A stretch of DNA of 38,915 nt, taken from positions 1-38,915 of the forward strand of contig VGAI01000006.1 of assembly GCA_016870815.1 (NCBI GenBank). Reading direction: 5' to 3'. The position numbers and the translations under genes are program-made. Origin of the DNA: Actinomycetota bacterium (GTDB lineage Bacteria; Actinomycetota; Actinomycetes; Nanopelagicales; Nanopelagicaceae). The notes under the pieces were generated by a model. That model saw only the letters and a program-made list of their open reading frames with translations. It was not told where the DNA came from and made no database searches. Position 1 is the first letter of the stretch. Each line of letters begins with the position of its first letter. This document shows, piece by piece, positions 1-38,915 of the stretch.

Positions 1-1481
1 GGCTAACTGCAATTTTGACCTTGCTGGCGCAGAGTGCAATAGCTTCAGGGGAGATCGCCATCGGAGTCTTCCTGGTAGTGGCAATCCTCCTTTTGAATTT
101 CACATACTTGACGAAGATTTCGATCCCGCTCAAATTCTTCGTCCCTGGCATTCTCTTTTTCGTAGCATTCGTCATCGCTCCGATCATCTTCACGGTCGTG
201 ATGTCTACATACAACTATCAGACCGGAAACTACATCACGAAGGAAGCCGCGATTGAGCAGGTGCTGATCCGTGGTGTTGAGCCGGATGCAAACCAAACGA
301 CTTTCGATATCGTGGTGGGACGAACAGCTGATGGAAGTGATGCAATTTTGGCTTCTGATGTTGCAAACCAGAAGTTTTACATTTCAACGAAAGATGAGAT
401 CACCGCATTAGATAATAATGAATTGACCCTCAACGAATACGGTGTCGCTACTACGGCTCCTGGTTTCAAAGCGACTCCGGTAGAGGAATTAGCCAAGAAC
501 GATGCCTATTCAAAGATTAGATACAGATATCTGGATGGCTACTACATCGTCATCGAAGCTCAAGGTGTTGGTGCTGTTTTTAGACAGACCCTGACTTATG
601 ACTCAACGAGTGACACGATGAGGAATATTCAAACCGGCGAAGTTTACGTGGACAATAACAAGGGCAACTACGTGCTGGAGAACTCGCCGGACATCATCCT
701 AACTCCGGGTTGGCGCGCGCCAATCTGGTTCGAAAATTACAAGAAACTCGTCGCCGATCCACGCGTTAGAACACCGCTAATCAAGGTGTTCATTTGGACC
801 GTCATTTTTGCCTCTCTAACTGTCTTGAGTACATTCGCATTCGGCCTCTTATTGGCATTAGCTCTCAATCGAAAGATGAGGGGACGGCGCGTATACCGCT
901 CGATCTTGATTCTGCCTTACGCGATGCCCAGCATCATGAGTATTTTGATTTGGGCTGGAATGTTCGATTCGCAATTCGGTGCAATCAATAATCTACTGAA
1001 CACGGAAATTGCCTGGTTTTCCAATGCGAATTTTGCCCGGGCTGCGGTGCTTCTGGTGAATCTTTGGTTGGGTTTCCCTTACTTCTATCTAATCTGTTCC
1101 GGTTCCCTACAAGCTATACCCTCAGAACTTCTGGAAGCTGCCGCGATAGATGGTGCAAATCCGAGGCAAGTATTCAGGCAGATCACTCTTCCACTGTTGT
1201 TGCAGATTCTCTCTCCTCTCCTTATCGCCTCATTCGCCTTCAACTTCAATAACTTCAATCTGATTTATCTGCTCACTGGAGGCGGTCCGAGAAACACATT
1301 GGATGGCGAGATTGCAGGAGCAACCGATATCTTGATTAGCTATACCTATCAAATCGCATTCGGCCGCAATATCCTCGACTTTGGCCTTGCGAGCGCAATC
1401 TCAGTCCTCATCTTCTTCTTGGTTGCTTCGATATCCTTCTACGGTCTGCGTAAATCGAAAGTTATGGAGACTTTCGGATGA
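1..1481 (+). CDS. malF: Maltose/maltodextrin ABC transporter permease, MalF family (5' end cut by window edge)
   Basis: This is an inner-membrane subunit of a carbohydrate ABC importer. The frame is open to the left edge, and the residues before the first in-window start codon (TTG at 15) continue a hydrophobic helix, so the true start probably lies outside. Visible are two N-terminal membrane helices, a large extracytoplasmic insert (about residues 60-245, counted from position 15) as in MalF proteins, then six helices. The EAA loop that docks on the ATPase is at about residues 373-392 (EAAAIDGANPRQVF). It overlaps malG by four bases (ATGA), so the two are translationally coupled. The solute-binding protein gene is presumably upstream, outside the window. 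The family is certain. The maltodextrin specificity is inferred from the large MalF-type insert and the amylolytic neighbours. Confidence 0.88.
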   Translation, partial: LTAILTLLAQSAIASGEIAIGVFLVVAILLLNFTYLTKISIPLKFFVPGILFFVAFVIAPIIFTVVMSTYNYQTGNYITKEAAIEQVLIRGVEPDANQTTFDIVVGRTADGSDAILASDVANQKFYISTKDEITALDNNELTLNEYGVATTAPGFKATPVEELAKNDAYSKIRYRYLDGYYIVIEAQGVGAVFRQTLTYDSTSDTMRNIQTGEVYVDNNKGNYVLENSPDIILTPGWRAPIWFENYKKLVADPRVRTPLIKVFIWTVIFASLTVLSTFAFGLLLALALNRKMRGRRVYRSILILPYAMPSIMSILIWAGMFDSQFGAINNLLNTEIAWFSNANFARAAVLLVNLWLGFPYFYLICSGSLQAIPSELLEAAAIDGANPRQVFRQITLPLLLQILSPLLIASFAFNFNNFNLIYLLTGGGPRNTLDGEIAGATDILISYTYQIAFGRNILDFGLASAISVLIFFLVASISFYGLRKSKVMETFG

Positions 1482-2329
1482 ACAAGTGGCTGAGAGAGAA
1501 TCTCTGGCGGCATGCCTTTGCGACGTTCATGTGCGTCTTTTCGCTATTTCCGCTCTACTTGGTAGTCCTCTCTTCCTTCAAGTCTGGTGGCAGTCTGCAG
1601 CTGACATCTTTTGTTCCACGCGAGTTCTCTCTGGAGAACTACAAGATGCTCTTCTCTAGCCCGAAGATTCCATTCTTGTCTTGGGTCAAGAACTCTTTGA
1701 TTGTCTCCTCTACTGTTGCGATTAGCTCAGTGATCATCGGGGCAGCATCAGCGTTTGCGTTCAGTCGTTTGAGATTCAAAGGGAAGAAATTCGGCATTCA
1801 ACTTCTTCTATTGGTTCAGATGTTCCCAGCTATCTTGGCGCTCTCGGCCGTATACGTAATCATGGAGCGCGTCTATTCCTTTGCACCAAGCGTTGGACTT
1901 GGCACACAAGCTGGCCTGATTCTCGTCTATCTTGGTGGCTCAATGAGCGTCAACATCTGGTTGCTAAAGGGTTTTGTGGACTCCATCCCTGCGGAACTCG
2001 ACGAAGCAGCAAAGATCGACGGTGCCAGCCCTATGCAGACTTATTGGCTGATCTTCATACCTTTGGCGGCGCCTGTATTAGCAGTCGTCTGTTTGCTAAG
2101 TTTCATCGGAACATTCAACGAATTCATCCTCGCTCGATTGTTCTTAGTAGAAATGAGCGGACGAACAGTCGCGGTTGGTTTGCAGCAGTTCATTGGTGGT
2201 CAATATGCAATGAACTGGGGTGCATTTGCGGCTGGATCGATTCTCGCTTCAATACCCATAGTCATCATCTTCCTGTCCTTACAGAGATACATCGTGAATG
2301 GGTTGACTGCTGGTTCTGTGAAGGGATGA
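1478..2329 (+). CDS. malG: Maltose/maltodextrin ABC transporter permease, MalG family
   Basis: This is the second inner-membrane permease subunit, and pairs with the MalF-type protein. It has 283 residues, the usual length for MalG, with six predicted membrane helices. The EAA loop is at about residues 174-193 (DEAAKIDGASPMQTYW). The ATG overlaps the malF stop, and its own stop overlaps the ATG of the following secreted amylase (ATGA at 2326-2329), so malF-malG-amylase form one tight operon. No ATPase gene is in the window; a shared MsiK-type ATPase encoded elsewhere is common in Actinobacteria (inference). Confidence 0.9.
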   Translation: MNKWLRENLWRHAFATFMCVFSLFPLYLVVLSSFKSGGSLQLTSFVPREFSLENYKMLFSSPKIPFLSWVKNSLIVSSTVAISSVIIGAASAFAFSRLRFKGKKFGIQLLLLVQMFPAILALSAVYVIMERVYSFAPSVGLGTQAGLILVYLGGSMSVNIWLLKGFVDSIPAELDEAAKIDGASPMQTYWLIFIPLAAPVLAVVCLLSFIGTFNEFILARLFLVEMSGRTVAVGLQQFIGGQYAMNWGAFAAGSILASIPIVIIFLSLQRYIVNGLTAGSVKG

Positions 2330-4263
2330 AGTTCGCAAGGATTGCACTGGCATCATTAGTCATTTTTGCTCTAACCAAATCCGCCCTACCTGTCGGAGCT
2401 CAAGTCATAGACGAATCTAAAGTTGGCCTGCGCAAAGACTTAATCTATTTTGTGATGCCAGACCGATATCGAAATGGCGATCCTACGAACGACGACTTGC
2501 CAGGTTACGAGCCAAGCAAAACAGCGTTTTATCATGGTGGAGACCTAAAAGGTTTGACTGGAGATTGCGTTGATGACAATGGATTGGCAAGGATAAAAGA
2601 ACTTGGTTTCACAGCGCTCTGGATGACGCCACTTGTGGTGCAACAACCTCCCATAAGTAACGGTGCTGGTTATCACGGATATTGGGGAGTGGATTTCCTC
2701 AATGTTGATCCGCATCTCGGAACTAATGAAGATTTGTCCGCTCTGAGGGATTGTGCCAAAAAATTGGGAATCAAACTGATTCTTGACGTTGTTACTAATC
2801 ACACCGGTGACATAATCACTTATCAAGATAGAACACCATTTATCCCTGACCAATATCTTGGGATTAAGAAGCCTGGCTGGTTGAATGAATTGTCGAACTA
2901 TCACAATGTCGGCGATATGAATAGGTGTTGGAGTAAGAGTTCATGTACAAGAGACGGTGATTTCTATGGGCTTGATGACCTTGCCACAGAAAAACCTGAA
3001 GTCTTTTCTGGCTGGGCCGAGGTCTACGGTTCTTGGATTAGGCAATATGGCTTCTCAGGCTTTCGAGTCGATACCGCTAGACATGTAGATGCTAAATTTT
3101 TCAAGAATTGGTCCCCACTCATTCAAAAGGAAGCGGAGCGAGCGGGAATAGAAAACTTCACGATTTTTGGTGAGGTATGGGAGCAAAATCCCACAGAATT
3201 GATGAGATATATAAGAATCAACAAGTTGCAAACAGCCTTAGATTTTCCATTCCAGAGAGTTGCGGTGGAGTTTGCTTCCGCCTATTCCGATGCCGAAAGC
3301 TTAGAACGTCTCTTTGCTTATGATGACTACTACACCGATACGAATTCGTCGGCAGGCAACCTAGTCACATTCTTGGGAAATCACGATATGGGGAGAGTTG
3401 CTTTTCTTATTGAATCAAGAAAAGTGAATCCGGAGTCCCAGTTGCTGTCGCGCGTAAAACTTGCTCATTCACTTCTCTACCTAAGCCGCGGTATTCCAGC
3501 GGTCTACTATGGGGACGAAGTGGGAATGATGGGGACCGGCACTGGTAGTGATCAACTGGCTAGGCAGGACATGTTTCCAACCAAGGTTGAAATTTGGAAG
3601 AGCGAAAGACGCGCGGGTAGTACTCCCGTAGGTGAAGGAGATTCCTTTGGTTCGAACTCACATCCATTAGGTGTTCACTTACGAGCTCTCTCCAACCTCA
3701 GGAGTTCCTATCCAGCTCTGGCAAATGAGCAAATGCAAGTGCGATATGCGAAGGGTCCTGTTTTTGCTATCTCAAAACGAGAGACAGGCAGCGACGAAGA
3801 GTTCTTGGTTGTTTTCAACAACAGCTCAAAAGAGCAGAAAGCGAAAGTTTCTACTGCGAGTGATTCACCATGGGATCGAATTTTTGGCGCCGGCACTTGG
3901 CGGAGCCAAGGGGCAGATGTCGAAGTAACAATACCTGGACTTGAGGTCTTGGTCCTCAAGGCTTCCAAGGGCACTACGGAAACACGAACAAAGCTAGGAA
4001 GTCTAAGATTGAGTGAAGATTTCCTTACTGAATTCATCGCAATTAATGCTCAAGTCAAGTCGAGGGACTTGCTGAAGGCAGAATTCTTTGTCAAAAAGGG
4101 AGTGAAGTGGCATTCACTAGGAACGGATACGAGCGCGCCATTCACTTACTTCTTGAATCCAAAAGAGTATCCAAGGCGTTTGACTATTAAAGCAAAAATC
4201 ACTGATTCTAAAGGGAGGATTTATGAGTTCAAGCCACTCGCTTTCACTCCTGCCTCATCATGA
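2326..4263 (+). CDS. Secreted alpha-amylase, glycoside hydrolase family 13
   Basis: This 645-residue extracytoplasmic enzyme likely cleaves alpha-1,4 bonds of starch- or glycogen-like glucans. A Sec signal peptide is visible (charged MKFAR start, hydrophobic stretch, cleavage near residue 25 after VGA). The catalytic barrel starts with DLIYFVMPDRYRNGD. The GH13 conserved regions are present: DVVTNH near 154, nucleophile D249 in GFRVDTARH, acid/base E283 in GEVW and D354 in NHD. The last ~100 residues after the barrel look like a beta-rich Ig-like module. The start was placed at 2326 because it gives the signal peptide and the ATGA overlap with malG; the frame is open further upstream inside malG. 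GC is visibly lower here than in the core genes. The exact product spectrum (amylase or cyclomaltodextrin-forming) is not resolved. Confidence 0.88.
   Translation: MKFARIALASLVIFALTKSALPVGAQVIDESKVGLRKDLIYFVMPDRYRNGDPTNDDLPGYEPSKTAFYHGGDLKGLTGDCVDDNGLARIKELGFTALWMTPLVVQQPPISNGAGYHGYWGVDFLNVDPHLGTNEDLSALRDCAKKLGIKLILDVVTNHTGDIITYQDRTPFIPDQYLGIKKPGWLNELSNYHNVGDMNRCWSKSSCTRDGDFYGLDDLATEKPEVFSGWAEVYGSWIRQYGFSGFRVDTARHVDAKFFKNWSPLIQKEAERAGIENFTIFGEVWEQNPTELMRYIRINKLQTALDFPFQRVAVEFASAYSDAESLERLFAYDDYYTDTNSSAGNLVTFLGNHDMGRVAFLIESRKVNPESQLLSRVKLAHSLLYLSRGIPAVYYGDEVGMMGTGTGSDQLARQDMFPTKVEIWKSERRAGSTPVGEGDSFGSNSHPLGVHLRALSNLRSSYPALANEQMQVRYAKGPVFAISKRETGSDEEFLVVFNNSSKEQKAKVSTASDSPWDRIFGAGTWRSQGADVEVTIPGLEVLVLKASKGTTETRTKLGSLRLSEDFLTEFIAINAQVKSRDLLKAEFFVKKGVKWHSLGTDTSAPFTYFLNPKEYPRRLTIKAKITDSKGRIYEFKPLAFTPASS
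4211..4218 (+). promoter_or_regulatory. Strong Shine-Dalgarno site inside the amylase 3' end
   Basis: AAGGGAGG ends four bases before the ATG at 4223. It fixes the start of the second GH13 gene although this lies 41 bases inside the preceding coding sequence. Confidence 0.7.
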
Positions 4264-6028
4264 TGGAAGCGAGCTCTATCTGAGTTCGATAACGCCCGAA
4301 ATCGGCGAAAAAGTCCACTTTAGATTTAGAGCTCCTTTGAACTTTAGGATTGACGAAGCAATTTTGCGTGTGTATCTCGATGGTGAACCACGCTACTTCC
4401 AAATGGAACGGTCCGTCCTCGATAATGAGCAATGGTGGAGTGTTGTGGTAGAAGTAATAAACAACAAGACTCACTATAGATTTCTTATCCTTAATGGAAA
4501 CAGATATATCTGGCTTAATTCGAAGGGCATCAACCATAATGACGTAACTAGTGGAAATGATTTCCAACTAATTGCAAAGCATGAGTTTCCAGCTTGGATT
4601 AGGTCAAGCGTTTTCTATCAGATCTTTCCCGATCGTTTTGCGACAACTGGTCGCTATCACTCTCTCAAACCCGAGAAATTCATCCAAAGAAATTGGGATG
4701 ACTTGCCTCGAGGAAGAGATGAAACGACTGGAGTCGAATACTTTGGTGGTGATTTGGATGGTGTTCGCGAGCACCTAGGTCACATTTCTGAACTTGGGGC
4801 AAATGGAATCTATTTCACTCCCATCTTCCCTGCAGGATCTACTCACCGATATGACGCCAGTTCCTTTGAAGAAGTGGATCCATTGCTGGGTGGTGACGAA
4901 GCGTTCTTTCGCCTGAAGAGGTCGAGCGAAAAATTGGGGATAGCCCTTATGGGTGATCTGACTACAAATCACTGTGGGTCCGGACACCTTTGGATAAAGA
5001 ATGCGCTTCGCAATAGGAGTTCTAAAGAACGGAAATATTTCTATTGGGATAAGAGAATTAAGCATGGTTATGAAGGTTGGTGGGGATTAGCCTCACTTCC
5101 AAAACTGAACTACAACTCGAAAAACCTAGTGAACAAGATGTATGGCGGAAAGAACTCTGTGGTCAAGAAGTGGCTCAAGAAACCATTTCAACTTAAGGGA
5201 TGGCGGATTGACGTCGGAAATATGACGGGAATTTATCGAGACGATGATATTCATGACAGTGTCGTCAAAGGTATCCGTAAGGCCCTTGATGAGGTGAACC
5301 CGGGCGCCTGGTTGGTAGCTGAAAATGCCGACCAATTTCCCAGTGATCTGGATGGTTTCGGTTGGCACGGAACCATGAACTACACCGGATTCATGAGACC
5401 GATCTGGGGTTGGTTACAAAACAATCCTGATATTAAACATGGCTTCTTTGGCGTTCCAACACCAATTCCTGCATTTACAGGGAAAGAACTCGTGAACGCT
5501 ATGCAGGAATTTTCAGCACCGATACCCTGGAAGTGTTTCGTGTCAAGTATGACCCTTCTCGACTCACACGACACCGCTCGCTTTAGAAATGTTGTTGGTA
5601 GGGATCAAACCAGACATCTTGTGGGCATGGGGTTGCTTCTCACTTATCCTGGTGTTCCATCGATCTTTGCCGGAGATGAGATTGGACTTGAAGGATCCTG
5701 GGGCGAAGATTCACGTAGAACTATAGATTGGACTCAGCGTTCCTGGAATCTTGATCTCCTTGAGGAAGTGAGAAAGCTAGTCAAAATTAGGAGAACCTCG
5801 GGTGCTCTCTCTGATGGAGGTCTGCGCTGGGTTTTGCAGGAAGATGATGTAATAGCTTTCTTACGTGAGTCCAAAAGAGAACGGCTACTAGTTATTGCCT
5901 CAAGATCAAAGACTCGAGTGAAATTAGGTGCTTTGGTCGAGAGAGCTGAATCTCTCTACGGACCAGAATTAAGTCGCAATAGCTTTAAATCTAATGGCGC
6001 TTCGATTGGGATTTACCGACTTGGTTGA
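4223..6028 (+). CDS. Cytoplasmic GH13 alpha-glycosidase (neopullulanase / maltodextrin glucosidase-like)
   Basis: This enzyme has 601 residues and no signal peptide, so it probably acts on imported maltodextrins. An N-terminal beta domain (about 1-120, cyclomaltodextrinase/neopullulanase N-domain type) precedes the barrel, which begins at SSVFYQIFPDRFA. Catalytic residues are visible: D330 in GWRIDVGNM, E367 in VAENAD and D450 in DSHDTAR; region I reads GDLTTNHCG. The C-terminal beta domain is short. The gene overlaps the amylase by 41 bases in another frame. Neopullulanase, cyclomaltodextrinase and MalZ-type glucosidase cannot be told apart by eye. Confidence 0.87.
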   Translation: MSSSHSLSLLPHHDGSELYLSSITPEIGEKVHFRFRAPLNFRIDEAILRVYLDGEPRYFQMERSVLDNEQWWSVVVEVINNKTHYRFLILNGNRYIWLNSKGINHNDVTSGNDFQLIAKHEFPAWIRSSVFYQIFPDRFATTGRYHSLKPEKFIQRNWDDLPRGRDETTGVEYFGGDLDGVREHLGHISELGANGIYFTPIFPAGSTHRYDASSFEEVDPLLGGDEAFFRLKRSSEKLGIALMGDLTTNHCGSGHLWIKNALRNRSSKERKYFYWDKRIKHGYEGWWGLASLPKLNYNSKNLVNKMYGGKNSVVKKWLKKPFQLKGWRIDVGNMTGIYRDDDIHDSVVKGIRKALDEVNPGAWLVAENADQFPSDLDGFGWHGTMNYTGFMRPIWGWLQNNPDIKHGFFGVPTPIPAFTGKELVNAMQEFSAPIPWKCFVSSMTLLDSHDTARFRNVVGRDQTRHLVGMGLLLTYPGVPSIFAGDEIGLEGSWGEDSRRTIDWTQRSWNLDLLEEVRKLVKIRRTSGALSDGGLRWVLQEDDVIAFLRESKRERLLVIASRSKTRVKLGALVERAESLYGPELSRNSFKSNGASIGIYRLG

Positions 6029-6058
6029 ACGATTCCAGTCATAAGTCGCTCACCTAAA

Positions 6059-8638
6059 CTACTTAGTGAAGAGAACCATCGTCGTTAATGCAGGCACATC
6101 AGCTACTGAAGACTTTTGTATAGTTCGCAATATCTCGGTCCCGGCTCTCTCGCCATCCACAACCACGTTCCAGTCGGAGGTAGCTGGAAGAGAGACCGTG
6201 TAGGGCAGAGTTCCTGCATTATGGATTACCACAATGGAGCTCCAACTATCACCTAGATTTTTTCCATTAAGAGAATATGCAATGACTTCATCTGGACTCT
6301 TGATAAATGTGAGGTTTGCCTTGACTTTGTCGGCACTTTCGATTCTAAATGCAGGATGAGAGGCGCGCAATGCAAGAAGGCCTCTTAGGTAATTACGCGT
6401 GACTGAATTCTTCTCTATGAGGTTCCATTTCAAGGAATTCACTTCGTCGCTGGACTTATAGGAGTTTGAGTCTCCGCCCTTAGTACGCTGAAATTCTTGT
6501 CCAGCATGAATGAAAGGTAGGCCTTGGGCAAGAAGTGGTATAGAACTTGCTAGGCGGAAATAAGAATCAATTAGGGGCTTATCTTTCGCGTCGAGACTCA
6601 ACTGAAGCTTGTCCTGCAGAGTGTTGTTGTCATGAGCTTCAACATAATTTACAGATTGTGCTGGTGATAAAGTTGTGAAGGCCCCAGAGATGGAAGTTGA
6701 ATAGTCGATGTTTCCGACGATTCCGGCAGATACATTCGATTTCTTTGCAAAATTGCCCGTCGCAAACCCCTTGTCCGCTGAATCGAATACGGAACCTTTG
6801 ATTCCGTCACGGATCTGATCATTAAAAACCGAAATTCCCGGAAGTTTCTTTACATTCAATTGGTTTGCCCGAATTTCAGCTGGGTGCGTCCCCATATTCC
6901 AACCCTCACCAATGACAATGATTGAAGGGTCAATCTTGTTCAATTCTGCGCGCACTTGACGCATGGTCTCTAGGTCATGTAATCCCATCAGATCAAAACG
7001 AAAACCACTTAGGTTGTATTCAGTTGCCCAGTATTTGACCGAGTCAACAATGAATTTACGGACCATAGAGCGCTCTGAAGCGGAGTCATTTCCACATCCA
7101 GAGGCACTAGTCAGATTTCCTCTGCTGTCAGTTCTAAACCAATAACCAGGAATTATCTTGTTCTGCGAAAAACTGTTTGCATCATAAACATGGTTATAAA
7201 CCACATCCATAATCACGCGAATACCTTGATCATGTAGCGCTTGTATTGCCTGCTTCAATTCAAGTATTCGAACTTTTGGGTCATTTGGATCACTTGAGTA
7301 AGACCCTTCAGGAACGTTGTAATTCAGCGGGTCATAACCCCAATTGAACGTGGGGTTGAATTCATCAACGGATGCAAAGTCATAGATTGGGAGTAGCTGA
7401 ATGTGGGTGATGCCAAGATCCTTTATGGCGTTGACGCCCACCGGTTGACCAGCGCTGCTCTTAAGATCCGAAACCGTCAACCCTAAGAACTTGCCTCGCA
7501 TCGATTCTGGAAAGGGCGCTGATTTATCCATCGAGAGATCTCGTACATGCAACTCATAGATTGAAGCATCAGTCGGCTTTCCAGAAAAGTAAGGCTTTGC
7601 CTTCTTCCAACCTTTAGGCTTCGTGCTTGCTAAATCAACGACTACGCCACGGTTACCGTTTGCTACTGCCGACTTTACGTATGGGTCGACCACAACATTT
7701 GTTTCGTCGTACACATCAATGCTGTATGCATATATCAATCCATCCCGATCACCTTTGAGTTTGTATACCCAGGTTCCCTGGACATCTGGTTTCATCGCGA
7801 ATCGCTTCTCCACCGCGGATGTGGCGCTCGAATAAGTTAGAAGTTCGACCTTCGTGGCAGTTGGAGCCCAGATGCGAAATGAAGTTGAGTCTTTGCCATA
7901 GGTAGGACCTAAATCATTACCACGATAAGTAAATTCCTTTTCGAACTTTGAAGAGGTCACGAGGTTTCCTATCGCGATACTTGATTTACCTAATGTTGGA
8001 TGAGAAATCTGATAGCGCCTAGCCAAAGAAACTGAGGAATTGAGGGTCAGAATCAACTCCGAGTCTTTGGACAATCTTGGATTCTTAGTGCGTACGCTAA
8101 CTACTTTGAATCCTCCACTTATTGTGAAACCATTTCTCGCACCCGGGATAGGCTTGAAGGGTTTGTTCAGTTCTACCTTAACCTCAGAAAAAGTTTCGAA
8201 GGAAGCGTTCGAGATTTTCATCGCTATTGAGGGCCGCTTCGTAAAAATGGGTTTCTCATTCTGGACTAACCACACTTCTGCATTCCCATTAGCGTCAAAC
8301 TCAGTTATGAACCGATCGTCATCTATGTCCTTTGCCGCCCAATCATTCAGTCTGACAATGATTCCGACATCCTTGAAGGACTTCATACCTTCGATTCTTA
8401 CGGTGACGACTTTGCCAAAGTCGTCGGTTCCCGTGAATTGCACTCCGGTTGGGGAGATTGGAGTATCAAGAGAATTTTGATCCGAGTTCTTCCATATCCA
8501 TAGATTCCACCCGTTGTAGTCGCCACCGGAGCGCTGGTAGTGAACGGTGAGTGTCACAGTATCAGGTACAGCGATTACCGGAGCAGAAGTTAGAAATACT
8601 GAGAAAGTGGTAAGTATGGCTATCAAAAGCTTTTTCAT
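6059..8638 (-). CDS. pulA: Secreted type I pullulanase (GH13, CBM41-CBM48 architecture)
   Basis: This is a debranching enzyme for alpha-1,6 bonds in pullulan-, glycogen- or amylopectin-like polymers. The signal peptide starts MKKLLIAILTTF, with cleavage near VIA. A CBM41-like module follows (VTLTVHYQRSGGDYNGWNLWIW), then a CBM48-like module (SFRIWAPTATKVELL), then the barrel with the type I pullulanase signature FNWGYDPLNYNVPEGSY. Catalytic residues counted from this start are D549 (GFRFDLMG), E578 (GEGWNMG) and D670 (EAHDNN). An in-frame ATG lies at 8647, but a TAGAAT box sits directly before it, so a transcript would begin between the two ATGs; 8638 is preferred (859 residues). The gene is convergent with the malFG-amylase operon and divergent from the photolyase. 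Confidence 0.9.
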   Translation of the reverse strand: MKKLLIAILTTFSVFLTSAPVIAVPDTVTLTVHYQRSGGDYNGWNLWIWKNSDQNSLDTPISPTGVQFTGTDDFGKVVTVRIEGMKSFKDVGIIVRLNDWAAKDIDDDRFITEFDANGNAEVWLVQNEKPIFTKRPSIAMKISNASFETFSEVKVELNKPFKPIPGARNGFTISGGFKVVSVRTKNPRLSKDSELILTLNSSVSLARRYQISHPTLGKSSIAIGNLVTSSKFEKEFTYRGNDLGPTYGKDSTSFRIWAPTATKVELLTYSSATSAVEKRFAMKPDVQGTWVYKLKGDRDGLIYAYSIDVYDETNVVVDPYVKSAVANGNRGVVVDLASTKPKGWKKAKPYFSGKPTDASIYELHVRDLSMDKSAPFPESMRGKFLGLTVSDLKSSAGQPVGVNAIKDLGITHIQLLPIYDFASVDEFNPTFNWGYDPLNYNVPEGSYSSDPNDPKVRILELKQAIQALHDQGIRVIMDVVYNHVYDANSFSQNKIIPGYWFRTDSRGNLTSASGCGNDSASERSMVRKFIVDSVKYWATEYNLSGFRFDLMGLHDLETMRQVRAELNKIDPSIIVIGEGWNMGTHPAEIRANQLNVKKLPGISVFNDQIRDGIKGSVFDSADKGFATGNFAKKSNVSAGIVGNIDYSTSISGAFTTLSPAQSVNYVEAHDNNTLQDKLQLSLDAKDKPLIDSYFRLASSIPLLAQGLPFIHAGQEFQRTKGGDSNSYKSSDEVNSLKWNLIEKNSVTRNYLRGLLALRASHPAFRIESADKVKANLTFIKSPDEVIAYSLNGKNLGDSWSSIVVIHNAGTLPYTVSLPATSDWNVVVDGERAGTEILRTIQKSSVADVPALTTMVLFTK

Positions 8639-8647
8639 ATTGACCAT

Positions 8648-8653
8648 ATTCTA
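8648..8653 (-). promoter_or_regulatory. Putative -10 box of the pullulanase gene
   Basis: TAGAAT on the minus strand, nine bases before the ATG at 8638. The expected transcription start lies 2-4 bases before that ATG and after the alternative ATG at 8647. Same hexamer as upstream of purU and fmdB. Confidence 0.5.
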
Positions 8654-8660
8654 TTCAGTC

Positions 8661-8689
8661 TTGCAGATGCCTCGCCTTACTAGTTAAAT
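8661..8689 (+). promoter_or_regulatory. Putative leaderless promoter of the photolyase gene
   Basis: TTGCAG (8661-8666), 17-base spacer, TTAAAT (8684-8689), then six bases to the ATG. The expected transcription start is the ATG itself. No Shine-Dalgarno is present. Confidence 0.5.
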
Positions 8690-8695
8690 CGCGTC

Positions 8696-10060
8696 ATGGC
8701 AAAGCGAGCGATTTTCTGGTTTCGTAGGGATTTGAGGCTTTCAGATAACCCCGCTTTGCTGGCAGCTTTTGATGAAGCTGATGAAGTGATTCCGCTTTTC
8801 ATCATGGACGATGAAATTGCCCAGCGGGCCGGAGCGCATCGCCGTTCTTATCTTGCCAGCTCTCTAAAGGCCCTCGATGAATCAATCGGAGGCGCGCTCC
8901 ATGTAATTGCGGGTGATGCGGTTGAGATCCTTTCAATGCTGAAAGAGAAGTATGCGGCAGATTCGATTCACTCAGCTCTTCCCTTTGCCCCATATGGAAA
9001 TGACTTAGATGCAAAGTTGAAGAAAGCGGGAATTGAGTTAACTCAATTAGGTAGCAGCTACGCTGTCGCGCCAGGAAGGGTTCTTAAGGATGATGGCACT
9101 CCTTATCGTGTCTATACACCTTTCTATCGAGCGTGGAGCGCGCATGGATGGCGAATGCCAGTTGCGGCGCCTAAGAATCCCACTTGGGTAACCCCCGCGA
9201 AGACTGATCGCCAACTACCAGATTGGGATAAGAGCGAGAAGTTGGATCTGCAGGAAGCTGGTGAGGCAGCTGCAGTCAAACGCTACAAGGACTTTATCAA
9301 GCGGGCTTCAAATGAGTATGGTGACAATCGAAACGTTCCAGGCATAGAAGGCACAAGTCGGATGAGCCCCCATCTACGGTGGGGCGAGATACATCCACGG
9401 ACCATGCTGGCGGTTCTTGGGCAGAACAAAGGTCATGAGGTCTATCGAAAAGAGATTGCTTGGCGAGAGTTCTATGCCGATGTCCTGCATAACAATCCTC
9501 ACACTTCGCGTGATTACTACGATGTGAAGTTTAAGAAGCTACGTTATGACAAACCAGGCAAGAAATTTGAGGCTTGGTGCGAAGGTAGGACTGGCTTTCC
9601 TTTTGTTGATGCCGCGATGCGCCAGCTCGTAAGCGAGGGCTGGATGCATAACCGAACCCGAATGGTGGTTGCATCCTTCTTAGTAAAGGACCTTCACATT
9701 GAATGGCAACATGGTGCAAATTTCTTTATGAAGTATCTGATTGATAATGATGTAGCTTCTAATTCACACGGTTGGCAGTGGACAGCTGGGTGCGGAACTG
9801 ATGCCTCGCCGTACTATCGCGTCTTTAATCCAATTGAACAGGGAAGAAGATTTGACGCCGATGGCGTCTATATCAAGAGATATGTTCCTGAGTTAGCTCA
9901 CCTTGATGGTGATTCGATCCATGAACCATGGGAAAGCATCGATGGCTACTCGCATGGATATCCCGAGAGAATCGTCAATCATGCCAAAGAGAGATTGGAG
10001 TCCCTTGCTCGCCTTGAAGAGATCAAAGCGAGCAAGCCACTGCCACCAGAAAAGAAATGA
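8696..10060 (+). CDS. phr: Deoxyribodipyrimidine photolyase, class I type
   Basis: This is a light-driven repair enzyme for UV-induced pyrimidine dimers, cytosolic, 454 residues, normal for class I. The N-terminal Rossmann-like antenna domain begins IFWFRRDLRLSDNPAL. The FAD domain carries the family signature near residues 358-380 (WQWTAGCGTDASPYYRVFNP), and RTRMVVASFLVKDL is also typical. It is monocistronic: divergent from pullulanase and convergent, at 13 bases, with homospermidine synthase. Cryptochrome-like members share these motifs, so dimer specificity is inferred. A photolyase fits life in sunlit surface water. Confidence 0.93.
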   Translation: MAKRAIFWFRRDLRLSDNPALLAAFDEADEVIPLFIMDDEIAQRAGAHRRSYLASSLKALDESIGGALHVIAGDAVEILSMLKEKYAADSIHSALPFAPYGNDLDAKLKKAGIELTQLGSSYAVAPGRVLKDDGTPYRVYTPFYRAWSAHGWRMPVAAPKNPTWVTPAKTDRQLPDWDKSEKLDLQEAGEAAAVKRYKDFIKRASNEYGDNRNVPGIEGTSRMSPHLRWGEIHPRTMLAVLGQNKGHEVYRKEIAWREFYADVLHNNPHTSRDYYDVKFKKLRYDKPGKKFEAWCEGRTGFPFVDAAMRQLVSEGWMHNRTRMVVASFLVKDLHIEWQHGANFFMKYLIDNDVASNSHGWQWTAGCGTDASPYYRVFNPIEQGRRFDADGVYIKRYVPELAHLDGDSIHEPWESIDGYSHGYPERIVNHAKERLESLARLEEIKASKPLPPEKK

Positions 10061-10073
10061 CCTTGAGGTAGAG

Positions 10074-11507
10074 CTAGACCAAGAAGTTACTGAACTGCCA
10101 GGGATCGCTCTCATCGTATTGGCGATGGTTCCAACCTTTGAAGAGATCGTTTCGAGTCTTCAATGGATCCCAATCAGCGCTCTCAGAGTGATAACCACCC
10201 CAATACTTCTCGGCAAGATCGAGCACTTCACGCCATGGCATCTGGTCTGGAACCATCAATCCGCCGTCGGGATTCTTCATCGCCCAAGCAACCGCTGCGT
10301 AAACAGCAGAAGCAACTTGAACTGTGGTTGCGGATTGATGTGGCACGAGTTTGCGTGAGTCATGGATGTTAAGGAGAGATCCAGTCCACCATGATTTGTA
10401 TGGATGACCCATCAAGAGCACGCCAAGGCGGTCATCGCCCCCAGTAATCTCATCGTTCATGATTCGTTGATCCTTGTGCATCTGCCATTGGCGCATCTCA
10501 AGTTCTTTCATTGAGACGATTGCTTCATTTGATGGGCAGTATGCGTAGTGAACTGTCGGCCGATAGAGAGCTTTCTCGCCATCCCAGACAGTCAGGTGAT
10601 CTGAGATTGTGAATGCCTCGCCATGACGAATCACCATTCCGCAGATCTCAAAGTTCGGAACCCAGGACCGTACCCATGTGGTTGCACCGGGTTGTGCGAT
10701 ACAGATCTGGTTCTTGGGTCCAGTTTGATGTTCGTAGGCAGCATGAGGGAGTCTCTTCTCATGGGTTCCCCAGCCGAGTTCTGCAGGTGCGACACCTTCC
10801 TCATAGAAACCTTCGACTGACCAGGTATTGACGAACTCATCCCACTTCTTCGGTTGATTGGTGACTTGGGTATCGCGTTCAGCGATATGAATGACTTTTA
10901 CAGTTAGCAAACGAGCTAATTCGTTATAACGCTCATCGGTAAGGGCGCTCTCAACATCCTTCCCAGCTTTACCCTCCTTGAGGGCTCGGGTGGCGATATC
11001 AACGAGAGATTTCTTCACAAGATGTGAGACAAGGCCAGGGTTTGCACCATGTTCGACAATCGCAGTCGGCCCAGAAGATTTCCATGCCGCGGTAAGTTCA
11101 CGCAGTCGCATATGTCGGTAGTAGAGAGTTCGCTCAGTCGGATGACGATTCGCTCCGCCGGTATAAGGATCCCACTCTTCTACTGAAGTATTGAGGTAGA
11201 GGACGCCATGATCGTGACACCACTGCAAGATCGTGTTGGCATCGATATTCCATGCGAGATCAAGCAAAAAGTCCCCATGCTTGAGATAGCTAGAGAGGGT
11301 TGCATCCATATTCTCTTTTGTGATCTGGAACTGGACGAAAGTAGCTCCTGCTTTGAGTGTTGAAGAGATGCGATCACGATTGTCCTTCATATCCATGACC
11401 GTGATCTGATTGGCATCGACTAGATGCTCTGTTAAAAGAGGTAATACACATTGTGTTACTGAACCTGCACCGAGTACCAACATCTTGTTGGTGAAGGATT
11501 TAGCCAA
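10074..11507 (-). CDS. hss: Homospermidine synthase
   Basis: This enzyme makes homospermidine from two putrescines (or putrescine plus spermidine) with NAD as a redox cofactor. It has 477 residues, as usual for bacterial HSS. The N-terminal Rossmann fold reads LVLGAGSVTQCVLPLL. Family blocks follow: VLYLNTSVEEWDPY, EHGANPGLVSHLVK and QPGATTWVRSWVP, which distinguish it from ordinary saccharopine dehydrogenases. Translation starts with TTG, supported by a strong Shine-Dalgarno. It lies 40 bases behind the diguanylate cyclase on the same strand, so the two are probably cotranscribed. Confidence 0.88.
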   Translation of the reverse strand: MAKSFTNKMLVLGAGSVTQCVLPLLTEHLVDANQITVMDMKDNRDRISSTLKAGATFVQFQITKENMDATLSSYLKHGDFLLDLAWNIDANTILQWCHDHGVLYLNTSVEEWDPYTGGANRHPTERTLYYRHMRLRELTAAWKSSGPTAIVEHGANPGLVSHLVKKSLVDIATRALKEGKAGKDVESALTDERYNELARLLTVKVIHIAERDTQVTNQPKKWDEFVNTWSVEGFYEEGVAPAELGWGTHEKRLPHAAYEHQTGPKNQICIAQPGATTWVRSWVPNFEICGMVIRHGEAFTISDHLTVWDGEKALYRPTVHYAYCPSNEAIVSMKELEMRQWQMHKDQRIMNDEITGGDDRLGVLLMGHPYKSWWTGSLLNIHDSRKLVPHQSATTVQVASAVYAAVAWAMKNPDGGLMVPDQMPWREVLDLAEKYWGGYHSESADWDPLKTRNDLFKGWNHRQYDESDPWQFSNFLV

Positions 11508-11513
11508 TTAGTT

Positions 11514-11520
11514 GCCTCCG
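11514..11520 (-). promoter_or_regulatory. Shine-Dalgarno that fixes the TTG start of homospermidine synthase
   Basis: CGGAGGC on the minus strand, six bases before TTG at 11507. It shows that internal operon genes here use Shine-Dalgarno initiation, unlike many first genes. Confidence 0.65.
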
Positions 11521-11547
11521 TTCAAGGCTTTGGGGGAGCTCTACCGC

Positions 11548-12954
11548 CTATCGATTGAGCGGGGCAACAGTAATGCCCTGCTGAGTCGTCGACGACCAAA
11601 AGAGCAAGGGAACTCCCGCTCGCTTCGCTTGATACATGGCCATATCTGCCCGGCGAAGCAGGTCACCGTCACCATCTGCAATAACCGCGCCGATCGACGC
11701 GCCCACTTGGACATCCCCGATTCCTTCGAGGTGGAAGGGGTAAGTGAAGGCAGCGCTCACTGCAGCGGCGCTCTCGCTCGCTTGCGCCGAAGAAGAGGTG
11801 AGAAGGGCAAACTCATCACCACCAAGTCGTGCCAAGGTCCAATCGCTTTCAATAAGTCGACCGAGGCGATGAGCCACCTGTTGCAGGAGTTGATCTCCGG
11901 TCGCATGGCCATAACGATCGTTGACCGGCTTGAATCCATTGAGATCCAGTAAGAGCAGAGTCTGACCGACTTCAACTTCTGCGATTCGTTCTAAGAACGC
12001 TCGGCGATTAGCAAGACCTGTGAGTTCATCTGTGCGCGCCATGACGCTCTCATGGTTGAGTCGGTGCGCGTGATTGAGTGCGATTGCCATGCGAAGGAAC
12101 GAGAGTGCCAAGGTGAGGAAGGCAGGAATCAGTGCCTGCTTTGGCAAGAGCTGCGGCGCGACGCTCGCTAAAGCGATGATCAATCCGCTGCCGGTAGCCG
12201 CGATGACCGAGATCAAGATCGAGGTCTTCTCTCTAATGCCTCGCTCAGAACCTGGGTGCCAGAGGCTCTCTGCGATGAGGATCAGGGCAATCAGCCAACC
12301 GATATCCACTAATGATGCGAAGCGATAACTCCCCTCAGCAGAGCGAATCAGAAAGATGAAATCGGTGAGAGCAAATGCCAGAGTCGCGAGGAGAAGGAAG
12401 CCATTCTTCCTATTGATGCCGGCTCTAATGACTATCAATAGTGCGCAGGCAACAAGAATCAAATCTGCAATCGGGTAGAAGAGCAAGAGGATTCCGGCCG
12501 CATTTGAAAGTTCGAATCGACTGATTGCGATATCAAGGGTAAAAGTTGCCAAGATTGCTGAGATACCAACAGCAGCAATAAAGCTATCGAGAATCTGAAT
12601 TCGCTGTTGAGTCCTTGCGGGATGAAGAGTTCTCATCAACGAGAAGAAGAGGATGGGATAGAAGGCGACATAACCGAAATCCGAAACCAGGTCGGGCAGT
12701 TGGATGGTTGAGAAAGAGTTCCAACTTGAGGCAAACGAGCCAATCGTCCAGAGCGCAATAGCAAGGGCGACACCTCTTCGGGCGATGAGATCTCGATCTT
12801 GCGAGACCCAGGCAGAGATCGATGCCGATAAGGCGATGAGATTGAAGAGGATCAATTCACTTGATAAGGATTTCTCAGGGAATGCTTGGCGAACTCCTAA
12901 ATATCCGAGAAGGAGAGAAGGTGGAAGTACTCGGATCAAGGGATAAAGTGACAC
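11548..12954 (-). CDS. Membrane-bound diguanylate cyclase (GGDEF domain)
   Basis: This is predicted to make the second messenger c-di-GMP from GTP. The first ~290 residues are hydrophobic, with about eight membrane helices and no recognised named sensor domain. The C-terminal GGDEF domain begins RTDELTGLANRRAFL and includes DLNGFKPVNDRYGHATGD and an intact GGDEF at 378-382. The product-inhibition I-site (RxxD five residues ahead) is not present: the aligned residues read ESDW. There is no EAL domain. GTG start; TACTCT lies five bases before it. It heads a likely two-gene unit with homospermidine synthase and is divergent from the Rieske gene, with 23 bases between starts. The activating signal is unknown. 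Confidence 0.9.
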   Translation of the reverse strand: MSLYPLIRVLPPSLLLGYLGVRQAFPEKSLSSELILFNLIALSASISAWVSQDRDLIARRGVALAIALWTIGSFASSWNSFSTIQLPDLVSDFGYVAFYPILFFSLMRTLHPARTQQRIQILDSFIAAVGISAILATFTLDIAISRFELSNAAGILLLFYPIADLILVACALLIVIRAGINRKNGFLLLATLAFALTDFIFLIRSAEGSYRFASLVDIGWLIALILIAESLWHPGSERGIREKTSILISVIAATGSGLIIALASVAPQLLPKQALIPAFLTLALSFLRMAIALNHAHRLNHESVMARTDELTGLANRRAFLERIAEVEVGQTLLLLDLNGFKPVNDRYGHATGDQLLQQVAHRLGRLIESDWTLARLGGDEFALLTSSSAQASESAAAVSAAFTYPFHLEGIGDVQVGASIGAVIADGDGDLLRRADMAMYQAKRAGVPLLFWSSTTQQGITVAPLNR

Positions 12955-12977
12955 CCTTCAGAGTAACTCGTAACCGA

Positions 12978-13442
12978 ATGAGAGAGAAGATGAATTCACA
13001 GAACGATTCCAACGTCTCGCCGCTTTCTGCACCAATCTCAAGGCGCGGAGCCCTATGCGCTCTCGCCACACTAACTCTTGGTTTGATCCCGGCTACTGCT
13101 GTCGCCGCAACTGGTGTGCGCGTTCTCAAGAATGGTCGCATCGAAGTGACACTGGCGAAGAACCCTGCCCTCAAAGAAGTTGGCGGAGTGGTGAGAATCG
13201 ACAATGTAAACGGACGATCGATTGCCTTAGTTCGAACTGCCAAAGGTAAAAAAGGCTTTGTTGCGTTAGACCTTAGATGCACGCATGAAGGAACGCTTGT
13301 ACAACAAGATGGTACAAGTTGGTTTTGCCCGAATCATGGCGCTAAGTTTGCTATTGCAGGCGACCTCGAAATTGGTCCAGCGAGAACTCCATTACGTAAA
13401 CTTCGTATTCAAGCAACAAGCAAAGTCGTGACTATTTCTTAA
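12978..13442 (+). CDS. Tat-exported Rieske [2Fe-2S] protein
   Basis: This small electron-transfer protein has 154 residues from this start. A twin-arginine signal is visible (ISRRGALCALATLTLGLIPATAVA). The Rieske cluster ligands are C101 and H103 (CTHEG) and C117 and H120 (CPNHG), spaced C-x-H-x13-C-x2-H. No other domain is present, so it is a stand-alone domain like those thought to pair with membrane oxidoreductases or ferric reductases; no partner is adjacent. ATG codons at 12978 and 12990 both keep the signal. The frame is open upstream but there overlaps the diguanylate cyclase. The 3' end overlaps the next, convergent gene by 11 bases. Confidence 0.82.
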   Translation: MREKMNSQNDSNVSPLSAPISRRGALCALATLTLGLIPATAVAATGVRVLKNGRIEVTLAKNPALKEVGGVVRIDNVNGRSIALVRTAKGKKGFVALDLRCTHEGTLVQQDGTSWFCPNHGAKFAIAGDLEIGPARTPLRKLRIQATSKVVTIS

Positions 13443-14232
13443 CTTTGCAGACTGCGTTTCGAACCTTGAGCGTTGTGTTGACATCCCCCTTGGCGATATC
13501 AACCAGAGCTTCTTGCGCCTGGAGCGTTGTCTCCTTCTGTTTCTCAAGATCTGCGATCTGAGTCTCAGTCTTTAAGAACTCGGCAGCGTTTTTCTCATTA
13601 CGTTCAGCGGCTTTGAGGAATGCGGTGGCGGACTTCGCGTAATCCTCAGCAGCGAGGAAGTTGATGACTCCAGTTACCTGTTCACCAGTGATACCAAGGT
13701 TTTTGGTCAGCGTTGCCAATTCGGCCGAGGTGATCTTCCCATCGCCGATCGTTGCTTTCACTTGGATTGCCCAGTTTGCTGGGACTGCAGTAACGCCGAC
13801 AGTCTTCGCCTTAGCGAAACGATCATCTGCCTCTTTCTGACGTGCTATTGAGAGATCGCGATTTTGTTTCGCGCTCTCCAATTCCTTTGCTGCGCGCTCG
13901 TTATCAATTGGAACCTGCGCCTTTCGGGCAGCGATTGAGGCATCAAGATTCTCAAGGACCTTCTGGCTCGATGACTCAGTCTCATTGAAACTCTTTAGCG
14001 AGCGAAGGTATGCGGTATTCGCTTCGAGACATTCTTTGAGAGTCCAGGTCAAACGTTTTGCAGTCACCGTTGGGTTCTGTGCGCAGAGATAGCTCTTGCC
14101 ACCAATCTTTGCAGTGGCACCAGATTTACTGCACCGCCCATTTGCGGTATTTGCAGATGCCCCTTGCGGTGCAAGGAGTCCGGCAACGAGTAAGGCCATG
14201 GTGAGCGCTGAGATTGATTTGATACGAGGCAT
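13432..14232 (-). CDS. Secreted coiled-coil protein of unknown function
   Basis: I do not recognise a characterised function. The 266-residue product has a Sec signal peptide (MPRIKSISALTMALLVAGLL, cleavage after ASA). A short N-terminal two-cysteine segment follows (CSKSGATAKIGGKSYLC, then a region ending RLTW), a C-to-LxW pattern that I recall from many exported actinobacterial proteins. About residues 60-255 are rich in Ala, Glu, Lys and Gln with heptad-like spacing, suggesting long helices or a coiled coil. A last cysteine sits near the C terminus. TAACAT six bases before the ATG suggests leaderless transcription. A cell-envelope structural or binding role is only a guess. Confidence 0.75.
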   Translation of the reverse strand: MPRIKSISALTMALLVAGLLAPQGASANTANGRCSKSGATAKIGGKSYLCAQNPTVTAKRLTWTLKECLEANTAYLRSLKSFNETESSSQKVLENLDASIAARKAQVPIDNERAAKELESAKQNRDLSIARQKEADDRFAKAKTVGVTAVPANWAIQVKATIGDGKITSAELATLTKNLGITGEQVTGVINFLAAEDYAKSATAFLKAAERNEKNAAEFLKTETQIADLEKQKETTLQAQEALVDIAKGDVNTTLKVRNAVCKVKK

Positions 14233-14238
14233 GGGCTG

Positions 14239-14244
14239 ATGTTA
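14239..14244 (-). promoter_or_regulatory. Putative leaderless -10 box of the secreted coiled-coil gene
   Basis: TAACAT on the minus strand, exactly six bases before the ATG at 14232. No clear -35. Confidence 0.4.
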
Positions 14245-14305
14245 TCTATTGGATTCAATGAAACCTTGGAAATCAGGTCTCGGAATGTTGAGAGATTCCT
14301 GTGTC

Positions 14306-15094
14306 CTAATCTTTTCGTTGCTTGGACTTCGCATTCATTCCATATCTTCGGACGAGGGGACGTGGCAGAAGGCGAAGGATTAACATCAATATCTTGTATT
14401 GCCAGCCCGGCACCGAGATCGCCTTTCCACGTTGAACATCTCGCCAGGCTGCCTCACTCACAAAATCTGCAGATAGCCAGAGGAATTTCGGCAAGCCATT
14501 CATCCGCATCCGACCGCGTTGATGGAATTCGGTTCTCGTGAATCCTGGACAAAGCGCTAACACTTTTACGCCAGTTCCCTGAAGTTCGCTATGTAGGGAT
14601 TCAGAGAGGACAGTGAGGTATGACTTAGCGGCGCTATAGCTTCCACCGGCGATGAAGCTCGCAACACTTGAGACATTGATGATGATCCCGAAACTATTCT
14701 GAAGCATGGTTGGAATCGCATGATGGATAAGACGCATCGGGCTCTCAACCAAGACCGCCATGAGCTCTCGCTCGCTCTCGATCGAGGATTTGGTGAAGCT
14801 CTTGTTGATGCCAAAGCCGGCATTGTTGATAAGAACATCTATCCCTTGCGCCACTCTTGATTCGACGGTCCTGATATCGGGTTCGACAGTGAGATCGGCT
14901 CTCATGGTTTCTATGAGAAGTTCTGGATGCTTCTGATTTAACTCGCGCCGACGCTCATCTAGCCGTGTGATGTCACGCGCAACTAGGATGAGATTGAAGC
15001 CCTGATCTGCAAGGAGGCGTGAGAACGACTCGCCAATCCCAGAGGTCGCACCTGTGATTAACGCCGTACGGCGCAGTCCTCGTTGAATTGTCAC
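14306..15094 (-). CDS. Short-chain dehydrogenase/reductase (SDR)
   Basis: This is an NAD(P)-dependent oxidoreductase of 262 residues with unknown substrate. The cofactor loop is TGATSGIGESFSRLL, the structural motif is NNAGFG, and the catalytic Ser-Tyr-Lys are in NVSSVASF and YSAAKSYL. The C-terminal ~45 residues are basic and hydrophobic, with a stretch (KILMLILRLLPRPLVRR) that could touch the membrane, as in DltE/YqjQ-like SDRs. GTG start with TACGGT six bases before it. The next gene on the same strand starts upstream, leaving a 41-base gap. Confidence 0.85.
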   Translation of the reverse strand: MTIQRGLRRTALITGATSGIGESFSRLLADQGFNLILVARDITRLDERRRELNQKHPELLIETMRADLTVEPDIRTVESRVAQGIDVLINNAGFGINKSFTKSSIESERELMAVLVESPMRLIHHAIPTMLQNSFGIIINVSSVASFIAGGSYSAAKSYLTVLSESLHSELQGTGVKVLALCPGFTRTEFHQRGRMRMNGLPKFLWLSADFVSEAAWRDVQRGKAISVPGWQYKILMLILRLLPRPLVRRYGMNAKSKQRKD

Positions 15095-15135
15095 TGTCCT
15101 ACCGTAGCCGTCAAATGAAGAGTTGAGTCAAGTAG

Positions 15136-16362
15136 TTAAATGACTATTGACGAGGCGTCTTCTTCTCTTATCTTCCAAGTAGAGCCATGCTCTTCAAGGA
15201 GAGCAAGGAATGGTTTCGGATCAAACCACTCTGGGCCATTGACGCCAAGGGGTTTCCATTCACCACGATCTATCAATTCCATTGCAATGACAGGATTGAC
15301 AGCTGTCTGCCAAACAACAGCTTGATCACCGTATTCCTTCATCGACCACTCGTTATCGACGACGTTATAGAGGTATACCGCTTTCGCTTTCCCGCTCTTA
15401 TCTAAACCGCGAACTAATGCCCCAGCACATGTCTTTCCGCGCATACGCTCGCCCAAGGTTGCAGGATCAGGAAGCGAGGCGGTGAGAAGGTCTCTTGGCG
15501 ATACCGAGATCCCTTGAACATCGACATTCTCTTTTCGATCAAGGCCAAGCATGTTGATCGTCTTCAATATCTGGATGAATTCAGTTCCAAGCCCATATTT
15601 GAAGTTGACTTTCTTTGCATCGATCTTCTGAGGGATCAGGATCACCTCTTCATGCTCGACATTGACACATTCGACCGGACCGATTCCTTCAGGGAAGTTG
15701 AAGACTTCTAACTCGCTAAAGGGTTCGGTGGTGAACCAGCCACGTCCATCTTCCCAGACGATCGGTGGATTGAGGCACTCTTCAATAGTGGTCCAGATTG
15801 AGAAAGATGGGGCAAAGTCGTATCCCTCTATGCGGATATTCGAACCATCCAAGACAGTGATCGAATCAATTCGTGAGAAGAGTTCATCGTTTGCATAGCG
15901 AGCGAAGACATCGCTCATCCCCGGCTCAACACCCATACCAATGAGCGCGAAGATCTTTCGCTCGTGCCAGTTCCAATCTCTTGCAAACTGTTCGTCCCCG
16001 AGTTTCACGCCAGTCTCACGGTAGGGATACAACGGATGAGGACGCGAAAGCGACATCGCCATATCCATGTAATTCGTATTCTCAATTTCACAGGCAAGAA
16101 AGATGGGCATGACGAAACGTGGATCGACGGCGTTGATCACGACATCAGGATCTACTCGGCGTATCAAGTCACGGATGTCCTCGAGTTCGGCTGCATTGAC
16201 TTCGGCAGCAGAGAATCGAGGATCTCTAACTCTTTGAACAGCTTCTTGTGCACGCGAGAGGGTGCGGTCTGCCACCACCATAGAGGTGATGAATGACCGC
16301 CGTGAAGCGATATTCGCTATCGATCGTCCTACGCCGCCCGCACCTATAACCAGGGCTTTCAT
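15136..16362 (-). CDS. Saccharopine dehydrogenase family oxidoreductase (saccharopine reductase / carboxynorspermidine dehydrogenase-like)
   Basis: This is an NAD(P)-dependent enzyme of 408 residues. The Rossmann loop is at the start (MKALVIGAGGVGRSIA), DVVINAVDPRFVMPIF matches the family, and the C-terminal part resembles carboxy(nor)spermidine dehydrogenase and Lys9-type enzymes (LLTASLPDPATL, YLYNVVDNE, QTAVNPVIAMELI). The start at 16362 was chosen because the Rossmann fold begins there and a TTGGAG precedes it; an in-frame ATG at 16407 lacks both Shine-Dalgarno and a -10 at the usual distance. Together with homospermidine synthase 4 kb away this may be polyamine metabolism, but a lysine-catabolic role is equally possible. 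Confidence 0.8.
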   Translation of the reverse strand: MKALVIGAGGVGRSIANIASRRSFITSMVVADRTLSRAQEAVQRVRDPRFSAAEVNAAELEDIRDLIRRVDPDVVINAVDPRFVMPIFLACEIENTNYMDMAMSLSRPHPLYPYRETGVKLGDEQFARDWNWHERKIFALIGMGVEPGMSDVFARYANDELFSRIDSITVLDGSNIRIEGYDFAPSFSIWTTIEECLNPPIVWEDGRGWFTTEPFSELEVFNFPEGIGPVECVNVEHEEVILIPQKIDAKKVNFKYGLGTEFIQILKTINMLGLDRKENVDVQGISVSPRDLLTASLPDPATLGERMRGKTCAGALVRGLDKSGKAKAVYLYNVVDNEWSMKEYGDQAVVWQTAVNPVIAMELIDRGEWKPLGVNGPEWFDPKPFLALLEEHGSTWKIREEDASSIVI

Positions 16363-16473
16363 GGAAAACAACTCCAAACGATTGGTAACGAAGCCTATCT
16401 CGCTCATTGTTTGTTGAGCAAATCGTGAAGAATGTACGCGGGATTACAATGCACCATTCACTCTGAATGCAAT

Positions 16474-16546
16474 GTCCCTGTAGCTCAGTGGATAGAGCGA
16501 CCGCCTCCTAAGCGGTAGGTCGCCGGTTCAACTCCGGCCAGGGACG
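16474..16546 (+). tRNA. tRNA-Arg (anticodon CCT)
   Basis: Cloverleaf folded by hand: acceptor GTCCCTG pairs with CAGGGAC, D arm GCTC...GAGC, anticodon stem ACCGC/GCGGT with loop CTCCTAA (anticodon CCT, reads AGG), T stem GCCGG/CCGGC with loop TTCAACT, discriminator G. The 3' CCA is not encoded (CAA follows). It is divergent from the saccharopine-dehydrogenase-like gene and lies just before the low-GC GH125 gene. Confidence 0.95.
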
Positions 16547-16603
16547 CAAGTTTCATTATTTTATATTCGCTTAAGTTAGCAGTTTGGTAATTAGATCCTG
16601 AAG

Positions 16604-16609
16604 TAAAAT
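16604..16609 (+). promoter_or_regulatory. Putative leaderless -10 box of the GH125 gene
   Basis: TAAAAT (five of six consensus bases), seven bases before the GTG at 16617. It supports that start codon. No convincing -35. Confidence 0.5.
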
Positions 16610-16616
16610 CAAATCC

Positions 16617-17837
16617 GTGAAATGTGGGACGGCAGAAATCTTTCCTGGCCTACAGGAAGCAATTCCGAACCATCGGTATAAGCGAGTAAATGACGCTGTC
16701 CAATCTTTTTTCACTAAAACGCTTCGAGACATGAGAGACGGGCTTCCATTTTTAATCACCGGAGATATTCCAGCCATGTGGCTTCGGGATTCGACTTGGC
16801 AAGTTAAGCCTCTACTAAACTCGCACAATCCTGATGTGGTTGACCTACTAGTAAATCTAAGTAAGTCTCAAGTGAAACTGTTCCTAATTGATCCATTTGC
16901 AAATGCATTTAATCCAGAACCAAATGGCAACTGTTGGCATAAAGACTTTGCGGATCAATCCCCTTGGGTCTTCGAGCGGAAATTTGAATTGGATTCTTGG
17001 GCGTCAGTTCTATATCTAGCACGAAAAGTTCGAGAGCAGTTTGATCGGACTGATCACCTGGATGAAAGTTATGAAGAAGCGGTTGGTTTGATGCTGGAGC
17101 TCGGGCGGAAAGAGCAGAACCATGATCGAAATGGCTACATCTTCAAGCGGAATAATGGCGTTGCCCACGACTCCCTATCCCACGATGGTCAAGGTGCGCC
17201 TCTTGGTCACACCGGCATGGTCTATTCCGCTTTCAGGCCTAGTGATGATGCGTGCACTTATGGATACCTGATTCCATCAAATTTTTTCTTCATGAGCGAG
17301 TTAAGAAAGCTGGTCGCTCCTAAGTTGAGTTCTAGAGCATCTGAACTAGCCGAACAGATTCATGATGGCATAACTAAATTTGGTCTAATTCAAGGGAAGT
17401 TTGCTTACGAGGTTGATGGACTCGGTAATGCGCAATGGATGGATGATGCCAATATTCCATCTTTGTTGAGCCTTCCCTACCTAGAAGTTTTGCCAGCAGA
17501 TAATACGGAGTATCAGAAAACAAGGGCGTTCGTTCTTTCAGAGAAAAACCCATACTTCTTTCGAGGAGTAAGTGCCGCAGGTGTCGGTTCACAACACACA
17601 CCAACAAAACATGTTTGGCCAATTGCGATTGCAGTTGAAGCCCTTACATCTAATGACGTACATAAACAGCAACGCGCTCTGGAGATTTTAGAAGCGACCG
17701 ATGCAGGTACTGGTCGAATGCATGAGTCATTTCACGTTGATAATCCTTTGAAGTTTACGAGAGAGTGGTTCTCTTGGTCTGATATGACCTATGTTGACCT
17801 AGTTTTAGCGAGCGTTGGCTATAGCTACAAGTTGTAG
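16617..17837 (+). CDS. Glycoside hydrolase family 125, exo-alpha-1,6-mannosidase-like
   Basis: The 406-residue product lacks a signal peptide, so it is probably cytoplasmic. Family blocks are GDIPAMWLRDSTWQVKPLL, NAFNPEPNG...H, WVFERKFELDSW and, near the C terminus, GRMHESFHVDNP followed by FTREWFSWSDMTYVDLVL; the Glu in MHESF corresponds to the proposed catalytic base. Characterised GH125 enzymes remove terminal alpha-1,6-mannose from mannan or N-glycan-like chains; the natural substrate here is unknown. A hand count of one 60-base line gives about 40% GC, below the core genes. It follows tRNA-Arg and overlaps the convergent P450 by 33 bases. No mannan transporter is adjacent. Confidence 0.86.
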   Translation: MKCGTAEIFPGLQEAIPNHRYKRVNDAVQSFFTKTLRDMRDGLPFLITGDIPAMWLRDSTWQVKPLLNSHNPDVVDLLVNLSKSQVKLFLIDPFANAFNPEPNGNCWHKDFADQSPWVFERKFELDSWASVLYLARKVREQFDRTDHLDESYEEAVGLMLELGRKEQNHDRNGYIFKRNNGVAHDSLSHDGQGAPLGHTGMVYSAFRPSDDACTYGYLIPSNFFFMSELRKLVAPKLSSRASELAEQIHDGITKFGLIQGKFAYEVDGLGNAQWMDDANIPSLLSLPYLEVLPADNTEYQKTRAFVLSEKNPYFFRGVSAAGVGSQHTPTKHVWPIAIAVEALTSNDVHKQQRALEILEATDAGTGRMHESFHVDNPLKFTREWFSWSDMTYVDLVLASVGYSYKL

Positions 17838-18869
17838 TGATCTAAATTGATCAGGGACCAGGCCAAAAGGTGAGTCATGGAATTTTGTATCTTCGCTACG
17901 TATTTGCCAGGTAAATTGAGATTGAATCAGCGCTTCCAAGAACACTTTAGCTTCGATTTCTGCAATGTGATTTCCTAAACAAGTATGCGGACCAAACCCA
18001 AAACTCAAGTGAGGATTTCGAGGCCGTTTTAAGTCGACAGAAAATGGATTTTCAAAGACAGACTCATCAAAGTTAGCAGACATGAAGCTCATGCCAACAT
18101 ATCTATCTGGAGGAAGACTATCTCTGCCACTCTCGGGGACAGTAGTTCTATTCATCAATGGAAGTGGTGTTAAGAATCGTAAGAACTCCTGGATAGCCTC
18201 CGAAATACCTTGAGTATTGCCACGCAGTTCTTTCAAATCTTCTGGTTTCCTAGCAAAGTGCCAAAGAATTCCGGTCAATAGTTTCACTACTGTGTCACGT
18301 CCGCCTGCTAACAAGACTCCAGCGATACCCCGAAACTCAACTTCAGTGATTTTCTTGCCGTCAATGACGAGGTGAGCGATTTCGCTCCAGATATCTTTCG
18401 AAGTATTGGAAAGAGCCTCTTCGTAAATGCGATCAAGGTAACGATGCAGAACGTCCCCGCTTCGAACTTCAGATTCTGCAGTCCAGACGTCAGGACCCCA
18501 AGAGATCCACTCCTTAACATCTTGTGGTCGGTTATAGATGGCGCCGAGATTCTGCATCACTAAAGGCAAAGAGAGACTTGGAATCACTTCGCTCGGATCG
18601 CTATTGAAGTATCTATCTACGAGCGTGATCGAGTTTGAACGAAATTCAGATATGTGGCGTTCAATTGCGGGTTTAACAAAGTAGGGAGCAAGAGCCGATC
18701 GGTAAAGATGATGTCTTGGAGGATCAATTTCAAGGGGAATCTGGCGATAATCGCGAACGTCGGCATCTCCTTGAAGGTCCGATGAGTATGTGTCTGTATC
18801 TCTTAAAGCCTTACGTAGCTCCGCATGCTCTTTGATAATTTTGCTTGCCTTGGGTTGAGACACCGTCAC
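17805..18869 (-). CDS. Cytochrome P450, short N terminus
   Basis: This is a heme monooxygenase of unknown substrate. The heme-binding loop is FGFGPHTCLGNHIA with the thiolate C297; the I-helix oxygen motif is LLAGGRDTVV; the K-helix ExxR is in QEFLRF; the C-helix region reads LEIDPPRHHLYRSAL. It has 354 residues against about 400 for typical bacterial P450s: the C-helix motif sits near residue 47 instead of about 90, so the first strand/helix region is missing. No start codon lies between 18869 and the upstream in-frame stop, and a promoter fits the GTG. No ferredoxin or reductase gene is adjacent. Confidence 0.86.
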   Translation of the reverse strand: MTVSQPKASKIIKEHAELRKALRDTDTYSSDLQGDADVRDYRQIPLEIDPPRHHLYRSALAPYFVKPAIERHISEFRSNSITLVDRYFNSDPSEVIPSLSLPLVMQNLGAIYNRPQDVKEWISWGPDVWTAESEVRSGDVLHRYLDRIYEEALSNTSKDIWSEIAHLVIDGKKITEVEFRGIAGVLLAGGRDTVVKLLTGILWHFARKPEDLKELRGNTQGISEAIQEFLRFLTPLPLMNRTTVPESGRDSLPPDRYVGMSFMSANFDESVFENPFSVDLKRPRNPHLSFGFGPHTCLGNHIAEIEAKVFLEALIQSQFTWQIRSEDTKFHDSPFGLVPDQFRSLQLVAIANAR

Positions 18870-18875
18870 TTCTCT

Positions 18876-18904
18876 AGAATATTTAGGAATCCGTATTGAG
18901 GCAA
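18876..18904 (-). promoter_or_regulatory. Putative leaderless promoter of the P450 gene
   Basis: On the minus strand TTGCCT (18899-18904), 17-base spacer, TATTCT (18876-18881), then six bases to the GTG at 18869. It argues that the short P450 is a real start and not a mis-called truncation. Confidence 0.5.
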
Positions 18905-18940
18905 GAGATGTGCCGAGATTCCTTGAATGTTAGTATTTAA

Positions 18941-19783
18941 CTACTTTGAGAAAACGATAGTTCGATTACCAACAATAAATATTCGATCTTCAGCAAACAT
19001 TTTGACGGCACTTGATAAGACCCGGCGCTCAATATCTCTACCGATTGCAACAAAGTCATCGGTTGTAGATGCATGATTTACGCGAACTACATCTTGATCA
19101 ATTATTGGACCTTCATCTAGTTCGGACGTAACAAAGTGTGCGGTGGCGCCTATAACTTTTACACCTTTTTCGTGAGCCTGATGATATGGACGGGCGCCTT
19201 TAAAGCCAGGGAGAAACGAGTGGTGGATATTGATGATTCTTGTCGAGAAGCGGGCGCAGAATTCTGATGAAAGAATCTGCATATAGCGGGCCAATACAAT
19301 GAAATCCACTTCTTCTTCAATCGCTATTCGGGTAATTTCAGATTCGACTTCGGCTTTGGATCTTCTCTCGCTATCCAGATGTATAAATGGAATATTATGA
19401 GATTTGACCAGACCTCTCAAGTCTTCGTGGTTTCCAATTACCGTAGGAAATTCAGCGGGCATCTCACCTAAGTCCCTTAGATAGAGAAGATCGCGTAGAC
19501 AATGACTTGCTTTTGTTACCAGAATTAATGCGCGCTTTGGCTTATTGAAATCACGAACTTCTAGCTGGGGAGAAAAACTCTTTAACCGCTGCCCGAGAAT
19601 GGTTTTTGTAACCTCAAGCTTCTCACCCGTCTCAAAACGAGTGCGCATTACAAAAGTGTTAGTCAGCAAATCTGTGAACTGCTGATTTTCTAGGATGTTG
19701 CCCTTGATCTCGAGCACAGCCGAGGTCAAGGCATTGACTATGCCGCTTCGGTCTTCACATTGAAGGGTGGCGAGGATTTCCAC
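18941..19783 (-). CDS. purU: Formyltetrahydrofolate deformylase
   Basis: This enzyme hydrolyses 10-formyl-THF to formate and THF, balancing one-carbon pools and feeding purine synthesis. It has 280 residues, the usual length. The N-terminal ACT domain is at about 1-80 (ATLQCEDRSGIVNALTSAV) and the C-terminal formyltransferase domain contains INIHHSFLPGFKGARPYHQA and the catalytic region TAHFVTSELDEGPII. GTG start with TAGAAT six bases before it. It lies nine bases behind the MMPL exporter on the same strand, with its own -10 at the exporter's 3' end. 5-FCL elsewhere in the window is a second folate gene. Confidence 0.93.
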   Translation of the reverse strand: MEILATLQCEDRSGIVNALTSAVLEIKGNILENQQFTDLLTNTFVMRTRFETGEKLEVTKTILGQRLKSFSPQLEVRDFNKPKRALILVTKASHCLRDLLYLRDLGEMPAEFPTVIGNHEDLRGLVKSHNIPFIHLDSERRSKAEVESEITRIAIEEEVDFIVLARYMQILSSEFCARFSTRIINIHHSFLPGFKGARPYHQAHEKGVKVIGATAHFVTSELDEGPIIDQDVVRVNHASTTDDFVAIGRDIERRVLSSAVKMFAEDRIFIVGNRTIVFSK

Positions 19784-19789
19784 CCGTGA

Positions 19790-19795
19790 ATTCTA
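19790..19795 (-). promoter_or_regulatory. Putative leaderless -10 box of purU
   Basis: TAGAAT on the minus strand, exactly six bases before GTG at 19783, overlapping the stop region of the MMPL gene. The -35 position is poor. Confidence 0.5.
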
Positions 19796-21895
19796 GTGAT
19801 GGATTTGGAAGCGCCGAAGCGCCTTCGGTGCCCACCAATTCCACTCGCCGAATAGCCTCATTAAGGCTGGAACCAGGAATGCGCGTACCAGAGTCGCATC
19901 GAGCAAGATGGCAAATGCGACACCAAAGCCGAGCATCTTGATCGATGTGACGCCACTTGTGATGAAAGCAGCGAAAACAATGGCGAGGATGAAGGCTGCT
20001 GCGGTGATGATTCGAGCAGACTTCTGCAAGCCATAAGCCACTGATTCGACATTGGAGTGTCCGGCATCATGTTCTTCCTTGATGCGAGAGAGAAGGAAGA
20101 CCTCGTAATCCATGGAGAGGCCGAAGGCAACAATCGCAATCAAGACCATAGAACTTGTGTCCAGAGTTCCCGTGTTGATGAAGTCCCCAACGAGGAATCC
20201 AAGGTTTCCGTCGACAAAGATCCAAGTAAGAATTCCCATCGTTGCTGCGAGGGAGATGAAGTTAAGTAGGACCGCTTTTATCGGCAGGAGAAGCGAACCG
20301 GTAAAGCCAAACAACATCACAAGGACTGCGATTGTGACCCAGAATAAAACCCAACCCAAGGTTCGCGATATTCCATTCTGAGAATCGGTGTAGTCAGCGG
20401 CCACACCGCCAACTAAGTGATCAAGAGTTGTTTGGATTTCGCGGATCTCGGTGATCAGTACTTGACCCTCTGGGCTTCTTGGCGGCATCGAATGGATGGC
20501 CGTAACCCTCACAAGTTGACCGCTTACCTGTGGTGGGCTGACTCGCAATATTCCATCAATCCCGGCCAGTTCCGTGGAGAACGCTTCTACTTCGGATGGA
20601 TTGGTTGCGCCATTTGGAAAGATAACTTCGAGTGGGTTGCTCTCTTGACCCGGGAAATTATCCGAGATGAATTTCGATGCCTGATATGCGGGATCACTCT
20701 TTGGCAAGACTCGACTATCGACTTGTGAGAATTCAATCCCGCGTATTGGTGCGATGAAGAGAGCGAGTATGAGAGCTGAGAGCATGACGACCGGAACAGG
20801 TCGCTTCATAACGAATCGGGCGATTGTTGACCAGCGTCCTTCATCACTCTGTCGGATCGCTCGTTTTCGGACCAGGCCCTTATTCACCTTACTGCCGATG
20901 ACATGCGAGAGCGCGGGTAGCGGAAAAATCGCGCCGATTACAGCAAGTGCGACAACAATGGTTCCGGCATAGCCCATCGATTTAAGGAAGTTGAGCGGGA
21001 AGAAGATAAGTGAGATGAGAGTAAGCATGACGACCAGACCAGAGAAGAAGACCGTCCTTCCAGCTGTCTTCATTGTGTTGATGATCGCTAAATCTCGGTC
21101 GGCGCCACGTTGAAGCTCTTCTCGGAACCTGTTGACCATCAATAGCGCGTAATCGATACCTAGTCCTAGGCCAAGTCCTGTGGTGAGGTTGAGCGCAAAG
21201 ATGCTCACATCAGTGAAGAGAGTGAGTAGATAGAGACCAAAGAATGTTCCAAGTATTGCGGTGACTCCAATGACGAGAGGCATTGCTGATGCAACGAGTG
21301 CGCCGAAGATAATCACCAGGAGAATGAAAACCAGTGGGATTGATATCGCTTCAGCAAGCTTGAGGTCATCTTGAATTCGGCCGTTGATGGCGTTGGCGAA
21401 GATGGCATCTCCCGCAGTTCGTATAGTAAGACCTTGGAAGTCGCCTTCGTACCGTTCTTGGTAATACCCACCGTTCTTATCGATTTCGGTGAAGTCAGAG
21501 GATTTGAGGTAGACAAAGAGAAAGGCCGACTTACCGTCAGTACTTTTCATCGAAGGTGGTTTGAGTGCGCTCCAATAAGAGAGAACGCGATCAGCACTCG
21601 CCTCTGCACTCACTTGTGCTTCAAGGGCTCGTGCTTTCGCTTCAACATCAGCATCATCGACTGAGCTAGTTGGCGTCGTAATGGTCATAACTACAAAAGG
21701 GTCGGTGACGCCGAAGTTATCTTCGAGATACTCCCAGACTTTGGCCGAGTCGCTATTGGGATCTGAGTAGCCACCGGTGTCAAAGCGAGAGAAGACCTGG
21801 GTGCCGATTGTTCCGGCAACGATTGTCCCGATGATCGAAAGCAGGAGCACCAACTTGCTCCTTCGAGCGATCAAATTTCCAAGTTTCTCGAACAT
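19793..21895 (-). CDS. MMPL/RND family membrane exporter
   Basis: This proton-driven transporter has 700 residues and about 12 membrane helices in two halves, each with a large extracytoplasmic loop after the first helix. Typical signatures are GLGIDYALLMVNRFREEL in the first half and FGLSMDYEVFLLSRIKEEH in the second, including the membrane Asp-Tyr pairs of the proton relay. MmpL proteins export lipids, siderophores or drugs; the substrate here is unknown. The start at 21895 is supported by CGGAGAG just upstream. It is divergent from a TetR regulator, the classic arrangement for a repressor-controlled exporter. Confidence 0.9.
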   Translation of the reverse strand: MFEKLGNLIARRSKLVLLLSIIGTIVAGTIGTQVFSRFDTGGYSDPNSDSAKVWEYLEDNFGVTDPFVVMTITTPTSSVDDADVEAKARALEAQVSAEASADRVLSYWSALKPPSMKSTDGKSAFLFVYLKSSDFTEIDKNGGYYQERYEGDFQGLTIRTAGDAIFANAINGRIQDDLKLAEAISIPLVFILLVIIFGALVASAMPLVIGVTAILGTFFGLYLLTLFTDVSIFALNLTTGLGLGLGIDYALLMVNRFREELQRGADRDLAIINTMKTAGRTVFFSGLVVMLTLISLIFFPLNFLKSMGYAGTIVVALAVIGAIFPLPALSHVIGSKVNKGLVRKRAIRQSDEGRWSTIARFVMKRPVPVVMLSALILALFIAPIRGIEFSQVDSRVLPKSDPAYQASKFISDNFPGQESNPLEVIFPNGATNPSEVEAFSTELAGIDGILRVSPPQVSGQLVRVTAIHSMPPRSPEGQVLITEIREIQTTLDHLVGGVAADYTDSQNGISRTLGWVLFWVTIAVLVMLFGFTGSLLLPIKAVLLNFISLAATMGILTWIFVDGNLGFLVGDFINTGTLDTSSMVLIAIVAFGLSMDYEVFLLSRIKEEHDAGHSNVESVAYGLQKSARIITAAAFILAIVFAAFITSGVTSIKMLGFGVAFAILLDATLVRAFLVPALMRLFGEWNWWAPKALRRFQIHH

Positions 21896-21909
21896 AACTC
21901 TCCGTTCAG

Positions 21910-21938
21910 TTGACTTGCGTAAAAGCTTCAGTAATAAT
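21910..21938 (+). promoter_or_regulatory. Promoter of the tetR-type gene, leaderless
   Basis: TTGACT (21910-21915), 17-base spacer, AATAAT (21933-21938), then seven bases to the ATG at 21946. The expected transcription start falls at or beside the ATG. It lies in the 50-base divergent gap with the MMPL exporter. Confidence 0.55.
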
Positions 21939-21954
21939 GTAAACAATGTTAACA
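21938..21954. promoter_or_regulatory. Candidate TetR operator palindrome
   Basis: TGTAAACAATGTTAACA is an imperfect palindrome: 14 of 17 positions agree with its own reverse complement. It overlaps the end of the -10 box, the predicted transcription start and the first codons of the tetR gene, and lies upstream of the MMPL gene, so one bound dimer could repress both. Binding is inferred. Confidence 0.5.
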
Positions 21955-22557
21955 CCTCTGCGCAAGGGCTCGGATTACCATCATGGTGACCTTCGTGATG
22001 CTGTGATTCGGGTTGCTAGAGACTTAGTTGCAAGCGAAGGTGTGAGTTCTCTTGGGATCAGAAGAGTCGCACTTCGAGTCAACGTGACCCCTGCCGCTCT
22101 CTATCGACACTTTGAGAGTCTTGAACAACTAAGAGGTGAAGTCTCGGGTCGGGTGAGAAATGAGATGGCCGAGATGATGATTCTGGCCAGAGAGAAAGTC
22201 GGGCCTGCCACTTTGAGCAAGACCCGGTCTCGGGCGCGATTTGCTGCAATAGGAGATGCATACGTCGCTTACGCGCGAAAGTTCCCTCGACTATTTGAGA
22301 TTGCCTTCCTGACCTGTGATGCCTTACCAGAGACCGGAGAGAGTCTTGCTTGGCGCACTCTCGAAGAATCTCTCGAGGAGTTGATCAAGTCAGGGTTATT
22401 GGAGCGAAGAAAGAGTTTGAAGGCCGCGACATTGGCATGGAGTTCAATTCATGGCTTGGCTTCTCTTGTTGCTTCCCAAACCATCTCTAATAAGGAATAT
22501 CCACTCTTTCGCAAGTCAGTTCTTGATGGCGTCCAAGATGCGGTCTTTGCTCGATGA
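21946..22557 (+). CDS. TetR/AcrR family transcriptional regulator
   Basis: This is a DNA-binding repressor of 203 residues. The N-terminal helix-turn-helix domain is at about 12-62 (DLRDAVIRVARDLVASEG, then RRVALRVNVTPAALYRHF); the C-terminal helical ligand/dimer domain resembles the TetR_C_33/WHG type. The divergent MMPL exporter and the palindrome over its own start suggest autoregulation and control of export. The ligand is unknown. Confidence 0.9.
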   Translation: MLTPLRKGSDYHHGDLRDAVIRVARDLVASEGVSSLGIRRVALRVNVTPAALYRHFESLEQLRGEVSGRVRNEMAEMMILAREKVGPATLSKTRSRARFAAIGDAYVAYARKFPRLFEIAFLTCDALPETGESLAWRTLEESLEELIKSGLLERRKSLKAATLAWSSIHGLASLVASQTISNKEYPLFRKSVLDGVQDAVFAR

Positions 22558-22602
22558 ACTTTGAAGTACAGAGTCGCATTACGGGAATTCTAAATTCTTG
22601 GA

Positions 22603-22608
22603 GATAAT
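22603..22608 (+). promoter_or_regulatory. Putative -10 box of a small ORF
   Basis: GATAAT exactly six bases before the ATG at 22615, the same hexamer and spacing as upstream of the copC-like gene. The six bases between (CGGAGG) also resemble a Shine-Dalgarno, but too close to the ATG. Confidence 0.4.
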
Positions 22609-22614
22609 CGGAGG

Positions 22615-22725
22615 ATGAGTGAGATGCTGCCGAACATCACCTCTGATGAGATTGACCTCGAGAAGGATGAGTCACGAAGAGAGGATGAGATCAAGCGAGA
22701 TCGACCACCTCATCACGAGGATTGA
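22615..22725 (+). CDS. Small highly charged protein, 36 residues, unknown
   Basis: The ORF begins MSEMLPNITSDEIDLEK and ends DRPPHHED; no family is recognised. It is mostly Asp, Glu, Arg and Lys with two histidines near the end, and is likely disordered. Support for it being real is the -10-like GATAAT at the spacing used by other first genes and its place between two genes in a genome with little spare DNA. It ends four bases before the convergent FmdB gene. Conservation in relatives would decide. Confidence 0.5.
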   Translation: MSEMLPNITSDEIDLEKDESRREDEIKRDRPPHHED

Positions 22726-22729
22726 CTCT

Positions 22730-23041
22730 CTAGTTCATGGTAGTCGTTTTTGATGGAGAAGAAGTTGTTGATGGAGTTGAAGTAGGCGAGCTCGAGGCAG
22801 GAGTGGTAGCGGCGGGTGCGCTCGCGGTGGAGTTGGATGTGGAAGTAGTTCCTTCGCTCTTTGCAGCCCGTGAATCAGTCTTGTAGAAGCCCGAACCTTT
22901 GAAGACTACGCCGACGCTGTTGTATATCTTTCGAACTGCACCTTGGCAGAGCGGACAATCCTTGATTGCTTCATCCGAGAAGGCCTGAACCAATTCAAAC
23001 TCATGAGCACAACTCGTGCAGAGATATTGGTAGGTAGGCAT
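22730..23041 (-). CDS. FmdB-family zinc ribbon protein with Ser/Thr/Ala/Pro-rich tail
   Basis: The 103-residue product has an N-terminal zinc ribbon (MPTYQYLCTSCAHEFE, later CPLCQG), giving two CxxC pairs, followed from about residue 58 by a low-complexity Ser/Thr/Ala/Pro tail, likely disordered. This layout matches Mycobacterium Rv0991c, which I recall was described as a redox-regulated chaperone (Ruc) and is encoded beside 5-FCL; here the two are about 5.5 kb apart. A regulatory role, as once proposed for FmdB, is less supported. TAGAAT lies six bases before the ATG. Confidence 0.85.
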   Translation of the reverse strand: MPTYQYLCTSCAHEFELVQAFSDEAIKDCPLCQGAVRKIYNSVGVVFKGSGFYKTDSRAAKSEGTTSTSNSTASAPAATTPASSSPTSTPSTTSSPSKTTTMN

Positions 23042-23047
23042 GAGCCG

Positions 23048-23076
23048 ATTCTAGGAAAGTGCGCAGAATCTGACTA
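23048..23076 (-). promoter_or_regulatory. Putative leaderless promoter of the FmdB gene
   Basis: On the minus strand TAGTCA (23071-23076), 17-base spacer, TAGAAT (23048-23053), then six bases to the ATG at 23041. Confidence 0.5.
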
Positions 23077-23118
23077 ATCGAAGGTGGTGCCTGAGTGCTT
23101 AACCTCGTCAACTAGGGC

Positions 23119-23124
23119 GATAAT
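23119..23124 (+). promoter_or_regulatory. Putative leaderless -10 box of the copC-like gene
   Basis: GATAAT (five of six consensus) exactly six bases before the ATG at 23131. The -35 at 17 bases is weak. Confidence 0.45.
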
Positions 23125-23130
23125 CAGCGC

Positions 23131-23664
23131 ATGAGATGGAAGTCAGTGATCACTGCAGTGATGCTCGGCTTCGGGATTGCACTGACCGGAACCTCTTTCG
23201 CTCACGGTGTCGAAGTACTTAGTACCTCACCAGGAGTGGATGCCAAGGTAACTGTGACACCGAATTTCGTCACGGTTACTGCTGATCAAGAGTTACTTGA
23301 TTTTGGCAATCAACTCACCGTCATCTCGCCATCGAATCAAAGGGTTGATGATGGCTTGATCACAGTCTCTGGCGCGACCCTCTCAGTAGGTCTCAACCAG
23401 TTGACTGAATCGGGGGACTATCTCGTTGAGTATGAGATTCTGGTTGAGAATGAGAGCCCACTCTTCGGGAACTTCTCCTTTACTTTCGAAGCGCCGCCTG
23501 TAGTCCAACCAAATACACCGAGCCCATCACCCTCAGCAAGCGATGATGGAAGAGAAGTCGGAAGTTCGACAACCGATTATCTGGTAATCGCTCTGCTTAT
23601 CTTCGCTTTCTTCGTTTTGATGTGGCTTGCTCGCTTTGCACGTTCAACCTTCCGCAAGAAATAG
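23131..23664 (+). CDS. CopC-domain exported protein with C-terminal membrane anchor
   Basis: The 177-residue product has a Sec signal (cleavage after SFA, residue 24) that leaves His25 as the mature N terminus, the usual first copper ligand of CopC. A CopC-like beta domain spans about 25-125 and a membrane helix about 150-170 (LVIALLIFAFFVLMWLARF). In most CopC proteins the C-terminal strand carries a DGHPV-type motif with further copper ligands; here it reads ENESPLFGNFSFTF, without the Asp-Gly-His. It lies 15 bases before the CopD-CtaG gene, so the two form an operon. Copper delivery toward cytochrome oxidase is the family role; retained copper binding is doubtful. Confidence 0.82.
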   Translation: MRWKSVITAVMLGFGIALTGTSFAHGVEVLSTSPGVDAKVTVTPNFVTVTADQELLDFGNQLTVISPSNQRVDDGLITVSGATLSVGLNQLTESGDYLVEYEILVENESPLFGNFSFTFEAPPVVQPNTPSPSPSASDDGREVGSSTTDYLVIALLIFAFFVLMWLARFARSTFRKK

Positions 23665-23679
23665 TAGAGACAAGACGGA

Positions 23680-25494
23680 ATGAACCTACTTGCAGAGTAC
23701 CTACCAATACTCTCTGCGAGTCTGGTGATCGGTTACCTCTTTCATGGGGCGCTGCTCCTTCCAGAGCGTGATGGGAAATTCCTAGCGAGTGAGTCTTACC
23801 GACGCATGGCCTATTTTTCGGCGCTCACTTGGTTGATTTCCAGCGCGCTCTTAATCATCACTTCACTTCGTGAGATCCTCGGGGCAACCTTTGATACTCA
23901 AACTTTGCGCTCTTATTTAACTCAAGTCTCGTTAGGGAGAGTCCAGCTGCTTCAACTTCTGGTGAGTCTTCTTCTCGTGCTCGTTATAAGAAGAATCAAA
24001 GGAAACGGCTCATCGCTACTTGCAATGCTTCTCTCGTCCTTTGGCCTATCTGCACCATTTATTGAGAGCCATAGCGGTGATGCAGGTATGCATGGTCTTG
24101 CGATTGGTTCGATCATCATTCATGTATTTGCTCTTTCGATTTGGATCGGTGTCATTGCAGGATTTCTGCTCATCTCGCAGGAGACTCTGTTGCGAGTAAA
24201 TCAACGTTGGGCAGCAATTGCTCCGTGGCTAGTTGTCGCAGTTCTGGTGAGTGGTCTGGTCAATAGTTGGACACGGATGAACTTTCGAGATGCATTCACG
24301 GGGGATTACGCAAGGATTCTTGCTCTAAAGGTCACGCTGGTAATGCTCTTGCTGGGACTAGCCAGGTATCTGCGGAGAGCGGCGAGCCGATCCCAGTTCA
24401 AGACACCGCTGATCGCCTTGGAGTTGGGATTCCTTCTACTCATCGCATTCGTTGGTAGTTGGCTATCTAGGACTGAGCCTGCAATACGTGGCGACATACT
24501 CTCGTCAGATGATTTACGGGCACTGGCGCTTACCGGTGTGCGATTTCCGGAAGAGCCGAATCTCTGGCGACTCACTATCGCGTATGAGGCAGACGGATTG
24601 ATTCTTGGAGCACTGATTTTTCTTACCGCGCTCTACATAACAGGAGTGGTTCGACTCGCTAGGCGAGGAGTGAAGTGGCCAGTTGGCAGGACTATTGCTT
24701 TCGCCTTAGGAATCTCAGCGATCGATTTTGCAACGAGTGGTGGGTTTGGCGTCTATGCGATCTTCTCGTTCTCGCATCACATGATGGCGCATATGGTCCT
24801 TGGGATGATTGCACCGATTGGAATAGTCCTTGGCGCTCCGATCACTCTTGCGCTAAGAGCTCTTCCTAGTGGACGAGATGATCAAGAGCGGGGCCTTCGG
24901 GGATTGTTAGTGAAGGCGCTCTCATCAAAAGCGGTAGTTCTGCTGAGTCATCCGATTCTTGCCCTGGCAATATTCGATGGCTCACTCTTCGCCCTGTATT
25001 TTACATCCATCTTTGACTCATTAATGGGAAGTCATATCGGACATCTTCTGATGAGCCTTCACTTTCTTCTCGCCGGCCTCCTCTTCTTTCATGTCATCAT
25101 TGGAATTGATCCAAGGCCGAGGCAGTATCCATACATCTTTCGCATCGTGATTCTCTTTGCCGCGATGAGCATTCATGCCTTCTTCTCTATCTCTTTGCTC
25201 TCTAGCACTACGTTGATTGGTGCCGATTATTATCAAAGCTTGGCTACTCCGTGGGTCCCAGACCTGATGGCTGATCAGAGAATCGGTGCATCAATCGGCT
25301 GGGCTATGGGCGAGATTCCGATACTTCTCTCACTTATCGCCACATTCATCCAATGGATTCGCTCTGATGAGCGTGAGGCCCGTCGAATTGATCGCGCCTC
25401 AAAGCGAGCCAAAGATCTTGGCGAGAAAGACGAATTGGATCACTACAACGACTACCTCGCTCGACTTGCCAAGCGAGATGAGGAACTGGGTTAA
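23680..25494 (+). CDS. CopD copper-import domain fused to CtaG cytochrome c oxidase assembly domain
   Basis: This polytopic membrane protein has 604 residues and about 14 helices. The N-terminal half carries a CopD-type domain (conserved helix with IHVFALSIWIGVIAGFLL and VLVSGLVNSW). The C-terminal half is CtaG/caa3-type (FSHHMMAHMVLGMIAPIGIVLGAPITLALRAL), with His residues likely to bind copper or heme. This fusion is common in Actinobacteria and supplies Cu for oxidase assembly. It follows the copC-like gene by 15 bases; its stop lies seven bases before the acyl-CoA dehydrogenase ATG. Confidence 0.9.
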   Translation: MNLLAEYLPILSASLVIGYLFHGALLLPERDGKFLASESYRRMAYFSALTWLISSALLIITSLREILGATFDTQTLRSYLTQVSLGRVQLLQLLVSLLLVLVIRRIKGNGSSLLAMLLSSFGLSAPFIESHSGDAGMHGLAIGSIIIHVFALSIWIGVIAGFLLISQETLLRVNQRWAAIAPWLVVAVLVSGLVNSWTRMNFRDAFTGDYARILALKVTLVMLLLGLARYLRRAASRSQFKTPLIALELGFLLLIAFVGSWLSRTEPAIRGDILSSDDLRALALTGVRFPEEPNLWRLTIAYEADGLILGALIFLTALYITGVVRLARRGVKWPVGRTIAFALGISAIDFATSGGFGVYAIFSFSHHMMAHMVLGMIAPIGIVLGAPITLALRALPSGRDDQERGLRGLLVKALSSKAVVLLSHPILALAIFDGSLFALYFTSIFDSLMGSHIGHLLMSLHFLLAGLLFFHVIIGIDPRPRQYPYIFRIVILFAAMSIHAFFSISLLSSTTLIGADYYQSLATPWVPDLMADQRIGASIGWAMGEIPILLSLIATFIQWIRSDEREARRIDRASKRAKDLGEKDELDHYNDYLARLAKRDEELG

Positions 25495-25501
25495 TCTGCC
25501 C

Positions 25502-26650
25502 ATGGATGATCTCTACATTCTGCCGCAGGAGTATCGCGATCTTCGTGAAAGCGTGCGCGCTCTTGCAGATAAGAAGATTGCTCCGTTTGCAAAGGCAGTT
25601 GATCAGGATTCACGATTCCCACAAGAAGCTTTTGATGCGCTTGCGAGCGCTGGCCTAGCGGCTGCACATGTGCCCATTGAGTTTGGTGGCGATGGGGCTG
25701 ATGCGCTCGCAGTTGTAATCATCATCGAAGAAGTGGCGAGGGCCTGTGGTTCCTCTTCTTTGATCCCTGCAGTCAATAAGTTGGGATCGCTCCCGCTGAT
25801 GCTCGCTGGGACAAGCGAGCAGAAGAAGCGATGGCTGACACAGTTGGCAGAAGGAAAAGGTTTCTCTTACTGCCTCTCGGAATCAGAATCTGGTTCGGAT
25901 TCAGTATCGATGAAAACAAAAGCCCTGCGAAGAGATGGCAAGTGGATATTGAATGGAAGTAAGAAATGGATCTCTAATGCGGGATTCTCGGATTTCTATA
26001 CCGTACTTGCAGTCACCGATCCGAATCAAAGGTCGAAGGGAATCTCAGCTTTTGTCGTAGAAAAGAGTGATGCCGGTGTCTCATTTGGCGCTCACGAGAA
26101 GAAGATGGGAATGCGGGGATCGCCTACAAGAGAGGTCTACTTCGACGATGTCGAGTTGGATGATGACCGATTACTGGGTGAAGAAGGCGAAGGTTTTGCG
26201 ATTGCGATGCGAACCCTCGATCACACTCGCATCACTATCGCAGCGCAGGCACTTGGTTTAGCGCAAGGAGCTTTTGAGACTGCTGCTCGATATGCCAAGG
26301 AGCGCAAGCAATTCGGCAAACCAATCTTTGACTTTCAAGCGATTCAGTTCATGTTGGCTGATATGGCGATGCAGATTGAGGCCGCTCGACAGATCACTTA
26401 CGCAGCGGCAGCACGAAGCGAACGCGGTGATCATGATCTGACTTTCTTCTCGGCTGCATCGAAGTGTTTTGCCACAGATGTAGCGATGCAAGTGACGACA
26501 GATGCAGTGCAAGTCTTGGGTGGTTATGGGTACGTCAATGATCACCCAGTTGAGCGGATGATGCGAGATGCTAAGTTGACTCAGATCTATGAGGGGACTA
26601 ATCAGATTCAACGCCTCGTGATGTCGAGACATCTAGATAAATTGATGTAA
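25502..26650 (+). CDS. Acyl-CoA dehydrogenase
   Basis: This flavoprotein oxidises acyl-CoA to enoyl-CoA. It has 382 residues from the ATG at 25502. The N-terminal helical domain, the FAD/substrate loop (YCLSESESGSDSVSMKTKA, ISNAGFSDFYTVLAV) and the C-terminal domain with the catalytic base E364 (QIYEGTNQIQRLVMSRHL) are all present, as in short/medium-chain or butyryl-CoA-type enzymes. The frame is open into the CopD-CtaG gene; 25502 was chosen because the family normally starts just before the YILPQEYRDLRESVR helix. It is probably transcribed with copC-copD by proximity, with no obvious functional link. Chain-length preference is unknown. Confidence 0.92.
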   Translation: MDDLYILPQEYRDLRESVRALADKKIAPFAKAVDQDSRFPQEAFDALASAGLAAAHVPIEFGGDGADALAVVIIIEEVARACGSSSLIPAVNKLGSLPLMLAGTSEQKKRWLTQLAEGKGFSYCLSESESGSDSVSMKTKALRRDGKWILNGSKKWISNAGFSDFYTVLAVTDPNQRSKGISAFVVEKSDAGVSFGAHEKKMGMRGSPTREVYFDDVELDDDRLLGEEGEGFAIAMRTLDHTRITIAAQALGLAQGAFETAARYAKERKQFGKPIFDFQAIQFMLADMAMQIEAARQITYAAAARSERGDHDLTFFSAASKCFATDVAMQVTTDAVQVLGGYGYVNDHPVERMMRDAKLTQIYEGTNQIQRLVMSRHLDKLM

Positions 26651-26668
26651 ATAAGGACGTTAGAAGTA

Positions 26669-26697
26669 TTGACCAAGAAGCTTTCGCTTCCCACAAT
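26669..26697 (+). promoter_or_regulatory. Leaderless promoter of the acidic secreted protein gene
   Basis: TTGACC (26669-26674), 17-base spacer, CACAAT (26692-26697), then six bases to GTG at 26704. This is one of the best complete promoters in the window and supports the GTG start. Confidence 0.6.
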
Positions 26698-26703
26698 TCA
26701 GCT

Positions 26704-27375
26704 GTGAAGTCCAGAGTCGCCATGGCTTTCCTTGCACTGGTTCTTTCGCTTCTCTCTGCTCCACTGAGTCCAGTCCATGCTGCAGATGATTGTGGCTTTG
26801 GAAAATCGCGTGACCTAGGTGAAGAGTTTGAGGATGAAGAGGGAAACCTCTATTACGAACTTCCTGATGGCTCGAAAATCTTTCAGATAGATGACGAGAA
26901 TTACGAGATGGAAGATGGAACTTCCATCGAGTATGGCAGCTGGGGCGAATGTAAACCCACCTCATGGAGCGAGGAAGAGAATGAAGGAAGCTCTGCCAAG
27001 TTCTTTGCGATAAGCATGCTCTCAGATGAAGAGGAGGGCGTAACCAACGAATTCTCCTCGATTCTTCTCACCTGTGAAAAGAATCGGCTGACTGTCGAAG
27101 TCAATGTGGAAGATGCGAGATCAGCAGGGTCAAAAGGAAATGGCGATTATCGAATGGATCGGCTTCGAGCTAAGAAGTTTCAATACCTAGCAAGAAGTGC
27201 TGAAGGATCGATTGCCATCGTTGATACCAAAGGATTTATGAGCGATTTCCTTAAGGCCAAAGGCAAAGTAGCTTTCAAGATCCCAACTAGTCAAGGAATC
27301 TTCACCACTGCCTTTCCAAAAGGCAACCTTGATACATATAGGTCTAAGTTCGCAAAGGCTGGATGTAAGTTCTAG
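26704..27375 (+). CDS. Secreted acidic protein of unknown function
   Basis: No family is recognised. The 223-residue product has a Sec signal peptide (MKSRVAMAFLALVLSLLSAP, cleavage near VHA). The segment at about 27-100 is very acidic with repeated short turns (DEEGNLYYELPDGSKIFQ, IDDENYEMEDGTSIEYG); the second half is basic and may form a beta sandwich (LLTCEKNRLTVEVNVEDA ... VAFKIPTSQGIFTTAFP). Four cysteines remain after cleavage, enough for two disulfides. The gene has its own promoter and ends one base from the convergent PatB-like gene. Envelope or extracellular binding is a guess. Confidence 0.75.
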   Translation: MKSRVAMAFLALVLSLLSAPLSPVHAADDCGFGKSRDLGEEFEDEEGNLYYELPDGSKIFQIDDENYEMEDGTSIEYGSWGECKPTSWSEEENEGSSAKFFAISMLSDEEEGVTNEFSSILLTCEKNRLTVEVNVEDARSAGSKGNGDYRMDRLRAKKFQYLARSAEGSIAIVDTKGFMSDFLKAKGKVAFKIPTSQGIFTTAFPKGNLDTYRSKFAKAGCKF

Positions 27376-27376
27376 A

Positions 27377-28561
27377 TTAGATTTGAGAGAGCGCTAGCGC
27401 TATTCGATTCACCGCTTCCTCGAGAATCTCACCACTTGTTGCGAAGTTGATTCGAATGAATCCACGCCCACCAGCTCCATAGAGAGAGCCTGATGCCACT
27501 GCAATCTTGCCGTGTTCAATCATGAGGTTAGCGACATCTTGGATTTGCTCAGCATTGAGAACTCCCCGTAGATCAAGCCAGCCGAAGTAGCCAGCATCCG
27601 GTTTGCGATAGCCAACTCCCGGCAGTTTTTCTGAGACTAGCTTTGCTAGGTGATCTCTTGCGCCGTCGAGATAATCAATCACGGCATCGAGCCACGGTTC
27701 ACATTGCCCATAAGCAACACTTGATGCAACGGCGCCATAGAGGGATGCACGAGAGTGAATGGCGTGGGGAAGTCGATCAAGCATCGATGTACTTCGCTCA
27801 CCTTGGGCAATCATTTGTGCGCATTTGAGTCCGGCGAAACTAAAAGCCTTGGTCGCTGAGACGAAAGAAATGCCGACATCTCTTGCGCTATCAGAGATAG
27901 ATAAGAAAGGTTTGTAGCGACCTTCTTCGTAGATCAGCGGAGAGTGGATCTCATCAGAGAGAATCGTCACGCCATACTTATGGGCAAGATCTGCAAGTTG
28001 AAGCAAGTCCTCAGCGGGATAGATCGAGCCGACTGGATTATGTGGATGACAGAGAATGTGCACTTTGGCGCCATCTCGGTAGCCAGTTTCAATGGCTTCA
28101 AGATCAAGGCGGTAAGCCTCGCCTAGAGTGCTTGGAGCAATCAATGGAATATCTAGTGGCTGGCAATGGATCTCAGAGATCCAATTGAAGAAGTTGTAGT
28201 AGACCGGAGTATTGATGATTATTTTTTCACCTGGTTTTGAGATAAGGCGTGCCACCTCGATCACTGCAACACCGACATCTGGAGCGATTCGAACTTCTTT
28301 AGGATTGACCTTCCATCCCCAACGGTTTGATGCGAAGGAAGCGAAATTCTCTCCTAGCTCTGGAATCTCACCGAGATACCCTGCATCAGAATCTTGGATC
28401 ATCCCAGTGATCGCTTCTTTGATTGGTTCTGCTAGTTCGAAGTCCATGACGGCAAAGGGCATAGGCAAGATATCTCGAGGGAAGGCGCGCCACTTCTCTG
28501 ACTTTCTATTCTGAAGATGTTGAAGCGTTGCAACCCTTATCTCAGGTCTTGGCAAGGACAT
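27377..28561 (-). CDS. PatB/MalY-type PLP-dependent C-S lyase / aminotransferase
   Basis: This fold-type I PLP enzyme has 394 residues. The start region LPMPFAVMDFELAEPIKEAI is typical of the PatB/MalY group of cystathionine beta-lyases. The PLP lysine is K238 in SATKAFSFAG; also visible are HNPVGSIYPAEDL and SDEIHSPLIY. The likely reaction is cleavage of cystathionine or other S-conjugates to a thiol, pyruvate and ammonia. Classical aminotransferase activity cannot be excluded. It follows 5-FCL by 17 bases on the same strand but has its own -10 (TATCCT). Confidence 0.85.
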   Translation of the reverse strand: MSLPRPEIRVATLQHLQNRKSEKWRAFPRDILPMPFAVMDFELAEPIKEAITGMIQDSDAGYLGEIPELGENFASFASNRWGWKVNPKEVRIAPDVGVAVIEVARLISKPGEKIIINTPVYYNFFNWISEIHCQPLDIPLIAPSTLGEAYRLDLEAIETGYRDGAKVHILCHPHNPVGSIYPAEDLLQLADLAHKYGVTILSDEIHSPLIYEEGRYKPFLSISDSARDVGISFVSATKAFSFAGLKCAQMIAQGERSTSMLDRLPHAIHSRASLYGAVASSVAYGQCEPWLDAVIDYLDGARDHLAKLVSEKLPGVGYRKPDAGYFGWLDLRGVLNAEQIQDVANLMIEHGKIAVASGSLYGAGGRGFIRINFATSGEILEEAVNRIALALSQI

Positions 28562-28567
28562 GGAAGA

Positions 28568-28573
28568 AGGATA
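28568..28573 (-). promoter_or_regulatory. Putative leaderless -10 box of the PatB-like gene
   Basis: TATCCT on the minus strand, exactly six bases before ATG at 28561, inside the 17-base gap after 5-FCL. No clear -35. Confidence 0.4.
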
Positions 28574-28578
28574 GGTGG

Positions 28579-29157
28579 TCAGCTATCTCTTGTTTTGAAG
28601 CGGACCAAAATCTCGGGTAACGCCACGGCATCAACTAAGACGTCATGATCTTCTCGTGGGAGTGATTCGCTCGACAACTCTTCATCATGGAGCAAAGCAA
28701 CCTTCCATGCACTCTGGGTCAGGGCGCCATGCGCTAAGGCGCGATCGTAGGAGCCACCACCTTGGCCAAGCCTTACCCCACCTCGATCGACTCGAAGCGC
28801 GGGAAGAATCACGACATCAAGTAAGCCGTCAAATACTTCACCGATTGGTTGTAGTAACTTCTTGCGCTTCTTATCTCGCTCAAATTCCATATCTGGATGA
28901 CATTTGATCCAAGTTATCTCACCCTGTGGATTGGTTCTTGGCAAGAGCAGTTCTTTTCCAAGTGAGGCGATCTTCTCATTGAGCATCACGGTTGAGGGCT
29001 CGTCGCCATATGAAAGATAGGAAGCGATTGTTTTCGATGTTGAGATCTCACTTGCTCGAAGCAGATGAAGCCAGTCACCGCCGATAGATCGTTGCCGCCG
29101 TTCGAAGCGAAAACGAGTTCGAAGTTCCTCTTTATTCTTTGATGCCGCAGAACTCAC
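28579..29157 (-). CDS. 5-formyltetrahydrofolate cyclo-ligase
   Basis: This is an ATP-dependent enzyme converting 5-formyl-THF to 5,10-methenyl-THF, rescuing stored folate. It has 192 residues from GTG at 29157, as usual. N-terminal ELRTRFRFERRQR and the ATP/substrate loop LPALRVDRGGVRLGQGGGSYDRAL are diagnostic. A TTG at 29160 would add one residue; TAGAGT six bases before GTG supports 29157. It is divergent from the MoeA-like gene, as in mycobacteria (Rv0992c), except that galU, which I recall lying between them there, is absent. Confidence 0.92.
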   Translation of the reverse strand: MSSAASKNKEELRTRFRFERRQRSIGGDWLHLLRASEISTSKTIASYLSYGDEPSTVMLNEKIASLGKELLLPRTNPQGEITWIKCHPDMEFERDKKRKKLLQPIGEVFDGLLDVVILPALRVDRGGVRLGQGGGSYDRALAHGALTQSAWKVALLHDEELSSESLPREDHDVLVDAVALPEILVRFKTRDS

Positions 29158-29163
29158 CAACCA

Positions 29164-29169
29164 ACTCTA
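29164..29169 (-). promoter_or_regulatory. Putative leaderless -10 box of 5-FCL
   Basis: TAGAGT on the minus strand, six bases before GTG at 29157, in the 37-base divergent gap. Confidence 0.4.
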
Positions 29170-29182
29170 AAGTCCCATGAGG

Positions 29183-29188
29183 TAAAGT
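29183..29188 (+). promoter_or_regulatory. Putative leaderless -10 box of the MoeA/gephyrin-like gene
   Basis: TAAAGT six bases before ATG at 29195. Poor -35. It would drive the moeA-like/rimJ unit. Confidence 0.4.
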
Positions 29189-29194
29189 CCGATT

Positions 29195-30076
29195 ATGCGC
29201 GTGGGTGATTTCGCAGCGACAGTGCTCGATCTAGCGAAGCCACTGACGCCACTAGATCTGCCGCTACTCGATGCACATGGTGCGACTCTGGCCAGCGATG
29301 TGAGAGATGGTGAGCGACTCTTGCTTCCTTCTGGGGTGCGAATTAGATCGACTCAAATCGCACTTGCTGCCGCTTCGGGTCTTGATCGACTTCCAACGAG
29401 ACCACAACCAAGAGTTGTAGTGATTGCACTCGCTGATATGGCCTCGAGCAATGGAAGTGGCGCTGAAACTAACTCATTCCTGCTCACTACTGCGGTCAAA
29501 GAGGCTGGCGCCTATGGATACCGAGTATTGCTTCAGGCTGAGACTCAGGCGCATATCAAGGCAGTTATTGAGGATCAGTTAGTGAGAGCCGATCTTCTCC
29601 TCATCACTGGAGATGTTGGTGACCGATCATTTGATGAGATCCTGGAAGTCCTTTCGCGAATTGGCGAATTCAATTCGGTTGATGTGAAATATCTGCGCGG
29701 TGGACGACATGCTTATGGCGTGATTGGCCCCGATGCAACTCCAGCACTCCTCTTTCCAGGTGATCCAATAGCGGCATATATCTCGACCGAAATTTTTGCT
29801 CGCCCGATGATCAGAAGCATGATGGGTCTCTACGATTTACATCGTCCGGTCATCAAAGCGCGACTGGACTCAGGGCTTTCCTCAGTCGAGGGCTTTCATG
29901 AGTTTCTACTTGCTTCACTCGACCGTGAAGCGGGAGTAGTACGAGTGTTGGAGGATCAATCCAGCCTCCTCTCTCTTGCTGAGGCCAATGCGCTGGTCGC
30001 GATCTCATCGCTAGATGTTGAGGTGAAATCTGGGTCCGAAGTTGATGTGATCATGCTGGAACGCAGGTATCTGTGA
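29195..30076 (+). CDS. MoeA/gephyrin-like protein lacking domain II (Glp / MoeA1-type)
   Basis: The product has 293 residues against about 400 for MoeA. The N-terminal domain I segment runs straight from LLDAHGATLASDVRDG into LLLPSGVRIRSTQI, so domain II (about 100 residues, including the substrate-contact region) is missing. The molybdopterin-binding-like domain III remains but its motifs are changed: the usual TGDE is ALADM, GGVS is ITGDVGDRSFDEI, PGKP is GGRHAYG and LPGNP is FPGDP. A short domain IV ends the protein. The neighbours match the Mycobacterium moeA1-rimJ-Rv0996 order and the corynebacterial Glp-GlpR pair, which I recall links FtsZ to the membrane. Molybdate insertion is therefore unlikely; a division-scaffold role is inferred. 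Confidence 0.75.
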   Translation: MRVGDFAATVLDLAKPLTPLDLPLLDAHGATLASDVRDGERLLLPSGVRIRSTQIALAAASGLDRLPTRPQPRVVVIALADMASSNGSGAETNSFLLTTAVKEAGAYGYRVLLQAETQAHIKAVIEDQLVRADLLLITGDVGDRSFDEILEVLSRIGEFNSVDVKYLRGGRHAYGVIGPDATPALLFPGDPIAAYISTEIFARPMIRSMMGLYDLHRPVIKARLDSGLSSVEGFHEFLLASLDREAGVVRVLEDQSSLLSLAEANALVAISSLDVEVKSGSEVDVIMLERRYL

Positions 30077-30627
30077 AGGCGAATCTGATCGTCTCATCAA
30101 CTGGCCACGTGGAACTTCGGCCGCTTCGGTTCCGCGATCGAAGTGAGTGGCTTCGCCTGAGATCAAGGAATCGAGAGTGGCTTAAGCCATGGGAGGCGAC
30201 TTCACCGAGTCTGATCAACTTTGATCCTCCCTCGTATACCCAACTTGTGATGCATCACCGACGCGAAGCGCGAAACCTCAGAGCGCTCTCTTACATCATC
30301 TGGTTTGAAGGAAAGATGGTGGGGCAGATAACCCTTGGCGGTATCGCTTTCGGTGCGCTTCGAGGTGGGCATATTGGATATTGGATCGATGAGGGATACA
30401 GCAATCGCGGAATCACTACTGAGGCTGTGGTCGCCATCACGGAGTTTGGCTTTCAATCATTGCGCCTTCATCGAATTGAGATTGCACTTCGTCCTGAGAA
30501 CGAGGCATCGAAACGGGTTGCCGAGAAGGCAGGATTCAGATTCGAAGGAATGAGGCCTCGATTTCTTCATATAGATGGCGCATGGCGAGATCACATCGTC
30601 TTTGTCAGGGAGAACCCATCCGTCTAA
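30073..30627 (+). CDS. rimJ: GNAT acetyltransferase, RimJ/RimL type
   Basis: This is a predicted N-terminal protein acetyltransferase using acetyl-CoA, 184 residues. The N-terminal strand LRPLRFRDRSEWLRLR and the acetyl-CoA loop region with GYWIDEGYSNRGITTEAVVAI are followed by HRIEIALRPENEASKRVAEKAGFRFEG, all typical of the RimJ/RimL subgroup. GTG start overlapping the upstream gene by four bases, so translation is coupled. The position equals Rv0995 of Mycobacterium. The real substrate protein is unknown; modification of the Glp/division module would be speculative. Confidence 0.88.
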   Translation: MKANLIVSSTGHVELRPLRFRDRSEWLRLRSRNREWLKPWEATSPSLINFDPPSYTQLVMHHRREARNLRALSYIIWFEGKMVGQITLGGIAFGALRGGHIGYWIDEGYSNRGITTEAVVAITEFGFQSLRLHRIEIALRPENEASKRVAEKAGFRFEGMRPRFLHIDGAWRDHIVFVRENPSV

Positions 30628-30722
30628 GACTTTTCAATAAAATGTTTTGAAATCCAGACCACGATAAATACTCGATTCGAAATACCCGAAAAGTCCGATT
30701 ACTCCATTTATCTTTATCCCCC

Positions 30723-31565
30723 ATGGGAGCAGGTTTTATCTACCTCATCATCGTGGGGCTATGGGTCGCCTACTTCCTTCCTCGTTGGGTCTCCTCGCAT
30801 GAAGAACATCTCGGTCGTTCGATAGATCGCTACCAAGCACTCCTTGACGCGGTCGGTCGAACTGCAACAGGCATCGCTCCGGCGAGAATGAGCGAGAGCG
30901 AAAGAGTGGCCCGCCTTCAAACAAGACGAGTCACATTTCTTGCGCTCGCCACATTGTTAGTCATTACCGTCCTCTTGAATTTTATCGGTCTACTTTCACC
31001 TTCTCTTCTCTTCGTTCCCGTAGTTGGATTTGGCGCATATCTTCTCGTTGTCAGGCGACAGAGATTGATGGACCTTCGAATCAAAGAGAGTGAACAACTA
31101 CATGGATCAACTTCTCGACATTACGATTCTTCAGAGCAAAAGATGAGTGAACGTTCATTCAACTCTGAGATTTATCGTTCGAAGTATGCCGAGTTGATTG
31201 TCTCGGTTCAGGGCGAGTCGGTTCCGGAGCAATGGACTCCGCTTGCAGAGCGCGAGAGCTACCAATCGAGTGGGATTGTCTTACTTCCGAAGGGATCGGC
31301 TGGTTCACGAGATACCTGGCAACCAACTCCGGTCCCAGCACCTACCTATCTATCTGCGCCACGAGTTGTCCCGGCACGTCGCGTCATTGACCTTACTAAT
31401 CCTGGCGCATGGAGCAGTAGGAACAATCCACAGAGTGATGACGAATTAGCCCAGCTTGAGCAAGAGGCCTTGGCTGCAATTGCGCCAAACTCTGATGAGA
31501 TCTTCGATCAAGAAGTGGCAGAAGAAGCGGCAGCCCGAATCTCTCGACTACGAAGAGCCAACTAG
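30723..31565 (+). CDS. Membrane protein of the Rv0996/GlpR type
   Basis: The 280-residue product has an N-terminal helix (about 3-20, YLIIVGLWVAYFLPRWV), a cytoplasmic loop, two close helices (about 70-112) and a long hydrophilic C-terminal tail. The tail carries VVPARRVIDLTNPGAW, a motif I associate with actinobacterial proteins at this locus, and an acidic coiled end. It is the third gene of the moeA-like/rimJ cluster, as Rv0996 is in Mycobacterium and as GlpR, the membrane receptor of Glp, is in Corynebacterium (from memory). The 95-base upstream gap is AT-rich with TATCTT eight bases before the ATG, so it may have its own promoter. Homology rests on topology, motif and context. Confidence 0.7.
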   Translation: MGAGFIYLIIVGLWVAYFLPRWVSSHEEHLGRSIDRYQALLDAVGRTATGIAPARMSESERVARLQTRRVTFLALATLLVITVLLNFIGLLSPSLLFVPVVGFGAYLLVVRRQRLMDLRIKESEQLHGSTSRHYDSSEQKMSERSFNSEIYRSKYAELIVSVQGESVPEQWTPLAERESYQSSGIVLLPKGSAGSRDTWQPTPVPAPTYLSAPRVVPARRVIDLTNPGAWSSRNNPQSDDELAQLEQEALAAIAPNSDEIFDQEVAEEAAARISRLRRAN

Positions 31566-32839
31566 ATCCAACTCTCTAGCCACATTCGCGCCTGCCACTG
31601 CTCGTAAGTGATGATGCTCCCGATCTGAATCGGGAGGAAATAGATAAATGCTATGAAAACCAGGGTGAATCCAAGGGTGATTACTACCCGAGCATGGCGG
31701 TAGTGATTGAGTAGCTCTTGAGCGAGAAAAGCAATCGCCAATATCAAGAAGGGGAGGATTACTACAGCATAGAAGGTGAACATCGTTCGATCAGGGAAGA
31801 AGAACCACGGCAGGTACCCAGCGAGAAATCCGATCACGATATAGGTGGTGATCTCATCACGACGATATAACCAATACCCGATCAGTGATGCGATTGCGAT
31901 TGTGGCGAACCACCAAAGAATTGGGTTACCGAGAGCGAGAATCTCCTGCGAACATTCTTCTGATCCGCATCCTTGAGGGCTTTGATAGAAGAATGATGTC
32001 GGTCTTCCCATCACCAACCAACTCCAGGGATGAGATCTGTAATTGTGTTCGACATCGAGCGTACTATGAAAAACGTAGATCTCTCGATGATAGTTCCAGA
32101 GCGCTATCAGTAGGTTACTACTTGAATCGCGCGCCCAGCCACGATTCGAGATAAACCAACCAAGCCACGAGAAAATGTAAATGGATACGGAGATGAGATT
32201 GGCACCGACAATCTTCAAGGATTCTTTTGGCAAAGTCAGATCTCGTCGATTTCGAAATATTCTTATCAGAGCAAGCAGGGTGAAGGCAACGAGAAAATAA
32301 AGTGCGCTCCATTTTGTCGCTATGGCGAATCCAAGTGCTATCCCCATCAAGAGATATCTCTGATTAATCAATAAATAGAAAGCGAGAAGTACAAAGAAGG
32401 TCAGCGTGTTATCCAAGAGAGCAGTCCGAGACATCACAATTGCTAGTCCATCAATCGCAAGTAGTGATGCAGCAAGCAAAGCGATCGTCTCATTGGCGAA
32501 GAGGCGTTTAGCAATCAAGTAGATCAGCAAGACACTTGCTACGCCGATTACTGCGCCGACTGCTCGCCAACCAAAGGATGTATCGCCAAATAGCGCTATT
32601 CCAACCGCAATCAGCCATTTACCAATTGCGGGATGAACGATGAATTCAGGATTGTTTCCAGTGACCTCGACTCCGTATTTGAGAAAGTCTCGAGCGCCAT
32701 CAACGTAATAAACCTCATCAAAGACGAGCGAATCAGGTCGGTCGAGGCGATAGAAGCGGACGAAAGCGGCGCATGCCAAGATCGCGATGAGAGCGAGCGA
32801 AGGAATTTGCCGAAACCACTTGATGATCGGGTGAAGCAT
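31562..32839 (-). CDS. pmt: Protein O-mannosyltransferase, GT39 family
   Basis: This integral membrane enzyme transfers mannose from polyprenyl-phosphate mannose to Ser/Thr of proteins during Sec export. It has 425 residues from ATG at 32839 and about 11 helices. The catalytic first loop contains FDEVYYVDGARDFLKYGVE (essential Asp-Glu pair) and HPAIGKWLIAVG. It corresponds to Rv1002c and, as there, is divergent from rsmI. The frame is open upstream to 32911, but that would overlap rsmI; the usual start is near here. The 3' end overlaps the GlpR-like gene by four bases. Confidence 0.9.
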   Translation of the reverse strand: MLHPIIKWFRQIPSLALIAILACAAFVRFYRLDRPDSLVFDEVYYVDGARDFLKYGVEVTGNNPEFIVHPAIGKWLIAVGIALFGDTSFGWRAVGAVIGVASVLLIYLIAKRLFANETIALLAASLLAIDGLAIVMSRTALLDNTLTFFVLLAFYLLINQRYLLMGIALGFAIATKWSALYFLVAFTLLALIRIFRNRRDLTLPKESLKIVGANLISVSIYIFSWLGWFISNRGWARDSSSNLLIALWNYHREIYVFHSTLDVEHNYRSHPWSWLVMGRPTSFFYQSPQGCGSEECSQEILALGNPILWWFATIAIASLIGYWLYRRDEITTYIVIGFLAGYLPWFFFPDRTMFTFYAVVILPFLILAIAFLAQELLNHYRHARVVITLGFTLVFIAFIYFLPIQIGSIITYEQWQARMWLESWI

Positions 32840-32855
32840 TAGCCTATTGTCCGTT

Positions 32856-33701
32856 ATGGCGCCCTTAATCGTTGGTTGTTCTCCCATCGGAAATCCTGGC
32901 GATGCCTCCACTCGCCTTCGCGATGCAATTGAGAGTGCAGAGCTGATCGCGGCTGAGGACTCAAGGAAGTTCTCACGCCTTGCAACCGACCTTGGAGTTC
33001 GCTATCAAGGTGAAGTCATCTCGTTCTTTGATGGAAATGAGTCAAGCCGTACCGATCAACTCCTCAAAGCGATCGAATCTGGGCGATCGGTTCTTCTGAT
33101 TTCCGATGCCGGATCACCCACGGTCAGTGATCCGGGATATCGATTGATCAGCGAGGTTATCAAGCGTCGACTACCAGTCGAAGTCCTGCCAGGGCCAAGC
33201 GCTGTGATAACTGCGTTGATCTATTCTGGAATGCCGACCGAGAGTTTCACCTTTGACGGTTTCATCCCACGAAGTGACCTTGCACGTCGTGCATATTTCT
33301 CTCGCCTCTTGGAAGAGAGACGATCTTGTATTGCATTTGAGTCACCGAAGCGACTCATCGACTCCCTGCGTGTAGCAAGCGAGATAATCCCTAAGGAGCG
33401 TGGTGTTGCCATCTGTCGTGAGTTGACCAAGGAATACCAAGAGATATTCCGGGGTAGCGTTGAACTTGCCTTGAAGTGGGCAGAAGAGCGTGAGAAAGGC
33501 GAAGGGATAAAGGGCGAGATCACTATCGTCTTTTCTCCAGCAACTGAGATTTCACAGGCGAGTGATTCCGAAATTCTCGAACTCGTGGATCAGATGCTCG
33601 AAGATGGACTTTCAGCACGCGATGCTGTGATTGAGAGTTCGAAGCGACTTTCAATACCAAAGCGTTATGTCTATGACCTCGTCATCAAGCGTGAAGAGTG
33701 A
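32856..33701 (+). CDS. rsmI: 16S rRNA 2'-O-ribose methyltransferase (C1402)
   Basis: This SAM-dependent enzyme methylates the ribose of C1402 in the small ribosomal subunit. It has 281 residues. The tetrapyrrole-methylase fold starts LIVGCSPIGNPGDAS (usually CATPIGNLGD), followed by AAEDSRKFSRLATDLG, LISDAGSPTVSDPGYRLI and GPSAVITALIYSGMP, all diagnostic. An upstream TTG at 32847 is possible; ATG at 32856 with TATTGT five bases before it is preferred. Only 16 bases separate its start from that of the divergent mannosyltransferase. metG follows after 15 bases. Confidence 0.93.
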   Translation: MAPLIVGCSPIGNPGDASTRLRDAIESAELIAAEDSRKFSRLATDLGVRYQGEVISFFDGNESSRTDQLLKAIESGRSVLLISDAGSPTVSDPGYRLISEVIKRRLPVEVLPGPSAVITALIYSGMPTESFTFDGFIPRSDLARRAYFSRLLEERRSCIAFESPKRLIDSLRVASEIIPKERGVAICRELTKEYQEIFRGSVELALKWAEEREKGEGIKGEITIVFSPATEISQASDSEILELVDQMLEDGLSARDAVIESSKRLSIPKRYVYDLVIKREE

Positions 33702-33704
33702 AGT

Positions 33705-33710
33705 TAGACT
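33705..33710 (+). promoter_or_regulatory. Putative leaderless -10 box of metG
   Basis: TAGACT, six bases before ATG at 33717. The same hexamer at the same distance precedes glmU. Confidence 0.45.
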
Positions 33711-33716
33711 TTCGCT

Positions 33717-35264
33717 ATGGCTAAGACGTTCTATGTGACTACGCCTATCTACTATGTCAATGATGCGCCACATATAGGTCACGCCTACACCACAGTCGCC
33801 GGAGATGTCTTGACTCGATGGCATCGCCTTCGTGGTGATGAAGTCTTCTATCTCACCGGGACAGATGAGCATGGACAGAAGATTCTTCGAACCGCCGAGG
33901 CAAATAAGAGCGACCCAGGAGAATGGTGTGACCGACTCGTCGACTCGGCATGGAAACCACTCTGGCGTGAACTCAATATCGCAAATGACGACTTCATTCG
34001 CACAACAGAACCTCGCCATACCGAACGAGTTCAACGATTCCTGCAAGGCCTGATGGACAAGGGATATATCTATGAAGGAAAGTATGAAGGTCTTTACTGT
34101 GTCGGTTGTGAAGAGTTCAAGTTAGAGGGTGATCTTGTAGAAGGTAACTGCAAGATTCATTCCAAGCCGGTCGAGCGGCTTTCGGAGACCAACTATTTCT
34201 TCAAACTGTCAGAGTTCGTCAAACCTCTGCTTGAGCATTATCAAAAGAACCCAGATGCCTGTGCACCAGAGAGCGCGCGCAATGAAGTGATCTCTTTCCT
34301 CGAAGGAGGAGTGCAAGACCTCTCCATCTCTCGCTCGACATTCTCGTGGGGAATTCCTGTTCCTTGGGATAAGAGCCAGGTGGTCTATGTCTGGTTCGAT
34401 GCGCTTTTGAACTACGCGACTGCAGTGGGGCTCGGCGAACCAAGTGATACTCAACTCGGGAAGATGTTCGCTAAGACCTGGCCCGCGGATGTTCATCTTG
34501 TCGGTCGAGACATACTGAGGTTTCATGCCGTGATCTGGCCTGCGATGTTGATGGCCGCTGGCCTAGCGGTGCCGAAGAAAGTCTTCGCACATGGCTGGCT
34601 ATTGGTCGGTGGCGAGAAGATGAGCAAGAGTAAGCTCACCGGAATCGCACCAAGTCAGATCACTTCACACTTTGGTCTTGATGCATTTCGCTATTACTTC
34701 CTGAGGGCGATTCCATTTGGTAGCGATGGCTCCTTCTCTTGGGAAGATATGTCAGCGAGATATACCAGTGAACTCGCCAATGACTTTGGCAATCTCGCCT
34801 CTCGCGCAGCGGCAATGATTGAGAAGTATTGCGACGGCAAAATCCCAGTGATAGATCGCGACGAAAGCTTGGCTACTGCTCTTGCTCAAACTGTGAAGGT
34901 CGCCGATGAAGCCTTCGGCAGATTGGATTTTCAGAGCGGGATCTTGGCTTCGATGGAGTTTTGCAAGAGAATCAACGGCTACCTCACCGAGCAAGAGCCA
35001 TGGGCAATCGCAAAGGATCCAACTCGAATGGCTGATGTTGCCAAGATCCTCTACAACACCGCCGAGTCATTGCGAGCGCTCGCGATACTTCTCTATCCAG
35101 TCATGCCAGGTTCTTGTGAAAAACTCTGGAGATCCATCGGTGGGATAGATCTAGGAGAACTTTCATCGCAACGCCTTGAGAACGCTGCGCGCTGGGGACA
35201 GCTCAAACCAGGAAGCGTTGTCACCAAAGGGGAAGCGCTCTTTCCTCGACTCGAAGAGAAGTAA
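33717..35264 (+). CDS. metG: Methionyl-tRNA synthetase
   Basis: This charges tRNA-Met in the cytosol. It has 515 residues, the short form without a C-terminal dimer domain, as in mycobacteria. The class I signatures are HIGH (in NDAPHIGHAYTTVAGD, about 19-22) and KMSKS (about 301-305). The connective domain has a CVGCEEF pair plus a further Cys and His, a reduced zinc knuckle. tatD follows with a seven-base gap, then rsmA overlaps, giving a translation/housekeeping operon. Confidence 0.96.
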   Translation: MAKTFYVTTPIYYVNDAPHIGHAYTTVAGDVLTRWHRLRGDEVFYLTGTDEHGQKILRTAEANKSDPGEWCDRLVDSAWKPLWRELNIANDDFIRTTEPRHTERVQRFLQGLMDKGYIYEGKYEGLYCVGCEEFKLEGDLVEGNCKIHSKPVERLSETNYFFKLSEFVKPLLEHYQKNPDACAPESARNEVISFLEGGVQDLSISRSTFSWGIPVPWDKSQVVYVWFDALLNYATAVGLGEPSDTQLGKMFAKTWPADVHLVGRDILRFHAVIWPAMLMAAGLAVPKKVFAHGWLLVGGEKMSKSKLTGIAPSQITSHFGLDAFRYYFLRAIPFGSDGSFSWEDMSARYTSELANDFGNLASRAAAMIEKYCDGKIPVIDRDESLATALAQTVKVADEAFGRLDFQSGILASMEFCKRINGYLTEQEPWAIAKDPTRMADVAKILYNTAESLRALAILLYPVMPGSCEKLWRSIGGIDLGELSSQRLENAARWGQLKPGSVVTKGEALFPRLEEK

Positions 35265-35271
35265 GAGGGCG

Positions 35272-36132
35272 ATGGCAGATCGACATAATCGAGATATTGA
35301 TCGGCCGGTAGCGCCACTTCCTGATCCACTTCCTATCCCAGCGGTGGATTCGCATGCACACCTTGAGATCATCACCAACTCGTCTCCAGAGGATCCGGCT
35401 ATCAAGAAGGTCATAGATGAGAGCGCCTCGGTTGGAATCGATCGCATTGTTCAAGTCGGCTATTCCGCTGAACAATCTCAATGGTCTGTCCAGTTGGCTC
35501 AGCTCTATAAGGGCCAAGTACTTGCGACAGTAGCACTTCATCCCAATGAGGCTCCAGTCGTAACAGATCTGGAGGCCGACCTTGCAATCATCGAGCAACT
35601 AGCAGATCACGACCAGGTACGTGGCATCGGCGAAACAGGTCTTGATTTCTTTCGAACCCCAGAGGAGCTGCGCTCTCGTCAGAGCTACTCATTTCGCCGC
35701 CACATTGAGATTGCGAAAAGAAAGAAGAAGGCACTTGTGATTCATGATCGTGATGCACATCGCGCAATCCTTGATCATCTGACCGAGGAAGGTGCCCCAG
35801 AGCGAACCATCTTCCATTGCTATTCCGGGGATGTGGCGATGGCAAAAGAGTGTGTGAGCAAGGGTTACTACCTTTCCTTCGCAGGAACCCTCACCTTCAA
35901 GAACGCCCCACATCTTCGAGAGGCGTTGCTGGAAGTGCCGCGTGAATTTCTCCTGGCAGAGACAGATTCACCTTTCCTTACCCCTGATCCCTTCCGCGGC
36001 TATCTCAATACTCCAGCTCAAACAGCGCGAACAATTCGCTTTATGGCCGAGCTTCGCGGTGATGATCTTGAAGAGTTGATTCATGACCTTAATCGCAATG
36101 CTGAACTCTGCTTCGGATCATTCAACTCATGA
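35272..36132 (+). CDS. tatD: TatD family metal-dependent deoxyribonuclease
   Basis: This is a TIM-barrel hydrolase with 3'-5' exonuclease activity in studied homologues, 286 residues. Metal ligands are visible: AVDSHAHLEI, GIGETGLDFFRT, VIHDRDAH, IFHCYSG and ETDSPFLTPDPFRG. The frame is open upstream inside metG; ATG at 35272 was chosen for its AGAGGG leader and usual length. It overlaps rsmA by four bases (ATGA). In mycobacteria rpfB lies between these two genes; it is absent here. Confidence 0.94.
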   Translation: MADRHNRDIDRPVAPLPDPLPIPAVDSHAHLEIITNSSPEDPAIKKVIDESASVGIDRIVQVGYSAEQSQWSVQLAQLYKGQVLATVALHPNEAPVVTDLEADLAIIEQLADHDQVRGIGETGLDFFRTPEELRSRQSYSFRRHIEIAKRKKKALVIHDRDAHRAILDHLTEEGAPERTIFHCYSGDVAMAKECVSKGYYLSFAGTLTFKNAPHLREALLEVPREFLLAETDSPFLTPDPFRGYLNTPAQTARTIRFMAELRGDDLEELIHDLNRNAELCFGSFNS

Positions 36133-36989
36133 AGCCAGGGATCTCCCTACTCGGTGCCAAGGAGATAAGAGAGATTGCAGCATCCCTTGACCTGATTCCC
36201 AGTAAGGGTTTGGGGCAGAACTTCGTTCATGATGCAAACACTTGTGAAAAGATAGTAAGGCTTGCAGATTTGAAGGATTCGGATCACGTTGTCGAAATAG
36301 GTCCAGGGCTTGGTTCACTCACTCTTGCACTCCTTCGTACTGGCGCAAGGGTCACGGCAGTTGAGATCGATAAGAGGCTTGCCGCAAGGTTGCCTGAGAC
36401 GTTGCGCGATCACGGAGCCCCCAAGGACTCGTTCAAGGTCATCACTGCGGATGCATTACAACTTGAATGCGGTGAGGTTCCGGCAGGTTCACTTCTGGTC
36501 GCAAACCTTCCGTATAACGTCTCAGTTCCTGTGATCTTGCACATTCTCGCTATGAAGAGAATTGATCGCGCCGTAGTGATGGTGCAGAGTGAAGTTGCGA
36601 GCAGGCTCGCTGCAAAGCCAGGAAGCAAAGATTATGGCGTGCCGAGTGCGAAGGTTGCTTGGTTTGCCGATGCAAGCATCGCCGATCGAGTTTCGGCTAA
36701 GGTTTTTTGGCCAGTTCCTCGTGTTGATTCTTCACTCCTTACCCTTCATACACATCAACCGTTGGGTGAGGAATCTGATCAGGAGATGACATTCAAGGTG
36801 ATTGATGCGGCATTCAATCAACGAAGAAAGATGCTGCGATCCTCGCTCGAAACCTTGATTAATCACTACCTACCTCATCAGAGCAGCGCGGAGGTGTTGG
36901 AGTTGAGCGGAATCGAAGCAACGGAGCGCGCTGAGTCAATCGATATCAAAGGATTTCTCGCTATAGCAAAGACCTTACTAAGGCGCTGA
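36129..36989 (+). CDS. rsmA: 16S rRNA dimethyladenosine transferase
   Basis: This (KsgA) dimethylates A1518 and A1519 of 16S rRNA late in subunit maturation. It has 286 residues. SAM-binding motifs are LGQNFVHDANTCEKIV, VVEIGPGLGSLTLALL and the catalytic block LVANLPYNVSVPVI; the C-terminal domain contains AAFNQRRKMLRSSL. It is translationally coupled to tatD, and ispE follows, the standard actinobacterial order. Confidence 0.96.
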   Translation: MKPGISLLGAKEIREIAASLDLIPSKGLGQNFVHDANTCEKIVRLADLKDSDHVVEIGPGLGSLTLALLRTGARVTAVEIDKRLAARLPETLRDHGAPKDSFKVITADALQLECGEVPAGSLLVANLPYNVSVPVILHILAMKRIDRAVVMVQSEVASRLAAKPGSKDYGVPSAKVAWFADASIADRVSAKVFWPVPRVDSSLLTLHTHQPLGEESDQEMTFKVIDAAFNQRRKMLRSSLETLINHYLPHQSSAEVLELSGIEATERAESIDIKGFLAIAKTLLRR

Positions 36990-37032
36990 ACTCGCTCTTC
37001 CATGCCCTGAAATTCCAAGTAGTGTGAAGCCC

Positions 37033-37956
37033 ATGGCACATCACTCGGTCATGGTCCGAGTTCCGGGGAAAGTCAATCTACAACTCTCGGTTGGCCCCAA
37101 ACGAGCCGATGGTTATCACGATATTGCCACGATCTTTCAAGCGGTCTCGATTTATGACGACGTACGTGTAACTATCAAGGATCCAGATGCGAAAAGTGCA
37201 TTCGATATTTCAATCTCGTCGGAACATCCCACTGCGATCCCGACCGATAAAAGCAATCTCGCCTACATCGCGGCTGAAGTCATGTACGAGAAGTTTGAAC
37301 TCTCCGGAAGTATTGAGATTAAAATTAATAAGAAGATTCCGGTGGCAGGTGGTATGGCGGGTGGAAGTGCCAATGCCGCAGGCGTGATTGTGGCGCTTGA
37401 TTCACTCTTTAGCTTGGGCCTTTCGCGTGATGAGATGCAAGAAGTTGGCGCAACGATTGGAAGTGATGTCCCGTTCTCTATTGCTGGTGGCACTGCTGTT
37501 GGAACGGGAAGAGGCGAACGACTCACTCCAGCGCTGACTCGCGGGCAATACTCGTGGGTTCTCGCAACATCAAGTTCGGGACTCTCAACCCCTGCGATCT
37601 ACAATGAGTGCGATCGACTTCGTGAAGGAATGTCGATATCAACGCCACAATTGAGCGAGTCTTTGATGCAAGCGCTATCAACTGCAGATGCCAAGGCCCT
37701 CGGAAAGGCGTTGCAGAATGATCTTCAAGCGGCTGCCTGTTCGATTCGCCCCGCACTGCGCCTGATACTTGATGTAGGTATGGACTACGGCGCTTTAGGT
37801 GGAGTCGTCTCAGGATCTGGCCCAACAGTGGCGTTTTTGGCAAGCGATGAAGAACATGCCCTAGATCTTGTCGTGGCGCTCACTTCAAGTGGTGTGGTGG
37901 GTAATGTCTTGCGCGCTAGCGCACCTGTTGTCGGAGCAACGGTAATCGACCGATAA
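37033..37956 (+). CDS. ispE: 4-diphosphocytidyl-2-C-methyl-D-erythritol kinase
   Basis: This GHMP kinase of the MEP isoprenoid pathway phosphorylates CDP-ME. It has 307 residues from ATG 37033. Motifs are VRVPGKVNLQLSVGPKRADGYHDIATIFQ, split by the substrate site, the ATP loop VAGGMAGGSANAAG, and VVSGSGPTVAFLA near the C terminus. A GTG at 37024 would add three residues; TAGTGT seven bases before 37033 favours the ATG. Isoprenoids made here also feed the polyprenyl carrier used by the mannosyltransferase. Confidence 0.94.
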   Translation: MAHHSVMVRVPGKVNLQLSVGPKRADGYHDIATIFQAVSIYDDVRVTIKDPDAKSAFDISISSEHPTAIPTDKSNLAYIAAEVMYEKFELSGSIEIKINKKIPVAGGMAGGSANAAGVIVALDSLFSLGLSRDEMQEVGATIGSDVPFSIAGGTAVGTGRGERLTPALTRGQYSWVLATSSSGLSTPAIYNECDRLREGMSISTPQLSESLMQALSTADAKALGKALQNDLQAAACSIRPALRLILDVGMDYGALGGVVSGSGPTVAFLASDEEHALDLVVALTSSGVVGNVLRASAPVVGATVIDR

Positions 37957-37965
37957 ACTACAGGC

Positions 37966-38040
37966 TCCTCCATTGTGTAGTGGCTAGCACATGGGCCTTT
38001 GAAGCCCAGGGTCCTGGATCGATACCAGGTGGAGGAGCCA
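37966..38040 (+). tRNA. tRNA-Gln (anticodon TTG)
   Basis: Hand-folded: acceptor TCCTCCA pairs with TGGAGGA, D arm GTGT...GCAC, anticodon stem TGGGC/GCCCA with loop CTTTGAA (anticodon TTG), T stem CCTGG/CCAGG with loop ATCGATA, discriminator G, then an encoded CCA (38038-38040). It lies between ispE and glmU. Confidence 0.95.
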
Positions 38041-38070
38041 TAGATTTTCTGAGTCATCTTCTGGACGCAA

Positions 38071-38076
38071 TAGACT
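38071..38076 (+). promoter_or_regulatory. Putative leaderless -10 box of glmU
   Basis: TAGACT six bases before GTG at 38083, the same as upstream of metG. It supports the GTG start. Confidence 0.45.
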
Positions 38077-38082
38077 CCACTC

Positions 38083-38915
38083 GTGGAATTGGCGATCATT
38101 CTGGCGGCCGGAGAAGGCACCAGAATGAAGTCGGCCAAGTCAAAGGTCCTCCATAAGATCGCAGGACGTTCACTCCTTGGTCATGTCCTTCATGCTTGTG
38201 AGGAAATCTCACCGAAGCGAAGCGTCGTTGTGATCGGCGCACACGCCAATGAAGTCAAGGAACACCTTGCGCAAGTAGCGCCAGAATCAGGGACAGTCTT
38301 ACAGAGCGAGCGAAATGGCACGGGCCACGCAGTTCGAATCGCGCTTGACTCTCAAGGAGCCAAATCAATAACAACCGGAGATGTCATCGTCCTGGCCGGG
38401 GATACACCGCTCTTGACTGGCGAAACTCTTGCACGATTGCAAAAGCACCATACGAGCAATGGCGCCAGCGCAACTGTATTGACCGCACAACTCTTCGACC
38501 CCCACGGTTATGGCCGGATCGTCAGAGATGGCGAAGGTCATCTCGAGCGAATCGTGGAAGAGAGTGATTGCACACCGTCGGAGCGCGAAATAGATGAGAT
38601 TAACTCGGGCGTCTATATCTTCGAGGTGCAGGCGCTACGAAGTGCGCTCGCCAAGATCACATCAGTAAATGCCCAGAATGAGGAGTATCTGACTGATGCG
38701 ATCAAGGTGCTTCGCGAAGCGGGAGAGAAGGTCTCGGCATTTACAGTGGATGATGAGAGTGAGATTCTCGGGATCAATGATCGAAGTCAACTAGCACTCT
38801 GTACCGCGCTGATGCGAGATCGAATCAATGATGCCTTGATGCGCGAAGGAGTCTCCATAGTTGACCCTGCGACGACCTGGATTGACCTCTCAGTTGAGAT
38901 TGCCCCCGATGTGAC
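38083..38915 (+). CDS. glmU: Bifunctional N-acetylglucosamine-1-phosphate uridyltransferase / glucosamine-1-phosphate acetyltransferase (3' end cut by window edge)
   Basis: The first 277 codons of a cell-wall precursor enzyme that makes UDP-GlcNAc. The uridyltransferase motif LAIILAAGEGTRMKSAKSKVLH is at the start, followed by SERNGTGHAVRIAL, VLAGDTPLLTGETL, GYGRIVRDGEGHLERIVEE, INSGVYIFE and NEEYLTDAIKVL. The linker and the beginning of the hexapeptide acetyltransferase domain (VSIVDPATTWIDLSVEI) are just reached at the edge. GTG start 42 bases after tRNA-Gln. Confidence 0.95.
   Translation, partial: MELAIILAAGEGTRMKSAKSKVLHKIAGRSLLGHVLHACEEISPKRSVVVIGAHANEVKEHLAQVAPESGTVLQSERNGTGHAVRIALDSQGAKSITTGDVIVLAGDTPLLTGETLARLQKHHTSNGASATVLTAQLFDPHGYGRIVRDGEGHLERIVEESDCTPSEREIDEINSGVYIFEVQALRSALAKITSVNAQNEEYLTDAIKVLREAGEKVSAFTVDDESEILGINDRSQLALCTALMRDRINDALMREGVSIVDPATTWIDLSVEIAPDV

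Follow-up and report, generated by a model that had tools for sequence, protein, structure and literature searches.

A shortened glp gene and its neighbours

The window analysed here is a stretch of 38,915 nucleotides from an Actinomycetota bacterium of the Nanopelagicaceae (assembly GCA_016870815.1, contig VGAI01000006.1), and the genes and features that concern us are collected in Table 1. The central gene, glp, has an intact reading frame of 293 codons beginning with ATG, and it is followed by a rimJ-like gene and by glpR/sepX, the arrangement that a previous sequence-only reading of this DNA had described.

Table 1. Genes and sequence features of the glp locus, with positions in the window
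Feature	Position	Strand	Evidence
5-formyltetrahydrofolate cyclo-ligase, usual divergent upstream neighbour of glp	28579..29160	-	TIGR02727 E=1.7e-26; same place in family loci
glp, domain-II-less Glp (gephyrin-like divisome protein), 293 aa	29195..30076	+	NF045515; best PDB match 8bve; dN/dS
Pro-rich hinge 1, KPLTPLDLP, aa 15-23	29237..29263	+	alignment; Glp signature as defined in PMC10522489
Junction where domain II is missing, DVRDG, aa 35-39	29297..29311	+	LL..GLD length comparison
Pro-rich hinge 2, PTRPQPR, aa 67-73	29393..29413	+	alignment; Glp signature
EDQLVRADL, aa 126-134	29570..29596	+	shared by short and full-length family Glps, lacking in MoeA paralogues
Equivalent of the C. glutamicum FtsZ-binding hairpin, aa 240-252, shortened, Tyr369 equivalent absent	29912..29950	+	structure match, alignment
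rimJ-like GNAT acetyltransferase	30073..30627	+	PF13302 E=1.8e-20; 4-bp overlap with glp stop
glpR/sepX, membrane protein	30723..31565	+	NF050099 (SepX_GlpR_2) E=3.6e-22; hydropathy
GlpR tail block WQPTPVPAPTY...RRVIDLTNPGAW (residues 199-230), possibly the segment that binds Glp	31317..31412	+	conservation

The glp product matches the NCBIfam profile Glp_gephyrin (NF045515) with E=1.1e-61 over positions 138-403 of 403, and the match to the NCBIfam MoeA_actino profile is weaker (2.3e-35). Its NF045515 score does not reach the curated 475-bit cut-off, which is set on the whole protein and which a shortened one would be expected to miss. Pfam recognises only MoCF_biosynth (aa 86-207) and MoeA_C (aa 221-287), the closest solved structure is that of Corynebacterium glutamicum Glp (PDB 8bve), and both of the Pro-rich hinges that, lying between domains I and III, constitute the Glp signature are present. 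In a tree restricted to domains I, III and IV, short Glps group with full-length Glps and apart from MoeA paralogues, with weak support for the MoeA/Glp split (75/90). On the evidence of profile, signature and tree, the gene is an orthologue of Glp, the divisome scaffold derived from MoeA. An AlphaFold prediction made from an alignment of only two sequences, the protein itself and one close relative, reached a pLDDT of 39. The stretch EDQLVRADL is nearly invariant among Glps of the family and missing from the MoeA paralogues, and is possibly a partner-binding or interface element.

Absence of domain II and alteration of the insertase motifs

The domains of C. glutamicum Glp have been delimited as I (residues 20-45 and 146-181), II (46-145), III (1-19 and 182-331) and IV (332-417) (PMC10522489). 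The window protein spans domains I, III and IV, and domain II is cleanly gone; the interval between the conserved anchors LL and GLD is 41 residues long, compared with 139-144 in full-length relatives from the same family, so that 98-103 residues are missing, corresponding almost exactly to domain II and bearing out the earlier estimate of about 100. The protein therefore departs from the four-domain architecture of Glp, and we class it as a variant rather than a typical member.

Every motif of the MoeA active site (DNSAMDGYA, MTGAP, TGDE, GGVS and PGKP) is absent or replaced. The first two reside in domain II and are absent from the protein, while the other three are changed to LADM, GDVG and GGRH respectively, exactly the replacements that had been read from the letters alone. 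Motif loss is nevertheless wider than domain loss and not peculiar to proteins that lack domain II: the corresponding sites of C. glutamicum Glp read VGAE, GAVG and PGSV. The resemblance to that protein (Cgl0883; 8bve/8bvf) extends from orthology by profile to the two Pro-rich hinges, the linkage with glpR and the altered insertase motifs; unlike the window protein, however, C. glutamicum Glp possesses all four domains and a longer FtsZ hairpin (PMC10522489). What the window protein shares with MoeA and the E domain of gephyrin is the fold of domains III and IV; it differs from them in having no domain II, in its replaced active-site motifs, and in coming from a genome where MoaA and MoaC were not found.

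Distribution of the short form and number of losses

The domain-II-less form does not reflect chance, because it recurs across the genomes of the family. In a survey of the family, short Glps occur in representatives of 15 of the 17 genera, and full-length Glps in g6 and g14. A Glp-profile match was obtained in 282 of 296 family genomes and in all 108 that are near-complete, counting matches of whatever length, a few low-scoring ones of which may be fragments. Among the matches listed for the 296 genomes, only four family Glps exceed the NF045515 cut-off (G009, G017, G023 and G034). These full-length proteins share EDQLVRADL with the window Glp and, where the contig reaches far enough, the rimJ and glpR neighbours; they differ in having domain II, intact insertase motifs and an adjoining moaC, and no second full MoeA-like gene was found with them.

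Among 346 sampled genomes of the class, at least two further short lineages were identified (f39/g94 and f5/g72); follow-up was restricted to genomes with weak best matches, and more such lineages may exist. Each has a full-length sister genus (g95 and g21 respectively). The short Glps of the window's family (f1) form one clade (100/100), the short f39 form is placed beside full-length f39 Glp (97/85) and the short f5 form with full-length f5 Glp (100/100), giving a minimum of three changes on the tree. A single origin of all short Glps was rejected by the AU test (p=0.0018), whereas holding the f1 and f39 short forms together was not formally rejected (p=0.060). The LL..GLD junction is 41, 45 and 40 residues long in the three short lineages, and the junction sequences differ too. 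Taken together, the tree, the AU tests and the differing junctions indicate that domain II was lost at least twice, and probably three times independently, which goes beyond what the sequence-only reading had claimed. The full-length Glp of g21 in f5 (L070) has decayed motifs, with no moaC in G040, and this state resembles the intermediate that would be expected before domain loss in g72 (short, L129).

The short gene has been maintained by selection. Measured against L002, a 93%-identical relative, glp has a dN/dS of 0.041, lower than the values for rimJ (0.095) and glpR (0.112). With dS at about 1.0, synonymous changes approach saturation and the figures are rough; glp is under strong purifying selection. 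The loss of a domain in a reduced genome might be taken to mark a functionless, decaying relic of MoeA, but this can practically be dismissed, being already contradicted by the low dN/dS of glp, by the detection of the profile in all near-complete genomes of the family, and by intact frames in a constant gene order.

Relationship with molybdenum cofactor synthesis

In many full-length loci the gene order is glp-moaC-mogA-like-rimJ-glpR. The short-Glp loci of the family have neither moaC nor the mogA-like gene between glp and rimJ, and rimJ and then glpR lie downstream of glp in every such locus examined. Profile searches found no MoaC, MoaA or MoCoBD_1 in the window's genome (G000) or its four congeners; G000 is 82.8% complete, and G001, a congener likewise without MoaC and MoaA, is 98% complete. 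Glp is the sole MoeA-like gene in G000, and the only PF00384 match, a candidate molybdoenzyme, was rejected as such, being NuoG. A full cofactor pathway without another MoeA was not encountered here, and the absence of MoaA and MoaC from these five assemblies, together with the replaced motifs, upholds the earlier judgement that enzymatic function is unlikely.

Across the family, MoaC is present in 40 of the 108 near-complete genomes and missing from 70 of 113 sampled genomes. All six sampled short-Glp genomes with MoaC also carry a second MoeA-like gene. Family members with MoaC and MoaA and no other MoeA, by contrast, keep a full-length, motif-intact Glp, and this difference favours the idea that the enzymatic part was stripped from the short form. 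Where moaC is present in the genome, full-length Glps are intact in 20 cases by pattern and in one more by eye (G041, scored as decayed by the automatic motif count on account of an ATGSEL variant), and decayed in one, from G039, a genome with a further MoeA-like gene; where moaC is absent, four of four are decayed, and no short Glp has intact motifs. These counts contain few independent pairs for a phylogenetic sign test of motif state against moaC, too few to carry statistical weight.

It might be argued that the short Glp is a residual molybdenum cofactor protein that, for example, binds or stores imported molybdopterin, given that it retains domains III and IV from the MoeA fold. We consider this very improbable in view of the lack of MoaA, MoaC and MoCoBD_1 in the genus, the altered active-site motifs, the disappearance of domain II with DNSAMDGYA and MTGAP, and the many sampled family genomes that are without MoaC.

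A separate observation concerns genomes that combine moaC with a sole MoeA-like match, that match being a motif-intact Glp (G041, G043, G044, G049, G050, G052 and G058, and within the family G009, G017 and G023). In genomes of this kind Glp may combine the roles of enzyme and scaffold, which runs contrary to published work, where it is regarded as not moonlighting.

The membrane partner and the division apparatus

The product of glpR scores 79.5 bits against its profile, under the curated cut-off of 150, as expected of a diverged member. Hydropathy reveals three hydrophobic segments (aa 1-23, 67-95 and about 90-111) and a tail of 168 residues. In its NCBIfam match, its three hydrophobic segments and its position adjoining glp-rimJ it resembles known GlpR/SepX proteins (Cgl0885; Streptomyces SepX, PMC8748795), although its first loop is about 40 residues long compared with 192 in C. 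glutamicum, and its tail 168 compared with 78. The tail block, W.P..VP.PTY, is common to GlpR encoded beside short and beside full-length Glps, and this conservation makes it a candidate for the segment that binds Glp.

The components of a minimal division module, as had been proposed for this locus, are largely in place. FtsZ in G000 retains a C-terminal peptide (DDDIDVPDFMK), SepF is encoded downstream of ftsZ, and GlpR is present; the step in which Glp binds FtsZ is one that we infer, and it would involve a shortened hairpin. In C. glutamicum, FtsZ binds the domain IV hairpin at the central dimer interface and GlpR needs the same loop, with affinities of 5.5 nM for GlpR and 4.7 uM for FtsZ, a difference of about a thousandfold; PMC10522489 reports no use of domain II for binding either partner. 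The corresponding loop (M361-Y369 in C. glutamicum) still forms a hairpin in the window Glp, shortened and without the tyrosine anchor, and the same is true of most short Glps of the family, although loop length varies among full-length Glps as well. The mode of FtsZ binding may therefore differ from that in C. glutamicum. Regarding FtsZ itself (L078-L100), most of the short-Glp family members read have EIDVPDFMK-like ends, and full-length-Glp members and two basal short ones have LDVPDFLK-like ends, possibly co-varying with the changed hairpin.

These changes could be read differently, in that the short Glp might bind only the GlpR tail, and not FtsZ, and serve membrane organisation or some other cytoplasmic client. 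The shortened hairpin, the missing aromatic anchor, the conserved tail motif and the far tighter binding of GlpR in C. glutamicum would all accommodate such a role. Yet in C. glutamicum both partners depend on one and the same loop (PMC10522489), so the loss of one alone is not obvious, and the FtsZ C-terminal peptide has been kept, albeit that SepF binding could explain this too. On balance we think an exclusive partnership with GlpR unlikely.

A search for DivIVA/Wag31 detected none in 16 family genomes, one of them with a full-length Glp, and found it in 8 of 9 class genomes tested; a very diverged DivIVA is possible in the former. Related actinobacteria usually carry divIVA/wag31 between yggT and ileS. 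In the family loci that were read, yggT is directly followed by ileS with no gene between them (L142, 7056-7385; L143, L144, L145 and L147). With DivIVA/Wag31 undetected and this slot empty, a point that the sequence-only reading had not raised, the division network cannot match that of C. glutamicum exactly; in that species GlpR also binds Wag31 (PMC10522489), and the genome encodes Wag31 along with two additional copies of MoeA.

A model for the short Glp

Our central contention, to which we would give a probability of roughly three in four, is that the window encodes a scaffold-only Glp, consisting of domains I, III and IV, that operates in a reduced FtsZ-Glp-GlpR module. The ancestor would have had a full-length Glp with intact insertase motifs in a glp-moaC-mogA-rimJ-glpR cluster. 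Molybdenum cofactor synthesis would then have left the locus, either lost outright or taken over by a separate moeA-moaC set, after which the catalytic motifs could decay and domain II be excised. What remained of Glp would most likely be dimeric and anchored to the membrane through the tail of GlpR, and together the two proteins would tie the membrane to the FtsZ C-terminal peptide at the septum, without an enzyme and without Wag31. Strong selection on the short Glp, beside the gene for its membrane partner, suggests that the remaining part is enough for the scaffold role. With rather less assurance, we also lean towards a wider proposition: that domain II was needed only for the enzymatic past of the protein and was lost separately in streamlined actinobacteria, and that the remaining core (domains I, III and IV) still links FtsZ to the membrane receptor where cofactor synthesis is absent and DivIVA is not recognisable.

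Implications

The loss of an enzymatic role by Glp has been proposed before (Megrian 2025), and the published case for Glp as a repurposed non-enzyme rests on sequence and structure. A single-copy Glp without domain II is not described in the main text of PMC10522489 or PMC11733289, the latter nowhere using the term 'domain II', and the impression that this form was undescribed holds for that literature, supplements apart, where it may yet stand. The repeated natural deletion of a whole catalytic domain, under purifying selection and beside the gene for the receptor, is independent genomic evidence for repurposing. The short Glp suggests which domains the scaffold needs and offers a smaller protein for structural work, while its genomic context indicates that the trio of FtsZ, Glp and GlpR can be maintained in genomes in which no DivIVA partner was detected. 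Other actinomycetes point in the opposite direction, in that a sole MoeA-like Glp in genomes with moaC may do both jobs. For the family, the Glp of cell division is a relative of the brain protein gephyrin, and the domain that it has lost is the one that served an old molybdenum-enzyme role.
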